Of a DNA stretch of 40,602 nucleotides, positions 1 through 40,602 are shown piece after piece. The DNA is from an uncultured bacterium (GTDB taxonomy: Bacteria > Desulfobacterota > DSM-4660 > Desulfatiglandales > CALKZT01). The position numbers and the translations under genes were made by a program. Position 1 is the stretch's first letter, and every line of letters begins with the position of its first letter. The stretch is from the NCBI GenBank assembly GCA_938002815.1, contig CALKZT010000096.1, positions 1-40,602 of the forward strand, read 5' to 3'. The notes beneath the pieces were generated by a model. The model did no database searches. It had not been told where the DNA came from and was given only the letters and a program-made list of their open reading frames with translations.

Positions 1-706
1 CCTTCGACATATTTCCATAGATTCCAGCTATTATCAACATGACAAATGAAATAGCATGTGAACCCATTGCAATATATAGGGAATTTTTGAGGCCGAATCT
101 CCCTGCTATGGAAAATAGATTATGAGTTCTATCAAATTCCATATCCTGACATGCGTAGATAATATCGAATCCTGAGACCCAAAAGATTACAAATAGAGAC
201 AAAAATACTACATCTGCTGATATACTGGGCCTCACCCCTATGTAGCCAGCCAGAGGAGAAAGCCCAAGGCAGAGTCCTAAGATATAGTGGCTGAGGTAAG
301 TAAATCTCTTGGTGAAAGAATAGCCCATGAGCAAGATATAGGCAAAGGGTGAAAGTTTAAGGCACAAAGGATTCAACTTATAGGCGGAAAAGAAAAAGAG
401 AACGGAGGTGATCAGAAAGAAGAGATATGCGGTAGGAAGGCCCAACTTACCTGAGGCCAGCTCCCTATGCACTGTCCTGGGATTTAGGCGGTCTATGTGT
501 CTATCCACTATCCTGTTGAAGGTCATGGCAGCTGCCCTCAAGGATGCAAATCCTAAGGCTATGAGGGATACTGTGGTGATATCAGGGAGCCTCCTTTGGG
601 CCAGGAGCATGCCTGAAAAGGCCATCGGGAGGCCGAAGAGGGTATGCTCCACCTTTATCATGTTCAGTATGTGCAGGATATTCTTAAGGGCCTTGGGAGC
701 CTCCAT
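1..706 (-). CDS. UbiA-family prenyltransferase (MqnP-like, menaquinone pathway), 3' end truncated by window edge
   Basis: Reverse-strand translation from ATG at 706: MEAPKALKNILHILNMIKVEHTLFGLPMAFSGMLLAQRR..., then NPRTVHRELASGKLGLPTAY (UbiA motif) and GFDIIYACQDMEFDR; open to base 1. Confidence 0.85.
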   Translation of the reverse strand, partial: MEAPKALKNILHILNMIKVEHTLFGLPMAFSGMLLAQRRLPDITTVSLIALGFASLRAAAMTFNRIVDRHIDRLNPRTVHRELASGKLGLPTAYLFFLITSVLFFFSAYKLNPLCLKLSPFAYILLMGYSFTKRFTYLSHYILGLCLGLSPLAGYIGVRPSISADVVFLSLFVIFWVSGFDIIYACQDMEFDRTHNLFSIAGRFGLKNSLYIAMGSHAISFVMLIIAGIYGNMSK

Positions 707-2156
707 GGGAACTGGGACCCACAATCAGGTATTTTAGCAAGGGCTCCACCTTTTTTAGTACCTCAGGGTTTGGTCTAAGTTCCTCAGGCCAAGGATATCT
801 TTTTGCCTCTCCCGGCCATTTTTTGGTGGCATCTATTCCCATCTTGCCCCCATAGCCTTCTATATCAGAGGCATGGTCCAGGACATCTAAAGGGCCTTTG
901 GTGATTATTACATCCCTTTGAGGATCCACATTGGCTCCTATATAGAAGAGGACCTGAGCTATGTCCTGGACATCCACCTCCCTGTCAAAGACAAATATGA
1001 ATTTGCTGAACATAAGCTGACCCAGTCCCCACAGGGCATGCATCACCTTTTGGGCATGGCCAGGGTATCTCTTATCTATGGAGACAAAGAGGAGGTTGTG
1101 GAAGACCCCTTCAGGGGGTAAGTTTATGTCCACTATCTCAGGGAGCTGTCTCTTTATAACGGGCAAAAATAGCCTTTCTGTAAGCTTGCCAAGGTAGGTA
1201 TCTTCCATCTTGGGGTGGCCCACCACTATGGCATGATATATGGGGGATCTGCGCATGGTGACGGTCTTCACATGGAAGATGGGATACATAGATGGTGGGG
1301 TATAAAATCCTGTGTGGTCCCCAAAGGGCCCCTCTAATCCGGATTCTTCCAGGCTCACATAGCCTTCCAGGACTATTTCGCTCTTGGCAGGTACCTCTAA
1401 ATCAGAGGAGATGCACCTTGTGAGCTCTAAAGGGCTACCTTTTAGAAGGCCTGCCAGCATAAATTCATCCATGCCCTCCAAGAGTGGGGCTGTAGCAGAA
1501 TAGCATGTTATGGGGTCAACACCTATGGCCACTGCCACCTCCAAATTCTGACCCAGCTCCTTTGCCCTCCCAAAATTATAGGCACCGCCTTTGTGGGGGT
1601 GCCAGTGCATAAAGGTCTTATCTCTCTCTATTACCTGCATCCTGTACATGCCCACATTTCGTCTCTTGGTTTTAGGATCCTTTGAGATGACCAATGGTGC
1701 TGTTATAAAGGGACCCCCATCCTTTTCCCAGCACCTAAGTATCGGAAGGTCAAAGAGATCCACCTCTCTTATGACCACCTCCTGACATGGGCCATCCTTT
1801 GAGGTCTTTGGAAAGAGGTTTTTCATGCGCAAGAGCCCCTTTAGGGCCTTTAATTTTTGGCCAATGCCCTTTGGAATCTCCCCGGTCAAGAAATACTCTA
1901 ATTTGGAGCCTATCTGACGATAGTCTTCCACACCAAAGATCATGTTCAACCTCTTTTCTGAGCCAAAGAGGTTAGTAAGGACAGGGATATTCTTCCCTTT
2001 GGGTCTTTCAAAGAGGAGTGCAGGCCCGCCCCTTTTTGAGAGCTCATAGGTTAGGGTGGAGATCTCCAAATCTGGGGAGACTTCCTCCTTTATCCTGATT
2101 AGCTCACCTGCCTTCTCTAACCCTAATATGGCTTCCCTTAGGTCTTCATAGGGCAT
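684..2156 (-). CDS. UbiD-family decarboxylase (MqnL-like)
   Basis: 490 aa ORF; UbiD-type sequence (EGPFGDHTGFYTPPSMYPIFHVKTVTMRRSPIYHAIVVGHPKMED); overlaps the ubiA start. Confidence 0.9.
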   Translation of the reverse strand: MPYEDLREAILGLEKAGELIRIKEEVSPDLEISTLTYELSKRGGPALLFERPKGKNIPVLTNLFGSEKRLNMIFGVEDYRQIGSKLEYFLTGEIPKGIGQKLKALKGLLRMKNLFPKTSKDGPCQEVVIREVDLFDLPILRCWEKDGGPFITAPLVISKDPKTKRRNVGMYRMQVIERDKTFMHWHPHKGGAYNFGRAKELGQNLEVAVAIGVDPITCYSATAPLLEGMDEFMLAGLLKGSPLELTRCISSDLEVPAKSEIVLEGYVSLEESGLEGPFGDHTGFYTPPSMYPIFHVKTVTMRRSPIYHAIVVGHPKMEDTYLGKLTERLFLPVIKRQLPEIVDINLPPEGVFHNLLFVSIDKRYPGHAQKVMHALWGLGQLMFSKFIFVFDREVDVQDIAQVLFYIGANVDPQRDVIITKGPLDVLDHASDIEGYGGKMGIDATKKWPGEAKRYPWPEELRPNPEVLKKVEPLLKYLIVGPSSHGGSQGP

Positions 2157-3342
2157 CTTGGGCTCCTAACCACTTTATGGTCTTGTGAGAGGCCCCAAAT
2201 ATGGCCGAGGCCAAAGGGTCAGCGGAGGCGATTTGGCAGTCTAAATAGAGGAGGGAGGAGAGGCTGCTTCCCAAAAGGGTGTAACCTTCAAGCCCAAGGG
2301 CCTTGGCGGCATTTGTTGTGGCCATACTGAATACATCTCCGGGAGAGAGATAGGGGTAGTGTGAGAGGAGATACCTCATCTCATCCCAGACCGAAAGGGA
2401 TGGGGCGCTTGCAAGGGAATCTGTTCCAAGACAGATGGGGATCCCTCTTTTCAGAAATTCCCTTATTTCTATCACTATTCCATGGAGCCTGAGGCTAGAT
2501 CTGGGGCAGAGGCATACAAAGCATCCTCTCTCCCTTATGAGATCAAGCTCCCCTTCCTCCAGGTGATGGCAGTGGACCAAGATGGTATTGGGAGACAATA
2601 GCCCCACCTCTTTAAGCCTTTGGACCGAAGAGCCTCCAAAGGGTCCTAAGAGATCCAGGGCATGGCCCCTTTCGGCCATGAGATCTGCCCAGGGCCCTTT
2701 TCCCTCTCTGAGGAACTCCAATTCCAGCTCTGACTCGGCCAGATGGATGGTATATAGGGTCTTTCTTCCCTTGAGGGATTCTAATATGTGGCTCATGGTG
2801 ATGGGGGGGACGGTATGGGGTCCGTGAAAGGAAATTCCCTTCCCACCCTTTGCGATGAATCTTAGGGCCGGGCCAGGTGGTATTCTCCCTATGATCTCTA
2901 AGAAGGGAAGCCTTACATTGGGCCAGGGACCTTTCTCTTCCCTTATTAGCGGGCCCTCAAGGTAGTCTCGAGTATCTTGGTCAAGGAGCATGGGCTCTAT
3001 GTCAAGGAGGATGTAGGTGCCAGATTCATGGGACTCCTTCATGCCCCTATGGATCCCTCGCAAGATATCCTCCCTTGAGAGGGTGCCCCTATATTGGATC
3101 ACATCCCTTGTCCAGGATAGAAAGTCTCCTTGGGTTTCTCTCAACCGGTGTCCTTCACTCAGCCAAAGATGCGTATGACAGTTTATGAGGCCAAGGCATA
3201 TGGCCCCTGGCCCCATATCTTTGTAACTTAAAAAAGGTCTCCGCTTTTCTATTTTTACTACCCTTCTGTGCTGGACCTGTAAGGAGTAATCAGATAGTAG
3301 CTTTCCACCTGGTGCTATAAGCCACTTTGCCTCAAGGAGCAT
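2146..3342 (-). CDS. Amidohydrolase, probable 6-aminodeoxyfutalosine deaminase
   Basis: 398 aa; metal-binding motifs NCHTHLW, IHLAESELE, VHCHHL, CLGTDSLAS; located between mqnC and ubiD. Confidence 0.75.
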   Translation of the reverse strand: MLLEAKWLIAPGGKLLSDYSLQVQHRRVVKIEKRRPFLSYKDMGPGAICLGLINCHTHLWLSEGHRLRETQGDFLSWTRDVIQYRGTLSREDILRGIHRGMKESHESGTYILLDIEPMLLDQDTRDYLEGPLIREEKGPWPNVRLPFLEIIGRIPPGPALRFIAKGGKGISFHGPHTVPPITMSHILESLKGRKTLYTIHLAESELELEFLREGKGPWADLMAERGHALDLLGPFGGSSVQRLKEVGLLSPNTILVHCHHLEEGELDLIRERGCFVCLCPRSSLRLHGIVIEIREFLKRGIPICLGTDSLASAPSLSVWDEMRYLLSHYPYLSPGDVFSMATTNAAKALGLEGYTLLGSSLSSLLYLDCQIASADPLASAIFGASHKTIKWLGAQDAL

Positions 3343-3344
3343 GA

Positions 3345-4373
3345 CTAATTTAGGATCCTATAAAAGACATCTCTCTTTTTGGGGAGAAAGCCGGCCCTGG
3401 TTATAATTTCCCTTATGGCCCATTCATCGAGCATATGGGTTGTGCCCGCAGAAGAGACCACATTCTCTTCCATCATGGTGGAACCCATATCGTCTGCACC
3501 ATAAAAGAGGGCTATCTGTGCCACATCCTTGCCTTGGGTGACCCAAGATGCCTGGATGTGCGAGATGTTATCCAAAAAAATCCTGGAGATTGCTAGGACC
3601 CTCAGATACTCTGCAGGGTAATTCACCTTTTGGGGGAGCCCATTGGGCCAAGGCTGATAGGGCCAGCATATAAAGGCAGTAAAACCGCCTGTTCTGTCCT
3701 GTAGATCCCTTATGAGCTTTAGGTGGACGATCCTTTCTACCCAGGATTCCATATGGCCAAACATCATGGTGACCGTGCTCTTGAGCCCGATCCTGTGTGC
3801 CTTTTCCATTACTGTCAGATATTCTTTTGTGCTCGCCTTTTTGGGGGAGAGGGCCTTTCTCACCCTGTCAGAGAGTATCTCAGCACCTCCTCCCGGGACC
3901 GATCCAAGACCAGCATCCTTCAAGGCCTCAAGGATATATTCTATGGGCCTTTTGTAAAGTTGGGAAAAGAACAATATCTCTGGAGGGGAGTACCCATGCA
4001 CACCCAGGCCACTTTCCCTGATGGTCCTCACCATGTTCAAGTGGTAGGAGAATGGAAGATGGGGGTTTAGGCCGCCCTGGAGGAGTATGTGGGTACCACC
4101 CCTCTTTTTTGTGGCCCGTAATTTTTCAAGGAGGGTCTCTTGATCTAAGACATAGGCATCCGGGGCCTCTCTCTCCCTTGAGAAGGCGCAATACCTGCAC
4201 TGGGAAATGCATATGTTTGTGTAGTTTATGTTTCTATCCACTGCATAGGTGACTATGTGAGGATCGTTTAGACGCATCCTGATCTCCTCTGCCAGGGCCC
4301 CCAAGGAAAAGAGGTCATACTTTAGGGCAAGCCTTAAGGCCTCTTTTACTCCCATTCTCTTATCCCATTTCAT
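3345..4373 (-). CDS. mqnC: Cyclic dehypoxanthinyl futalosine synthase (radical SAM)
   Basis: NINYTNICISQCRYCAFSR (CxxxCxxC), ILLQGGLNPHLPFSYH, VHGYSPPEI; ORF open to 4400, start taken at MKWDKRM. Confidence 0.88.
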   Translation of the reverse strand: MKWDKRMGVKEALRLALKYDLFSLGALAEEIRMRLNDPHIVTYAVDRNINYTNICISQCRYCAFSREREAPDAYVLDQETLLEKLRATKKRGGTHILLQGGLNPHLPFSYHLNMVRTIRESGLGVHGYSPPEILFFSQLYKRPIEYILEALKDAGLGSVPGGGAEILSDRVRKALSPKKASTKEYLTVMEKAHRIGLKSTVTMMFGHMESWVERIVHLKLIRDLQDRTGGFTAFICWPYQPWPNGLPQKVNYPAEYLRVLAISRIFLDNISHIQASWVTQGKDVAQIALFYGADDMGSTMMEENVVSSAGTTHMLDEWAIREIITRAGFLPKKRDVFYRILN

Positions 4374-5439
4374 CCTTTCCCCCCATGCGATAGAGCACAT
4401 CCCTCCTAAGGGGTATAAACCCAGTTTCGGTTATGAGATCCAAAAGGGTCCTTTGGTCCATAAAGAGGCTTTCTGTGCCACCTGCCTCTTTGCCTATCTT
4501 TTCGCCTAAGACAGTACCTTCCAGGTCGTCTGCTCCATACAGGAGGGCCAAAGAGGCAAGTTTTATCCCCATCATGACCCAATAGGCCTTTATATGGGGA
4601 AAGTTATGGAGGACAAGCCTTGAGATGGCCACTGTCTTTAGGATATCTACTCCATCTGGTCCACCAAGGTGCCCAAGAGCTGTATTTTTGGGGAGAAAGG
4701 GTAAGGGCACAAAGGCCATAAATCCCCCGGTCTCTTCCTGCAACTCCCTCAGTCTTAAGAGGTGCTCTACCCTATCTTCCAAGCCCTCTATGTGTCCAAA
4801 GAGCATGGTGGCGTTAGATACAATTCCCAAGGTATGGGCCTTTTTGTGTATCTGGAGCCATAGCTCAGATGAGATCTTTTGGGGGCAGATCCTCTCCCGG
4901 ATCTGGTCCTTTAGTATCTCGGCTCCTCCGCCGGCAAGGGCATCCAGGCCTGCCTCCTTCAGGGCAATGAGCACCTCCTCGATGGAGAGTTTATCCACCT
5001 TTGAGATATGTGCCACCTCCACAGCAGTTAGCCCCTTTACACCCACGTGCGGGAACTCTCTTTTTATGAGGCTTATGGCCTCCATATAGTATTTTAGGCC
5101 CAAATGGGGATGACAGGCCCCCACAAGATGGACCTCATCTATCTGGGGGGTCCTCTTTAGCTCCTCTATTATCTCATCTGGGTCCAAGAGGTAGCTTTCC
5201 CTATTTCCCTCTCTTTTGGAGAAGGCACAGAAAAGGCAGCTATTGGTACAGATATTTGTGTAGTTGAGGTGCCTGTTTAAGGCGTAATAGACATTCTTGC
5301 CACTCTTCTCTGTCCTGACCCTATGGGCAAGCCTCCCTATGCGGTTTAGGTCCTTGGAACCATAAAGCCTTAGAATCTCCTCTCTCTCTAAAGGGGCCCC
5401 TTTTTCCAGAGAGGCCTCTATCTTTTCGAAGATATCCAT
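4360..5439 (-). CDS. mqnE: Aminofutalosine synthase (radical SAM)
   Basis: NRHLNYTNICTNSCLFCAFSKREG, VGACHPHLGLKYY, LAGGGAEIL; adjacent to and overlapping mqnC. Confidence 0.88.
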   Translation of the reverse strand: MDIFEKIEASLEKGAPLEREEILRLYGSKDLNRIGRLAHRVRTEKSGKNVYYALNRHLNYTNICTNSCLFCAFSKREGNRESYLLDPDEIIEELKRTPQIDEVHLVGACHPHLGLKYYMEAISLIKREFPHVGVKGLTAVEVAHISKVDKLSIEEVLIALKEAGLDALAGGGAEILKDQIRERICPQKISSELWLQIHKKAHTLGIVSNATMLFGHIEGLEDRVEHLLRLRELQEETGGFMAFVPLPFLPKNTALGHLGGPDGVDILKTVAISRLVLHNFPHIKAYWVMMGIKLASLALLYGADDLEGTVLGEKIGKEAGGTESLFMDQRTLLDLITETGFIPLRRDVLYRMGGKDEMG

Positions 5440-5502
5440 GGCATGCTCCTAAATAATTCCAAAAATATTGTTGACATCCTGTGACCCTTTAGTCAATCCT
5501 AA

Positions 5503-6552
5503 ATGAAGCTTTCTATAAAAAAACTCCTAATGGGGTCCGGAGGTAAATCCATGGGTATAATATGGGTCCTTTTCACCCTTTTGGCCCTCATCTTAGTCCC
5601 CTGTGGGGATTTAGGGGCTCAAAAGGTTGTGAAGGTGGGTATGTTGAAGCTGGTGAGTTCTGCACCCCTTTTTATCGGGATGGACAAGGGCTTCTTTGAA
5701 GAGGAAGGGATAAAGTGCGAGGCAGTCTATTTTAATTCTGCTCAGCCTATTTCCACTGCACTGGCCTCAAAGGATGTGGACGTGGCAGCCACTGGTCTTA
5801 CCGCAGGTCTTTATAACCTCATAGGCTCAGGAATGGATATGAAGATAGTGGCAGATAAAGGGAGAGAAAAAAAGGGCTTTAAACTGACCGCCATCATGAT
5901 TTCCAACAAGGAGTACGAAAAGGGTACCAGGAAATTGTCAGACCTGAAGGGCAAAAAGATCGGCGTAACCCAGGTGGGCTCCACATTTCACTATATATTA
6001 GGGAGGCTCTTAGAAGAGGAAGGACTCTCCCTAAAGGATGTGGAGGTGGTCCCCATGGGGGGTCTCAAAAACATTGCCGATGCCCTCAGTACTGATGGGA
6101 TCCAAGGGGGTTTTGTGGTACAGCCCCATGTGAGTCTCCTGGAAGAAAAAGGCCTTGGAAAGGTCCTTTTGTGGGTATCAGACAAGATGGACTACCAGAT
6201 TGCCGCGATAGTATACGGGGAGAGGATGTTTAAGGAAAGAGATGTTGGGTCTGCCTTTATGAGGGCCTATAGAAAATCCACAGACTACTATTATAAGAAG
6301 GGCCTCTTGGCCATGAAGGAAAGTAGAGCTTCAGAGGCAGATGAGGTCTTGGGCATTATCTCTAAGTATACGGAGGTGGAAAAAGGGTTTGTGGCAAAGG
6401 GGCTCAACTATAACGACCCGGAGGGTAGACTGGATCTAAAGGATATCCAGAGACAGTTAGAGTGGCTATCCAAGGAGGGGCTTCTAAAAAAGAGGCTTAC
6501 TCCAGGTGAGGTGGTGGACGAATCCTTTTTGAACCAGATCTTGAAGAATTAG
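5503..6552 (+). CDS. ABC transporter substrate-binding protein (NMT1/SsuA-like)
   Basis: Signal peptide; APLFIGMDKGFFEEEGI, VDVAATGLTAGLYNLI, LKGKKIGVTQVGSTFHYIL; exact start uncertain (ATG at 5503, 5530 or 5551). Confidence 0.85.
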   Translation: MKLSIKKLLMGSGGKSMGIIWVLFTLLALILVPCGDLGAQKVVKVGMLKLVSSAPLFIGMDKGFFEEEGIKCEAVYFNSAQPISTALASKDVDVAATGLTAGLYNLIGSGMDMKIVADKGREKKGFKLTAIMISNKEYEKGTRKLSDLKGKKIGVTQVGSTFHYILGRLLEEEGLSLKDVEVVPMGGLKNIADALSTDGIQGGFVVQPHVSLLEEKGLGKVLLWVSDKMDYQIAAIVYGERMFKERDVGSAFMRAYRKSTDYYYKKGLLAMKESRASEADEVLGIISKYTEVEKGFVAKGLNYNDPEGRLDLKDIQRQLEWLSKEGLLKKRLTPGEVVDESFLNQILKN

Positions 6553-6555
6553 GCC

Positions 6556-7299
6556 ATGAAGCTCGTAGTAGAAGGGCTTTGTAAGTCCTATCAGAGGGAT
6601 GGGACAAAAGTCCTTGTGTTGGAAGGACTCAGCTTTGAGGTGAATCAAGGGGAATTTGTCTCAATAGTTGGGCCTTCTGGATGTGGTAAGAGCACATTAC
6701 TCAAATGCATTGCAGGTCTTGAAGGGTCAGATGAGGGCCTTGTCTCTTACCAGGGGAACGGGGATTCCCAAAGACCTCTTTGTTCCATTGTCTTTCAGGA
6801 GCTGGCCCTCTTTCCTTGGCGGAGTGCCCTAAAAAACATAACCTTTGGTCTGGAGGAGCTCCGAATCCCAAAGAGGGAAAGGGAAAGAATTGGAAGGAAA
6901 TATTTGGAGATGATGAGGTTAGGGGGCTTTGAATCCTTTAGACCAAAGGAGCTTTCAGGGGGCATGAAACAGAGGGTGGCCATAGCAAGGGCCATGGCAG
7001 TGGAACCCTACCTGTTAGTGATGGATGAGCCTATGGCCTCTTTAGATGCCATCACAGCCCAAAGGCTCCAAATGGACCTCATGGAGATTATCTCCCAAAA
7101 GGGTCAAAGTGTCCTGTATGTGACCCATAACATCCCTGAGGCAGTATTCCTATCAGACAGGGTCATTGTGCTCACCGAGAGGCCGGGCAGGATAAAAGAG
7201 GAGGTGAGGATCGAAGAGAGTCGGCCAAGGGATCTGGCATTTAAGCTCTCTTCTAAGTTTGTGGGCTATCTGGAGAGGCTATGGAAGCTACTCTCCTAA
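6556..7299 (+). CDS. ABC transporter ATP-binding protein (SsuB/TauB-like)
   Basis: Walker A GPSGCGKST, signature LSGGMKQR, Walker B YLLVMDEP, H-loop VTHNIPEA. Confidence 0.93.
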   Translation: MKLVVEGLCKSYQRDGTKVLVLEGLSFEVNQGEFVSIVGPSGCGKSTLLKCIAGLEGSDEGLVSYQGNGDSQRPLCSIVFQELALFPWRSALKNITFGLEELRIPKRERERIGRKYLEMMRLGGFESFRPKELSGGMKQRVAIARAMAVEPYLLVMDEPMASLDAITAQRLQMDLMEIISQKGQSVLYVTHNIPEAVFLSDRVIVLTERPGRIKEEVRIEESRPRDLAFKLSSKFVGYLERLWKLLS

Positions 7300-8048
7300 A
7301 AGGGATCTTTGGTTCCAGGAAGGCCGTTTCTGCTCTGAGTCTCTTGGCGTTCCTATCCCTCTGGGAGGTGGGGTCCAAGACCGGCATCCTCTCCCCTGTA
7401 TTTTTGCCCGCCCCATCCGGGGTTATTCTTGTATTGCTGGATATGATAAGCTCAGGGGAGCTTTGGCCACATCTCTTCCTTTCCCTAAAGAGGATCTTTT
7501 GGGGCATGCTAATAGGAGTGGGCCTTGGATGGATTGTGGGGATGGCCACAGGGCTTTCCCCTGTGATAGGGGCAGTTCTAAACCCCATATTGGCCTGCCT
7601 CTATCCCATTCCAAAGGTAGCCATCCTCCCCCTGTTGATACTCTATTTGGGGATAGGTGAGGCCTCTAAGGTGGGAGTGATCTCCATAGGGGTCTTTTTC
7701 CCAGTCTTTATCAACACCAGGTCAGGCGTCAAGGGTGTGGACAGTATTTGGATCCTGGCTGCCAGATCTTTAGGGGCTTCCACCATGAGCATATGGTTTA
7801 AGGTGGTGCTTCCTGCCTCCCTATCATATTTCCTGAGCGGGGTAAGACTTGGCTCAGGGATTGCGCTACTACTTCTGGTGACATCTGAGATGATAGGTGC
7901 AAACTCAGGTATAGGGTATCTGATCCTCAGCTCAGCAGACCTGATGCTCACAGATAGGTTATTGGCAGGTATCCTGATAACTTCACTTTTGGGGCTTTTG
8001 TTCTCCTATACCCTTGACCTCTTGGAAAAAAGGCTTCCCTTCAATTGA
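7281..8048 (+). CDS. ABC transporter permease (SsuC/TauC-like)
   Basis: 255 aa multi-TM protein; overlaps ATPase gene; hydrophobic pattern and ARSLGASTMSIWFKVVLPASLSYFLSGVRLGSG (EAA loop). Confidence 0.9.
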   Translation: MEATLLKGIFGSRKAVSALSLLAFLSLWEVGSKTGILSPVFLPAPSGVILVLLDMISSGELWPHLFLSLKRIFWGMLIGVGLGWIVGMATGLSPVIGAVLNPILACLYPIPKVAILPLLILYLGIGEASKVGVISIGVFFPVFINTRSGVKGVDSIWILAARSLGASTMSIWFKVVLPASLSYFLSGVRLGSGIALLLLVTSEMIGANSGIGYLILSSADLMLTDRLLAGILITSLLGLLFSYTLDLLEKRLPFN

Positions 8049-9627
8049 CCCTTGTGGGGACGTGTTCCTTCAAAAACTCCTTTATCTCCTGGATTGTGAC
8101 CTCTTTTCTGTGAAAGATGCCTGCGGCCAAAGCTGCCTCTGCATCTGTCCTTTGAAAGACCTCGAGGAAGTGCTCTTTTTTACCTGCTCCGCTTGAGGCT
8201 ATGATAGGAATTGAGACACTCTCTGAGACAGCCCGGATCAACTCCAGATCAAATCCCCGATTTGTACCATCCCTATCTATGCAATTTAAGAGTATTTCTC
8301 CTGCCCCCAGATCCTCACAGACCTCTGCAAGGGTAATGGCATCCAAGTCCCTGCCTTCTCTGCCACCCTTTACTGTACACTGATACCAGCAATATCTCTC
8401 CCCATTGGGCCCCAATTCCTCTGTTTTGATGACCCTGTGTCTTACCCCCTTTGGGGAATCCACATATACCCTCTTTGGATCAATGGAGATCACCACTGCC
8501 TGACTACCATATACCCTTGCTATCTCCTCTATGGAGCTCTTGCCTGAAGGGCCATTTTGAAGCACCATTTCTGCAATCAATACCGCATCACTACCTATGG
8601 AGATCTTGTCAGCCCCTGATCTGAAATACTCGTGGGCCACATCCAGGGCAGTATAATACCGCCCGTCTTTATCCATATAGGGCCTGATACCCCCTCCTAC
8701 GGTAAGGGGAACGAATACGTTTTTGGAGGTCTCCTTTAAGACCTGAAGCATTGGCATATCCAAGAGGGGAAATTCCCTAAAGCCTGTGATATTCAAAAAG
8801 GTGATCTCATCTGCGCCATCCTCAAAATATCCCCTTGCCATCTCCACAGGCCTGCCCAAGTCCCTTACCTTTCTTTCCCTCTTGTCCCTCACGTCGTATT
8901 GATCGCCCTTGGTTACCACAAGCCGGCCTTCATCGTCAGTTCTCACATCTAAGCAGGCTATGATCCTTTTGGTGAGCTGTGTCCTCTTGGGTACATGCCT
9001 TGGCATCACCTCCCTGTTTCCCCCTTTTAGGAAGTTCTTTAACAGCAAAAGCCCGGCCTTTCCGCTCTTCTCCGGGTGGAATTGGGTTCCGATTACATTC
9101 CCCACCTGGATTGCACTTACAAAATCCTCACCATAATCTGTCTTTGTTAAGATCATCTCCTTATCTTCCGGGTCTACAAAATAGCTGTGGACAAAGTAGA
9201 AGTGCTCTTCACCAGAGAGCCCTTCAAATAGGGGGGAGGGCTTCATGGCCTTTATCCCGTTCCAGCCTATGTGTGGGACAGAAAGATTACCCTTGAATCT
9301 TCTCACATATCCCCTAAAGATACCAAGGCCCTTCTCCTGAGGGCTTTCTTCGCTACCTTCAAAAAGTACCTGTAGGCCTAAACAGATACCCCAAAAGGGC
9401 CTGTTTGCGAGGATGTAACGGCTCAATTCCTCCAAAACCCCCATCCTCTTTAGGGCCTTTATAATCTCCCCAAAGGAGCCTACACCTGGGAAGATGAGTT
9501 TTTCTGCCCTCTCTATGTCAGAGGGGCCTAAGACAAAGCTCACTTCCTCCCCAAGGCTTTTGATGGCATTTACCACGCTCCTCACATTCCCGGCGCCATA
9601 GTCCAATACGGTTACCATATTTTTCAT
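8041..9627 (-). CDS. hisHF: Imidazole glycerol phosphate synthase, fused HisH (amidotransferase) and HisF (cyclase)
   Basis: Single 528 aa ORF: N-term VLDYGAGNVRSV, GICLGLQVLFEG, TQFHPEKSGKAGL; C-term KRIIACLDVR, FLNITGF, VPLTVGGGI, EILLNCIDRDGTNRGFDLELI. Confidence 0.95.
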   Translation of the reverse strand: MKNMVTVLDYGAGNVRSVVNAIKSLGEEVSFVLGPSDIERAEKLIFPGVGSFGEIIKALKRMGVLEELSRYILANRPFWGICLGLQVLFEGSEESPQEKGLGIFRGYVRRFKGNLSVPHIGWNGIKAMKPSPLFEGLSGEEHFYFVHSYFVDPEDKEMILTKTDYGEDFVSAIQVGNVIGTQFHPEKSGKAGLLLLKNFLKGGNREVMPRHVPKRTQLTKRIIACLDVRTDDEGRLVVTKGDQYDVRDKRERKVRDLGRPVEMARGYFEDGADEITFLNITGFREFPLLDMPMLQVLKETSKNVFVPLTVGGGIRPYMDKDGRYYTALDVAHEYFRSGADKISIGSDAVLIAEMVLQNGPSGKSSIEEIARVYGSQAVVISIDPKRVYVDSPKGVRHRVIKTEELGPNGERYCWYQCTVKGGREGRDLDAITLAEVCEDLGAGEILLNCIDRDGTNRGFDLELIRAVSESVSIPIIASSGAGKKEHFLEVFQRTDAEAALAAGIFHRKEVTIQEIKEFLKEHVPTRVN

Positions 9628-9646
9628 GCTCCTTCTTTTGGCTTAG

Positions 9647-9685
9647 GGGGATATTATCCCCAAAATTTGGGATAAGGCAATCCCA
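9647..9685. promoter_or_regulatory. Two tandem inverted repeats upstream of hisHF
   Basis: GGGGAT-ATT-ATCCCC (9647-9661) followed by TGGGAT-AAGGCA-ATCCCA (9668-9685), between the divergent hisHF and GT2 genes. Confidence 0.4.
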
Positions 9686-9744
9686 GAGACCTGAAGTGAG
9701 AAATAGACGGATCCAATTATGTGGGGAGAGCGTCGGTATGATAC

Positions 9745-9774
9745 TTGACTTGAGGATCTGTTTGGTTTTAGGAT
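9745..9774 (+). promoter_or_regulatory. Candidate sigma70-like promoter for LPS glycosyltransferase genes
   Basis: TTGACT - 18 bp - TAGGAT located 42 bp upstream of the GT2 start codon. Confidence 0.3.
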
Positions 9775-9815
9775 TCTATGTTCAATAAACTTAATTATGA
9801 ACCGATGTAGGAAGA

Positions 9816-10631
9816 ATGACTAATTTAAAGGTATCTTTAATAGTTACTACATATAACTGGCCAGAGGCCTTGAGGATCGTGTTAGAATCTATTTTGAGGC
9901 AGACAGTATTGCCTTATGAGATTATTATTGCAGATGATGGATCTGATGAAGATACTGCCAAGATAATAAGAGATATCCTTTTAAAGTGCAAAATCAAATG
10001 GCAACATGTTTGGCATCCCGATGAGGGAGTGAGACAATCAAGAATAAAAAATCTTGCAGTTAGCAGATCTTCTGGTGAATATTTAGTTTTCATCGATCAT
10101 GATGTTCCACTTCATAGGGATTTTCTAAGGGATCATATCTTATTTGCAGAAGAGGGGACATTTTTGCAAGGGAAACGAGTCTTGCTCTCAAAGGAGCTTA
10201 CTCATAAGATTTTGAATGGCGGGTATAGAGCTGTCAGCAATCTCTCTTTTTATACAAAGGGCCTAAAGAACAGAAAAAATTGCTTAAGATATCTGCCTCT
10301 TGCCCGTATGTTTTCAAGGAAGAGAAGTTTTCAAACGTCTCTTCGTGGCTGTAATCTTTCGTTATTTAGAAAGGACTTTTTAGAGGTGGACGGATTCGAT
10401 GAGATCTATGACCGTTCATGGGGTAGAGAGGACTCAGATATCTGTTATAGGTTGTTCCATAAAGGGGTGAAGGTAAAAAACTTATGGTTCTGTGCCCTTC
10501 AATATCACCTCTGGCACCCAGTGGTCAGAGACTGGGAGAGAGAAAGGCTTGACAGACAGCTTAGGGAGGTACTGTGGGAAGGGAGGATCCTTGCCCTAAA
10601 GGGCCTCAGCCGTTTGAATCAGGATTATTAG
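9816..10631 (+). CDS. Family 2 glycosyltransferase
   Basis: VSLIVTTYNWPEALRIVLESILRQT, IIADDGS, FIDHDVPLH, GWGRED-like motif (SWGREDSDICYRL). Confidence 0.9.
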   Translation: MTNLKVSLIVTTYNWPEALRIVLESILRQTVLPYEIIIADDGSDEDTAKIIRDILLKCKIKWQHVWHPDEGVRQSRIKNLAVSRSSGEYLVFIDHDVPLHRDFLRDHILFAEEGTFLQGKRVLLSKELTHKILNGGYRAVSNLSFYTKGLKNRKNCLRYLPLARMFSRKRSFQTSLRGCNLSLFRKDFLEVDGFDEIYDRSWGREDSDICYRLFHKGVKVKNLWFCALQYHLWHPVVRDWERERLDRQLREVLWEGRILALKGLSRLNQDY

Positions 10632-10695
10632 ACTCCTCTATGGGGAGAAGGGGTAGAAGATAGTTACGGACAATGGACTTGCGCTCCCATTCACA

Positions 10696-12033
10696 ATGGG
10701 TAAGATTAGTCAGCTCAAGTTCTTATGGGTGGAAAGGGTGTCCACAGGGGGACCATATTTAAATATACTCAGTCTCAAAGACTACCATAGAATTCTTATC
10801 GATCCCTTTTGGGGAAAAGGAAAGGTCTATTTGATCATTTTTGCACTCATCGGTTTAGGTTTTTTTCTGATGCCTTTAGGCACATCTCCTTCTTTGATCT
10901 CTCTTTTTATTGCTTTAATAGCTTCAATTTTTACAGGCAAATTTTTTAATGTAAAGGAGCTTTTTAGGTCTAAATGGTTTTTAAGCATTTTTTTTGTTGT
11001 AATCCTCCATTGGATTGCAGTTTTATACACTGAAGATAATTTAGGATTTAGTTTTAAATATGCCTCCAAAACCTATTACTGGCTCTTTGCTCTACTAATT
11101 GCATCTATTGGTCTAAATAAAAAGCAGCTTGAGGCCATTATCCTGCTATTCTTGCTTGCACTTGCAATCAATGCCTTTATAGGCATCTTTCAATTCCTTG
11201 GAATTTTACCGCCGAAGTACAACTGGTATACAGGGCTACCAAGGGGTTACAATTCCTTAAGCCTCTATTTGGTATTGGGGATTATGGTCTCTTCTGTTGG
11301 ATTCTACCTTAGTAGTAATGGTGCGCAAAAGGCAATGTATTTAGCATTCTATCTTTTGTATTTAGTCCATCTGATATTGCTTGAAGGTAGGACCGGTTAC
11401 TTTGTCTGTATTTTGCTATTCCCCTTTTCCATAATTAACATCATGGGTGGCAATGAAAGGGCCCATCTATTTTTGCTCATCGCCTTAATCATTCTGGGCC
11501 TCTTTATACTATCCCCTGTGGTGCAGAAAAGGCTTTCCCTTACCCTGGATGAGCTCGCCTATCACCTAAACGCCAGCCCCGATAAGGCTTGGGGGAGGGA
11601 GTATACGGCATACCAGGATAGGTTCTATATGTGGAAAGGTGCCTGGGATGTCTTTAAGAGTAGCCCCCTTATAGGAGCTGGCACCGGAGGTTATTCCTCT
11701 GCCCTAAAAAGGATAAGACCTGATGGAGATCCCATTATTTCACATCCCCATAATAATCTATTTTACCTTTTGGCCAACTTTGGTATCGTAGGATTTGCTC
11801 TATTTTTATTTTTCTTTTGGTACCAGCTAAAGTTGGCCTTGCCTTTTAGAAAAGATTTTGCTGGATCGTTTGTCTTCTATGCTTATATTGTAATTTTATT
11901 AGGTGGGGTTTTCAATACAACAATTTTGGATTCTGGCACACTTATGTTAATTTCTTTGGCTACCGGAATGAATGGTTTAATCCAAAATATCGCTAATAAT
12001 TCTAAGATTAAAAGTACTTCGTATGAGAGCTAA
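10696..12033 (+). CDS. O-antigen ligase/polymerase family membrane protein (Wzy/WaaL-like)
   Basis: 445 aa, about a dozen hydrophobic segments, Wzy_C-type region LIGAGTGGYSSALKR...SHPHNNLFYLLANFGIVGFALF. Confidence 0.8.
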   Translation: MGKISQLKFLWVERVSTGGPYLNILSLKDYHRILIDPFWGKGKVYLIIFALIGLGFFLMPLGTSPSLISLFIALIASIFTGKFFNVKELFRSKWFLSIFFVVILHWIAVLYTEDNLGFSFKYASKTYYWLFALLIASIGLNKKQLEAIILLFLLALAINAFIGIFQFLGILPPKYNWYTGLPRGYNSLSLYLVLGIMVSSVGFYLSSNGAQKAMYLAFYLLYLVHLILLEGRTGYFVCILLFPFSIINIMGGNERAHLFLLIALIILGLFILSPVVQKRLSLTLDELAYHLNASPDKAWGREYTAYQDRFYMWKGAWDVFKSSPLIGAGTGGYSSALKRIRPDGDPIISHPHNNLFYLLANFGIVGFALFLFFFWYQLKLALPFRKDFAGSFVFYAYIVILLGGVFNTTILDSGTLMLISLATGMNGLIQNIANNSKIKSTSYES

Positions 12034-12799
12034 AATATCTGCCTACATCCCAACATTAAACGAAGAAGAAAAAATAGTAGAAGCAATTCAGAGTGTGTTA
12101 TGGGCAGATGAGATTATTGTGGTTGACTCTTATAGTACTGATAGAACTGTTGAATTATCTAAGCTATTAGGTGCAAAAGTAATTCAGACCGAATTTAGAG
12201 GCTTTGGGAACTTGCGGAATTTTGCTATAGAAAACTGCTCTTATGATTGGATCCTGAGCCTTGATGCAGATGAGAGGTGTACAGAGGGCGTCAAAGAGGA
12301 GATAGAAAAGATCCTATCTGAAAAGGATACGTTAGATGCCTACTTTATACCCAGGAAAAATTTTTTCTTTGGGAAGGAAATTATCCATTCCGGATTTTAT
12401 CCCGACTACAGACAGCCCCAGTTGTTCAAGAAAGGGGTGTTGAGATTTACCGATGAACCGGTCCATGAGTCCTACTCGATAATTTCAGACAAACCTGTGG
12501 GCTACCTTTCCTCGGCCATAATCCAAATACCCTATAGAAACTTAGAGGAGCTCTTGGCCAAGGCCAATAGGTATTCCACCTTAGGTGCAGAGAAGTTATC
12601 TGCCAGAGGGGTTCGGCCTGGCCTCTCAAAGGCCCTGTTTCATGGCCTCTGGAGCTTTTTCCATTTGTACATCCTGAAAAGGGGCTTCTTAGATGGATGG
12701 CCTGGCTTCTTGATAGCCCTGGGAAACTTCGAGGGGACCTTTTATAAATATGCGAAACACTATGAGAGGAGCAAAGGCCTTCTGAAAAAAGGGCTATAG
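12023..12799 (+). CDS. Family 2 glycosyltransferase, LPS core type (WaaE-like)
   Basis: ISAYIPTLNEEEKIVEAIQSVLWADEIIVVDSYSTDRT, WILSLDADER, overlapping the ligase gene. Confidence 0.88.
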   Translation: MRAKISAYIPTLNEEEKIVEAIQSVLWADEIIVVDSYSTDRTVELSKLLGAKVIQTEFRGFGNLRNFAIENCSYDWILSLDADERCTEGVKEEIEKILSEKDTLDAYFIPRKNFFFGKEIIHSGFYPDYRQPQLFKKGVLRFTDEPVHESYSIISDKPVGYLSSAIIQIPYRNLEELLAKANRYSTLGAEKLSARGVRPGLSKALFHGLWSFFHLYILKRGFLDGWPGFLIALGNFEGTFYKYAKHYERSKGLLKKGL

Positions 12800-13957
12800 G
12801 TTTTCTCTCTTTCTCTCTACTACCTCCTGATAGACTGAAAGGGTCTCCTTGTAGACAGAATCCCAGTTGAGCCTCTCTGCTAAGGCCCTGCCTTTTTGGG
12901 AGAGGGCCGAGGAGATATCCCTTTGGGAAAGGGAGAGAAGGGCACTTTTTACCTCGTAGGGATCAAGGGGGTTTTTTATGAGGATGGCCTCACCTGCCTT
13001 AATGTGCTCCGAAGCCCCGCAGAATTGTGCTTCACTCATGGCCACTGGCAGACCATGGGCCATTGCCTCAATGGGTACCAAAGGAGAGGGGTCTGAAAGT
13101 GTTGGGAGGATGAGTGCATCTGAAATCCCATAGAGGAAATGAGGGTCTTTTACCAACCCCAAGAATCTCACCCTCCCTTCTAACCCATAATTCCTGACCT
13201 TCTCCCTGTAATCTCTTAGCCTTCCTCCTCCATCCCCCACCACCAGAAGTTTGGAATTGGGATCCTCGAGGATGGAAAAGGCATAGAGCAAGGTATCTAA
13301 TCCTTTTCTCTTAAACTCGCTACCTACGAATAGATAAACGGTATCATCAGGCTCAACGCCGTATCTTCTGCGCATCTCTCCCTTTTCTTTGGGAGTTAGA
13401 GGGCTAAGTTTATCCGAAATCTCTACCCCAGGGTATATTATCCTAAAGCTGGAATTTTTTAAGCCATAATTGTTGATCACATTTTCCATTACATTTTCTG
13501 ATACTGCTATGAAAAACTTATTTGAGTCGTATCTAAATTGAATCCACTCTAAAAGCAGCCAGGCAATCTTTCTTATACTAAAAATAGTTGTCAAAGTTTT
13601 AATGGCTTTTAAAATACCTTTTTTATTAGTTAGGTAGGATCTAAAACAAGGCGAATGTATGGTCATTATATCAAACTTAAAGATCTTTTCATGGGTATGG
13701 ACAATATCAAATCTCTCTTTTTCTATGGCTTTCATGCAATTTAAAGAAAAAATCCATTGCTTTAACCAGGTAGGTCTATTTATAGGATTTTTAAGCTTGT
13801 GAAATATTATCTTTTCTTCAGAATGAAAGTCCCATTCGTGGGCAAATACATGAACTTCGTGATCTCTTGCAATCCTTCTTGTAAGTTCATAAGCATACCT
13901 CTCTGCACCTCCTGTAGTTACAAATCTTTTTATAATTACTGCGACTCTAAGTTTCAT
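12794..13957 (-). CDS. Family 4 glycosyltransferase (WaaG-like)
   Basis: TTGGAERYAYELTRRIARDHEVHVFAHEWD; C-term GT4 motif LILPTLSDPSPLVPIEAMAHGLPVAMSE. Confidence 0.88.
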   Translation of the reverse strand: MKLRVAVIIKRFVTTGGAERYAYELTRRIARDHEVHVFAHEWDFHSEEKIIFHKLKNPINRPTWLKQWIFSLNCMKAIEKERFDIVHTHEKIFKFDIMTIHSPCFRSYLTNKKGILKAIKTLTTIFSIRKIAWLLLEWIQFRYDSNKFFIAVSENVMENVINNYGLKNSSFRIIYPGVEISDKLSPLTPKEKGEMRRRYGVEPDDTVYLFVGSEFKRKGLDTLLYAFSILEDPNSKLLVVGDGGGRLRDYREKVRNYGLEGRVRFLGLVKDPHFLYGISDALILPTLSDPSPLVPIEAMAHGLPVAMSEAQFCGASEHIKAGEAILIKNPLDPYEVKSALLSLSQRDISSALSQKGRALAERLNWDSVYKETLSVYQEVVERKRENL

Positions 13958-13990
13958 AGCACAAAAGCTGAAAATGCTATAAGGATGTGA

Positions 13991-14761
13991 TCATTTAAGG
14001 TCATCTAAGGTTTTTAGGACGAAATTGGGTGGGATCATTTCAGAAAATATCTCTTGTCCGGTCTCTATTCCCTCTCTTAGCTCTTCCAGATTAAATTCAA
14101 ATTGTGGCCCTAAATTGTCCATCTCCAGCCTCACCAGATTTCCAGGCCAGTCAATTTCACCCTTTGTAAAAAAGAGAATAGAATAATTAGCCTCAGGATT
14201 GGGATCCTTCATCCTCAGGAGCTCCTTTTCGATAATTAGAAGCCTTTCACACCCCCCTTTTTTTGATACAAGAAGGCTATTGGGTAGAGGTCCTTTGTCA
14301 AAGTCTTTGGGTCCCACAAAGACTGGTCTTCCGTACAATATGGATACCAGATCACCTCTGGCCAAAGTCACTCCGAATATTTTCGTCTCCCTCTCACAAG
14401 AACCCTTCCCTAAGTAGGCCACCCTCTGGGTGAAATCTATAATGGTCCAGTCTTCATCCTGTACCACTATGGTCATTAAGGGGACTATCTTTCTCTTGTA
14501 GACCTCCATCCTAAGGGCAAAGGGACTCATCCTCACCACAGCACTTATATCCAACTCCTCTGAGAGGTTTAGTCCCCTGATCCTAAGGGTTCCAAAAGAG
14601 ACAAAGGTAATGGGATTTCGGGTGAGGGCATCTATTCTCTTATAGAGCTCCTGATCAGGGAGGATCTCCACAGGTCTTAGGGAGGCGCAGCCAAGAAGGG
14701 AAAGGAGGGCAAAGATTCCCATGAGCTGCCAGGGATGCCTGCCACGAAGGTATGGTCTCAT
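13991..14761 (-). CDS. LolB/DUF4292-like outer-membrane lipoprotein
   Basis: Lipobox LSLLGCASL; ISAVVRMSPFALRMEVYKRKIVPLMTIVVQDEDWTIIDF resembles LolB-like fold; no catalytic motif. Confidence 0.55.
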   Translation of the reverse strand: MRPYLRGRHPWQLMGIFALLSLLGCASLRPVEILPDQELYKRIDALTRNPITFVSFGTLRIRGLNLSEELDISAVVRMSPFALRMEVYKRKIVPLMTIVVQDEDWTIIDFTQRVAYLGKGSCERETKIFGVTLARGDLVSILYGRPVFVGPKDFDKGPLPNSLLVSKKGGCERLLIIEKELLRMKDPNPEANYSILFFTKGEIDWPGNLVRLEMDNLGPQFEFNLEELREGIETGQEIFSEMIPPNFVLKTLDDLK

Positions 14762-16500
14762 CTGCCTTTGACTCTTTGAATTGCCCTCAATATCTTAGAG
14801 CGTTCAGGGGTGCCCAAATTGAGGGACCTCTGGTAGTGCCTCAGGGCCCTCCTTTTGTCGCCCAACCTTTCGTAAAGCTCTCCTAAATGTTCCTGTATGG
14901 TGGGGTCATTGGGCTCCAGCTCAGCCGCTTGGAGGAGGTATTTCTTTGCCTTTTCCATATCCCCTAATCTAAAATATACCCAACCTAAGCTATCTATGAT
15001 ATAACCACTACCTGGTTTAAGCTTTAGTGCCTTTTTTATTAGTTGGAGTGCTTCATTAAGATTCTTGCCTTCGTCTGCATATGTGTAGCCAATATAATTT
15101 AAGGCGTCAGCATGAGCTTTATTTTTTTGGAGGATCTTGTTCATAATTTCTATTGCCTTAGACTTCTGATTTTTTTTGTCGTAAATTATACCAAGTCTAT
15201 AGAGGAGTTCCTCATTTTCCCCAAGCAATTCCAACCCTTTTAATAAGATATTTTTGGCACTATCAAACCCCTCTTTATTTTCTAATAGAAAACTTCCGAT
15301 GACATAGAATTGCAAATCATTTTTAAGTTTGTCCTCATTTCCAAAAAGTAAATCTAATGCCTCATCATATCTTTTTTCATTTGCAAGTAATTTGCAAGCC
15401 TCGTATATAGAACTTGGATACAATTCAGAATCTTCTACAAATGACAAAAATATATCCAGTGCCTTATCCCTCATATTGGCACCTTCATAACCTATTCCAA
15501 GAAGGTACCTGATCCTATCGTCGCTGGGATCTTCGTTTAATAGATCATCAAAGACCTCTATTGCCTCTTTGAATCTTTTGGTTTGAAGGAACAAGGACCC
15601 CAAAAGCCTTTTGTAACTTGGCGATAACTTTGCCTGTGCCTTTAGGTAATTAATCTGTTCTTCTATGGCCTTTTCGTCTTTTAGCCTTATGCAGATGTTG
15701 ATATATCTTTCCCTGAGTCTCACGTCATTGGGATTCGTCTCCAACATCTGAATTAATAAATCTTTGGCCTCTTGGTACCTTCCTTTGTATTCATAGATGT
15801 TTAAAAGATCTAAATAGATGTTGGGTAGGTTCACATCTGAGTTTATCAGATCAAGGAGTGTCTCTTCGGCCTCTTCTAATCTATCCATATCCATGAGAAC
15901 CTTTGCTCTATAATATCTTGCAAGACTTAAATCAGGCCTTTTTTCAATTAGTTTGTCTAAGATACCTAATGCCTCTTCTGGTCTATCCTGTTTCATCAGT
16001 AATCCCAAAAGGATGGATGCAACTCTTTCGTTTGCAGGATTTAGATTGAAAGCCTTTTGATAATATTCATTTGCCTTTTCATAATCCTGCTTGACCATAT
16101 ATAGATCTGCTATTTGAACATAAGCATCGGTATATTCATTATTTATCTCCAATGCTCGCCTAGCATATAGAAGGGCTTCTTCAATATCTCCCTTCTCTTT
16201 TAGAAGGGAAGACATGAAAAGGTTTAGGTAAGCTGAATCAGGATCTTTTATTAACGCCTGGTAAATATGTGCTTTTGCTGTATCAATATCCCCTTTTAAA
16301 TATGCCATTTGTGCAGTTATAGTATGGGCATATGCATCCCCTACAGGTTCTTTTTTCTGCTTAGGCCTTTCCTGAACGTTCACTTTAGCCATTTCTGCAC
16401 AACCTATGGGCAGAACCGATAAGGCCACGGTTACGATTAAGAAGGCAAGAATTCCCTTTGGTCTTAAGGTGTGTTGCCTCTTTGGGTAGTTAGCTGACAA
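14758..16500 (-). CDS. TPR-repeat lipoprotein
   Basis: Lipobox-like VLPIGCAEM; repeated ~34-aa TPR pattern (e.g. NNEYTDAYVQIADLYMVKQDYEKANEYYQKAFNLNP). Confidence 0.88.
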   Translation of the reverse strand: MSANYPKRQHTLRPKGILAFLIVTVALSVLPIGCAEMAKVNVQERPKQKKEPVGDAYAHTITAQMAYLKGDIDTAKAHIYQALIKDPDSAYLNLFMSSLLKEKGDIEEALLYARRALEINNEYTDAYVQIADLYMVKQDYEKANEYYQKAFNLNPANERVASILLGLLMKQDRPEEALGILDKLIEKRPDLSLARYYRAKVLMDMDRLEEAEETLLDLINSDVNLPNIYLDLLNIYEYKGRYQEAKDLLIQMLETNPNDVRLRERYINICIRLKDEKAIEEQINYLKAQAKLSPSYKRLLGSLFLQTKRFKEAIEVFDDLLNEDPSDDRIRYLLGIGYEGANMRDKALDIFLSFVEDSELYPSSIYEACKLLANEKRYDEALDLLFGNEDKLKNDLQFYVIGSFLLENKEGFDSAKNILLKGLELLGENEELLYRLGIIYDKKNQKSKAIEIMNKILQKNKAHADALNYIGYTYADEGKNLNEALQLIKKALKLKPGSGYIIDSLGWVYFRLGDMEKAKKYLLQAAELEPNDPTIQEHLGELYERLGDKRRALRHYQRSLNLGTPERSKILRAIQRVKGR

Positions 16501-17491
16501 GATCTAAGTACTCCTCTTCGAAGTGGGGGATCTCCTTTTTTAGATAATCCTTTAGCTTTTGGATAAGCCTTTCCTGAATCTGCCTGATCCTCTCCCTAGA
16601 TACCTTATATTTTTCCCCGATCTCCTGCAATGTGACAGGTTCCTCTGCCATGACCCTCTTTTCGAATATCTCAAGCTCCTTACCTTTCAGGGTCTTTTTA
16701 AACTCCCCCAGTTTCTCTTCCAAGAGCTTTCTCCTTTGGAATTCAGAGAGTTTGTCCTCTGCGGATTCCGAGGGATCAGGCAAAAGGCCCCCAATCGTCT
16801 CTTTGCTGTCCTCCGAGACAGGGGAGGTAATCGATACCTCCCATCCACCAAGCCTTTGGCTCATCTCCAGGACCTCTTCTTCTTTTACATCTAACCTTTC
16901 TGCCAGAAGCCTTGGCTCAGGGTCAAAACCTTCTGCCATTAGTTTTTCCCTCTCCTTGGCAAGGTTGAAAAATAGCTTCCTTTGCCCCTGTGTTGTGCCT
17001 ATCTTTACTAACTTCCAGTTGTCCATAATAAACTTGAGTATATAGGCCTTGATCCAAAAGGAGGCATAGTAGGAGAATTTTATACCCCTATAGGGGTCAA
17101 ATTTCCTTACGGCCTGAATAAGTCCCAGATTCCCCTCTTGGATGAGATCCATAAGGCTTCGTGTCCAGTACTTGTAAAAATCCATGGCTATCTTTACAAC
17201 CAGCCTGAGGTTAGAGGTAATAAGGATAAAGGCTGCCTTTGGGTCATTTCCCTCCCTTACCCTCTTGGCGAGCTCTATCTCCTCTTCCCTCGTAAGGAGC
17301 CTGTACCTCTTTATCTCAGAGAGGTATTGTGCCAGGGGATTGTAGGGAACGACCGTCTTTTCCTGGGGATGTGCCGGAATGAGTGTCTCTATGTCGTATG
17401 GCCCTAAGGGATGTTCTTCATCTTCCTCAAAATAGCCCCACTCAGGTTCTTCCAGCTCCAACTCATCAGGAGACTTTATGGGCTCGTCCAT
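16490..17491 (-). CDS. RNA polymerase sigma factor, sigma-32 (RpoH)-like, with acidic N-terminal extension
   Basis: NLRLVVKIAMDFYKYWTRSLMDLIQEGNLGLIQAVRKFDPYRGIKFSYYASFWIKAYI; RpoH-box-like TQGQRKLFFNLAKE; region 4 YKVSRERIRQIQERLIQKLK. Confidence 0.88.
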   Translation of the reverse strand: MDEPIKSPDELELEEPEWGYFEEDEEHPLGPYDIETLIPAHPQEKTVVPYNPLAQYLSEIKRYRLLTREEEIELAKRVREGNDPKAAFILITSNLRLVVKIAMDFYKYWTRSLMDLIQEGNLGLIQAVRKFDPYRGIKFSYYASFWIKAYILKFIMDNWKLVKIGTTQGQRKLFFNLAKEREKLMAEGFDPEPRLLAERLDVKEEEVLEMSQRLGGWEVSITSPVSEDSKETIGGLLPDPSESAEDKLSEFQRRKLLEEKLGEFKKTLKGKELEIFEKRVMAEEPVTLQEIGEKYKVSRERIRQIQERLIQKLKDYLKKEIPHFEEEYLDLVS

Positions 17492-17499
17492 AAATCCAC

Positions 17500-18729
17500 C
17501 TACACCACCACAACCCTCAGATACTTTTTCTTTCCTGCCCTCAGAATTAGTCCACCACCTTGTATCCTGTCCTCTCCTACCTGTTCATCAAAGGCCTTTA
17601 CCCTCTCTCCGTTTATATAGGCCCCTCCCTGTTCTATGAGCCTCCTTGCATCGCTCTTGGAGACACAAAGCCCTACCATTTCAAAGAGGAGATATGCCGG
17701 GACTTTTTGTCTAAACTGTACAAGGGGCACCTCTGCCTTAGGAGCTGCCTCCCAGTCCATTTCCCCCTTTTTCCCGAATAGCGCCCTGGAGACCTCCCTT
17801 GCCTCTAAGGCCTTTTCCTCTCCATGGCATATCTTTGTGGCTTCAAAGGCCAGGACCTCCTTTGCCCTATTTAACTCTTCCCCCTCCAATTGGGAAAGCT
17901 CCCTTATCTCTTCCGTGGGGAGAAAGGTAAAGAGAGACAGAAACCTGATCACATCCCTATCGTCCTGGTTTCTCCAATACTGATAGTATTCGTATGGGGA
18001 GGTCATCTTGGGATTTAGCCATATGGCACCCTTGTGGGTTTTGCCCATCTTTATACCAGTAGAGGTGGTGATAAGGGGGAAGGTAAGGCCATAGACCGTT
18101 TCCCCCTCGAGCCTCCTGATGAGATCTGCACCTGCAAGGATGTTTCCCCACTGATCGTTACCTCCCATTTGAAGCCTACAGTCATATTGCCTGAAAAGGT
18201 GGAGATAGTCATAGGCCTGAAGGAGCATGTAATTGAATTCTATAAAGCTAAGCCCTGTCTCTAATCGGGCCTTATAGCTCTCGGCGGCCAGCATCCTATT
18301 TACGCTGAAGTACCTCCCTATCTCCCTCAAAAACTCTATGTAGTTTAGGGGTAAGAGCCAATCTGCATTATTTACCATCAACGCCCTGCCACCATCAAAA
18401 TCCAAGAACCTGGCAAACTGGGATTTTAGGGCCTCTGCATTGGCGTCGATCTCTTCCTTGCTCAAAATAGGCCTTGCCTCTGTTTTGCCACTTGGGTCAC
18501 CTACCATAGCAGTCCCCCCTCCCATTACCACTATAGGCCTGTGGCCGAAATTCTGCATATGCACTAGGGCCATTATGGGGAGGAGGTTCCCCACATGGAG
18601 ACTCTTTGCAGTGGGGTCGAATCCTATATAACAAGTGGTAGGTTTCTCCAATTGACGGGAAAGCCCTTCCTTGTCCGTGACCTGCTCCACAAAACCCCTT
18701 TCTTCCAGCACTGTGAGCACATTGCCCAT
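17500..18729 (-). CDS. tyrS: Tyrosyl-tRNA synthetase
   Basis: YIGFDPTAKSLHVGNLLPIMAL (HIGH-type), QMGGNDQWGNILAG, ITTSTGIKMGKTHKGAIWL (KMSKS-type), C-terminal S4 domain. Confidence 0.95.
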   Translation of the reverse strand: MGNVLTVLEERGFVEQVTDKEGLSRQLEKPTTCYIGFDPTAKSLHVGNLLPIMALVHMQNFGHRPIVVMGGGTAMVGDPSGKTEARPILSKEEIDANAEALKSQFARFLDFDGGRALMVNNADWLLPLNYIEFLREIGRYFSVNRMLAAESYKARLETGLSFIEFNYMLLQAYDYLHLFRQYDCRLQMGGNDQWGNILAGADLIRRLEGETVYGLTFPLITTSTGIKMGKTHKGAIWLNPKMTSPYEYYQYWRNQDDRDVIRFLSLFTFLPTEEIRELSQLEGEELNRAKEVLAFEATKICHGEEKALEAREVSRALFGKKGEMDWEAAPKAEVPLVQFRQKVPAYLLFEMVGLCVSKSDARRLIEQGGAYINGERVKAFDEQVGEDRIQGGGLILRAGKKKYLRVVVV

Positions 18730-18731
18730 AA

Positions 18732-19535
18732 TCAGTAGTTTACCCTCCTTTGGAAAACCTCTGGAAATCTTAAAAGCACCACTTGGCCTTTTTTGCCCAG
18801 TGATCCAACTGCCTTCCCATTGTATTCCAGTTCAACTCCAGCGGCGTTGCCTATTTTAATCTCAAAACCCTCCTTTGCAACCCATTCATATCTATCTCCT
18901 GGGTTGAAGAGATAGTCCTTAACAGGCTCCTGATCTATATAAACCCTCACCCAGCTACGCTCATGGCAGACCAAAATAAGCCTGTGTTCTTCAACCCTTG
19001 GGGGACTCTTCCCCTCTTGTTTAGGGGGTTCTTCCTTTGCTTCCTTTGTTTCCCCTCTGATCTCTATCTGGGTGCTCCCTTCGGCCTTTTGTGGGGATGT
19101 GGTGGGATTTGGGGCAGTAACCGTTTCCTTTGGGCCTTTCCCTTCCAATTTATTGGGTAGAGAAATAGGGGGAAGAAATCCATATCTCCAGGCCCCGAAC
19201 AATAATAGGAGGAAAAGAGCCAGTATGACCGAAAAAGTAATAGGCTTGGAGGATCCCTTGGCCTTCAACCTATCCAACTTTTTGACAGGGGTAAACTGTG
19301 GATAACCTGCAGGTATAAGGCCTTCGTATTGATCCAGGAGGACCTCAGGAAGCCCTAAGACCTTGATATATTTTCTCAGGAAGGCCCTTGCCTGGGATGG
19401 GGAAGGAAATCTCTCCCAGTCCTCCTCCTCTAAGGCCTCAATAAAAATGGGCCTTATTCGGCTGATGTTATAGACATCCTCAAGGGTGAGTTTCAGCTCT
19501 TCACGTCTCCTTCTTAAGGTCTCCCCAACAGACAT
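18732..19535 (-). CDS. RodZ-like protein: N-terminal HTH, single TM, C-terminal DUF4115-type domain
   Basis: GETLRRRREELKLTLEDVYNISRIRPIFIEALEEEDWERFPSPSQARAFLRKY; TM ITFSVILALFLLLLFGAWRYGF; C-term SWVRVYIDQEPVKDYLFNPGDRYEW. Confidence 0.82.
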   Translation of the reverse strand: MSVGETLRRRREELKLTLEDVYNISRIRPIFIEALEEEDWERFPSPSQARAFLRKYIKVLGLPEVLLDQYEGLIPAGYPQFTPVKKLDRLKAKGSSKPITFSVILALFLLLLFGAWRYGFLPPISLPNKLEGKGPKETVTAPNPTTSPQKAEGSTQIEIRGETKEAKEEPPKQEGKSPPRVEEHRLILVCHERSWVRVYIDQEPVKDYLFNPGDRYEWVAKEGFEIKIGNAAGVELEYNGKAVGSLGKKGQVVLLRFPEVFQRRVNY

Positions 19536-19548
19536 AATCTTCCTCTTT

Positions 19549-20493
19549 TCAGTATAGGACCTTCACGTAAGAGCTGGCCTTAAGCTCTTCCACAAACTCC
19601 CTAAACCTTCTTTGGAGTTCTTCTCGATAGAGCTCCTCCCTTATTACCTCCTTTACCTCTTCAAAGGGAGCTTCAACCCCACCCAAACGCTCTTCTACCT
19701 TTAAGATCTGAACATAATTTCCCAATAAAAGAGGTTCAGAAACTTCACCTTGCTTTAAGTTCCTTATGACCTTTGCCAGTTCTGGATGAAGTTCACTTAT
19801 CTTAAATAGACCCAATGATCCTGAGGCATTCTTCCCGGGCCCCACGGAGTATTCCTTTACAAGTTCTTCAAATCTCTCTCCTGATCTTATTCTTTTTAGG
19901 ATTTGGAATGCAGATTCAACTGTCTTTTGGTGCTCCACTGGGTCCAGAGGCAAGAATATGGCAGATAGCCTGACAGAGTCTGGAGTTTGAAATTTAGCTT
20001 TATTATTCTCATAGTAGTTCCTTATGGATTCATCAGAAACTATTATCTTTCCTCTTACTTCTTGACTCAAAAGTTTTTCTCTCAGAAGATCTTTTCTTAT
20101 ATTAGACTTAAAATCTTCGAAAGTCATGTTGGATTGTTTGAGTTTTTCAGTAAATTCTTCTTCCGTTAAAAAGTTTTGTTGCATTATTCTCTTTACAAAT
20201 TCATTTAGTTCAGCTTCTGTTACTTTTATTCCCAGCTCCTTTGCTTTACTCTCCGCAAGTTTCTCATCGATTAACTCACTTAGAATTTCTTTGGGATCAA
20301 TGGATGGCTGGTCAGTATTGAAATCTTTGTTCTGCTTGGATATAAAGGCTATCCTCTCATTTAGGTCTTTAAGCGTAATTACATCTTCATTTACTATTGC
20401 CACAATTTTGTTAATAACTTCAGTTGCAGCATTTCCAGAGATTAGCAAAATGAACAAACTAAAGAGGATCAAAAAAGATGGGCTGTGTTTCAC
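19549..20493 (-). CDS. SurA-like periplasmic peptidyl-prolyl cis-trans isomerase/chaperone
   Basis: Signal peptide; KIVAIVNEDVITLKDLNERI (SurA_N-like); rotamase region ERFEELVKEYSVGPGKNASGSLGLFKISELHPELA. Confidence 0.85.
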   Translation of the reverse strand: MKHSPSFLILFSLFILLISGNAATEVINKIVAIVNEDVITLKDLNERIAFISKQNKDFNTDQPSIDPKEILSELIDEKLAESKAKELGIKVTEAELNEFVKRIMQQNFLTEEEFTEKLKQSNMTFEDFKSNIRKDLLREKLLSQEVRGKIIVSDESIRNYYENNKAKFQTPDSVRLSAIFLPLDPVEHQKTVESAFQILKRIRSGERFEELVKEYSVGPGKNASGSLGLFKISELHPELAKVIRNLKQGEVSEPLLLGNYVQILKVEERLGGVEAPFEEVKEVIREELYREELQRRFREFVEELKASSYVKVLY

Positions 20494-20602
20494 CTCTGCC
20501 CCTCCCTTGTAGTTTTTTGGGGATAGACTACTTTAGAAGGGATCAGAAATCAATAGAGTAAGATATATGGAGGAAACTTTTCGAGGCAGGATCTTCTACC
20601 TT

Positions 20603-21238
20603 TCAGGCCAGGACCTTCACCAAGACCTTCCCCACCCCCTTTTCTACCATTCCAAGTCTGCGGGCCACACCGTATGAAAGGTCTATGTCTCTCCCTTTGA
20701 TAAAGGGTCCTCTATCCTTTACAACTGCTACCACCCTTGCCTGGTTTTCTGGGTTGACGATCTCCAATTTCGTCCCAAAGGGCAGGTCTCTGTGTGCCAC
20801 CACAGAGTCATACATGTTATAGATCTCTCCGTTTGCCATGGGCCTGCCATGGTAGCCGGGCCCGTACCAGCTCGCAACCACTTCAAACTCGTTGGGGTAA
20901 TTATATTGCCTGATCAGTAATTTTTGACCTGGGTAAAGCTTCTCAGGGTTCTTTATCTGGTTGTCCTGGATTAGGTCGTTTAGACTCACTCCGAATCTCA
21001 TGGCAATATCCCAGAGGGTATCCCCTGGCATGACTATGTATTGGGTTCCCTCTTCTGCCTTTGGAGAGTTTTGTCCTGGAATCTCTTTTTTAGTGCTTAC
21101 GTTCTTTATTACATCTTGAAAGGATCTTCCTTGTGTTAAGACCCTCATCTTACGGTAATCCGCAAGTTTCATTCCCTTTGGAGTATCAAAAACTTGCTGA
21201 TTTTTGCCAACAGGTGTGCTAAGTAAAGGCGCTGTCAT
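20603..21238 (-). CDS. LysM domain + RlpA-like double-psi beta-barrel protein
   Basis: LysM YIVMPGDTLWDIAMRFGVSLNDLIQDNQIKNPEKLYPGQKLLI; RlpA VVASWYGPGYHGRPMANGEIYNMYDSVVAHRDLPFGTKLEIVN...VKDRGPF. Confidence 0.85.
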   Translation of the reverse strand: MTAPLLSTPVGKNQQVFDTPKGMKLADYRKMRVLTQGRSFQDVIKNVSTKKEIPGQNSPKAEEGTQYIVMPGDTLWDIAMRFGVSLNDLIQDNQIKNPEKLYPGQKLLIRQYNYPNEFEVVASWYGPGYHGRPMANGEIYNMYDSVVAHRDLPFGTKLEIVNPENQARVVAVVKDRGPFIKGRDIDLSYGVARRLGMVEKGVGKVLVKVLA

Positions 21239-21320
21239 ATAGTACTCCTTTGTAAGGGGTTTTTAGAGCCTATACACAGCAGGAATTGTGCCATATTCAG
21301 GGTGAGGGGTCTACAAATTG

Positions 21321-21467
21321 GTGGAAATCTTAAGCCAGGACGATATCGATGCCCTCTTAAACGCCATAAGGGAGGGCAAGGTGGATTTGGAGAAGGATTC
21401 AGACCAGGAAATAGTTGCCAAGCTGGAGGAAGAAAAATCCCAGAAAACCCTTCAAAAAGAAGACTAA
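21321..21467 (+). CDS. 48-aa microprotein with FliM/FliY N-terminal (CheY-docking) motif; not in the supplied ORF track
   Basis: GTG start with upstream GTGAGGGG; translation (V/M)EILSQDDIDALLNAIREGKVDLEKDSDQEIVAKLEEEKSQKTLQKED*; LSQDDIDALL matches the FliM_N-type LSQ-[DE]-IDALL signature; 10 bp before the cheX-like ATG. Confidence 0.65.
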   Translation: MEILSQDDIDALLNAIREGKVDLEKDSDQEIVAKLEEEKSQKTLQKED

Positions 21468-21477
21468 GGAGAGTTGG

Positions 21478-21954
21478 ATGGCCTCACTGAAAGAGATCGA
21501 TTTTTCAGGGTATGTGCAATTGGCGGTTGGGAGCGTCTTTTCCACCATGCTCTCCCTCAAGGCGGAGAGTTCAGACGGAGACTCCCAGGCCCTTTTGGAG
21601 GGGGAGAAGTACATGGGTATGGTGGGGCTTGCGGGAAAGGTTAGCGGTGCCATTTGCCTTACCTTTTCCAAGGAATGTGGAAATCTGCTGGCAGCTTCCA
21701 TGTTGGGTGTTGATCCCGAGGAGGTGGACCCTTCAGAGGCAAGGGATGTGATAGGAGAGCTCTGTAACATGATAGGTGGCAACATCAAGTCTAGGCTCTG
21801 TGATATGGGCTATGACTGTGTCCTCACCATCCCCTCCATTACCACCGGGAAGGACTTCAAATTTGTCCCCCTAAAAGACCCCATATTTTGGGAATACAAG
21901 TTTGTGACCGAGGGTTTCCTTTGGGTGGTAAGGTTATACCTCAAGGAGACCTAA
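21478..21954 (+). CDS. CheX/CheC-type chemotaxis phosphatase domain protein
   Basis: AVGSVFSTMLSL...GMVGLAGKVSGAICLTFSKECGNLLAASMLG...ARDVIGELCNMIGGNIKSRLCDMGYDCVLTIPSITTG; signature [D/E]xIGELxNMIxGNxK. Confidence 0.85.
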   Translation: MASLKEIDFSGYVQLAVGSVFSTMLSLKAESSDGDSQALLEGEKYMGMVGLAGKVSGAICLTFSKECGNLLAASMLGVDPEEVDPSEARDVIGELCNMIGGNIKSRLCDMGYDCVLTIPSITTGKDFKFVPLKDPIFWEYKFVTEGFLWVVRLYLKET

Positions 21955-22005
21955 AGAGGGCACAGGATTTGCTTATCCTTCCAGCATGGAAAAGAGGGGG
22001 GAAGC

Positions 22006-22395
22006 ATGGAGATAGTTTACACCAACAGATTAGGCGGGACAAAGGATCCTGAGAATAAGAGCATCCCTGAGACCAAGGGCTTAAAGTTTAAGGAGATATT
22101 TCAAGACAAGATAAAAAATGATACCCCGGCCAGGACAGAAAAGGAAAATCTCCTCTCCGATCACCTGGAATACCTCTTCGACCTCCTGGAAGGTTATAAG
22201 CATGGCTTGGAGAATGGGGGATCAAAAACCGAGGAGCTGAGGCCTTATCTGTATCAGATGGGTAAAATCTCCCAGCAGTTGCAGGAAATAATTGCCTCTC
22301 CGGCCATATCCGAAGACCTAAAGGAGCTTACAAGGGAGGCACTTCTTGTGTGTAGTAAGGAAGAGGCCCGTTTCCTCTCAGGGATCTATGGCTGA
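22006..22395 (+). CDS. Uncharacterised small helical protein
   Basis: 129 aa ORF with SD-like GAGGGGGG upstream; codirectional with the CheX-like gene; predicted mostly helical from sequence. Confidence 0.55.
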   Translation: MEIVYTNRLGGTKDPENKSIPETKGLKFKEIFQDKIKNDTPARTEKENLLSDHLEYLFDLLEGYKHGLENGGSKTEELRPYLYQMGKISQQLQEIIASPAISEDLKELTREALLVCSKEEARFLSGIYG

Positions 22396-22427
22396 GGGTG
22401 AGGCTGGTGAGGATCTACTGATTCCTG

Positions 22428-23375
22428 TCACTTCCCCTTTAGCAATAGCGAGATAGAGCCGGCCAGATACGGATTGGGATTTACCGGAGCCCCCTTGAAT
22501 GTCACCTCGTAGTGGAGGTGTGGGCCTGTGCTATTGCCCGTTGTGCCCACAAGGCCTATTATCTGCCCCTTTTTCACAGAGATTCCTTCTTTTACCAATA
22601 CCTTGCTAAGATGGGCATATTTGGTGGAAAAGCCGTTTTTGTGGTCCAGTTCCACATATCTACCATAGGCTGCCTGATAACCTATCTCCCTTATAACCCC
22701 ATCTGCAGAGGCCTTTACAGGGGTGCCGTAGGGTGCCCTTATATCTACCCCTCTGTGAAATTCTCCTCTTTCTTGGAAGGGAGATGACCTATAGCCATAG
22801 GGGGAAGAGATGACTCCCGATACTGGCCAGATGGAGGGTATGGATGCAAGCTTTATGCTCTGGGATTCCATGTATTTCCTAAACTCCTTCTTGGCGTCTT
22901 CCAGCCTTGCCACCTTCTCTTCTATCTCGGTAAGTGAGGCATTTATCCTCTTGATAAGCTCATCTTTATTGGCCATCAAAAGCAATTCCATGTCCAGGGG
23001 GCGACTGTCAGATCCGCCAATACCATCCATGGCCTCATGGCCGGAGCTGATCTTCTTTCCCTTCATCATTGCAAGGGCAATCTCCTCTACCTCTGAAAGA
23101 CGGCTGATATTCTCCCTCAACTCTTGGAGTTTCATGGCAAGGGAAAAGAGCTGCTCCGCCTGTTGGCTCTTTTCCTCTATCTTTACCAGTTCTGTCTGCA
23201 ACTGAGCCTTTTCCATCTTTTTTCTCATTTTGAGGTAGTCCCTTGCAAATATGGAGCATGTAATAATTGCCCCCAAGGCTAAGATGAAGAGTAGTAAAGA
23301 GAGCCTTTTTGAGAGACTCATGTACTTGATTACCTGTTTCCCTTCGGCAAGCAGGATGATATGAAACCCTCTCAT
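22428..23375 (-). CDS. M23-family peptidoglycan endopeptidase with N-terminal TM and coiled coil
   Basis: SPYGYRSSPFQERGEFHRGVDIRAPYGTPVKASADG...KNGFSTKYAHLSK...TGNSTGPHLHYEV; start taken at MRGFHIILL (ORF open to 23432). Confidence 0.9.
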   Translation of the reverse strand: MRGFHIILLAEGKQVIKYMSLSKRLSLLLFILALGAIITCSIFARDYLKMRKKMEKAQLQTELVKIEEKSQQAEQLFSLAMKLQELRENISRLSEVEEIALAMMKGKKISSGHEAMDGIGGSDSRPLDMELLLMANKDELIKRINASLTEIEEKVARLEDAKKEFRKYMESQSIKLASIPSIWPVSGVISSPYGYRSSPFQERGEFHRGVDIRAPYGTPVKASADGVIREIGYQAAYGRYVELDHKNGFSTKYAHLSKVLVKEGISVKKGQIIGLVGTTGNSTGPHLHYEVTFKGAPVNPNPYLAGSISLLLKGK

Positions 23376-23527
23376 CTGCCCCTCCTTTCCATTTAGATTT
23401 TTCCCTTCTGAAACCATAGCCTGAAAAACCAATCAGAGGCCCTTTACGGAAAACGCAACAGATATCGAATGAACCCAGACGCCAAATGAGATGGTCGAGG
23501 GGATACTAATAAGGGGACCCCAAAATG

Positions 23528-24157
23528 TCAACCCATTTCTTTTACCCTTATGATCTCCTCCATGGATATTTGGCCTTCCCTAATCAGAATGGGCTCTTTC
23601 CCTGAGATATCCACAACGGTGGAAGGGATCCCAAGACCAGGCGGACCCCATTCCACCACTAACCTTACCTTCCCCTCTAAGGCCCTCTTTACATCCTCTG
23701 GAAAGATCATGGGTGGACTGCCTGATAGGTTGGCACTGGTAGCGGTGATAACGCCCAAGGCCCTGGAGAGGTACTGTGCCACTGGGTGAGGAGATACCCT
23801 TAGTCCGATCTTTCCTGTACCCCCGTGGAGCATGGGGTGAATCTTTTCCCCTGCCTTGAACAAGAGTGTCAAAGGTCCTGGCCAGAACCTGTCCATCATT
23901 GCCTTAGCCAATGGCGGGATTTGGTCTACCAATTCCACAACCTTTTCCTTTGAGGGAATTATGAGGAGTATTGCTTTGTGTCTATCTCTCCTTTTCGTTT
24001 GGAATATCTTTTCCACTGCCCTGAAATTAAAGGGATCTGCTCCCAGGGCATAGAAGGACTCAGTGGGGTAGGCCACAAGTTCCCCTGCCTTCAAGAACTC
24101 CACTGCCCTTTGAAGCTCCTCAAGGGCCTTTTGGTCCATCTGCCCTTTTGGAGGCAT
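23528..24157 (-). CDS. L-threonylcarbamoyladenylate synthase (Sua5/YciO/YrdC)
   Basis: GELVAYPTESFYALGADPFNFRAVEKIFQTKRRD, GPLTLLFKAG, GVITATSANLSGSP. Confidence 0.92.
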   Translation of the reverse strand: MPPKGQMDQKALEELQRAVEFLKAGELVAYPTESFYALGADPFNFRAVEKIFQTKRRDRHKAILLIIPSKEKVVELVDQIPPLAKAMMDRFWPGPLTLLFKAGEKIHPMLHGGTGKIGLRVSPHPVAQYLSRALGVITATSANLSGSPPMIFPEDVKRALEGKVRLVVEWGPPGLGIPSTVVDISGKEPILIREGQISMEEIIRVKEMG

Positions 24158-24638
24158 CCCTGGTTATCCTTTCCCGAAAGGCCTTTAACCTCTCCCTTAT
24201 CTCCGGGTATTTGAGGGCCAAGATTTGGGCGGCAAATATCCCTGCATTCCTTGCGCCCCCTGCTCCTATGGCCATTGTGGCCACTGGTATGCCAGGGGGC
24301 ATCTGAACTGTACTCAAAAGGGAATCAAAGCCCTTTAGGGGGGAGGAGTCGATGGGTACACCTATCACAGGAAGATTGGTATTGGCCGCTACGGCCCCTG
24401 CAAGATGTGCTGCCCAGCCGGCTCCTGCAATGATTACCTCTATTCCCCTTTCGTGAGCAGATCGGCTGTACTCATATAAAAGTTCAGGGGTGCGATGGGC
24501 AGAGAGTATCTTTACCTCAAAGCCTATTTTCAATTCCTCTAAGACCTTCGTGCACTCCAGCATACAATCCCTGTCAGATGGACTTCCCATAATCACTGCT
24601 ACCAGTGCCATTTTTTTACCCCCTCTTATATCTCTCAT
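24120..24638 (-). CDS. purE: N5-carboxyaminoimidazole ribonucleotide mutase
   Basis: VAVIMGSPSDRDCMLECTKVLEELKIGFEVKILSAHRTPELLYEY, IIAGAGWAAHLAGAVAA, PPGIPVATMAIG. Confidence 0.95.
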   Translation of the reverse strand: MRDIRGGKKMALVAVIMGSPSDRDCMLECTKVLEELKIGFEVKILSAHRTPELLYEYSRSAHERGIEVIIAGAGWAAHLAGAVAANTNLPVIGVPIDSSPLKGFDSLLSTVQMPPGIPVATMAIGAGGARNAGIFAAQILALKYPEIRERLKAFRERITRDASKRADGPKGP

Positions 24639-25248
24639 TCACCAATGGATAGACCACCATCCCTGCAAGCCAAGCCACATCCTCTGCAGAGAGTATTTCC
24701 ACTATGGTATTGTCAAAGAGTATAGAACCCTCAGGTGGAAATTCCTCGTCCCCCATCCAGAGTATCAGCATGACGGGCACATAAGGTAAGGCCTCCAAGA
24801 CAACAGAGACATCCCCCTGATCCCCTTTTGTGGCTCCATAGAGGGAGGTGGCAATCTCCAAGAGTAGGTGTGGTCTATCCCCAAAGGCCTTAACCAAGGG
24901 GACCTTTGCCCTCCTCAAGAAGGCGTCCATATAAAACCTGCCATCAGGGATCTCTTGAAAGCTGATCCAGTTTCCCTTGGGTGCCAATTGTTTCAGTCCG
25001 TTCAGATAGTGGGCCACCAAAACCTGTTCCTGAAGCGGAGGCTCATTGCCCTGGGGAAGGTACTTCATTGTAAGGTCCTTCCAGGATATGGCGAGCCTTC
25101 TGTTGAGGAATCTTATCTCTACCACCTCCACATCGCCTTCCAGATGGAACTCACCCTTTGCTTGATCCGCAAGCCTTTTGGGATTCTTGGAAATGAGTTC
25201 CTCTTTTGCCAATGAGAGGGCCTGTTTGTAGTCATCTATCCTGGGCAT
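24616..25248 (-). CDS. DUF3786-type protein
   Basis: 210 aa; VLVAHYLNGLKQLAPKGNWISFQEIPDGRFYMDAFLRRAKVPLVKAFG and PVMLILWMGDEEFPPEGSILFD resemble DUF3786. Confidence 0.6.
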   Translation of the reverse strand: MPRIDDYKQALSLAKEELISKNPKRLADQAKGEFHLEGDVEVVEIRFLNRRLAISWKDLTMKYLPQGNEPPLQEQVLVAHYLNGLKQLAPKGNWISFQEIPDGRFYMDAFLRRAKVPLVKAFGDRPHLLLEIATSLYGATKGDQGDVSVVLEALPYVPVMLILWMGDEEFPPEGSILFDNTIVEILSAEDVAWLAGMVVYPLVNERYKRG

Positions 25249-25338
25249 CTTTACCTCATCTTTTTGGGTTTTCTTGAAAGAGACTTTCTACTATACTACC
25301 CCTTAACCTTTCAAGGACAAAGGCCGAGGTCCAGGATC

Positions 25339-26001
25339 ATGAAAAGCAAGAGGGCAAAAGAAAGAGCTTTCCCTTGTCCTTTTGAGGTCCTGAGGGGTTT
25401 TGAGGTAAAATCGGAGGCAGAGCCCCGAATCCAGCATGAGGAAGACGATAACGAAAAGGCCCTTTTCCTAAGGGAAATGGAAGGTGTGGTCCCCCTCTCC
25501 AAGGTTCCCAAAAGGCTCTGTTTGGAAGGTTCAAAGCCCTCCCCTTACCCTTACAGCCCAAGCAGGGATTTCCAAAGGGAACTGATCTCACTGGATCTAA
25601 AAGGGTCCTACCACATGGAGACCTTCTATCAGGACGACTTTGTGGAGGCCTTCGCACCGGTGGTCTCCAAGGACCTAATGAATAGACTGAGGGAAGGTAG
25701 ATTTTCATACCAGGCCTATCTGGACTTACACGGCCTTAAGAGGGAAGATGCAGAGGTGGAGCTCAGGAGATTTATCTTCAGATCCTACTCCCTTGGAATG
25801 AGGTGTGTGCTGGTAGTCCATGGCAAGGGCTATAATTCCAGGGGGAGTGGCCCTGTCTTGAAGGAGATGGTACCTTTGTGGCTTTCTAAGGCACCTCTTA
25901 GAAAGATTGTCCTTGCCTTTTGCAGTGCCAGGCCCTATGACGGCGGAACCGGAGCCCTATATGTGCTCTTGAAGAGATGGAGGTCCAAAAGGCCCAAATG
26001 A
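25339..26001 (+). CDS. Smr-domain protein (MutS2-like C-terminal nuclease domain, stand-alone)
   Basis: LDLHGLKREDAEVELRRFIFRSYSLGMRCVLVVHGKGYNSRGSGPVLKEMVPLWL; ORF open from 25264. Confidence 0.88.
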   Translation: MKSKRAKERAFPCPFEVLRGFEVKSEAEPRIQHEEDDNEKALFLREMEGVVPLSKVPKRLCLEGSKPSPYPYSPSRDFQRELISLDLKGSYHMETFYQDDFVEAFAPVVSKDLMNRLREGRFSYQAYLDLHGLKREDAEVELRRFIFRSYSLGMRCVLVVHGKGYNSRGSGPVLKEMVPLWLSKAPLRKIVLAFCSARPYDGGTGALYVLLKRWRSKRPK

Positions 26002-27002
26002 TGGTTGGGATTATGGGGTTTGAAGGGAGTGGAAAGAGAAGCCTAATGAGATGGCTTAGCGGGCAAGTTCCAAACTTCAAGGGAAATGAGCCCCTGGAGG
26101 TCGTTTTCGAGTATCCTGATAGGAGGTTAGAGGTCGTAGCAAGGGCCACAAAGGCCCAGAAGAAGACCTATCAAAAGTTTTCCTTCCTCTTGCCAGGGCC
26201 CACACAAAAGATCCAGGGCCAACTGGTCCAGCTTAGAAACTGTGATGCCTTCATAGCAATGGTGAAGGCATTTGGATGGGATCCTTCAGCTGAAGATCCA
26301 ACCCAGCAGCTGGTGAGGATAGGGGATGAGATGCTCCTTTCTGACCTCTCTGTGGTGGAAAAGAGGCTTTTGTCCCTTGACACTGACAGGAAAAAGGGAA
26401 AGGCCGTAAACGAAAGGGAGCGATCTCTCCTTCTGAAGGCCAAAGAACTCTTAGATGAGGGTAGATTCTTGAGGGAAGAGAGGGCCCTTCAAGAATCCCC
26501 TGAACTGAAGGGCTATAGGTTTTTTACACAGAGATCTCTTCTATCAGTCTTTAATACAGACGGAGATATCCACATAGACCTAAGAGGGCTTCCAATTGTA
26601 AGCGATTCAATCTATTTAAAACTTGGGCTTGAATTGGAGCTCATGGAGCTGGAGGAGGATGATAGAAGGGAATTCGTGAGCCTCTACGGTATAGAGCCCA
26701 ATTCTAAGGAGAACTTTCTTATGAAAGTCTTTGACCTCCTCAATCTTAAGACCTTTTTTACCTTTGTCTCCAATGAGGCCAGGGCATGGTCAGTACCCTC
26801 CCATTACAACTGTTTAGAGTGTGCAGGGGCAATACATTCGGATATCAAGAGGGGGTTTATCAGGGCAGAGGTGATCTCATTTAAAGACCTGGAGAGGTTT
26901 TCTGACCTTCAGGGGTGCAAGAAGGCAGGGGCATTGCGCCTGGAGGGGAAAGAGTATATGGTGGCGGATGGTGATGTGATTACGTTTAGGTTCAACGTGT
27001 GA
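25977..27002 (+). CDS. YchF/Obg-like family protein with degenerate G-motifs and conserved C-terminal TGS/DUF933 domain
   Basis: C-term TFFTFVSNEARAWSVPSHYNCLECAGAIHSDIKRGFIRAEVISFKDLERFSDLQGCKKAGALRLEGKEYMVADGDVITFRFNV is clearly YchF; N-term GFEGSGKRSLMRWL deviates from GKS/T. Confidence 0.85.
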   Translation: MEVQKAQMMVGIMGFEGSGKRSLMRWLSGQVPNFKGNEPLEVVFEYPDRRLEVVARATKAQKKTYQKFSFLLPGPTQKIQGQLVQLRNCDAFIAMVKAFGWDPSAEDPTQQLVRIGDEMLLSDLSVVEKRLLSLDTDRKKGKAVNERERSLLLKAKELLDEGRFLREERALQESPELKGYRFFTQRSLLSVFNTDGDIHIDLRGLPIVSDSIYLKLGLELELMELEEDDRREFVSLYGIEPNSKENFLMKVFDLLNLKTFFTFVSNEARAWSVPSHYNCLECAGAIHSDIKRGFIRAEVISFKDLERFSDLQGCKKAGALRLEGKEYMVADGDVITFRFNV

Positions 27003-27009
27003 GGAGACC

Positions 27010-28071
27010 ATGGATAGGGTAAATGTAGTAATCGTAGGTGCAGGTGGATATGGCGGTTGTGGATCAGTGGAGATCTTATCTGTCCACCCAGAGGCAAAAA
27101 TCGTGGCATTGGTGGACCAGGAGAATGTGGGAAGACCCTATAGCTCACTGTACCCGCACTTGAAGGGTTTCTGTGATCTCACCATATCACCCCCTGAATT
27201 TGAAGAGATCAAGGAGAGGGTAGATGTAGTCTTCTTTTCCACACCCGATGGTGTGGGCCAGAGCTATGCACCTTACTGGTTAAAGAGGGGGGCAAGGATA
27301 GTGGATTTTAGTGGGGACTTCAGATTCAGGGATCTATCCCTATACGGGGAGTATGCCAGGAGGATAGGAAGACCCCAGGAACATAAGTCTCCTGACGTGG
27401 CCAAGATTTCGGTATATGGGGTCCCTGAACTTTATAAGGAGGAGATAAAAGAGGCCAGGGTTGTGGGGAATCCCGGTTGCTTTGCCATAAGCTGTATCTT
27501 AGGGCTTGCCCCTGCAGTAAAAAGCGGGTTGGTGGAACTGGACCATATTGTGGCAGATGCCAAGACAGGGGTTTCAGGTGCAGGCAAGAAGGTAAACCCA
27601 AGCTTCCACTACCCTCACCGCTACGAGACCATAAACGCCTATCGTATAGGAGGGCATCAGCACGTCCTTGAGGTAGAGAGGGAGCTCTCCTTGCTGGCCC
27701 AAAAGGAGCTGAAAATCACCTTTACCCCCCATGTGGTTCCCATGACGAGAGGTATCCTCAGTACACTCTACGCCAAATTAAAGGAAAGGCCCTCCATAGA
27801 TGAAGTGTTAGGGGTCTATAGTTCCTTTTACGAAGGATCCCCCTTTGTTAGGATAGCAGGACCTCAGGAACCCCAAACAAGCAGTGTGGTACGAGGAACA
27901 AACTATTGCCTCCTTTGGGTAAATATAGACACACGGACAAATACTCTGATTGTGGTAAGCCACATAGATAACTTAATGAAGGGTCAGGCCGGGAATGCAG
28001 TCCAAAATATGAACATAATGTTTGGCTTAGAAGAGACCTTGGGACTTTTTAGGCCCTCTCAATTTCCATAG
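27010..28071 (+). CDS. argC: N-acetyl-gamma-glutamyl-phosphate reductase
   Basis: VVIVGAGGYGGCGSVEIL, YGVPELYKEEIKEARVVGNPGCFAISCILGLAPAV, TGVSGAGKK. Confidence 0.93.
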   Translation: MDRVNVVIVGAGGYGGCGSVEILSVHPEAKIVALVDQENVGRPYSSLYPHLKGFCDLTISPPEFEEIKERVDVVFFSTPDGVGQSYAPYWLKRGARIVDFSGDFRFRDLSLYGEYARRIGRPQEHKSPDVAKISVYGVPELYKEEIKEARVVGNPGCFAISCILGLAPAVKSGLVELDHIVADAKTGVSGAGKKVNPSFHYPHRYETINAYRIGGHQHVLEVERELSLLAQKELKITFTPHVVPMTRGILSTLYAKLKERPSIDEVLGVYSSFYEGSPFVRIAGPQEPQTSSVVRGTNYCLLWVNIDTRTNTLIVVSHIDNLMKGQAGNAVQNMNIMFGLEETLGLFRPSQFP

Positions 28072-28272
28072 TCACTTTTGCTGAGTTTAAGAATACCTCT
28101 GATAAGTTAGGTGCTCTCTTATGGGTCTTTTTGTCCTCTTCAAAAGTTAGGTTGTTGATGATTGGATCTTGCGTAACAAGGCGTTTGTGATATATGAGTT
28201 TCTATACCCTCAGCGTGCAGGCATGAAAGAGATGTTGGGATCATCTAAATCAACCAAAGAAAGGAGGTCAGG

Positions 28273-29400
28273 ATGTTGAGGACAAGGCAGTTATGGTGGC
28301 TATGTCTTTTGTTCGCGGCTTTTTTTGTGTTCCTGAGTGTAGAGGTATTTGCCCAGAGCCCGGTAGAAAAGGCTGTTCAAGAGGCCATCTCAAAGGGAGT
28401 GATCCAAAAGGATGCCCCAAAGGGCCTCCTCGGGATCCCTGGGGCCCCACGTGTCAATCCTATACTGGCCTTTATATGGGCAATTTGGGTAGGATGGGTC
28501 TTTTCCTCTGTGGGTGCCTTTGGTGGGATCATGGCAGGGGTAGGGCACATGACTGTTTATGGCCTTGGTGCCTACGCCAAAACCTTCAAGACCTCGATGC
28601 CTGCACTGAACAAACACATTACGGATAGCATCAGGGTATCGAACCAATTTCTGGTAGCCCTTTCGGCACTCATCTCGAGCATTACCTATATAAGGCAAAA
28701 GAGGCTGGTTCTACCACTGGGCCTTGCCTTGGGTCTTGGTTCTTTGATATCCACATACCTGATTGCCAAGACTGCGGGGAAGGTCCAGTTTTCCCAATAC
28801 CAGGGCTATTTTGGACTCTGCGTGTTGTTGATAGGGGCGTTTATGATCTATGAGATCACCCCAAGGGGATCTCAAAGGAAGAAGGCGGCAAAAGAGGCAG
28901 CAAAGGCCTTTCAGGAGGCCGTAAAACAAAAGACAGATCTTATTTCCATGGGTGTTAAGACCCTGAAATTTAGTATCTCTGACTGTAACATATCCTTCTT
29001 CGGACAGGAGTTTAGGTTCAATCCCATATGGGCCTTTATTGGAGGAGCGGCGATTTCTGCACTATCTTCCTTTATTGGTGTTGGTGGAGGTTTCCTATAC
29101 GTACCTTTCCTGACGACCATTGTGGGGTTGCCCATGTATGTTGTAGCAGGGACCTCTGCTCTCGCCGTTTTGATATCCATGATTCTCAGCATAATAAATT
29201 TCATGGCAAGGGGAGTAATAGTAGATGCTACATTGATAGGAATTCAACTTGTGGGAATATTTGTAGGTTCTTTAATAGGGCCCAGAACGTCCAAATATAT
29301 CCCGGAGAAAATTCTAAGGTGGATATTCATAGTATTGGCCATATATGTAGGTGTAGACTACGTACTTAGAGGATTCTTTAACATTAAATTATTAGGCTAA
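28273..29400 (+). CDS. TauE/SafE-family (sulfite exporter-like) membrane protein
   Basis: Signal/TM start; AFIGGAAISALSSFIGVGGGFLYVPFLTTIVGLPMYVVAGTSALAVLISMILSIINF; SD AAAGGAGG. Confidence 0.85.
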   Translation: MLRTRQLWWLCLLFAAFFVFLSVEVFAQSPVEKAVQEAISKGVIQKDAPKGLLGIPGAPRVNPILAFIWAIWVGWVFSSVGAFGGIMAGVGHMTVYGLGAYAKTFKTSMPALNKHITDSIRVSNQFLVALSALISSITYIRQKRLVLPLGLALGLGSLISTYLIAKTAGKVQFSQYQGYFGLCVLLIGAFMIYEITPRGSQRKKAAKEAAKAFQEAVKQKTDLISMGVKTLKFSISDCNISFFGQEFRFNPIWAFIGGAAISALSSFIGVGGGFLYVPFLTTIVGLPMYVVAGTSALAVLISMILSIINFMARGVIVDATLIGIQLVGIFVGSLIGPRTSKYIPEKILRWIFIVLAIYVGVDYVLRGFFNIKLLG

Positions 29401-29454
29401 ACTTAGCTTTTGACAATTTTAAGATGAACTAACATCTATTTGGGTGACTAACAA

Positions 29455-29955
29455 TTGGAAGGCCTTCTGAGGATAGACAAGATTTTAATCGCCCTTTTTA
29501 AAGTCACGGGTCTTCATTTCCTTGATTACCTCATCGGGCTTCTGTTGTTATCCATAATATGTGTGTTTATTGGCAAGGTTACAGAATTTATGGCCTACAG
29601 ATTTAACAGGGCTTACTTGGAGGAATATGAAAGGCTCATGAAACAAAAGGAGCTCTTAGCCACGGAGGCCTATTCTCTCAGAAATATGCTTGCCTATAAG
29701 GGCCTAAACGAAGAGGCAGTGGATTACTGGGGGAGACATTTTTTTCTCAAAGGTGCCATATCCATTGCCTCCCTTTGGCCGGTTCCCCTTGCCCTGTACT
29801 GGTTGGGCATGAGGTTTGAAGAGGTAAAGATTCCAATCTCCTGGCCTTTGAATGGCATATGGGAAGAGGGGGTAGGGTACCTCCCCCTCTTTATCCTCTT
29901 TTATATCCTGACCAGAATAGCTATTAAATGGGATTACCTGAAAAAAAGGCCTTGA
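29455..29955 (+). CDS. Uncharacterised small membrane protein downstream of TauE/SafE gene
   Basis: 166 aa from TTG start; at least three hydrophobic segments; 54 bp after tauE-like gene, same strand. Confidence 0.6.
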   Translation: MEGLLRIDKILIALFKVTGLHFLDYLIGLLLLSIICVFIGKVTEFMAYRFNRAYLEEYERLMKQKELLATEAYSLRNMLAYKGLNEEAVDYWGRHFFLKGAISIASLWPVPLALYWLGMRFEEVKIPISWPLNGIWEEGVGYLPLFILFYILTRIAIKWDYLKKRP

Positions 29956-31135
29956 TGAGTTCCTCCCCCTTTTCAAAAAAGAGACCAGAGGCCTTGGCAT
30001 TGGCCTCACAGAACTTACGTCTTTTGGCCCTTTTAAGATTTTCCTCTGAGCACCAGGCAAAGGGGGTGGGATCCTTTGTGTGGGTTCTCTTGCTAAGGGG
30101 GGTAAGGTGGTCTGAAATTACCATTATCTTAAATTCCTGAAACTGCCTTAGGCCTTCTAAGACCCTCCCTACCACCTCTCTGTCGAATACCTCTATGGCC
30201 CTGATCTTTTTTTCTAAATCCCCTCCATGGGATGCCTCGTCCGGTGCCTCCACATGGAGGAATACAAAGTCCAATTCCTCTAATGCCTTTATGGCTCTAT
30301 CTGCCTTTCCCTTAAAATTGCTATCCAAATACCCTGTGGCACCTGGCACCTCTATCACCTCTAATCCCAAGCAGAAACCTAAACCCTTTACGAGGTCCAC
30401 AGCGCTTATGACCGCTCCCTTTACCCCAAACCGTTCCTCAAAGGGGGAGAGCAAAGGTGCCTTTCCCTGTCCCCATAGCCATATGGAATTGGCGGGGAGT
30501 AAGCCAGATTCTTTGCGTCTGTTATTTACGGGGTGGTCCCGGAGGATCTCCCATGAGGATCTCACCAATTCCCATATGGGGATTCCTGCCGGATCCTCCA
30601 AAAACTTCCTTATATCTTCACCCAAGTGGTCATGGGGCGGTATATTGGGGAGATCAGGTGGAGCATTCTCCCAAAGGAGGAGGTGTCTATAGGCCACTCC
30701 CGGATGTATCTGGATCCCATCCCTTGAAAGCCTCTTTTGGAGTATATGGAGGAGTTCCAAGGCCTCCTTTTGCCCCACATCTCCTGCGCTGTGGCTCAGC
30801 ATGGTTATGGTATTGTCTGGCCCAAAGGAGAGGCTTACGAGATTCATCCTGAATGCAGTCTGGTTGGGGGAGAGCCTGATCCCTTTGCTTGCGGCCTCAA
30901 GGGGGGCCCTGCCGGTGTGGTATCTCTTTGGGTCATATCCCAGGATGGAAAGATTTGCCACATCTGAACCAGGCTCCATACCCTCTGGTATGGTCTTTAC
31001 AAGTCCTATCTCTCCTGAGGCTATAAGGTCCATGAATGGGGTATTGGCCACCTCAAGGGGGGTCTTTTGGCCAAGGGATGAAATGGGGTAATCTGCCATG
31101 CCGTCCCCTACTAAGATCACATGTTTATAGGGCAT
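29924..31135 (-). CDS. ApgM-family alkaline-phosphatase-superfamily protein: cofactor-independent phosphoglycerate mutase or proposed homoserine kinase
   Basis: HVILVGDGMADYPISSLGQKTPLEVANTPFMDLIASGEIGLVKTIPEGMEPGSDVANLSILGYDPKRYHTGRAPLEAASKGI; VFLHVEAPDEASHGGD; VISDHLTP. Confidence 0.9.
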   Translation of the reverse strand: MPYKHVILVGDGMADYPISSLGQKTPLEVANTPFMDLIASGEIGLVKTIPEGMEPGSDVANLSILGYDPKRYHTGRAPLEAASKGIRLSPNQTAFRMNLVSLSFGPDNTITMLSHSAGDVGQKEALELLHILQKRLSRDGIQIHPGVAYRHLLLWENAPPDLPNIPPHDHLGEDIRKFLEDPAGIPIWELVRSSWEILRDHPVNNRRKESGLLPANSIWLWGQGKAPLLSPFEERFGVKGAVISAVDLVKGLGFCLGLEVIEVPGATGYLDSNFKGKADRAIKALEELDFVFLHVEAPDEASHGGDLEKKIRAIEVFDREVVGRVLEGLRQFQEFKIMVISDHLTPLSKRTHTKDPTPFAWCSEENLKRAKRRKFCEANAKASGLFFEKGEELIKAFFSGNPI

Positions 31136-32435
31136 CCTGTGCCTCCACCCTTATGATCAAGGTCTTGTCTGTTACCACGTCCAATTGATCTATCTTCTCT
31201 ATGGCCTCTCTCACTGCCTTTTCCTTGGCCTCGTGGGTGAGCATTACTATGGGTACAGAGCCCTCTAATCTTCTGCCCTTCTGGATCACAGAGGCTATGC
31301 TGATTTGGTGATTTGCCAGTATGCCAGAGATCTTGCTTAAAACCCCAGGCTTGTCCACTGCCTGAAACCTAAAATAATATGGGGTTTCCACCTCTCCCAT
31401 GGGACACAATCTGAACTCCTCTTTGGGACCCAAAGCCCATATGGGGGAAGAAAAGCTTTTCTGCTGTGATCTCAGTCTTTTGGCTATGGAGACTATGTCA
31501 GATACCACAGCACTTCCCGTTGGCCTTCTCCCTGCACCGAGTCCATAAAATAGGGTAGGGCCCACAAAGTCTCCTTCTAAGTATATGCCGTTATAGGCCC
31601 CTTCTACTCCAGAGAGCATATGCTCCTTTGGTATCATAACAGGGTGGACCCTTGCCTCTACCCTTTTACCCCTTGATTTTGCCATACCCAAAAGCTTAAT
31701 CCTATAGCCCAACTCTTCTGCAAAACTTATATCCTGGGGTGTGATCTCCTGGATCCCCTCTTTATAGATCTCCTCTAATGGGAACCACATACCATAGAAG
31801 AGGGCCATCAGTATCACCAGCTTGTGTGCCACATCCGTTCCATCCACATCCAGGGTGGGGGGATCCTCTGCATACCCTAATCTCACGGCCTCATCCACTA
31901 CCTCTTGATAGGGCAAAAGCTCCGATCTCATTCTGGTAAGGATATAGTTACTTGTGCCGTTTAGTATTGCCATGAGTTTTGTGATCCTGTTTCCGGTTAG
32001 GCCGTTTTGGATGGCTGTGATTATGGGAATGCCACCCCCCACACTGGCCTCGAATCCTATTAAGACATTGTGCCTTTGGGCCAAAGAGAAGAGCTCTTCA
32101 CCACAATGGGCCAAGAGGGCCTTATTGGCCGTCACCACATGTTTTCCCCGCTTTATGGCCTCGGTTACGTACTCTTTGGCAGTGGTGAGCCCTCCTATCA
32201 ATTCCACCGCTATCTGGATCTCTGGGTCTTCTACTATTTCCATGGCCTCTTCTGTGAGTCTAATCCCCTCTAAATTCAGGCCCCTATCCCATCTTAGATT
32301 TAGATCCGCAATCACTTTTATATTGATATCTACCCCTGATCTCCCCCTTATGAGGTCTCGATTCTCTAATAGGACCTCAGCGGTTCCTGAGCCCACTGTC
32401 CCAAAGCCTATTATCCCTATCTGGACCCTATCCAT
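31125..32435 (-). CDS. hom: Homoserine dehydrogenase with C-terminal ACT domain
   Basis: IGIIGFGTVGSGTAEVL, VVTANKALLAHCGEELF, LNGTSNYILTRM, C-term FRFQAVDKPGVLSKISGILANHQISIASVIQKG. Confidence 0.95.
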   Translation of the reverse strand: MDRVQIGIIGFGTVGSGTAEVLLENRDLIRGRSGVDINIKVIADLNLRWDRGLNLEGIRLTEEAMEIVEDPEIQIAVELIGGLTTAKEYVTEAIKRGKHVVTANKALLAHCGEELFSLAQRHNVLIGFEASVGGGIPIITAIQNGLTGNRITKLMAILNGTSNYILTRMRSELLPYQEVVDEAVRLGYAEDPPTLDVDGTDVAHKLVILMALFYGMWFPLEEIYKEGIQEITPQDISFAEELGYRIKLLGMAKSRGKRVEARVHPVMIPKEHMLSGVEGAYNGIYLEGDFVGPTLFYGLGAGRRPTGSAVVSDIVSIAKRLRSQQKSFSSPIWALGPKEEFRLCPMGEVETPYYFRFQAVDKPGVLSKISGILANHQISIASVIQKGRRLEGSVPIVMLTHEAKEKAVREAIEKIDQLDVVTDKTLIIRVEAQDAL

Positions 32436-32443
32436 TTTAGGGC

Positions 32444-33625
32444 CTATGAATGGTTGAAGGCGTAACGAATGCCCCTTATGGCCTGTTTTATCCTGTGGGG
32501 ATTTTCCACCAGGGCAAACCTCACATACTGGTCTCCGTATTCCCCAAACCCGATGCCAGGGCTCACAGCCACCTTGGCTTTTTGGACCAGCATCTTTGAG
32601 AACTCAAGGGAACCCATCTTTATGAAGGGCTCAGGTATCTTTGCCCAGACAAACATTGTACCCTTTGGTTTTTCCACATTCCAACCTATGCGGTTTAGCC
32701 CCTCCACAAGGGCATCTCTACGTTCCCTGTATATCTCCACTATCTCTTGGACACAATCATCGGGACCGTTTAGGGCTATGATGGAGGCAATCTGTATGGG
32801 TTGGAAGACACCATAGTCTAAATAGCTCTTTATCTTCTTTAAGGCGCTCACAATTATCCTGTTTCCCACACAGAATCCCACCCTCCAACCTGCCATGGAG
32901 TAACTCTTGGACATGCTGAAGAATTCTACTCCTATGTCCTTGGCGCCTGGGACCTGTAGGAAGCTTGGTGGCTTATAGCCATCAAAGGCTAAGTCTGCAT
33001 AGGCAAAGTCATGTATCACCATGATCTTGTGCTCTTTACAAAACTCCACTATTCGCCTAAAAAAATCCAGGTCCACTACCTGTGTGGTAGGGTTGTGGGG
33101 ATACGAGATAATCAGCATCTTGGGTGCAGGCCAGGTCTGTTTTGTGGCAGTAATGAGATCCTCAAAAAAATCCCTCTCAGGACTGATGGGTATACTCCTG
33201 ACATCTCCACCTGCGATTATGGCAGAATAAGGGTGTATGGGATATGTGGGGTTGGGAGAAAATACCACATCCCCTGGATTTATGGTGGCCAAGACCAGGT
33301 GGGAGACCCCCTCCTTTGCCCCGATGGTTACCACTGCCTCTTCCTCGGGGTCTAGATCCACATTGAATTTCCTCTTGTACCAGTTACATATGGCCTCTCT
33401 TAACTTTGTAATCCCCATAGAGGCAGAGTATCTGTGGTTATGTCCCTTTTGAGCTGCCTCGATGAGTTTGTCCACAATGTGTTTTGGAGTAGGCATATCA
33501 GGGTTGCCCATACCCAAATCTATTATGTCCTCACCCTTTCGCCTCAACTCCATCTTGAGCTTGTTTACCTCCGCAAACACATAGGGAGGAAGCCTCGTAA
33601 TCCTCGTGAATTGAAACATTAACAC
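32444..33625 (-). CDS. Pyridoxal-phosphate aminotransferase (AlaC/alanine transaminase-like)
   Basis: [51 protein letters not shown] (PLP Lys). Confidence 0.9.
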
Positions 33626-34080
33626 CCCCTCTGAATCTTGATCTGATCATAAACTTACCAGCTCAAAGAGAAAAAAGAAAGTCCCTTTTAAATAAGGGAA
33701 GAGGACTTCCATTCCTGAAAGCTCGCCAGCCCTCCCTATACCCACAATAACTTAACCCACCGGTCTGAGGGTGGGCTACTCCAATTTCCTATAATTCCCC
33801 AGAAATTTAGGATATTGGGAAGAGCGGGATGAAATACGTCTTGGGATTCTCAAGACTGCCAAAGCTCTTCCGCCCATGAAGTGTACGCCTTGTAGGTTTC
33901 TACTTTGTAGCTGATATAAAGCCACAGGAGCTAAGAAGATTTTGGTTGGAGTTTTTATAGTTATGTACCTAACTATGGTTAAACAAGACGTTGCCATACT
34001 TAAACAGGATGTAACTGTTTTAAAGATTGATGAGGCAGAGCTAGAGCTTCAAGGGTAGCGTATCCCATTAGCAATCTTTA

Positions 34081-34146
34081 GCCCCCTTTGTGGCCACCTA
34101 TTAGTTGTACACCTCGTAGGTGGGGCCAGGGGCACAAAAGGAGGGG
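34081..34146. repeat. Long imperfect inverted repeat / potential RNA hairpin
   Basis: GCCCCCTTTGTGGCCACCTA ... TAGGTGGGGCCAGGGGCACAAAAGGAGGGG; arms GGCCACCTA/TAGGTGG(GG)CC and CCCCTTTGTG/CACAAAAGGAGGGG. Confidence 0.5.
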
Positions 34147-34335
34147 TTTTAGTCTTCTCTTAACCTATTGATCTAGGCTCCCTCGGAAATCTCCCGGCTT
34201 GGCCCTTTGGTCTAATCAAAATGGCAATGGGATCATTTCCCGTAATCTATGGGTTCCAAGATGAGAGAGGGAATTCCACTTGTTAAGGACCTTCAGATTA
34301 TTATAACATCCAGTGATCTTTGAATCAGAATAGGG

Positions 34336-35814
34336 GTGAAGGTAATGACTCTCTCAAGCCTTTACAGGGATAGCTTAAGCCTTTTTACTGATCTGTATCA
34401 GATAACCATGGCATATGGATACTACTCCCTGGGTATCCAGGATAAAGAGGTCTGCTTCCACATGATTACCAGAAAGAACCCCTTTGAGGGTGGCTATACA
34501 GTGGCCTGTGGACTTGCCCAGTTTATTGAATACCTTGAAGGGCTAAGATTTCGCGAAGACGACCTCAACTATCTCCAGGCCATGAAGGGTGCAGACGGAA
34601 GGCCTCTGTTTAGTGAGGAGTTTCTGGATTATCTAAAAGAACTAAGGCTCCAGATCACTGTCCATGCAGTACCCGAGGGGACGGTGGTATTTCCCTACGA
34701 GCCCCTGGTAAGGGTAATTGGCCCCCTTCTTCAGTGCCAGCTGGTGGAGTCTGCACTCTTAAACATAATCAACTTTCAGTCCCTTATAGCCACAAAGGCC
34801 TCAAGGGTGGTGCTGGCAGCAGAGGGGCAGCCTGTGGTGGAATTTGGGCTCAGAAGGGCCCATGGCGTAGATGGGGCTGTCTCTGCCAGCAGGGCAGCCT
34901 ATATCGGTGGCTGTGTGGGGACCTCCAATGTACTGGCCGGCAAATTATTCGGCATACCTGTAAAAGGGACCCATGCACACAGCTGGGTTATGGTATTCGA
35001 AGACGAATTGCAGGCCTTTCAGGGCTATGCCAAGTCCATGCCCAATAACTGCATACTCTTGGTGGATACCTACGAGACCTTCCAGGGGATCCGAAACGCT
35101 GTCCATGTGGCAGGGGAGATGAAGGCCCGGGGTGAAAGGCTATTGGGTATTAGACTGGATTCCGGTGACCTTGCATACCTCAGCCAAGAGGCAAGGAGGA
35201 TACTGAATGAGGCAGGTTTAAAAGATGCGGTGATCATCGGGAGTAGCGACCTGGATGAGGATGCCATTGCCAATTTCAAGGAACAGGGGGCGAAGGTGGA
35301 CATGTGGGGTGTGGGGACCAGGCTTGTCACTGCCCATGGAGATCCTGCCCTCACTGGGGTATATAAGCTCTCTGCAGTGAGGGGTCCCAACGGCAGGTGG
35401 GAGTACAAGATCAAGATCTCCGAGCAGCTTGCAAAGGTCACGGTACCTGGTGTCTTAGAGGTCAGGAGATACAAGAGAGACGGAGAGTACATCGCAGATG
35501 CCATATATGACCTCCAGATGGGCTTAGAGGAACCTGTAATTATCATGGATCCTTCGGATCCCACCAGGAGAAAGAAGATCCAGGGGGGATTGGAATCCGA
35601 GGAGCTTTTGGTCCCTATCTTTGAGGAAGGGCGCCTTGTCTATTCCCTTCCATCGATAGAGGAGGCAAGGGAGAGGTGCCTAACACAGCTAAAGAGTTTC
35701 CACCCGAGTATTAGGAGGAGGATCTCGCCCCATCAATACCCTGCCGGGCTGGAGAAGAGGTTATATGAACTCAGGAGCTGGTTGATCACAGAGGTAAAGG
35801 AGAAGGTGGGCTGA
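34336..35814 (+). CDS. pncB: Nicotinate phosphoribosyltransferase
   Basis: SLFTDLYQITMAYGYYSLG, EFGLRRAHGVDGAVSASRAAYIGGCVGTSNVLAGKLFGIPVKGTHAHSWVM, IRLDSGDLAYLS. Confidence 0.93.
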   Translation: MKVMTLSSLYRDSLSLFTDLYQITMAYGYYSLGIQDKEVCFHMITRKNPFEGGYTVACGLAQFIEYLEGLRFREDDLNYLQAMKGADGRPLFSEEFLDYLKELRLQITVHAVPEGTVVFPYEPLVRVIGPLLQCQLVESALLNIINFQSLIATKASRVVLAAEGQPVVEFGLRRAHGVDGAVSASRAAYIGGCVGTSNVLAGKLFGIPVKGTHAHSWVMVFEDELQAFQGYAKSMPNNCILLVDTYETFQGIRNAVHVAGEMKARGERLLGIRLDSGDLAYLSQEARRILNEAGLKDAVIIGSSDLDEDAIANFKEQGAKVDMWGVGTRLVTAHGDPALTGVYKLSAVRGPNGRWEYKIKISEQLAKVTVPGVLEVRRYKRDGEYIADAIYDLQMGLEEPVIIMDPSDPTRRKKIQGGLESEELLVPIFEEGRLVYSLPSIEEARERCLTQLKSFHPSIRRRISPHQYPAGLEKRLYELRSWLITEVKEKVG

Positions 35815-35815
35815 C

Positions 35816-36733
35816 ATGAAAAAGTCCCATTGGAGGGCCTCCATAATACTGGCGCTCCTTGTTTTAGCCACTTCCATCACCTTTTTTATGAGGAGGTATT
35901 TTGGCGTAACCATCGTCTATTCCCACTTCTTTTATGTGCCCATAGTCCTCTCTGCATATTGGTTTGGGATCAAAGGCATACCCACCGGCATTTACCTGAG
36001 TTTTTTGACGCTCACAGGTGGCTTCATGGAAGGTAGAGGGGTCTCAGGTACAGAAGATATACTAAGGGCCTTGATCATGATCTCTGTCTCACTGCTCACA
36101 TCAAAGATGTCAGAGACCATTAAAGGCCAGAGCCAAAAGCTTGAGGTCTCAGAGTCCTTTTACAAGGCCATACTTGAAAGTTCAGGGGCAGGCATCATAG
36201 TCTCTAATGAGGATACCACCATAGTCCTTGTAAATAATCAATTTGAAAGGCTTTCCGGCCTTAGCAGAAGCCAAATAGAAGGGAAGTTAAGCTTTAAAGA
36301 GTTCTTCTTGGAAGAGGACCTGGAGACCCTTTTTAGACACTATCACTCAAGGAGAGAGGCCGAAAGGGATGAAAAGATCTTTGAAGCCAAGTTTGTAAAT
36401 GGGGACAACATAGTCAGAGATGTCCTTGTGAATATCGCAGCCATAAAAGGGACAAATAAGAGTGTGATAAACATTGAAGATATCACCCCATTAAAAGAGC
36501 TCAAAAATGAGAGGGAATCCCTTTCAAAAAGGCTGGAAGAGGCCCTTGCAAAGGTGCTAAGCGGCTTTATACCCATCTGTGCCAGCTGTAAGAGGATAAA
36601 GACCGAGACAGGGGAATGGGTACCTGTGGAAACCTATATTACGAAGAGGTCAGAGGCACAATTCAGCCACGGGATATGCCCGGAATGCAAGGAGAGGCTA
36701 TATGGAAGCTATCTTCGGGGCAAGGGAAATTAG
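35816..36733 (+). CDS. Membrane PAS-domain sensor protein with C-terminal Cys-rich ICxxCK...GICPEC tail, no kinase domain
   Basis: N-terminal TM segments; PAS FYKAILESSGAGIIVSNEDTTIVLVNNQFERLSGLSRSQIEGK; C-term GFIPICASCKRIKTETGEWVPVETYITKRSEAQFSHGICPECKERLYG. Confidence 0.8.
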   Translation: MKKSHWRASIILALLVLATSITFFMRRYFGVTIVYSHFFYVPIVLSAYWFGIKGIPTGIYLSFLTLTGGFMEGRGVSGTEDILRALIMISVSLLTSKMSETIKGQSQKLEVSESFYKAILESSGAGIIVSNEDTTIVLVNNQFERLSGLSRSQIEGKLSFKEFFLEEDLETLFRHYHSRREAERDEKIFEAKFVNGDNIVRDVLVNIAAIKGTNKSVINIEDITPLKELKNERESLSKRLEEALAKVLSGFIPICASCKRIKTETGEWVPVETYITKRSEAQFSHGICPECKERLYGSYLRGKGN

Positions 36734-36760
36734 TCTTTGAAAACTTAGGAGGTAGGTAAA

Positions 36761-37396
36761 ATGAGCAGGGAATGGCTTTGGGAAAAGGTGGCTGAGAGGA
36801 CAATAAAAAACCTGAAATCCCACGGTTTTGACCCTCATTACTGTAAGGGGAGGGATGAGGCCATAGCTCTTGTCATGGATATGGTTGGGCCCTATTCCAG
36901 CGTGGGCATTGGGGGGAGTAATACCGTAAGGGCCCTCGGGTTGGTTGGGCAACTGGAGAAGATGGGAAAGGAGGTCTTTGATCACTGGAGACCTGGTATC
37001 TCAAAGGAAGAGGAGCTCCATATCAGGCTCATGCAGGGGAGGAGCGAATGTTTCTTGACAAGTGCCAATGCCATCAGTGAAACAGGGGAGATTGTAAATG
37101 TAGATGGCATAGGGAACAGGACGGCTGCCATGTCCTTTGGGCCTAAGAAGGTGATTGTAATAGCAGGTATGAACAAGGTAAGGCCTGATCTTGCCAGTGC
37201 ACTCAACAGGGTAAAGGAGGTAGCAGGACCCATGCGGGCCAAAAGCCTCGGTCTCAATACCCCCTGCTCAGAGACCGGGATATGTAATGACTGTAACTCC
37301 CCCCAGAGGATCTGCAGGATTACCACCATCCTCCACAGAAAACCAGGACTCACCGATGTCTCGGTAGTTCTGGTGGGAGAGGAGCTGGGGTTTTAG
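36761..37396 (+). CDS. LUD-domain protein (LutC/YkgG, DUF162-like)
   Basis: SVGIGGSNTVRALGLVGQL, FLTSANAISETGEIVNVDGIGNRTAAMSFGPKKVIVIAGMNKV, CxxxGxCxDC-like SETGICNDCNSPQRIC. Confidence 0.85.
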   Translation: MSREWLWEKVAERTIKNLKSHGFDPHYCKGRDEAIALVMDMVGPYSSVGIGGSNTVRALGLVGQLEKMGKEVFDHWRPGISKEEELHIRLMQGRSECFLTSANAISETGEIVNVDGIGNRTAAMSFGPKKVIVIAGMNKVRPDLASALNRVKEVAGPMRAKSLGLNTPCSETGICNDCNSPQRICRITTILHRKPGLTDVSVVLVGEELGF

Positions 37397-37404
37397 CCTC
37401 CATT

Positions 37405-37992
37405 ATGGCTACAAAAGGTAAATACAGAGGCATCAACCATGTGGCCCTTGTGACAGATGACATGGAGAAGACTGTGAGGTTCTGGAGGGATCTTTTGGGC
37501 ATGAGGCTTGTGCTTACCATGGGAAGGAAGGGATACAGGCAATATTTTTTTGAATTGGACGAGAGCAATCTCATCCTCTTCTTTGAGTGGCCCAATGTCC
37601 AAAATATCCCCCCAAAGGATCATGGGGTTCCGGTAAAGGGGCCCTTTGGGTTTGATCACCTTGCCATAGGTGTAAGGGACCTGGATAGTCTCTTTGAGCT
37701 AAAAGAAAGACTCGAGGGGGCAGGTTTCTGGGTATCCGAGGTGATAGACCACGGTTTCATATATTCCCTCTATACCTTTGACCCCAATGAGATCCCCATT
37801 GAATTCTGTGTCTCAAGAGAGGAAATCGACATACGTAAAGCCCCCCTTTTTGGGGACAGAGATCCACCCCCTGTGAGAAATGAAGGGAGCGAGCCTCTGA
37901 AAAACATTTGGCCCCAACCGGAAAGCTCCATCGCAAGGGAGGAGCGCCGTATATATCCAGGTGAAGGCAAAGACTATTTTAAGGGATCATGA
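37405..37992 (+). CDS. VOC-superfamily (glyoxalase/dioxygenase fold) protein
   Basis: GINHVALVTDDMEKTVRFWRDLLGMRLVLTM...FDHLAIGVRDLDSLFELKERLEGAGFWVSEV...YTFDPNEIPIEFC. Confidence 0.88.
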   Translation: MATKGKYRGINHVALVTDDMEKTVRFWRDLLGMRLVLTMGRKGYRQYFFELDESNLILFFEWPNVQNIPPKDHGVPVKGPFGFDHLAIGVRDLDSLFELKERLEGAGFWVSEVIDHGFIYSLYTFDPNEIPIEFCVSREEIDIRKAPLFGDRDPPPVRNEGSEPLKNIWPQPESSIAREERRIYPGEGKDYFKGS

Positions 37993-38016
37993 GCATGGAT
38001 ATTATGGGGATCTAAG

Positions 38017-39387
38017 ATGAAAGGATTTCCCTCCCGTTATCTTTGGGCCTTTGTATTTTTGCTGACAATTGCGGCCCCTTTAGCAGCCCAGGAGACCCTT
38101 GAGCTAAAGAGGGCTATTGGCTATGCCCTCCAAAACAATAGCACTGTGAGGTCACAACTTCTTATGGAAGATTCCGCCTCTCTTCTGAGGGAATCGGCAG
38201 ATAAGGTCTATCTCCCAAGGCTGAGCCTTATGGAGGCTTACCAGAGGACAGATAATCCTCCGATGGCCTTTGCCCATAAGCTCTCCCAGAGGCGCTTTGG
38301 ACCCTCTGATTTTCAGATCCACAGGCTCAATTATCCTGATCCCATAGGCAATTGGCACACAGAACTGAGGCTGGAGCAACCTGTCTTTAACCAGGGCAAG
38401 GAGATCGTGGAGAGAAAGAGGGGAAGGGTATTTGAAGGTCTGGCCGGGCTTAAGGTGAGGTACTCCAAAGAGGCTGTAGCCTTTGAGGTAGCAAGGGTAT
38501 ACCTTCAGATACTTACTCTGGCCCAGGAGATAGAGGTCCTAAAGAAGGGCCTCAAAGAGGCAGAAGAGGGTGAAAGGCTGGCCAGTGAGCGCTATAAGGT
38601 GGGATCCGGTCTCTATTCCGATCTTCTAAATGGCCTTACCAGAAAGGAAGGAATCAAGACCAGGCTCACCAATTTGGAGGCCCAGTATGGGGATCTCGTA
38701 AGGAGGCTAAATCACCTGATGGGCCAGGATCTGAATAGCCAATGGTCCTTTAGAGAAGTGGAGTGTATCCCTGAGCCTCAGGACCTCACAAAGACGGGTA
38801 TAGATACCCTCATAGAACATGGCAGGTCCCACAGGAGCGATGTCCTAATTGAAGAGGCAGAGCTCTCCATGGAGGCCCTAAATAAGGATGCCAAAAGCTA
38901 CGCCTTCTATCCAAGCCTAAATTTATATGGAAGCTATGCCTGGGACACAAATGAGTTTTCCTCCTCACCCAACTCCTATGAGGTGGGCTTTGTGATAAAT
39001 TGGAACCTCTTTAACGGGTTATCTGATACCCTTGCTCTAAAGGCGGCCCAGAAGGCCTTGGAGGCAAAGGAGATCTCCTTAGAGGAGAAAAGGGGGCGGG
39101 TGGAGGTGGAATTAAAAGAGGCATGGAACCAACTTCTCGCATCTCTAAACGAATATGGGGTGAGCGGAACGGATGTGAGAAGGGCAGAGGAGGCCCTAAG
39201 GATTATAAAGGCAAGATACAAAGAAGGTTTGGCACTCTTCATAGAGCTCTTAAATGCTCAGGTCTCGCTGGAGGAGAGTCTCCTTAGGAGGGCAAGGAAT
39301 TATTATTCCTCCAAACTCCTTTACCTGAGGCTACAACTCCTCTCCGGGAAACTTTTGGAGGTGTGGAGTGGGTGTGAAAAAGGGTAA
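38017..39387 (+). CDS. TolC-family outer-membrane efflux protein
   Basis: Signal peptide; LELKRAIGYALQNNSTVRSQ; paired coiled-coil repeats; FVINWNLFNGLSDTLALKAAQKALEAKE. Confidence 0.9.
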   Translation: MKGFPSRYLWAFVFLLTIAAPLAAQETLELKRAIGYALQNNSTVRSQLLMEDSASLLRESADKVYLPRLSLMEAYQRTDNPPMAFAHKLSQRRFGPSDFQIHRLNYPDPIGNWHTELRLEQPVFNQGKEIVERKRGRVFEGLAGLKVRYSKEAVAFEVARVYLQILTLAQEIEVLKKGLKEAEEGERLASERYKVGSGLYSDLLNGLTRKEGIKTRLTNLEAQYGDLVRRLNHLMGQDLNSQWSFREVECIPEPQDLTKTGIDTLIEHGRSHRSDVLIEEAELSMEALNKDAKSYAFYPSLNLYGSYAWDTNEFSSSPNSYEVGFVINWNLFNGLSDTLALKAAQKALEAKEISLEEKRGRVEVELKEAWNQLLASLNEYGVSGTDVRRAEEALRIIKARYKEGLALFIELLNAQVSLEESLLRRARNYYSSKLLYLRLQLLSGKLLEVWSGCEKG

Positions 39388-40459
39388 AGATCTGGTTATT
39401 TGTCTCGCTTTTCTCATTCTCCTATGGCTCCCCCATGCCAAAGGGGACCAAATGACCTTGATAGTCGAAAAGAGAAGTGTCCCTGTCTATCTGGTGGCCC
39501 CTGGGAGGGTGGAGGCTGAAGGAGAGGTGGAGATACTCTCCAGGATGCCTGGCAAGATCACCAGGATCTTTTTGGAGGAGGGTCAAAGTTTTACCAAAGG
39601 CCAGACCCTGGTAGCCTTTGATCCCTCTGAGATAAAGGCAAAATTCAATGCGATCAAGGCAGAGAAGGCATCCTTTCAGCAGGAGCTATCATCCCTCCGG
39701 GCCGAGATAGAATATGCTAAGGTTTCCAAGGAGAGGATAGAGGCCTTATTAAAGGAGGGGGCTGCCACAAGGGATGAAATGGATAGGGCCATGTCCAGGC
39801 TAAATGGGCTCCTTTCAAAGGAGGAGGCCTTGAAGGAGAGGATTCGGGCACTCCAATATAACGAAGAGGAGATAAGCTCCCTTCTTCCATATCTGGAGAT
39901 AAAGGCAGAAAGGGAAGGGGTACTCCTCAAGAAATATCTAAGGGAGGGTAGCTTTGTAAACCCTGGGAGTCCTGTCTTAAAGATCCTTTACAAAGAGCCG
40001 GGTTTCAGTTTTGTGGCCGATGTGGGAGAAGCTTACCTAAAAGAGATGCATAGGGGCATGAAGGCATATCTGATCACCTCTGAGTATATGCCTCCAAAGG
40101 AATTGAGGGTAGATTCTTTGATAGAGAGGGTCGATGAGAATACCAGGACCTTCAGAGTCAAGGCCAAATTGCCACCCACATATATCCCAGGGACATTTGG
40201 GAGGATCTTCATACCCGTAGGACTCAGGGACGCAATTTTGGTTCCAAGATCTGCCATCATAAACAAAGGCGGTCTGGATGGAGTAATCGTAAAGAGAGAA
40301 AGGGAGGAGTTCAGGGTGGTGAGGACCGGGAAGAGCTGGGTCCGGAAAGAGGGTACCCTTTGGCCCTCTGAGGTAATGGGCCAAATGGTAGGGGATGAAA
40401 TTTTGATGGAGATAATATCGGGATTAAAGGCAGGGGAGAGGATACTGCTCCCAAAATAA
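39368..40459 (+). CDS. RND efflux periplasmic adaptor (HlyD/MFP family)
   Basis: APGRVEAEGEVEILSRMPGKITRIFLEEGQSFTKGQTLVAFDPSEIKAKF; overlaps tolC-like gene. Confidence 0.9.
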   Translation: MGVKKGKDLVICLAFLILLWLPHAKGDQMTLIVEKRSVPVYLVAPGRVEAEGEVEILSRMPGKITRIFLEEGQSFTKGQTLVAFDPSEIKAKFNAIKAEKASFQQELSSLRAEIEYAKVSKERIEALLKEGAATRDEMDRAMSRLNGLLSKEEALKERIRALQYNEEEISSLLPYLEIKAEREGVLLKKYLREGSFVNPGSPVLKILYKEPGFSFVADVGEAYLKEMHRGMKAYLITSEYMPPKELRVDSLIERVDENTRTFRVKAKLPPTYIPGTFGRIFIPVGLRDAILVPRSAIINKGGLDGVIVKREREEFRVVRTGKSWVRKEGTLWPSEVMGQMVGDEILMEIISGLKAGERILLPK

Positions 40460-40462
40460 AGC

Positions 40463-40602
40463 ATGGCCATAGAGGATATCCACGGACATAGGGCCTCCTT
40501 TTTGAGGTCCCTGGTAAAAGGGACCGTAGATTCCAAGTTAACGCCACTTCTGGTCTTGGCCTCCATATTATTGGGGATATTTTCCATAGTCCTTACCCCC
40601 AG
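40463..40602 (+). CDS. RND efflux transporter (AcrB-type), N-terminus only, truncated by window end
   Basis: MAIEDIHGHRASFLRSLVKGTVDSKLTPLLVLASILLGIFSIVLTP, 3 bp after the adaptor gene. Confidence 0.75.
   Translation, partial: MAIEDIHGHRASFLRSLVKGTVDSKLTPLLVLASILLGIFSIVLTP

Follow-up and report, generated by a model that had tools for sequence, protein, structure and literature searches.

Our analysis indicates that the stretch of DNA under study (the window, 40,602 nucleotides, corresponding to contig C96 of a 2.25-Mb, 128-contig genome that is about 91% complete) encodes a 49-residue protein resembling the N-terminus of FliM, directly followed by a gene for a predicted CheX-family CheY~P phosphatase. 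The peptide with which the flagellar switch docks CheY is known to form part of FliM, of FliY and, in some cases, of FliN. Our preferred explanation, which we hold tentatively and as a little short of probable, is that this small protein is a genuine stand-alone FliM_N microprotein that docks a CheY~P-like regulator and, together with CheX, makes up a split, soluble counterpart of FliY that ends the signal. The features of the locus, in window coordinates, are as follows.

20603..21238, minus strand: divergent LysM + DPBB (RlpA-like) gene, the neighbor retained at all three microprotein loci
21278..21293, minus strand: sigma-54-type -24/-12 site, TGGCACAATTCCTGCT, directed to the RlpA-like gene (one match, 0.04 expected)
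21301..21309, plus strand: Shine-Dalgarno-like GGTGAGGGG of the microprotein gene, from sequence, ending 8 nt before the TTG at 21318
21318..21467, plus strand: FliM_N (EIDAL) microprotein gene, 49 residues, from the motif, conservation in genomes G023 and G008, and codon pattern
21466..21471, plus strand: AAGGAG, which from sequence probably serves cheX as ribosome-binding site and overlaps the microprotein stop
21478..21954, plus strand: predicted CheX-family CheY~P phosphatase gene, 158 residues, with ExxN (ELCN) signature, from Pfam PF13690 (E 7e-21) and alignment to solved CheX structures
22006..22395, plus strand: gene for a 129-residue helical protein whose weak homologs in relatives lie close to CheX and flagellar genes

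The microprotein reading frame offers two in-frame starts, TTG at 21318 (49 residues) and GTG at 21321, with its stop at 21467 on the plus strand. The first-pass annotation described a 48-residue, GTG-initiated frame ending 10 bp before a CheX-like gene. Both the frame and the gap of exactly 10 bp between its stop and the CheX ATG (21478) are real, and TTG is the likelier start, since it stands 8 nt downstream of GGTGAGGGG and yields a product that aligns better with the starts of its relatives, which have more residues ahead of "IL" than initiation at GTG 21321 would give. The N-terminal LSQxx[IV]DALL motif is present, and the N-terminal helix that carries the docking motif is SQDDIDALLNAI. 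Across its six frames the window contains a single match to a relaxed FliM_N pattern; 300 windows simulated at its dinucleotide frequencies contain none. The FliM_N identity proposed at first reading was borne out in an HMM search, in which the NCBIfam FliM model TIGR01397 matched at E 6e-4 (residues 3-43 on profile positions 1-42), and the match to the FliY model is weak. AlphaFold2, run on the single microprotein sequence, predicts one helix over the motif (residues 7-18) and a second in the tail (29-46), with a mean pLDDT of 80.

An intact FliM of 324 residues, beginning MPDQILTQEEIDALLGAIRKGEVSLEEE, is encoded on contig C75 of the same genome. The N-terminal segment of FliM (FliM_N, or EIDAL) and the microprotein have the same N-terminal motif followed by the same AIxxGxVxLE stretch, and this genome's own FliM has 15 of the 22 core residues in common with the microprotein. 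Over these 22 positions any two microproteins of the order have 15-19 residues in common, and a microprotein and a FliM of the order 9-15; over the next 15 positions, 5-7 residues are common to the microproteins and mostly 0-3 (at most 5) are shared with the FliMs. As the tail residues are common to the microproteins and mostly not to FliMs, the tail is, by alignment, a mark of the microprotein that is distinct from FliM. Unlike FliM, the microprotein is encoded by a separate gene, has its own 20-residue helical tail, and possesses neither the middle domain PF02154 (at 49 residues it has no room for one, and the one PF02154 match in the genome is on C75) nor SpoA (FliMN_C), for which no Pfam match was found in the microprotein, the window CheX or the 129-residue protein. 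The possibility that the frame is the 5' fragment of a frameshifted fliM or fliY, raised when it was first described, is ruled out by the intact FliM on C75, the intact homologs of the microprotein and its own tail. A PDB search suggested a polyketide docking domain or a WH2 segment (E 0.016 and 0.12); these were dropped in favor of the same genome's FliM, a much closer match.

Profile searches with the microprotein covered 85 genomes of the order and recovered full-length relatives in two other genera, represented by G023 (54% identical) and G008 (60%); 3 of the 85 genomes carry the gene. No further full-length relative was found at E 1e-4 among 395 genomes sampled evenly from the phylum, in which the other matches cover the motif region only and all but one (176 residues) lie in open frames of FliM size. 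Among the named-genome matches listed, at least 14 cover only microprotein residues 3-29 and belong to Pseudomonas or Stutzerimonas records that are presumed to be FliM. Many flagellated, CheX-bearing genomes of the order lack the microprotein, absences that depend on completeness (many are draft genomes) and on the capacity of diverged short frames to escape a search. In the three pairs of microprotein genes, codon differences at third and second positions number 32 and 10, 33 and 9, and 34 and 10, respectively, a third-position excess with Fisher p of 4e-6 to 5e-7; each pair also has 15-22 codons with synonymous differences. Because the differences concentrate at third positions, the gene is, on its codon pattern, protein-coding and under constraint. 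The earlier concern that the frame might not be conserved is thus answered by its retention in two other genera, and a chance open reading frame is ruled out by the codon pattern and the simulated windows. Being short and patchily distributed (3 of the 85 genomes), the gene might also be viewed as what is left, without function, of a duplicated 5' end of fliM, but differences dominated by third positions and a specific tail shared in three genera make such a relic scarcely credible.

The protein encoded directly downstream scores 74.5 bits against the Pfam CheX model, for which the curated cut-off is 27, and its GELCNMI aligns with GELTNMV and GEVTNMI of the CheC/CheX-type chains 3iic and 3hm4, respectively, giving the ExxN signature. 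It shares this signature, its Pfam domain and a length of about 158 residues with stand-alone CheX of the Thermotoga type, from which it differs in being preceded by a microprotein gene and in being one of three CheX proteins encoded in its genome. The overlap of the AAGGAG with the microprotein stop codon suggests that translation of the microprotein and cheX is coupled. The two genes are separate and in different frames in the window, and they are separate in G023 as well. A frameshifted microprotein-CheX fusion was ruled out by the different frames, by a distance of about 80 bp between the genes in G023 and by the failure to detect CheX in G008. In a CheX tree, the window CheX and the microprotein-linked CheX of G023, which is 42% identical to it, are not joined, nor is their union rejected (p-AU 0.12).

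The 129-residue reading frame begins after a gap of 51 bp beyond the CheX gene. Its product is predicted to be a helical bundle, belongs to no Pfam family, has no named-family match and returned nothing significant in a PDB fold search. A 153-residue homolog (28% identity over 94 residues) is encoded in G023 about 4 kb beyond CheX, followed by genes read as fliD, fliS and flagellin, and weak homologs are also found in CheX-bearing contigs of G071, G070, G017 and G064. In relatives these weak homologs have 130-160 residues and are found in motility or chemosensory loci.

The EIDAL motif of the FliM N-terminus is a CheY-binding element (PMC6946799), and the affinity of CheY for the FliM peptide is about 20-fold higher when CheY is phosphorylated (PMC7355467). 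By analogy with the FliM N-terminus, the N-terminal helix of the microprotein would dock a phosphorylated CheY-like response regulator, so that CheY~P would be caught off the motor and its dephosphorylation by CheX promoted, which would help to end the signal; protection or sequestration of CheY~P by the peptide, in place of delivery, is equally conceivable. We infer the CheY~P binding, the joint action with CheX and any effect on motor output alike. The pair is read as a soluble, split FliY because the docking-peptide and phosphatase genes are neighbors, are probably co-translated and lack the SpoA of the C ring. EIDAL and CheC-like domains are both present in FliY (PMC12826062). FliY of the B. 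subtilis type (EIDAL, CheC-like and SpoA) likewise unites a docking peptide with a CheY~P phosphatase of the CheC/CheX superfamily, whereas here there are two genes, the phosphatase is of CheX rather than CheC type, and the lack of SpoA leaves no C-ring anchor. The first-pass annotation had proposed that the two cistrons recapitulate FliM_N plus a CheC-like domain without SpoA; this stands as regards the motif, the CheX-family domain and the lack of a SpoA match, but the window CheX is a free-standing protein with paralogs and not a FliM middle domain.

The pairing of CheX with an EIDAL peptide is supported by fusions in the order that join CheX domains and an EIDAL-like motif. CheX-CheX-FliN/SpoA fusions of 486-515 residues occur in the order, two of them confirmed by Pfam, and four were read:

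L012:1498-2958, L017:1498-3045, L029:942-2456 and L077:5032-6543: two-CheX fusions with a linker and a C-terminal FliN/SpoA

An EIDAL-like motif is present in the linker of two of the four (L012 and L017) and absent from L029 and L077, and genomes G062 and G065 have CheX and an EIDAL-like motif in single chains. In contrast to the window pair, the CheX-CheX-FliN fusions are single chains with tandem CheX domains and SpoA, and the motif is internal rather than N-terminal. The two-CheX fusions with FliN/SpoA represent an unusual C-ring-type, FliY-like architecture in the order.

Adjacency of the microprotein and CheX is kept in the window genome and in G023. In G008 (97% complete), searches detected neither FliM nor CheX nor a CheA dimerization domain, and the microprotein gene is instead followed by same-strand genes for HisKA-REC, MCP, CheW, histidine kinase and REC proteins (L075, 326-7143), a row that is broken by interspersed repeats of about 70-150 nt. 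As the microprotein occurs in G008 although CheX, FliM and CheA all went undetected there, linkage to CheX is not obligatory, and the conserved adjacency that was named at first reading as potential support is seen in two of the three genera. The G008 gene row, with the fact that the motif by itself is a known CheY-binding element, would be consistent with a docking peptide that works independently of CheX, either as a soluble competitor of FliM (a decoy) or as an adaptor for CheY-like proteins, including non-flagellar ones, with the position of CheX reflecting co-regulation only. We consider this somewhat unlikely, as CheX directly follows the microprotein in two genera, the CheY~P signal in G008 is uncertain given that no CheA was found there, and the repeats interrupt the row. 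A broader proposition, possible but doubtful, is that free EIDAL microproteins form a family of general response-regulator adaptors that would dock CheY-like proteins off the motor, hand them on to CheX in genomes that have one, and be retained in G008 without a detectable flagellum, CheA or CheX, as a portable module outside the C ring.

The only neighbor common to all three microprotein loci is the LysM-RlpA gene, whose orthologs there are 53-55% identical and in each case divergent and upstream of the microprotein; the right neighbor of the window triad is an M23 peptidase gene. Neighbors outside the domain searches are named from reading their translations. The constancy of LysM-RlpA as sole shared neighbor could point to a role in the cell wall with LysM-RlpA and the M23 peptidase rather than in chemotaxis, the likeness to FliM_N then reflecting ancestry only. 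This appears quite improbable: the RlpA orthologs of G037 and G016 have no microprotein alongside (in G070 the contig ends there), and no export signal is evident in the sequence of the predicted peptide, whereas RlpA-type proteins act outside the cytoplasm. Perfect sigma-54 consensus sites are found at the same place as TGGCACAATTCCTGCT for the RlpA orthologs of G037 and G016 (L137:2215-2230 and L138:2323-2338, both minus strand). A sigma-54 regulon, perhaps the flagellar one, may include this LysM-RlpA gene.

Reading the translated open reading frames of the window by eye revealed no further flagellar or che gene, in agreement with the first-pass annotation. Elsewhere in the genome, fliM is located on C75, a second CheX on C59, and CheA and a third CheX on C118, which is a flagellar and chemotaxis cluster in which CheA and CheX are confirmed by domain searches and flhB, flhA, flhG, fliA, cheR, cheB and others are read from translations. 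The microprotein profile matched nothing in this genome apart from the window copy and FliM, and no microprotein was seen in the sequenced neighborhoods of the two CheX genes outside the window. The CheX on C59 adjoins a response regulator of REC-STAS type, the pair lying at L034:6291-7510 (G000) and the regulator itself at 6291-7019, and this CheX/REC-STAS arrangement, often with a GAF-type kinase and an HDOD-like protein nearby, recurs in the order (L036, L037, L039, L040 and L042).

The MinD-like ATPase FlhG is reported to interact with FliM through the FliM N-terminus (PMC12826062). Binding of FlhG is reported for this N-terminal peptide in FliM or FliY, a possibility absent from the first-pass annotation. 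As a ligand of FlhG, the free peptide might tune flagellar number, placement or gene expression. The flagellar cluster here encodes a MinD/ParA-type ATPase that was read as FlhG (L168:6402-7274), which, together with the cell-wall genes flanking the locus, makes this a serious rival. However, G008 has the microprotein and no FliM, hence no C ring to regulate, and the CheX neighbor would be left unexplained; we judge a role through FlhG to be unlikely.

The preferred reading of a FliM_N microprotein that acts with CheX is favored by the match of the motif to FliM, the codon constraint, the position of CheX directly downstream in two genera and its ExxN signature, as well as by the predicted motif helix, the CheX-EIDAL fusions and the occurrence of CheA, FliM and further CheX proteins in the genome. 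Counting against it are G008, with no detectable CheX, FliM or CheA, the CheX-bearing flagellated genomes without the microprotein, and the p-AU of 0.12.

The microprotein is rare, occurring in 3 of the 85 genomes searched within the order, and its parts are of known kinds; we found no report of stand-alone EIDAL proteins in the open-licence literature. If the docking is real, a gene for a docking peptide alone, placed before the gene for a CheY~P phosphatase, would constitute a minimal natural device for the control of CheY~P, and would make it testable whether docking and dephosphorylation, which are joined in FliY, work as separate diffusible parts. Short open reading frames of this size can miss annotation, and similar peptides may therefore have been overlooked elsewhere.
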